Of a stretch of DNA of 8,163 nt, positions 1 through 8,163 are shown piece by piece. The DNA is taken from contig CAAEVD010000140.1 of assembly GCA_900759435.1 (NCBI GenBank), forward strand, positions 1 through 8,163, given 5' to 3'. Made by a program: the position numbers and the translations under genes. Each line of letters starts with the position of its first letter. The stretch's first letter is position 1. The notes beneath the pieces were generated by a model that was not told the DNA's origin, did not search any database, and was given only the letters and a program-made list of their open reading frames with translations. This stretch comes from an uncultured Collinsella sp. (GTDB lineage Bacteria; Actinomycetota; Coriobacteriia; Coriobacteriales; Coriobacteriaceae).

Positions 1-975
1 GCCTGCGCCATGAAGAACGCCGGCGTGGGCGTGGGCCTGCCCGATGCCGGCCGCTGCAAGATCCGCGTCGAGGATGGCCGCGCCGTGGTCTACGCCGCCA
101 CGTCCGACATCGGCCAGGGCTGTAACACCGTCTTTTTGCAGGACGTTGCCGAGGCCTGCGGTCTGCCGCTTCGTTGCATCGCCAACGGCGAGTGCTCCAC
201 CGAGAACGCTCCCGACTCCGGCACCACGTCTGGCTCGCGTCAGACGGTCGTGACCGGCGAGGCCGTGCGCGGTGCCGCCTTCCTGCTGCGCGATGCCATG
301 CTTGACATCGAGGCCGGCAAGTCTGCGCCCGCCGCTCCCGTGAATGCGCATGGCGACGGCGTCAAGATCGAGTACGACGACGGTCGCGCCTATCAGCTGC
401 ACACGCAGGAGTTCGTCGCCGGCCAGGGTATGCATCCTCAGGATCCCGCGGCCGCCATCAAGGCGCTCGAGGGATGCGAGTTTGGCTACGTGTACCTGGA
501 GCCGACCGACAAGCTGGGCGCCGACGTTCCCAATCCCAAGAGCCACATCTGCTACGGCTTTGCCACGCACGTGGTCATTTTGGACGATGACGGCCGCGTG
601 AGCGAGGTCTATGCCGCGCACGATTCCGGCAAGGTGGTCAACCCCATCTCCATTCAGGGCCAGATCGAAGGCGGCGTGCTTATGGGTATGGGCTATGCGC
701 TTACCGAGGATTGGCCGCTCAAGGACTGCGTGCCCCAGGCAAGGTATGGCACGCTCGGGCTGTTCCGTGCGCCCGAGATTCCGGATATCCACGCCATTTA
801 CGTGGAGAAGGACGAGCTGCTGCCCGTTGCATATGGCGGCAAGGGCATCGGCGAGATCGCAACGATCCCCACGGCGCCCGCCGTACAGAACGCCTACCGC
901 GCGTTTGACGGCAAGCTGCGTCCGGATCTGCCCATGGTGGATACGCCATACAGCCGCGCCCGTCGCCGCGGCTAG
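1..975 (+). CDS. xdhD: Selenium-dependent xanthine dehydrogenase, molybdenum-binding C-terminal part (5' end outside window)
   Basis: The reading frame is open from base 1 and ends with TAG at 973-975, giving 324 visible residues; the start lies upstream, so the ATG at 10 is internal. The residues resemble the C-terminus of E. coli XdhD and SeXDH enzymes of the xanthine oxidase family: GVGVGLPDAG near the left edge, then IGQGCNT (cofactor-binding Q-loop type), PDSGTTSGSRQTV followed by TGEA, GQIEGG, RYGTLGLFRAPEIP, and GGKGIGEIATIPTAPAVQNAY-like residues near the end. The Glu of GKGIGE (codon 852-854) sits where the family's catalytic base lies. The family hydroxylates purines such as xanthine in the cytoplasm using molybdopterin with a labile selenium ligand; that selenium is not encoded as selenocysteine, and none is seen here. 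A hairpin and an intrinsic terminator follow, so this is probably the last gene of its operon. Substrate is inferred from the family only. Confidence 0.9.
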   Translation, partial: ACAMKNAGVGVGLPDAGRCKIRVEDGRAVVYAATSDIGQGCNTVFLQDVAEACGLPLRCIANGECSTENAPDSGTTSGSRQTVVTGEAVRGAAFLLRDAMLDIEAGKSAPAAPVNAHGDGVKIEYDDGRAYQLHTQEFVAGQGMHPQDPAAAIKALEGCEFGYVYLEPTDKLGADVPNPKSHICYGFATHVVILDDDGRVSEVYAAHDSGKVVNPISIQGQIEGGVLMGMGYALTEDWPLKDCVPQARYGTLGLFRAPEIPDIHAIYVEKDELLPVAYGGKGIGEIATIPTAPAVQNAYRAFDGKLRPDLPMVDTPYSRARRRG

Positions 976-979
976 GGTA

Positions 980-1017
980 GAGCGCGTACGGCCATTGCTA
1001 ACGGGCCGTTCGCGCTC
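980..1017 (+). repeat. Inverted repeat (hairpin) just after xdhD
   Basis: Two 14-nt arms (980-993 and 1004-1017) pair with one mismatch around a 10-nt loop. It starts 5 nt after the xdhD stop codon. It has no following T-run, so by itself it is not an intrinsic terminator; it may stabilise the 3' end of the mRNA ahead of the true terminator at 1045. Confidence 0.6.
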
Positions 1018-1044
1018 AGCATCAACTACATACGCTGCGCCTTT

Positions 1045-1080
1045 GGCCCCAGCTCCATCGCGAGCCGGGGCCTTTTGTTT
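1045..1080 (+). terminator. Intrinsic terminator of xdhD operon
   Basis: Arms GGCCCCAGCTC (1045-1055) and GAGCCGGGGCC (1062-1072) pair with one A/C mismatch around loop CATCGC, followed at once by TTTTGTTT. The loop, 3' arm and T-run recur almost unchanged at 3049-3074. Confidence 0.88.
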
Positions 1081-1096
1081 GGAGCGCCTCCGCATG

Positions 1097-1425
1097 CGGA
1101 AGATTCGTCCCAGATTTCGGCTCCAGAATGGGGCGTACTTTCCGGACGGGCTTCAAACGGAAACTGTATCCCGGATTCGACGCTCAGAATGGGATTCGTT
1201 TTCCGGTAGAGGCCTCAAATGGAAAGTGTGTCCCGGAATATGGCTTCAGCCTGGGATGCATTTTCCGGTTGAAGCCTCAAGCGGAAACTGCGTCCCGGAA
1301 TTCGGTCTCGGAACGGGTCGTGCTTTCCGGATCGCCCCTCAACCGGAAGCTGTGTTCCGGAATCATGCCTCAGAATGGGACGCGCTTTCCGTTGGCGTGG
1401 CCGTTGGGAAAACGCGGCCCAGATA
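1097..1425. repeat. 62-bp tandem repeat array 1 (about 5.3 units, dyad-symmetric)
   Basis: Units begin at 1097, 1158, 1220, 1282, 1344 and 1406, so the period is 61 and then 62 four times; the last unit is partial. Each unit has the form CGGAAA-N5-TCCC, a middle of about 18 nt containing a GCTCAGAAT-like word, GGGA-N5-TTTCC, then a linker of about 14 nt often reading GAGGCCTCAA. The two halves are inverted copies, so dyad centres fall every 31 bp. As RNA each unit folds into a 14-bp-arm hairpin; in the unit at 1220 all 14 positions pair (1221-1234 with 1253-1266) when G-U pairs are allowed. The array lies between the xdhD terminator and the 3' end of the converging AbiEi-like gene. Frames open across it are not taken as genes, because a 62-bp period shifts frame with every unit. 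Confidence 0.85.
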
Positions 1426-1463
1426 GGGGGGATGCGATCCGGCGATGCGCGGCCTAGCAGCTC

Positions 1464-2462
1464 CTACAGCTCCACTTCGTTGAGCCACGTCGGCAGCGCG
1501 GTCTGCCGGATGCCTGCCGTCTGAAGCTTTTTGGTGAGCATTCCTGCCGAGCGGACCTCGTTCATGGTAAAGCGCAGCAGAGGGTGACCGTAGAGCGATA
1601 GGTGCGCCTCGCGCTGTCGTTCGGCAACGAGCGCCTCGGCGGTGGTGCGCCCGGCTAGCATGGCCTGGTCGGTATATTTGACGAGCCCGTCGAGTTCTCC
1701 CAACGTGAGCTCCCGCGCCTGGGTCTCCCAGGCAAAGTCCGTTCGCATGGTTTCGGTCGAATCGAAGGGGTCCGTCAGCTCGTATTGAAGCCAGTCGGGC
1801 GCAAAACCGGTCTCGATCATGACGGCTCGGGCGACCGATTCCCCACCGCTCTCGGCGCGGACGTCGGCATATCGAAGCGTTGTGAGGGCGGTGCGAATTG
1901 CGCGACCATTGCGGGCAGTCGCTCGTTGCTCAACGGCCTCCATCAGCTGTTCCCGCGTAAGGCCGAGCTTTGAGATCGCCGAATCGGCAATGGGCATGCC
2001 GTCGGCAAAACCAGTTTGCAGCAGGCAATCTGTGGCCGTTTGGATAGGCGGCGTTACCGATATGCCGACTCTGCGTATTGCACCGGCCGGCTCAATCTGG
2101 TGCCGCTGAATATGTGCGCCCGGACGAGCCGACGGCTTTGTCGAGCTGCAGACATGCACGACATTCAGGTGTCGCCACGAGACCTCGAGCCCCAGCAGGC
2201 AGGCAGCCGAAAACGAGCAGAACGTCCAATCGGGGTGGATGATCGCAAGGGCGCGGATAATCTCGCAATGGCGTTGCGCTCGGTTTAGTTCATCCCAGCG
2301 TATTTTGCGCGCGAACAATCCCGGCATGGGGGAGACGACCATGTCGCCGATGCGCCGCAGGAGCGCTTTTCGGATCGCCGCGCTCGGGGGAATCAGACAG
2401 CGCCCCTCTTGTTCGGCTTGGGTGAGCAGTTGGTCGATGAGTTGGTCATTGCAATGGGTCAT
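1464..2462 (-). CDS. AbiEi-like winged-helix / DUF559-like nuclease-fold protein
   Basis: This gene encodes 332 aa. The ATG is at 2462, with AAAAGGAGG at 2472-2480 giving 9-nt spacing. The N-terminal 80 or so residues resemble the AbiEi-type antitoxin/regulator winged helix (QLLTQAEQEG..IPPSAAIRKALLRRIGDMVVSPMPGLFAR). The middle (FSAACLLGLE.. to about residue 160) fits the actinobacterial AbiEi-like extension. The C-terminal 120 residues resemble DUF559/Vsr-like PD-(D/E)XK folds: conserved helix ESVAR near 208, D242 in TDFAW, E256 in GELDG, K262, the ERQRE helix near 281 and LLRF near 295. AbiEi proteins usually repress an operon with the AbiEii nucleotidyltransferase toxin; no such toxin is next to it. 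It stands alone, with 62-bp arrays on both sides. Its role is unknown, whether DNA-binding regulator, remnant antitoxin or nuclease. Domain calls are from recalled family patterns. Confidence 0.75.
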   Translation of the reverse strand: MTHCNDQLIDQLLTQAEQEGRCLIPPSAAIRKALLRRIGDMVVSPMPGLFARKIRWDELNRAQRHCEIIRALAIIHPDWTFCSFSAACLLGLEVSWRHLNVVHVCSSTKPSARPGAHIQRHQIEPAGAIRRVGISVTPPIQTATDCLLQTGFADGMPIADSAISKLGLTREQLMEAVEQRATARNGRAIRTALTTLRYADVRAESGGESVARAVMIETGFAPDWLQYELTDPFDSTETMRTDFAWETQARELTLGELDGLVKYTDQAMLAGRTTAEALVAERQREAHLSLYGHPLLRFTMNEVRSAGMLTKKLQTAGIRQTALPTWLNEVEL

Positions 2463-2471
2463 GAGCTACCG

Positions 2472-2480
2472 CCTCCTTTT
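2472..2480 (-). promoter_or_regulatory. Ribosome binding site of the AbiEi-like gene
   Basis: The minus-strand AAAAGGAGG lies 9 nt before the ATG at 2462 and fixes that start. Confidence 0.75.
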
Positions 2481-2516
2481 GGGTAGCAAAAACGTATCAG
2501 CCGGAACTTGCCGCTC

Positions 2517-2549
2517 AGCTGACCAAAAGCTGACCAAAATCTAACCATG
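2517..2549. repeat. 11-bp direct repeats upstream of the AbiEi-like gene
   Basis: AGCTGACCAAA occurs at 2517-2527 and again at 2528-2538, followed by a degenerate third copy ATCTAACCATG (2539-2549). The repeat of about one helical turn lies 55-87 bp upstream of the minus-strand start, so it could be a binding site for the encoded winged-helix protein. That function is inference. Confidence 0.5.
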
Positions 2550-2758
2550 CAGGTAGATGGCCTGGTTTTGACGTCATTTTTTGAAGCTGAATCGGTGGGC
2601 GGTAATCGGCATCCGTGAACGGTAGCTAGATATGAAGCCTTGGTAAGTTTAGGGACGTTTACTTTTCCGAAAAAGAGCAATCTATCTGCTGTTTTGTGTT
2701 TCTGGATCGCATATTTGAAGGCATGTGATAAAGGCGGCGGATCGTCGGCTGGTATCTG

Positions 2759-3012
2759 CGGAAACTGTGACCCGGAATTGCCACTCGGAATGGGACGTGC
2801 TTTCCGGATCGCCCTTCAAGCGGAAACTACATCCCAGATTTCGGCTCCAAACCGGGATGTGCTTTCCCGGCGGCGTCTCTGGCGGAAATTGCACCCCGGA
2901 ATGAGCGCTCAGAGTGGAACATGCTTTCCTAACGAAGCCGCATGCGGAAACTACGTCCCGGATTCGATGCTCAGGACGGGATGCCGTTTCCGATAGAGGC
3001 ATGGGGCGGAAA
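2759..3012. repeat. 62-bp tandem repeat array 2
   Basis: Units begin at 2759, 2821, 2883, 2945 and 3007, all exactly 62 bp apart. They share the structure of array 1 (CGGAAA..TCCC..GGGA..TTTCC). Hairpin pairing of the arms is 12 of 14 at 2759, 13 of 14 at 2821 (with ACATCCC facing GGGATGT), about 9 of 14 at 2883 and 12 of 14 at 2945. The fifth unit keeps only its first bases and then runs into a perfect hairpin (3013-3046) and a copy of the xdhD terminator tail. After that copy, at 3087-3101, CATCCCGGAATTCGG again looks like the start of a unit. Confidence 0.85.
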
Positions 3013-3046
3013 GCCTCCCATTTCTAATGTTCAAGAAATGGGAGGC
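3013..3046. repeat. Perfect 13-bp inverted repeat
   Basis: GCCTCCCATTTCT (3013-3025) and AGAAATGGGAGGC (3034-3046) are exact reverse complements around an 8-nt loop. No T-run follows directly; the next hairpin (3046-3062) shares its last base. It replaces the fifth unit of array 2. Confidence 0.75.
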
Positions 3047-3074
3047 AGCTCATCGCGAGCTGGGCCTTTTGTTT
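3046..3074 (+). terminator. Terminator-like copy of the xdhD terminator
   Basis: CAGCTC (3046-3051) pairs with GAGCTG (3057-3062) around loop ATCGC, followed by GGCC and TTTTGTTT. From CTC through TTTTGTTTGGAGCG it nearly matches 1053-1087. The stem is shorter here because the upstream GGCC partner is missing, so it is probably weaker. Confidence 0.5.
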
Positions 3075-3150
3075 GGAGCGGAGGCAGCATCCCGGAATTC
3101 GGGCAATCCGGTGGTCAGGGGTTGAGCGAGCGTCGCGCTAAGGATGCCAA

Positions 3151-3242
3151 GCGTAAAACCTTCAATGAAAATGGCGTAAAAACTACAGTGAAAGTAGCGT
3201 AAAAACAGCATTGAGAATGGCGTAATTTCGCATATCGCATGA
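3151..3242. repeat. Four 23-bp tandem repeats
   Basis: Copies start at 3151, 3174, 3197 and 3220, exactly 23 bp apart. The core is GCGTAAAAAC followed by a looser CA.TGA.AATG half; copy 4 is diverged after GCGTAA. The array ends exactly where the homologous part of the truncated ATPase begins (3243). The period is not a multiple of three, which argues against coding. It may be the original upstream region of that ATPase gene. Confidence 0.75.
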
Positions 3243-3893
3243 TCGCCCGAGCTTGCACACGGCCTTTTGCGAGCTCTTGCCATGAACGAGAGCCAGGCTG
3301 TCACGTACAAGACGCTCATAAAGGACGCCTCGTACGGTGAGGCGGGCCCCGACGAGAGGACCATCGCTGCGCACCTGGATCTCTTCAAGAGACTCAAGCT
3401 GACCGAGGACCTGTGCGGATGGGAGCCGCCCATGCGCTCGAGGACCCGCGTTCGCGTGCGCCCCAAGCGCTACTTCTGCGACCCGTCACTTGCGGCGGCG
3501 TTTCTGGGGGCTACCCCTGAGCGGCTGCTTGGCGATATGCAAACGCTGGGGATGCTCTTTGAGAACCTCGTTCTGCGCGACGTGCGCGTGTTTCTTTCCA
3601 CCTATGGCGGTGTCGATAACAGTGTCCATTATTTCCGAGATGAGAAGGGCCTTGAGGTCGATCTGATCGTTGAGCACGACGGGCGCTGGGGAGCCATCGA
3701 GGTCAAGCTGAGTGATGCGAAAGCAGACGATGGAGCGAGAAATCTCAAGGCGCTGGAGAGGAAAGTGCTCTCCAATCCTGCCGCCCAGAATGCCGCGCCG
3801 ACGTTTTTGGCGGTCGTGGTTGGAAAGGGGAGCATTGCCTACACACGCGACGACGGCGTGGCGGTGATCCCCATGGCGGCACTTGGGGCGTAG
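3243..3893 (+). pseudogene. AAA/DUF4143-type ATPase, 5'-truncated (C-terminal half only)
   Basis: The frame is open from 3243, just after an in-frame TGA, to TAG at 3891-3893, about 216 residues. It resembles the C-terminal DUF4143 half of ATP-binding proteins of the AAA_14/DUF4143 type: SPELAHGLLRALA (linker after the ATPase domain), TIAAHLDLFKRLKLTEDL (winged helix), RYFCDPSLAAAFLG, GMLFENLVLRDVR, YFRDEKGLEVDLIVE and WGAIEVKLS. The last two form a nuclease-like D..E.K pattern. Full proteins are about 400-450 residues, with Walker A and B motifs first; none is present upstream, where the frame is stopped and the sequence is 23-bp repeats. Starts at TTG 3267 or ATG 3282 have no good ribosome binding site. 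I infer loss of the N-terminal half by deletion; expression of a stand-alone domain cannot be excluded. Confidence 0.82.
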
Positions 3894-3918
3894 TGGTTTT
3901 GCGGGGCGTCGGGCTTCC

Positions 3919-3942
3919 TTTACCGAAAATCCATTTGGTAAA
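3919..3942. promoter_or_regulatory. Operator-like inverted repeat TTTACC-N12-GGTAAA
   Basis: TTTACC (3919-3924) and GGTAAA (3937-3942) are exact inverted copies 12 nt apart and overlap the -35 box at 3935-3940. The position suits a repressor site. The protein is unknown. Confidence 0.4.
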
Positions 3943-3963
3943 CCAGATGCTCGCGGATAGAAT
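3935..3963 (+). promoter_or_regulatory. Candidate sigma-70-type promoter
   Basis: TTGGTA (3935-3940) and TAGAAT (3958-3963) are separated by 17 nt, with 4/6 and 5/6 consensus matches. The predicted start is near 3970. No plus-strand gene follows closely; a transcript could end at the hairpin and T-run near 4186, giving an RNA of about 220 nt that would be antisense to the small frame 4023-4190. Confidence 0.45.
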
Positions 3964-4022
3964 AAAGTTGACGGCAGCCCAAGTGGTGAAGAGCTGGGCA
4001 GCGCCGTTGCTTGGTCAAGAGG

Positions 4023-4190
4023 TCAATGCCTTAATGGCAGCGACTTGTTATGCTTCGAATGCTGCTTGAGTGCCTCGGAAAGTTCGATAAGCGCCGTGAA
4101 GAGCGAGACCAAAGCAACCAAGAGCTCTACGAGCTCTGATGGGCCCGGGATGACCTCTGATTCAAGTCACCGGGCCTCAATCTTTTTCAT
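4023..4190 (-). pseudogene. Small hydrophobic reading frame interrupted by one TGA
   Basis: From ATG at 4190 the frame reads MKKIEAR, then TGA (4169-4167), then LESEVIPGPSE, LVELLVALVSLFTALIELS and EALKQHSKHNKSLPLRH, ending with TGA at 4025-4023. The part after the TGA looks like a real peptide: a hydrophobic, possibly membrane helix of about 19 residues with a basic tail, as in type I toxins and other small membrane proteins. Both sides of the TGA are in the same frame, and the frame can extend upstream to an ATG near 4232. No strong ribosome binding site is seen. It may be a decayed small gene, a readthrough case or chance. I do not recognise the family. Confidence 0.3.
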
Positions 4191-4191
4191 G
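4143..4191 (+). terminator. Hairpin with trailing T-run
   Basis: GGCCCGG (4143-4149), a GA bulge and TGAC pair with GTCA and CCGGGCC (about 4166-4176), giving 11 pairs; TCAATC and then TTTTT (4182-4186) follow. The T-run is offset by about 6 nt from the stem, so termination may be weak. On the minus strand the same fold would cover the start of the small frame 4023-4190. Confidence 0.4.
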
Positions 4192-4241
4192 CATTTGAAT
4201 AGAGTGGGCGACTCTCTTGGGGCCGTCTGCATGGCGTGTGC

Positions 4242-4271
4242 TTGACGCATGGTATTGCGCCCCGCTTTCAT
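4242..4271 (+). promoter_or_regulatory. Weak candidate promoter for the exonuclease gene
   Basis: TTGACG (4242-4247) and TTTCAT (4266-4271) are 18 nt apart, with 5/6 and 4/6 matches. They would give a 5' leader of about 70 nt before the GTG start at 4350. Confidence 0.3.
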
Positions 4272-4349
4272 GTCCGCACGGGCGCCTATCCTTACGGCAA
4301 TGTAGCCGCCTATGTAGCAAGCGGCAGGCAACGGAGAAAGGCCCTAACC

Positions 4350-5084
4350 GTGTCAGCTGAAAAGACGCCGTGTATCTCGGCTAGCGATACGACGAACTTT
4401 GCGCGCCAGATTGTGCTGGACTTTGAGTTTGCGCCGGTGCCAAAGCAACGCCAGCGCCGTGGGCTGCGCAATGAGATCATCGAGGTCGGCGCCGTCAAGC
4501 TCGATTACCACGGCAACGTTATGGGCGAGTTCTCGCAGTTTGTGCAGACGGAATTTACCGAAGGCATTGCGTTTCCCGTCCGCGAGCTCACGGGGATATC
4601 GGCGGTGGATACCGCGATGGCCGATCCGCTCTACGTGGTGATCAAAAGGCTCAGCGATTGGATCGGTCGCTACTCCGCCCAAGTGGTCTGTTGGAGCGGG
4701 ACGGACCGTCGACAGCTTTTGACCGAGTGCCAGGCAAAGCACATCGACCTTTCCGCATTTCCTACGGACTGGGCCGACCTGCAGGCGTTTTACACCTCGA
4801 TTATGGACGTGGGCAGCCACGGGTGCGTCTCGTTGGGCGACGCGGCAACGTGGTTTGGCATCGAGTTTGACGAGTCGACGGGCCACGCCCACAGCGCCCT
4901 GGCCGATGCGCGCGTGACCGCAAAGTTGCTCAGGCAGATGATGGACGGGGACTATCGCGTGAGCCCGCGCGCCCAGGAGATCCGCCAGCGATGGGGGATG
5001 GGCGAGCGACCCCAGACGCGCCTTTCCAGCAAGTGCCCCGAGCTGAGCGATCTGCTGCTGAAGCTGAAGGCGGAGGGGAGGTAG
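4350..5084 (+). CDS. DEDDh-family 3'-5' exonuclease (ERI-1/RNase T-like)
   Basis: This gene encodes 244 aa from GTG 4350. AGAAAGG at 4335-4341 lies 8 nt before that start; the frame runs further upstream, but without a Shine-Dalgarno sequence and with unconserved residues. All catalytic positions are visible: ExoI D24-x-E26 in VLDFEF, followed by NEIIEVGAVKLD; ExoII D119 in CWSGTDRRQLL; ExoIII H181 and D186 in HSALADARVTAKLL. The C-terminal 55 residues are a charged extension. The insert PVPKQRQRRGLRNEIIE after ExoI resembles the ERI-1/KapD-like exonuclease branch, so RNA or DNA 3' trimming in the cytoplasm is likely; the substrate is unknown. The gene is monocistronic as seen, converging on the 140-aa gene at 5195-5617, with 110 bp between stops and no clear terminator there. 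Confidence 0.88.
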   Translation: MSAEKTPCISASDTTNFARQIVLDFEFAPVPKQRQRRGLRNEIIEVGAVKLDYHGNVMGEFSQFVQTEFTEGIAFPVRELTGISAVDTAMADPLYVVIKRLSDWIGRYSAQVVCWSGTDRRQLLTECQAKHIDLSAFPTDWADLQAFYTSIMDVGSHGCVSLGDAATWFGIEFDESTGHAHSALADARVTAKLLRQMMDGDYRVSPRAQEIRQRWGMGERPQTRLSSKCPELSDLLLKLKAEGR

Positions 5085-5194
5085 GCCTTTTGAGAACGCC
5101 ATTCGGTTTGGCATGGCGGGACTGTAAGCGCGACTTCGCCCTGCTGTTTGAATCGAAGCGTCAACCAGTATGACGAGCTGTCTGGTCTGTCTGC

Positions 5195-5617
5195 CTACGC
5201 CCCCGCAATCCCGCGCGCGGCACTCAGCAGCTCGTACTCCCTTTGGTTCCACTGGCGCAGATCGGCGGCGTTGACGGCATCGCGACACAGATCCAGGAAC
5301 ACCTCGGCGCCCTCGTAGAAACACTTGCGGGCAAAGTCACCCGAGCCGTCCGCGATGCACGTGCCGTCTGCAAACAGCTTCCAACTCGACGGCTCGCGCG
5401 AGTCATCTCCGAGCAACTTGATCTGCAGTACGTGCGGATTGTCGGCAACGCAGAGCTCTTCCTCGAGCTTTTGTACCGTAAAGCGCATCTGGTGGGAGAG
5501 GCTGCTCTTGACCATGGCCGAGGCGTAGCCGTTCGGCTTGTCCAGAAGATGCATTCGTTTTGGCTTGGCTGCCAGATTGTGGAAGTTGCGCTCGTTGCGC
5601 ACGGAGAAATTGTCCAT
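5195..5617 (-). CDS. Hypothetical protein (140 aa) behind a structured leader
   Basis: The start is ATG 5617, beginning MDNFSVRNERNFHNLAAKPK; AAAGGAG (5623-5629) sits 5 nt upstream. The frame extends 71 codons further upstream, but that stretch is the RNA leader. The protein is soluble and of mixed charge, with no signal peptide or membrane segment. Visible blocks are a basic N-terminus, HQMRFTVQKLEEELCVADN, LQIKLLGDDSREPSSWKLFADG and a helical C-terminus with ARKCFYEGAEVFLDLCRDAV and LRQWNQREYELLSAA. I do not recognise the family. Three cysteines are spread out and form no metal-binding motif. Codon use agrees with its neighbours, and the good ribosome binding site makes it a likely real gene. 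Confidence 0.7.
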   Translation of the reverse strand: MDNFSVRNERNFHNLAAKPKRMHLLDKPNGYASAMVKSSLSHQMRFTVQKLEEELCVADNPHVLQIKLLGDDSREPSSWKLFADGTCIADGSGDFARKCFYEGAEVFLDLCRDAVNAADLRQWNQREYELLSAARGIAGA

Positions 5618-5622
5618 ACGGA

Positions 5623-5738
5623 CTCCTTTCATCGATGTCGGCAGGGCCACCGTGCCTCTTGGCCGGTTGGCGTCGGGATCTTGGAGCCAACTCTCTACCC
5701 CGACTCTGGATAAAACGCGCCCACTCCTTGCGGGCACG
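5623..5738 (-). ncRNA. Structured mRNA leader, possible SAM-I-clan-like riboswitch
   Basis: Read on the minus strand, the 5' UTR of the 140-aa gene contains several helices. A 7-bp hairpin pairs CGUGCCC (5738-5732) with GGGCGCG (5722-5716). A closing helix P1 pairs UUUUAUC (5715-5709) with GAUGAAA (5633-5627), whose end overlaps the Shine-Dalgarno. P2 pairs GUCGGG (5704-5699) with CCCGAC (5677-5672). GUUGGC in the P2 loop (5691-5686) is complementary to GCCAAC (5671-5666), next to P2. P3 pairs ACCGGCC with GGCaCGGU around AAGA. Several pairs are G-U in the minus-strand RNA only, which favours that orientation. UUAUCCAGAG at the 5' end, GAGAG.UUGGCUCC, GA, CC and CCAACC in order resemble the SAM-I pattern, but the typical GGUGCCAAUUCC segment is absent. 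The structure is moderately secure; the class and ligand are not. Confidence 0.45.
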
Positions 5739-5742
5739 ATGG

Positions 5743-5772
5743 AGTCTATCAGCGCGCGCGGACAGAAATCAA
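5743..5772 (-). promoter_or_regulatory. Candidate promoter of the 140-aa gene
   Basis: On the minus strand TTGATT (5772-5767) and TAGACT (5748-5743) are 18 nt apart, each a 4/6 match. Transcription would begin near 5736, just at the start of the structured leader. Confidence 0.4.
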
Positions 5773-5810
5773 GCGCCGCCTGCGAAATGATGTGCAGACG
5801 GCGCTTGATT
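5767..5810 (-). terminator. Strong hairpin, possible terminator of the 5990-6994 gene
   Basis: Arms of 17 nt (5767-5783 and 5794-5810) pair with one exception around a 10-nt loop. The exception is C/A on the plus strand but G-U on the minus strand, so the minus-strand RNA pairs throughout. The 3' end reads TTGATTTCTGT, only a partial T-run. It lies downstream of the minus-strand gene 5990-6994, beyond the 33-bp array, and overlaps the -35 box of the next gene. Confidence 0.5.
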
Positions 5811-5835
5811 ACGCGGCATTTATTCGGCAAACATC

Positions 5836-5950
5836 CGGAAAAGTGTCGAAATCAGCCGTATGAGAGTACGGAAAAGTGTCAAATTCGAGCCGCCCAAATT
5901 ACGGAAAAGTGTCGAAATGGGCGCGTGGAAATCACGGAAAAGTGTAAAAC
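5836..5950. repeat. Four 33-bp tandem repeats
   Basis: CGGAAAAGTGTC-type cores start at 5836, 5869, 5902 and 5935, exactly 33 bp apart. About 17 bp is conserved (CGGAAAAGTGTCGAAAT) and about 16 bp varies. All copies have the same orientation. The array lies in the 3' untranslated stretch of the minus-strand gene 5990-6994. Because 33 is a multiple of three, two plus-strand frames are open through it and show 11-residue repeats, but neither has a convincing start. The core resembles that of the 62-bp arrays. Confidence 0.85.
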
Positions 5951-5989
5951 CGCACGTAAACAGGGGTGCGGCATAGCTTATGTTCCAAC

Positions 5990-6994
5990 CTAGCTGTTGG
6001 GGTCGCCCTTGAGGGTGGTGATGTCCAGGTACTGGTTGTCGTCCTCTTTTTGCTGCGTTGCCGATTCGGACGCAGTGGGGCCGCGGAACAGCTGGAATCC
6101 CTCAAACGCGATCACGCCGAGCAGAGCGATGATGAGGGCGATAAAGACAACCTTTGCCGCCTGCGAAAACTCCGAAAAGCGCGGCGGTTCTTCTTCGGTG
6201 TGGTAATTGGCAGCGCGCTTATCGTCGGCGCCGTGGGTATACGACGATGCCGAAGCTGCCTTTACGCTCGCTTGGTTGTAATCGGGAGCGGGCGTGGCGG
6301 CAAACGGGTCGCGAGAATAGCCCCTCGACGTTTGGCCGTAATCCTCGGTTTCGATGCGGCCGGCGCGAGGTTGTTCGCTCGGGCGGTTGTCGTATGCTGC
6401 GGTGTTGTCGTATGCGGAGTTGCGTTCCTCGGCAGCCGCAAACAGGGGGTTTACCGGAATATCGAGCGCCGGCATGCCGGCCGAGGTCTCGTCCAAGTCG
6501 GCCGCGGCCCATGAATCGAAGGCAAACTGGCGGTTGGCGAGGTCGTCCAGATCCATAACGGGCGGCTCGAGTTCTGGTTCGGGCTGGGGTTCGGGAGCCG
6601 CGTATGTCGGCTGCTGCGGGGCGGCATACGCGGGTGTGCTGCTGGGCGCATGGCGCTGTGCCGCTGCAGCGAGAAACGCCGCCGTCTCGGACGGATCGCT
6701 AGCAGGACGGGGTGCAGGGGCGGCTTTGCGCGTCGTCTGCGCGATGGGACGGGTAGCAAAGTCGTCCGCGGGCATGGATGCCGGCGCGGGCATGGCGGAA
6801 GGTGCGGGCTTTGCGCTTGTCGGGTGAACCCCGCCGCCCATGAGTTCCTCGGCGGTCCAGGGGCGGTCGCTCATCACGTCGTCGAGGCTCAGCGCAAAAA
6901 GGCCCTCTTCGCCCTCGTCAAACGCGTGTTTCGCATGCCTGGCGCCAGGAGCGGTGCCTCCGCGGCCGTTGCGTGATGCGTTGCTCGACCCCAT
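5990..6994 (-). CDS. Single-pass membrane protein with long disordered N-terminus, function unknown
   Basis: This gene encodes 334 aa from ATG 6994; AAAGGA (7004-7009) is 9 nt upstream and favours this start over the ATG at 7027. The N-terminus has a short acidic block (EEGLFALSLDDVMSDRPWTA) that may be a folded or binding segment. About 200 residues rich in Pro, Ala, Ser and Asp with many Tyr follow, including PQPEPELEPPVMDLDD and repeated Tyr-Ala-Ala-Pro-like words. A single hydrophobic helix VVFIALIIALLGVIAFEGFQ lies at about 282-303, with basic AAK before it, then a polar C-terminal tail of about 31 residues. The lack of an N-terminal signal and the basic residues before the helix suggest the long part is cytoplasmic and the tail is outside. 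The family is not recognised; a cell-envelope or division scaffold would be speculation. A perfect TATAAT lies upstream at 7030-7035. Confidence 0.72.
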   Translation of the reverse strand: MGSSNASRNGRGGTAPGARHAKHAFDEGEEGLFALSLDDVMSDRPWTAEELMGGGVHPTSAKPAPSAMPAPASMPADDFATRPIAQTTRKAAPAPRPASDPSETAAFLAAAAQRHAPSSTPAYAAPQQPTYAAPEPQPEPELEPPVMDLDDLANRQFAFDSWAAADLDETSAGMPALDIPVNPLFAAAEERNSAYDNTAAYDNRPSEQPRAGRIETEDYGQTSRGYSRDPFAATPAPDYNQASVKAASASSYTHGADDKRAANYHTEEEPPRFSEFSQAAKVVFIALIIALLGVIAFEGFQLFRGPTASESATQQKEDDNQYLDITTLKGDPNS

Positions 6995-7029
6995 CTTGTT
7001 CCATCCTTTCGAAATACTCACATCCATCG

Positions 7030-7035
7030 ATTATA
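7030..7035 (-). promoter_or_regulatory. -10 box of the membrane protein gene
   Basis: On the minus strand TATAAT is exact and lies 36 nt before the ATG at 6994. No good -35 box is found 16-18 nt upstream, so the promoter may need an activator or be weak. Confidence 0.45.
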
Positions 7036-7116
7036 TGGAACTTGCCTTGCGGCCGACTCTCGGATTCGTGCATTCCAGAACTCGCGCCCAAAAGGGGAGA
7101 GGTGCAGGCGCGCTGA

Positions 7117-7770
7117 CTATTTGTCGCCGGCGGCAGCCTTTGCCTCGTTGAGGTAGCTATAGAAGCTGTACTTAGAGATGCCAAAGAACTCGCAGGCGCG
7201 TTCGCTCGACTTGGAGATGAGGAAGGCGCCGCGACGGTCGAGGTAGCCAATGGCGCGGATGCGCTCGTCTTTGGTCATGAGCGCCGCGGGCTTGCCCACA
7301 AACTGTTCGCACTCGCGCAGCAGGTCTTCGAGCAGATCGCCGATGTTTTTGGTAATGGGCTCGGGCTCGGTGTAGCCCGTGCTGCCGGTGCCGGTAAAGG
7401 CATCGAGCGAGCGCTCAAATGCCTTCATGAGCGTAATGTCAAAGTTGATGCCCAAAATGCCGACGGGTTTGCCCTCATCGTTGCGGATAAAGATCGTCGA
7501 GGACTTGAGCAGCTTGCCGTCGGTGGTTTTGGTGAGGTATGGCTCGCGGTCGTGCACGTCGGTGGTGCCCTCGCGCATGGACTCAAACACAATATGGCTG
7601 GGGCCGTCACCCAGTTTGCGCCCGCTGACGTGGCCGTTTTCGATCACTACGATGGAGTGGTCCACGTCCTCGGTCTCCAGGTCGTGGACGACGACTTCGC
7701 AGTTGGGGCCAAACTGGAGCGCCAGGCCGTGTGCAAGGCGCTTGTAAAACTCAATCTGTGCGGGGGTCAT
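7117..7770 (-). CDS. YheO/DauR-type PAS and HTH transcriptional regulator
   Basis: This gene encodes 217 aa from ATG 7770. AGGAAGG (7776-7782) lies 5 nt before this ATG; the GTG at 7800, 10 codons upstream, would place the ribosome binding site inside the gene and is rejected. Residues 4-118 fit the YheO-like PAS domain: HGLALQFGPNCEVVVHDLE, DHSIVVIENGHVSGRKLGD, STIFIRNDEGKPVGILGINFD. Residues 165-215 fit the HTH_22 DNA-binding domain: MTKDERIRAIGYLDRRGAFL, then ERACEFFGISKYSFYSYLNE. In this family the PAS domain senses a small molecule, and DauR controls amino acid catabolism genes. Here it is divergent from diaminopropionate ammonia-lyase, so it most likely controls that gene and itself through the palindromes at 7890-7955. 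Ligand and sign of control are not shown by the sequence. Confidence 0.9.
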   Translation of the reverse strand: MTPAQIEFYKRLAHGLALQFGPNCEVVVHDLETEDVDHSIVVIENGHVSGRKLGDGPSHIVFESMREGTTDVHDREPYLTKTTDGKLLKSSTIFIRNDEGKPVGILGINFDITLMKAFERSLDAFTGTGSTGYTEPEPITKNIGDLLEDLLRECEQFVGKPAALMTKDERIRAIGYLDRRGAFLISKSSERACEFFGISKYSFYSYLNEAKAAAGDK

Positions 7771-7775
7771 GGGTG

Positions 7776-7782
7776 CCTTCCT
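7776..7782 (-). promoter_or_regulatory. Ribosome binding site deciding the regulator start
   Basis: The minus-strand AGGAAGG lies 5 nt before ATG 7770 and downstream of the competing GTG at 7800. Confidence 0.75.
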
Positions 7783-7889
7783 AAAAATTAGTTTGGGCAC
7801 ACTTTGCCATAAACCACACCTGTTCGCAAATAACGAAAGCGCCGCTGCGCTATGTGACCGTTCGGCGGCGAAAAGGTACCGATTACGGC

Positions 7890-7904
7890 AACAAACAATT
7901 TGTT
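7890..7904. promoter_or_regulatory. Operator palindrome O1 (AACAAAC-N2-TTTGTT type)
   Basis: AACAAACAATTTGTT has perfect 6-bp arms around a 3-nt centre. It matches O2 in all arm positions. It lies in the divergent interval between the regulator and dpaL. Confidence 0.65.
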
Positions 7905-7940
7905 AGGTTTTCCAATCAAAAAGTGTGATAGAACAGTGCT

Positions 7941-7955
7941 AACAAACTTTTTGTT
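7941..7955. promoter_or_regulatory. Operator palindrome O2
   Basis: AACAAACTTTTTGTT has the same arms and spacing as O1; the centres are 51 bp apart, about five helical turns, so two dimers could bind the same face. It lies 93 bp before the dpaL start. The YheO-like regulator is the natural candidate protein, by position only. Confidence 0.65.
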
Positions 7956-8033
7956 TGGCATCCACATAAAAGTTCAGTCGCATGAATGGGAATGGGCTGA
8001 AACGCGTATGCGGGGGCCGGCAAGAGAGGACTT

Positions 8034-8039
8034 AAGGAG
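8034..8039 (+). promoter_or_regulatory. Ribosome binding site of dpaL
   Basis: AAGGAG ends 8 nt before ATG 8048. Confidence 0.75.
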
Positions 8040-8047
8040 TTCACCGT

Positions 8048-8163
8048 ATGGCCGATAAGATCCAGTGGGCGGGCAACACGATGCCCAAGAGCGATGACAA
8101 GCACTTGGGAATCATGAGCCTCGACCACGTGAAGAAGGCCCGCGCCTTCCACCAGTCGTTCCC
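8048..8163 (+). CDS. dpaL: Diaminopropionate ammonia-lyase, N-terminus (3' end outside window)
   Basis: Thirty-eight codons are visible from ATG 8048, which has a good ribosome binding site. The first residues are MADKIQWAGNTMPKSDDKHL, then a block HVKKARAFHQSF that matches the ARQFHQ segment near the N-terminus of E. coli YgeX, where the family continues with a ..TPL.. motif and the PLP lysine beyond this window. The enzyme would be PLP-dependent and split 2,3-diaminopropionate to pyruvate and ammonia in the cytoplasm. Support comes from this short match, from the divergent PAS-HTH regulator and from xdhD nearby, as in enterobacterial ygeX-xdhD clusters. The catalytic residues are not in view. 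Confidence 0.8.
   Translation, partial: MADKIQWAGNTMPKSDDKHLGIMSLDHVKKARAFHQSF

Follow-up and report, generated by a model that had tools for sequence, protein, structure and literature searches.

A palindromic repeat found in Collinsella aerofaciens and its closest kin probably acts as DNA, serving as a site for recombination that deletes, exchanges and inverts sequence within and between its own tandem arrays. The repeat was analysed in an 8,163-nucleotide stretch from an uncultured Collinsella sp., here called the window, and compared across related genomes. Recombination inside the arrays would allow the defence-like genes that lie between them to be gained or lost. Hybrid arrays would arise through homologous, RecA-type recombination between arrays and not through a dedicated recombinase, although RecA recombination would be expected to be inefficient between units only about 65-75% identical. 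A DNA-binding protein would hold the near-invariant GGAAA and TCCC boxes of the repeat, much as BIMEs are reported to be bound by proteins such as IHF, while the RNA hairpin that the repeat can form would be a by-product of palindromic DNA. Array-bounded gene swaps are seen at one locus, in 20 sequences; two further loci (L034 and L039), which differ between genomes in having an array or genes, are suggestive.

Architecture of the arrays

Array 1 of the window (1096-1404, plus strand) consists of five units of 61 or 62 bp, each made of a 50-bp dyad and a linker of about 12 bp. The dyads occupy 1096-1145, 1157-1206, 1219-1268, 1281-1330 and 1343-1392, and the steps of 61, 62, 62 and 62 bp between them confirm the period of 62 bp with a shorter first step, as well as the symmetry centres every 31 bp, that had been predicted from the sequence. 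At its right end lies a decayed extra half-site, GGGAAAACGCGGCCCAGA (1402-1424, plus strand), of which another genome (G014) has a better-preserved copy at the equivalent position. Tandem Repeats Finder assigns array 1 a score of 189, with 71% matches and 4.3 copies. The original prediction described a single array at 1097-1425; this array is real, but a second one had been overlooked, array 2 (2758-3005, plus strand), which has four units of the same family in the same orientation and stands on the opposite side of the gene at 1464-2462.

Each unit contains two facing 25-bp half-sites with the pattern CGGAAA-N5-TCCC (consensus GCGGAAACTGCGTCCCGGAAT). Facing half-sites are spaced 25 bp apart in 118 of 118 cases and other, non-facing half-sites 36-38 bp apart in 103 of 106, and three further neighbours have the same orientation; many of the arrays behind these counts are related copies, so the counts are non-independent. 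The near-invariant boxes of the dyad, GGAAA, TCCC, GGGA and TTTCC, have their centres at 5, 14.5, 36.5 and 46, followed by 67 in the next unit. These centres are about one or two helical turns apart, so that the boxes would occupy one face of the DNA, a suggestive geometry rather than proof of protein binding. The repeat is far from chance: its profile finds 55 matches (E ≤ 0.01) in the 2.3-Mb contig of genome G012 and none in the same sequence reversed.

Genes of the window

The 3' part of xdh (MoCoBD_2; 10-975, plus strand), annotated in a related record as a selenium-dependent xanthine dehydrogenase, forms the left border of the variable locus. Direct reading bears out the terminator predicted before array 1, a terminator-like hairpin, GGCCCC...GGGGCC-TTTTGTTT (1045-1080, plus strand), directly 5' of the array, which a consensus scan of 900-3300 does not list. 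Between the arrays lies gene A, or module A (1464-2462, minus strand), which is AbiEi-like by a weak PADLOC match (E 0.0039) and reaches no Pfam or NCBIfam family above cut-off. Array 2 is followed by a second copy of the xdh-side terminator flank (3046-3080, plus strand; matching window 1050-1086), a remnant half-site (3078-3101, plus strand) and a fragment of module C (3267-3893, plus strand), the C-terminal half of a DUF4143 ATPase (PADLOC PDC-S01, E 2.1e-26). An exonuclease gene (RNase_T; 4350-5084, plus strand) lies to the right of the variable locus and is present in 12 of the 19 fetched carrier loci and in 16 of 65 genomes.

The window also holds other repeats. Tandem repeats of 23 bp, GGCGTAAAA..., at 3151-3225 stand upstream of the DUF4143 ATPase fragment, and the GGCGTAAAA motif also precedes the intact DUF4143 gene in G002, G011, G014 and G019, as if this gene brought its own repeat leader. 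Tandem repeats of 33 bp, ACGGAAAAGTGTCGAAAT..., occupy 5836-5945; in G003 and G017 the ACGGAAAAGTGTCGAAAT motif lies directly 5' of a full DUF4143 ATPase that is missing from the window. A SAM riboswitch match on the minus strand (5626-5716), with a score of 44.5 against a gathering score of 44.4, is found upstream of a small minus-strand gene (ORF 5195-5830).

Hybrid arrays and gene content at the xdh locus

Comparison of flanks and units shows that some arrays are hybrids, which begin like one array, end like another and lack the intervening gene. The array after gene A in G013 has a left flank 87-95% identical to the array-2 left flanks of seven genomes and a right flank 100% identical, over 150 bp, to that of array 3 in G006, and gene B is missing between the two. 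Array 2 of the window follows the same pattern. Its left flank agrees with the array-2 left flank of G005 at 98.6% identity, and both this flank and units 1-2 resemble array 2 of other genomes (92%, 98%). Unit 3 is equally close to arrays 2 and 3 (82%), and unit 4 is closer to array 3 (88% vs 82%). The 150 bp directly to its right match no array flank because the second terminator-flank copy stands there, and 3074-3202 can be aligned to array 3 of G012, over its right end and the flank beyond, so that in the window, too, the flanks have no gene B between them.

Genomes without gene A provide further cases. In three of them (G015, G036 and G012), the first dyad of the array at the xdh flank shares 98-100% identity with unit 1 of array 2 in the window. 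In six of the seven genomes that lack A and carry B, the array ends in a dyad that agrees at 98-100% with the final unit of array 2. In G011 the mixture falls within one dyad. Hybrid fits are weaker for G018/G019 and G039 and, among genomes without gene B, for G004 and G020. In these sequences, the junctions fall within arrays, and the hybrids are compatible with gain and loss alike.

The locus comparison covers the window and 19 carriers of the repeat with an xdh match (G027, G037 and G038, with no match, were excluded). Directly 3' of xdh, all 19 carriers and the window have an array. Ten of the 19 carrier loci, like the window, contain gene A, and 14 of the 19 contain gene B, a DUF234 ATPase that the window lacks. 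Gene B (from L005) matches PADLOC family PDC-S27 (E 1.3e-61) and gene C (from L004) matches PDC-S01 (E 9.8e-63), both of them candidate defence families. The xdh tree is weakly supported, only 3 of its 17 inner branches being starred as well supported. On it, gene A requires no fewer than seven changes (shuffled mean 7.0), at least three of which are forced by the starred branches alone, and gene B requires four. Gene presence and absence between the arrays thus show no clustering on this weakly resolved tree. In one C. aerofaciens record, NZ_OY725717.1, IS3, IS21 and an AbiEi/AbiEii pair adjoin the array; IS elements are therefore at the locus in one strain, and some of the changes need not involve arrays.

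Distribution of the repeat

Among the genomes examined, the repeat is all-or-none and confined to C. aerofaciens and its closest kin. Scanning genome contigs with a strict pattern gives at least ten stretches, all in Collinsella, the strictness making this a lower bound. A covariance model gives 61-109 matches in each of six carriers (E ≤ 0.01, both strands counted). Across the bacterial family, 22 of 65 genomes have at least 32-75 matches each (E ≤ 1e-6), counts that are lower bounds because 83 candidates were scored per genome, and the other 43 have none at this threshold. The 22 carriers coincide exactly with the genomes in which rplM identity to the query is 99% or more; every other genome reaches at most 93%. 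In non-carriers, no array is found at ten loci downstream of xdh or at ten rplM loci, where one contig ended before the region.

The arrays also recur at matching sites between genomes. The 2.3-Mb contig of G012 carries 11 dispersed clusters, two of them running into the 5' end of a gene called by a simple in-house predictor. When 45 array records, some of them one array fetched twice, were compared with G012, both flanks could be paired in 16, of which one belongs to the xdh locus and 15, representing 14 distinct arrays, to other sites. For 13 of these 14 the matching G012 site carries an array, and for L039 that site carries genes instead. The other 29 records have unpaired flanks; 28 come from the xdh locus with its differing gene content, and the last is L034. 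Same-site arrays vary in length, for example 243/177/182 bp and 120/183 bp, and lengths differ between genomes mostly by near-multiples of 62 bp. A different dispersed palindromic repeat of about 50 bp, GGGACAAGTTTATTTTGGCAGG, lies in L039 at 1364-1422 and 2457-2512 and at no fewer than ten places in G012.

Carriage on mobile elements was considered and rejected. The repeat has no match in the phage collection, and its strict pattern has none in the viral contigs. The one plasmid-labelled record with an array is NZ_OY725717.1 (L221, 420000-430000; L222, 488000-499000), a 900-kb C. aerofaciens sequence named plasmid 6; it bears xdh and smpB and is likely a piece of the chromosome. In the literature, the repeat is not described in the titles or abstract openings of the matches listed. 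PMC8040213 catalogues structured-RNA candidates from microbiomes; 250 are palindromic, and one 51-bp candidate, HMP2_254, comes from Collinsella. The repeat may already be among these candidates as an unnamed entry.

RNA fold, operator and transposase-spread alternatives

The original prediction took the array for an RNA of serial hairpins whose fold is under selection, and the potential to fold is real. The plus strand of 1085-1430 has a folding energy of -159.3 kcal/mol (z -5.6), compared with -131.1 kcal/mol (z -3.4) for the minus strand; the dyad lattice and its capacity for hairpins are upheld, and the full arm pairing claimed for the unit at 1220 is borne out by direct reading, since the unit at 1219 pairs at 16 of 16 arm positions, five of them G-U. 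Selection on this fold is another matter, as the covariation that the prediction asked for is absent from both 67 units and 178 dyads. The first alignment holds 67 distinct units, obtained from 75 of the window and ten Collinsella loci by merging eight exact duplicates and leaving out matches that cover fewer than 40 columns or begin after column 3. Over its 16-pair arm, units pair with their own arm at 85.0% against 86.3% after shuffling, 500 of 500 shuffles reach the observed value, and the covariation score is 0.170 against 0.186 shuffled. Own-arm pairing in 178 unique dyads from 36 sources is 84.4% against 84.9%, permutation of 68 dyads gives no pairing excess with own or next-unit partners, and for the 20 G012 dyads alone the observed pairing is reached in 181 of 1000 shuffles. 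On the shuffled-partner tests an RNA fold under selection was rejected, and compensatory changes beyond chance, the mark of a structured RNA element, are not found in these sets. The conserved boxes pair because they are conserved, while the variable columns drift independently. An apparent pairing excess in inner columns 18-25 (Watson-Crick plus G-U, 0 of 1000 shuffles) is gone for columns 18-23 (303 of 1000); it is a dinucleotide effect of the adjacent columns 25/26, which are unable to pair mutually. Taken singly, column pairs 2/49, 6/45 and 18/33 are weakly in excess (10, 16 and 2 of 400 shuffles), and the whole arm shows no excess. Strand preference was a further part of the prediction, and here the observation stands but the reading does not: the 101 forward dyads of the xdh-side locus contain 202 G-U cells valid on the plus strand against 102 valid on the minus strand (A-C cells), a 2:1 excess that results from column composition and so does not speak for selection on RNA. 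The frequency of A-C cells is 0.058 observed and 0.056 shuffled, and the 11 G012 clusters have 38 plus-strand-valid and 31 minus-strand-valid G-U cells. Moreover, 7 of 38 arrays at the xdh locus, all adjoining xdh, contain inverted unit blocks, which a strand-specific RNA is not expected to tolerate. A scan of 900-3300 yields no promoter-like site (0.9 expected by chance), array 1 stands after a terminator-like hairpin, and no Rfam family reaches its gathering score over the array. Despite the low plus-strand folding energy, the fully paired unit and the G-U excess, a transcribed serial-hairpin RNA under selection is thus very improbable.

Two readings that keep the repeat at the DNA level deserve more weight. 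The repeat may form an operator array or a nucleoid-protein array, acting to control or organise nearby DNA with recombination as a side effect; this reading has a modest chance of being correct and is compatible with a role in recombination. The near-invariant boxes, the fixed, helically phased spacing and the sites common to several genomes, among them positions upstream of dnaK and of a patatin-like gene (both identified by eye), agree with it. However, the G012 clusters lie in four convergent, five tandem and two divergent gaps and so share no common promoter position, and solitary half-sites are not in excess: of the G012 half-sites scoring at least 18, 52 lie inside arrays and one outside, against one in the reversed-genome control, and a transcription-factor regulon was rejected on this ground. 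Somewhat less probable is that a RAYT transposase once spread the repeat as a family of the REP/BIME or REPIN type, the adjacent gene swaps being incidental. Like such families, the repeat is dispersed, intergenic and clustered, with units that alternate in orientation across the 11 G012 clusters, and it forms an inverted doublet at the fixed 25-bp spacing. Each REP is itself an imperfect GC-rich palindrome; the half-site has a weak imperfect palindrome, limited to CGGaA...TcCCG with a conserved mismatch. A Y1_Tnp match occurs at least once in each of the 22 carriers, but also in 31 of the 43 non-carriers. REPs are described with a GTAG or CGTC tag at one end (PMC3733652), and by reading neither tag occurs in the half-site or the dyad consensus. 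The rayt gene is described as flanked by its cognate REP (PMC2817692), and no unit lies in 26 fetched Y1_Tnp loci (104 kb), which comprise 20 long RAYT-like frames from 17 carriers, four IS200-like genes from carriers and two loci from non-carriers, in a survey covering 26 of the carriers' 56 matches. Both Y1_Tnp genes of G012 lie more than 216 kb from the nearest cluster, and RAYT mobilisation was rejected on the absence of the unit from all 28 Y1_Tnp places covered. These two RAYT-like genes, at 759716-760507 (L084/L085) and 880738-881538 (L091), have different palindromes on their flanks, GTCTGTCCCCAATG... and TTTGGGACAAA..., which may be REP families of their own. Lacking the tag, and absent from the Y1_Tnp loci covered, the repeat is not filed as a REP family. 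Recombination between DNA repeats remains the preferred reading; its more elaborate form, a dedicated platform for shuffling defence genes in which a Collinsella protein would bind the phased dyads and drive excision, insertion and inversion of modules in the manner of an integron but with multi-dyad arrays in place of attC sites, is rather improbable.

Significance and comparison with known systems

The repeat is a sequence-defined mark of one lineage of a common human gut actinomycetote, and its arrays offer a concrete means of possible turnover of defence-like genes among strains. Array junctions could also be used as strain markers. For structured-RNA screens of microbiome data, this example shows that palindromic DNA can give rise, as a by-product, to a conspicuous RNA-like fold.

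Among known systems, CRISPR arrays were set aside by the original prediction, and the data agree: the repeats are only about 65-75% alike, the linkers measure only about 12 bp, and no cas family appears among the seven window proteins scanned against Pfam. With BIMEs, the repeat shares an intergenic, dispersed distribution, alternating orientation, a variable number per site and the capacity to form hairpins. Unlike BIMEs, it lacks a GTAG/CGTC tag, does not occur at the surveyed Y1_Tnp loci, is seen in one Collinsella clade only, and bounds gene modules at one locus. REPINs, described as inverted doublets that may form tandem clusters (PMC3116915), resemble it in that the conserved entity is an inverted doublet at fixed spacing and in the occurrence of tandem clusters; the Collinsella doublet, however, is 50 bp long, with abutting halves and no long spacer, is mostly clustered, and has no cognate RAYT among the 26 of 56 carrier Y1_Tnp matches covered. 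Integron attC cassette arrays likewise place palindromic sites of about 60 bp between genes that vary. In those arrays each border is one attC site with boxes of a different sequence, whereas in Collinsella it is formed by several tandem dyads.
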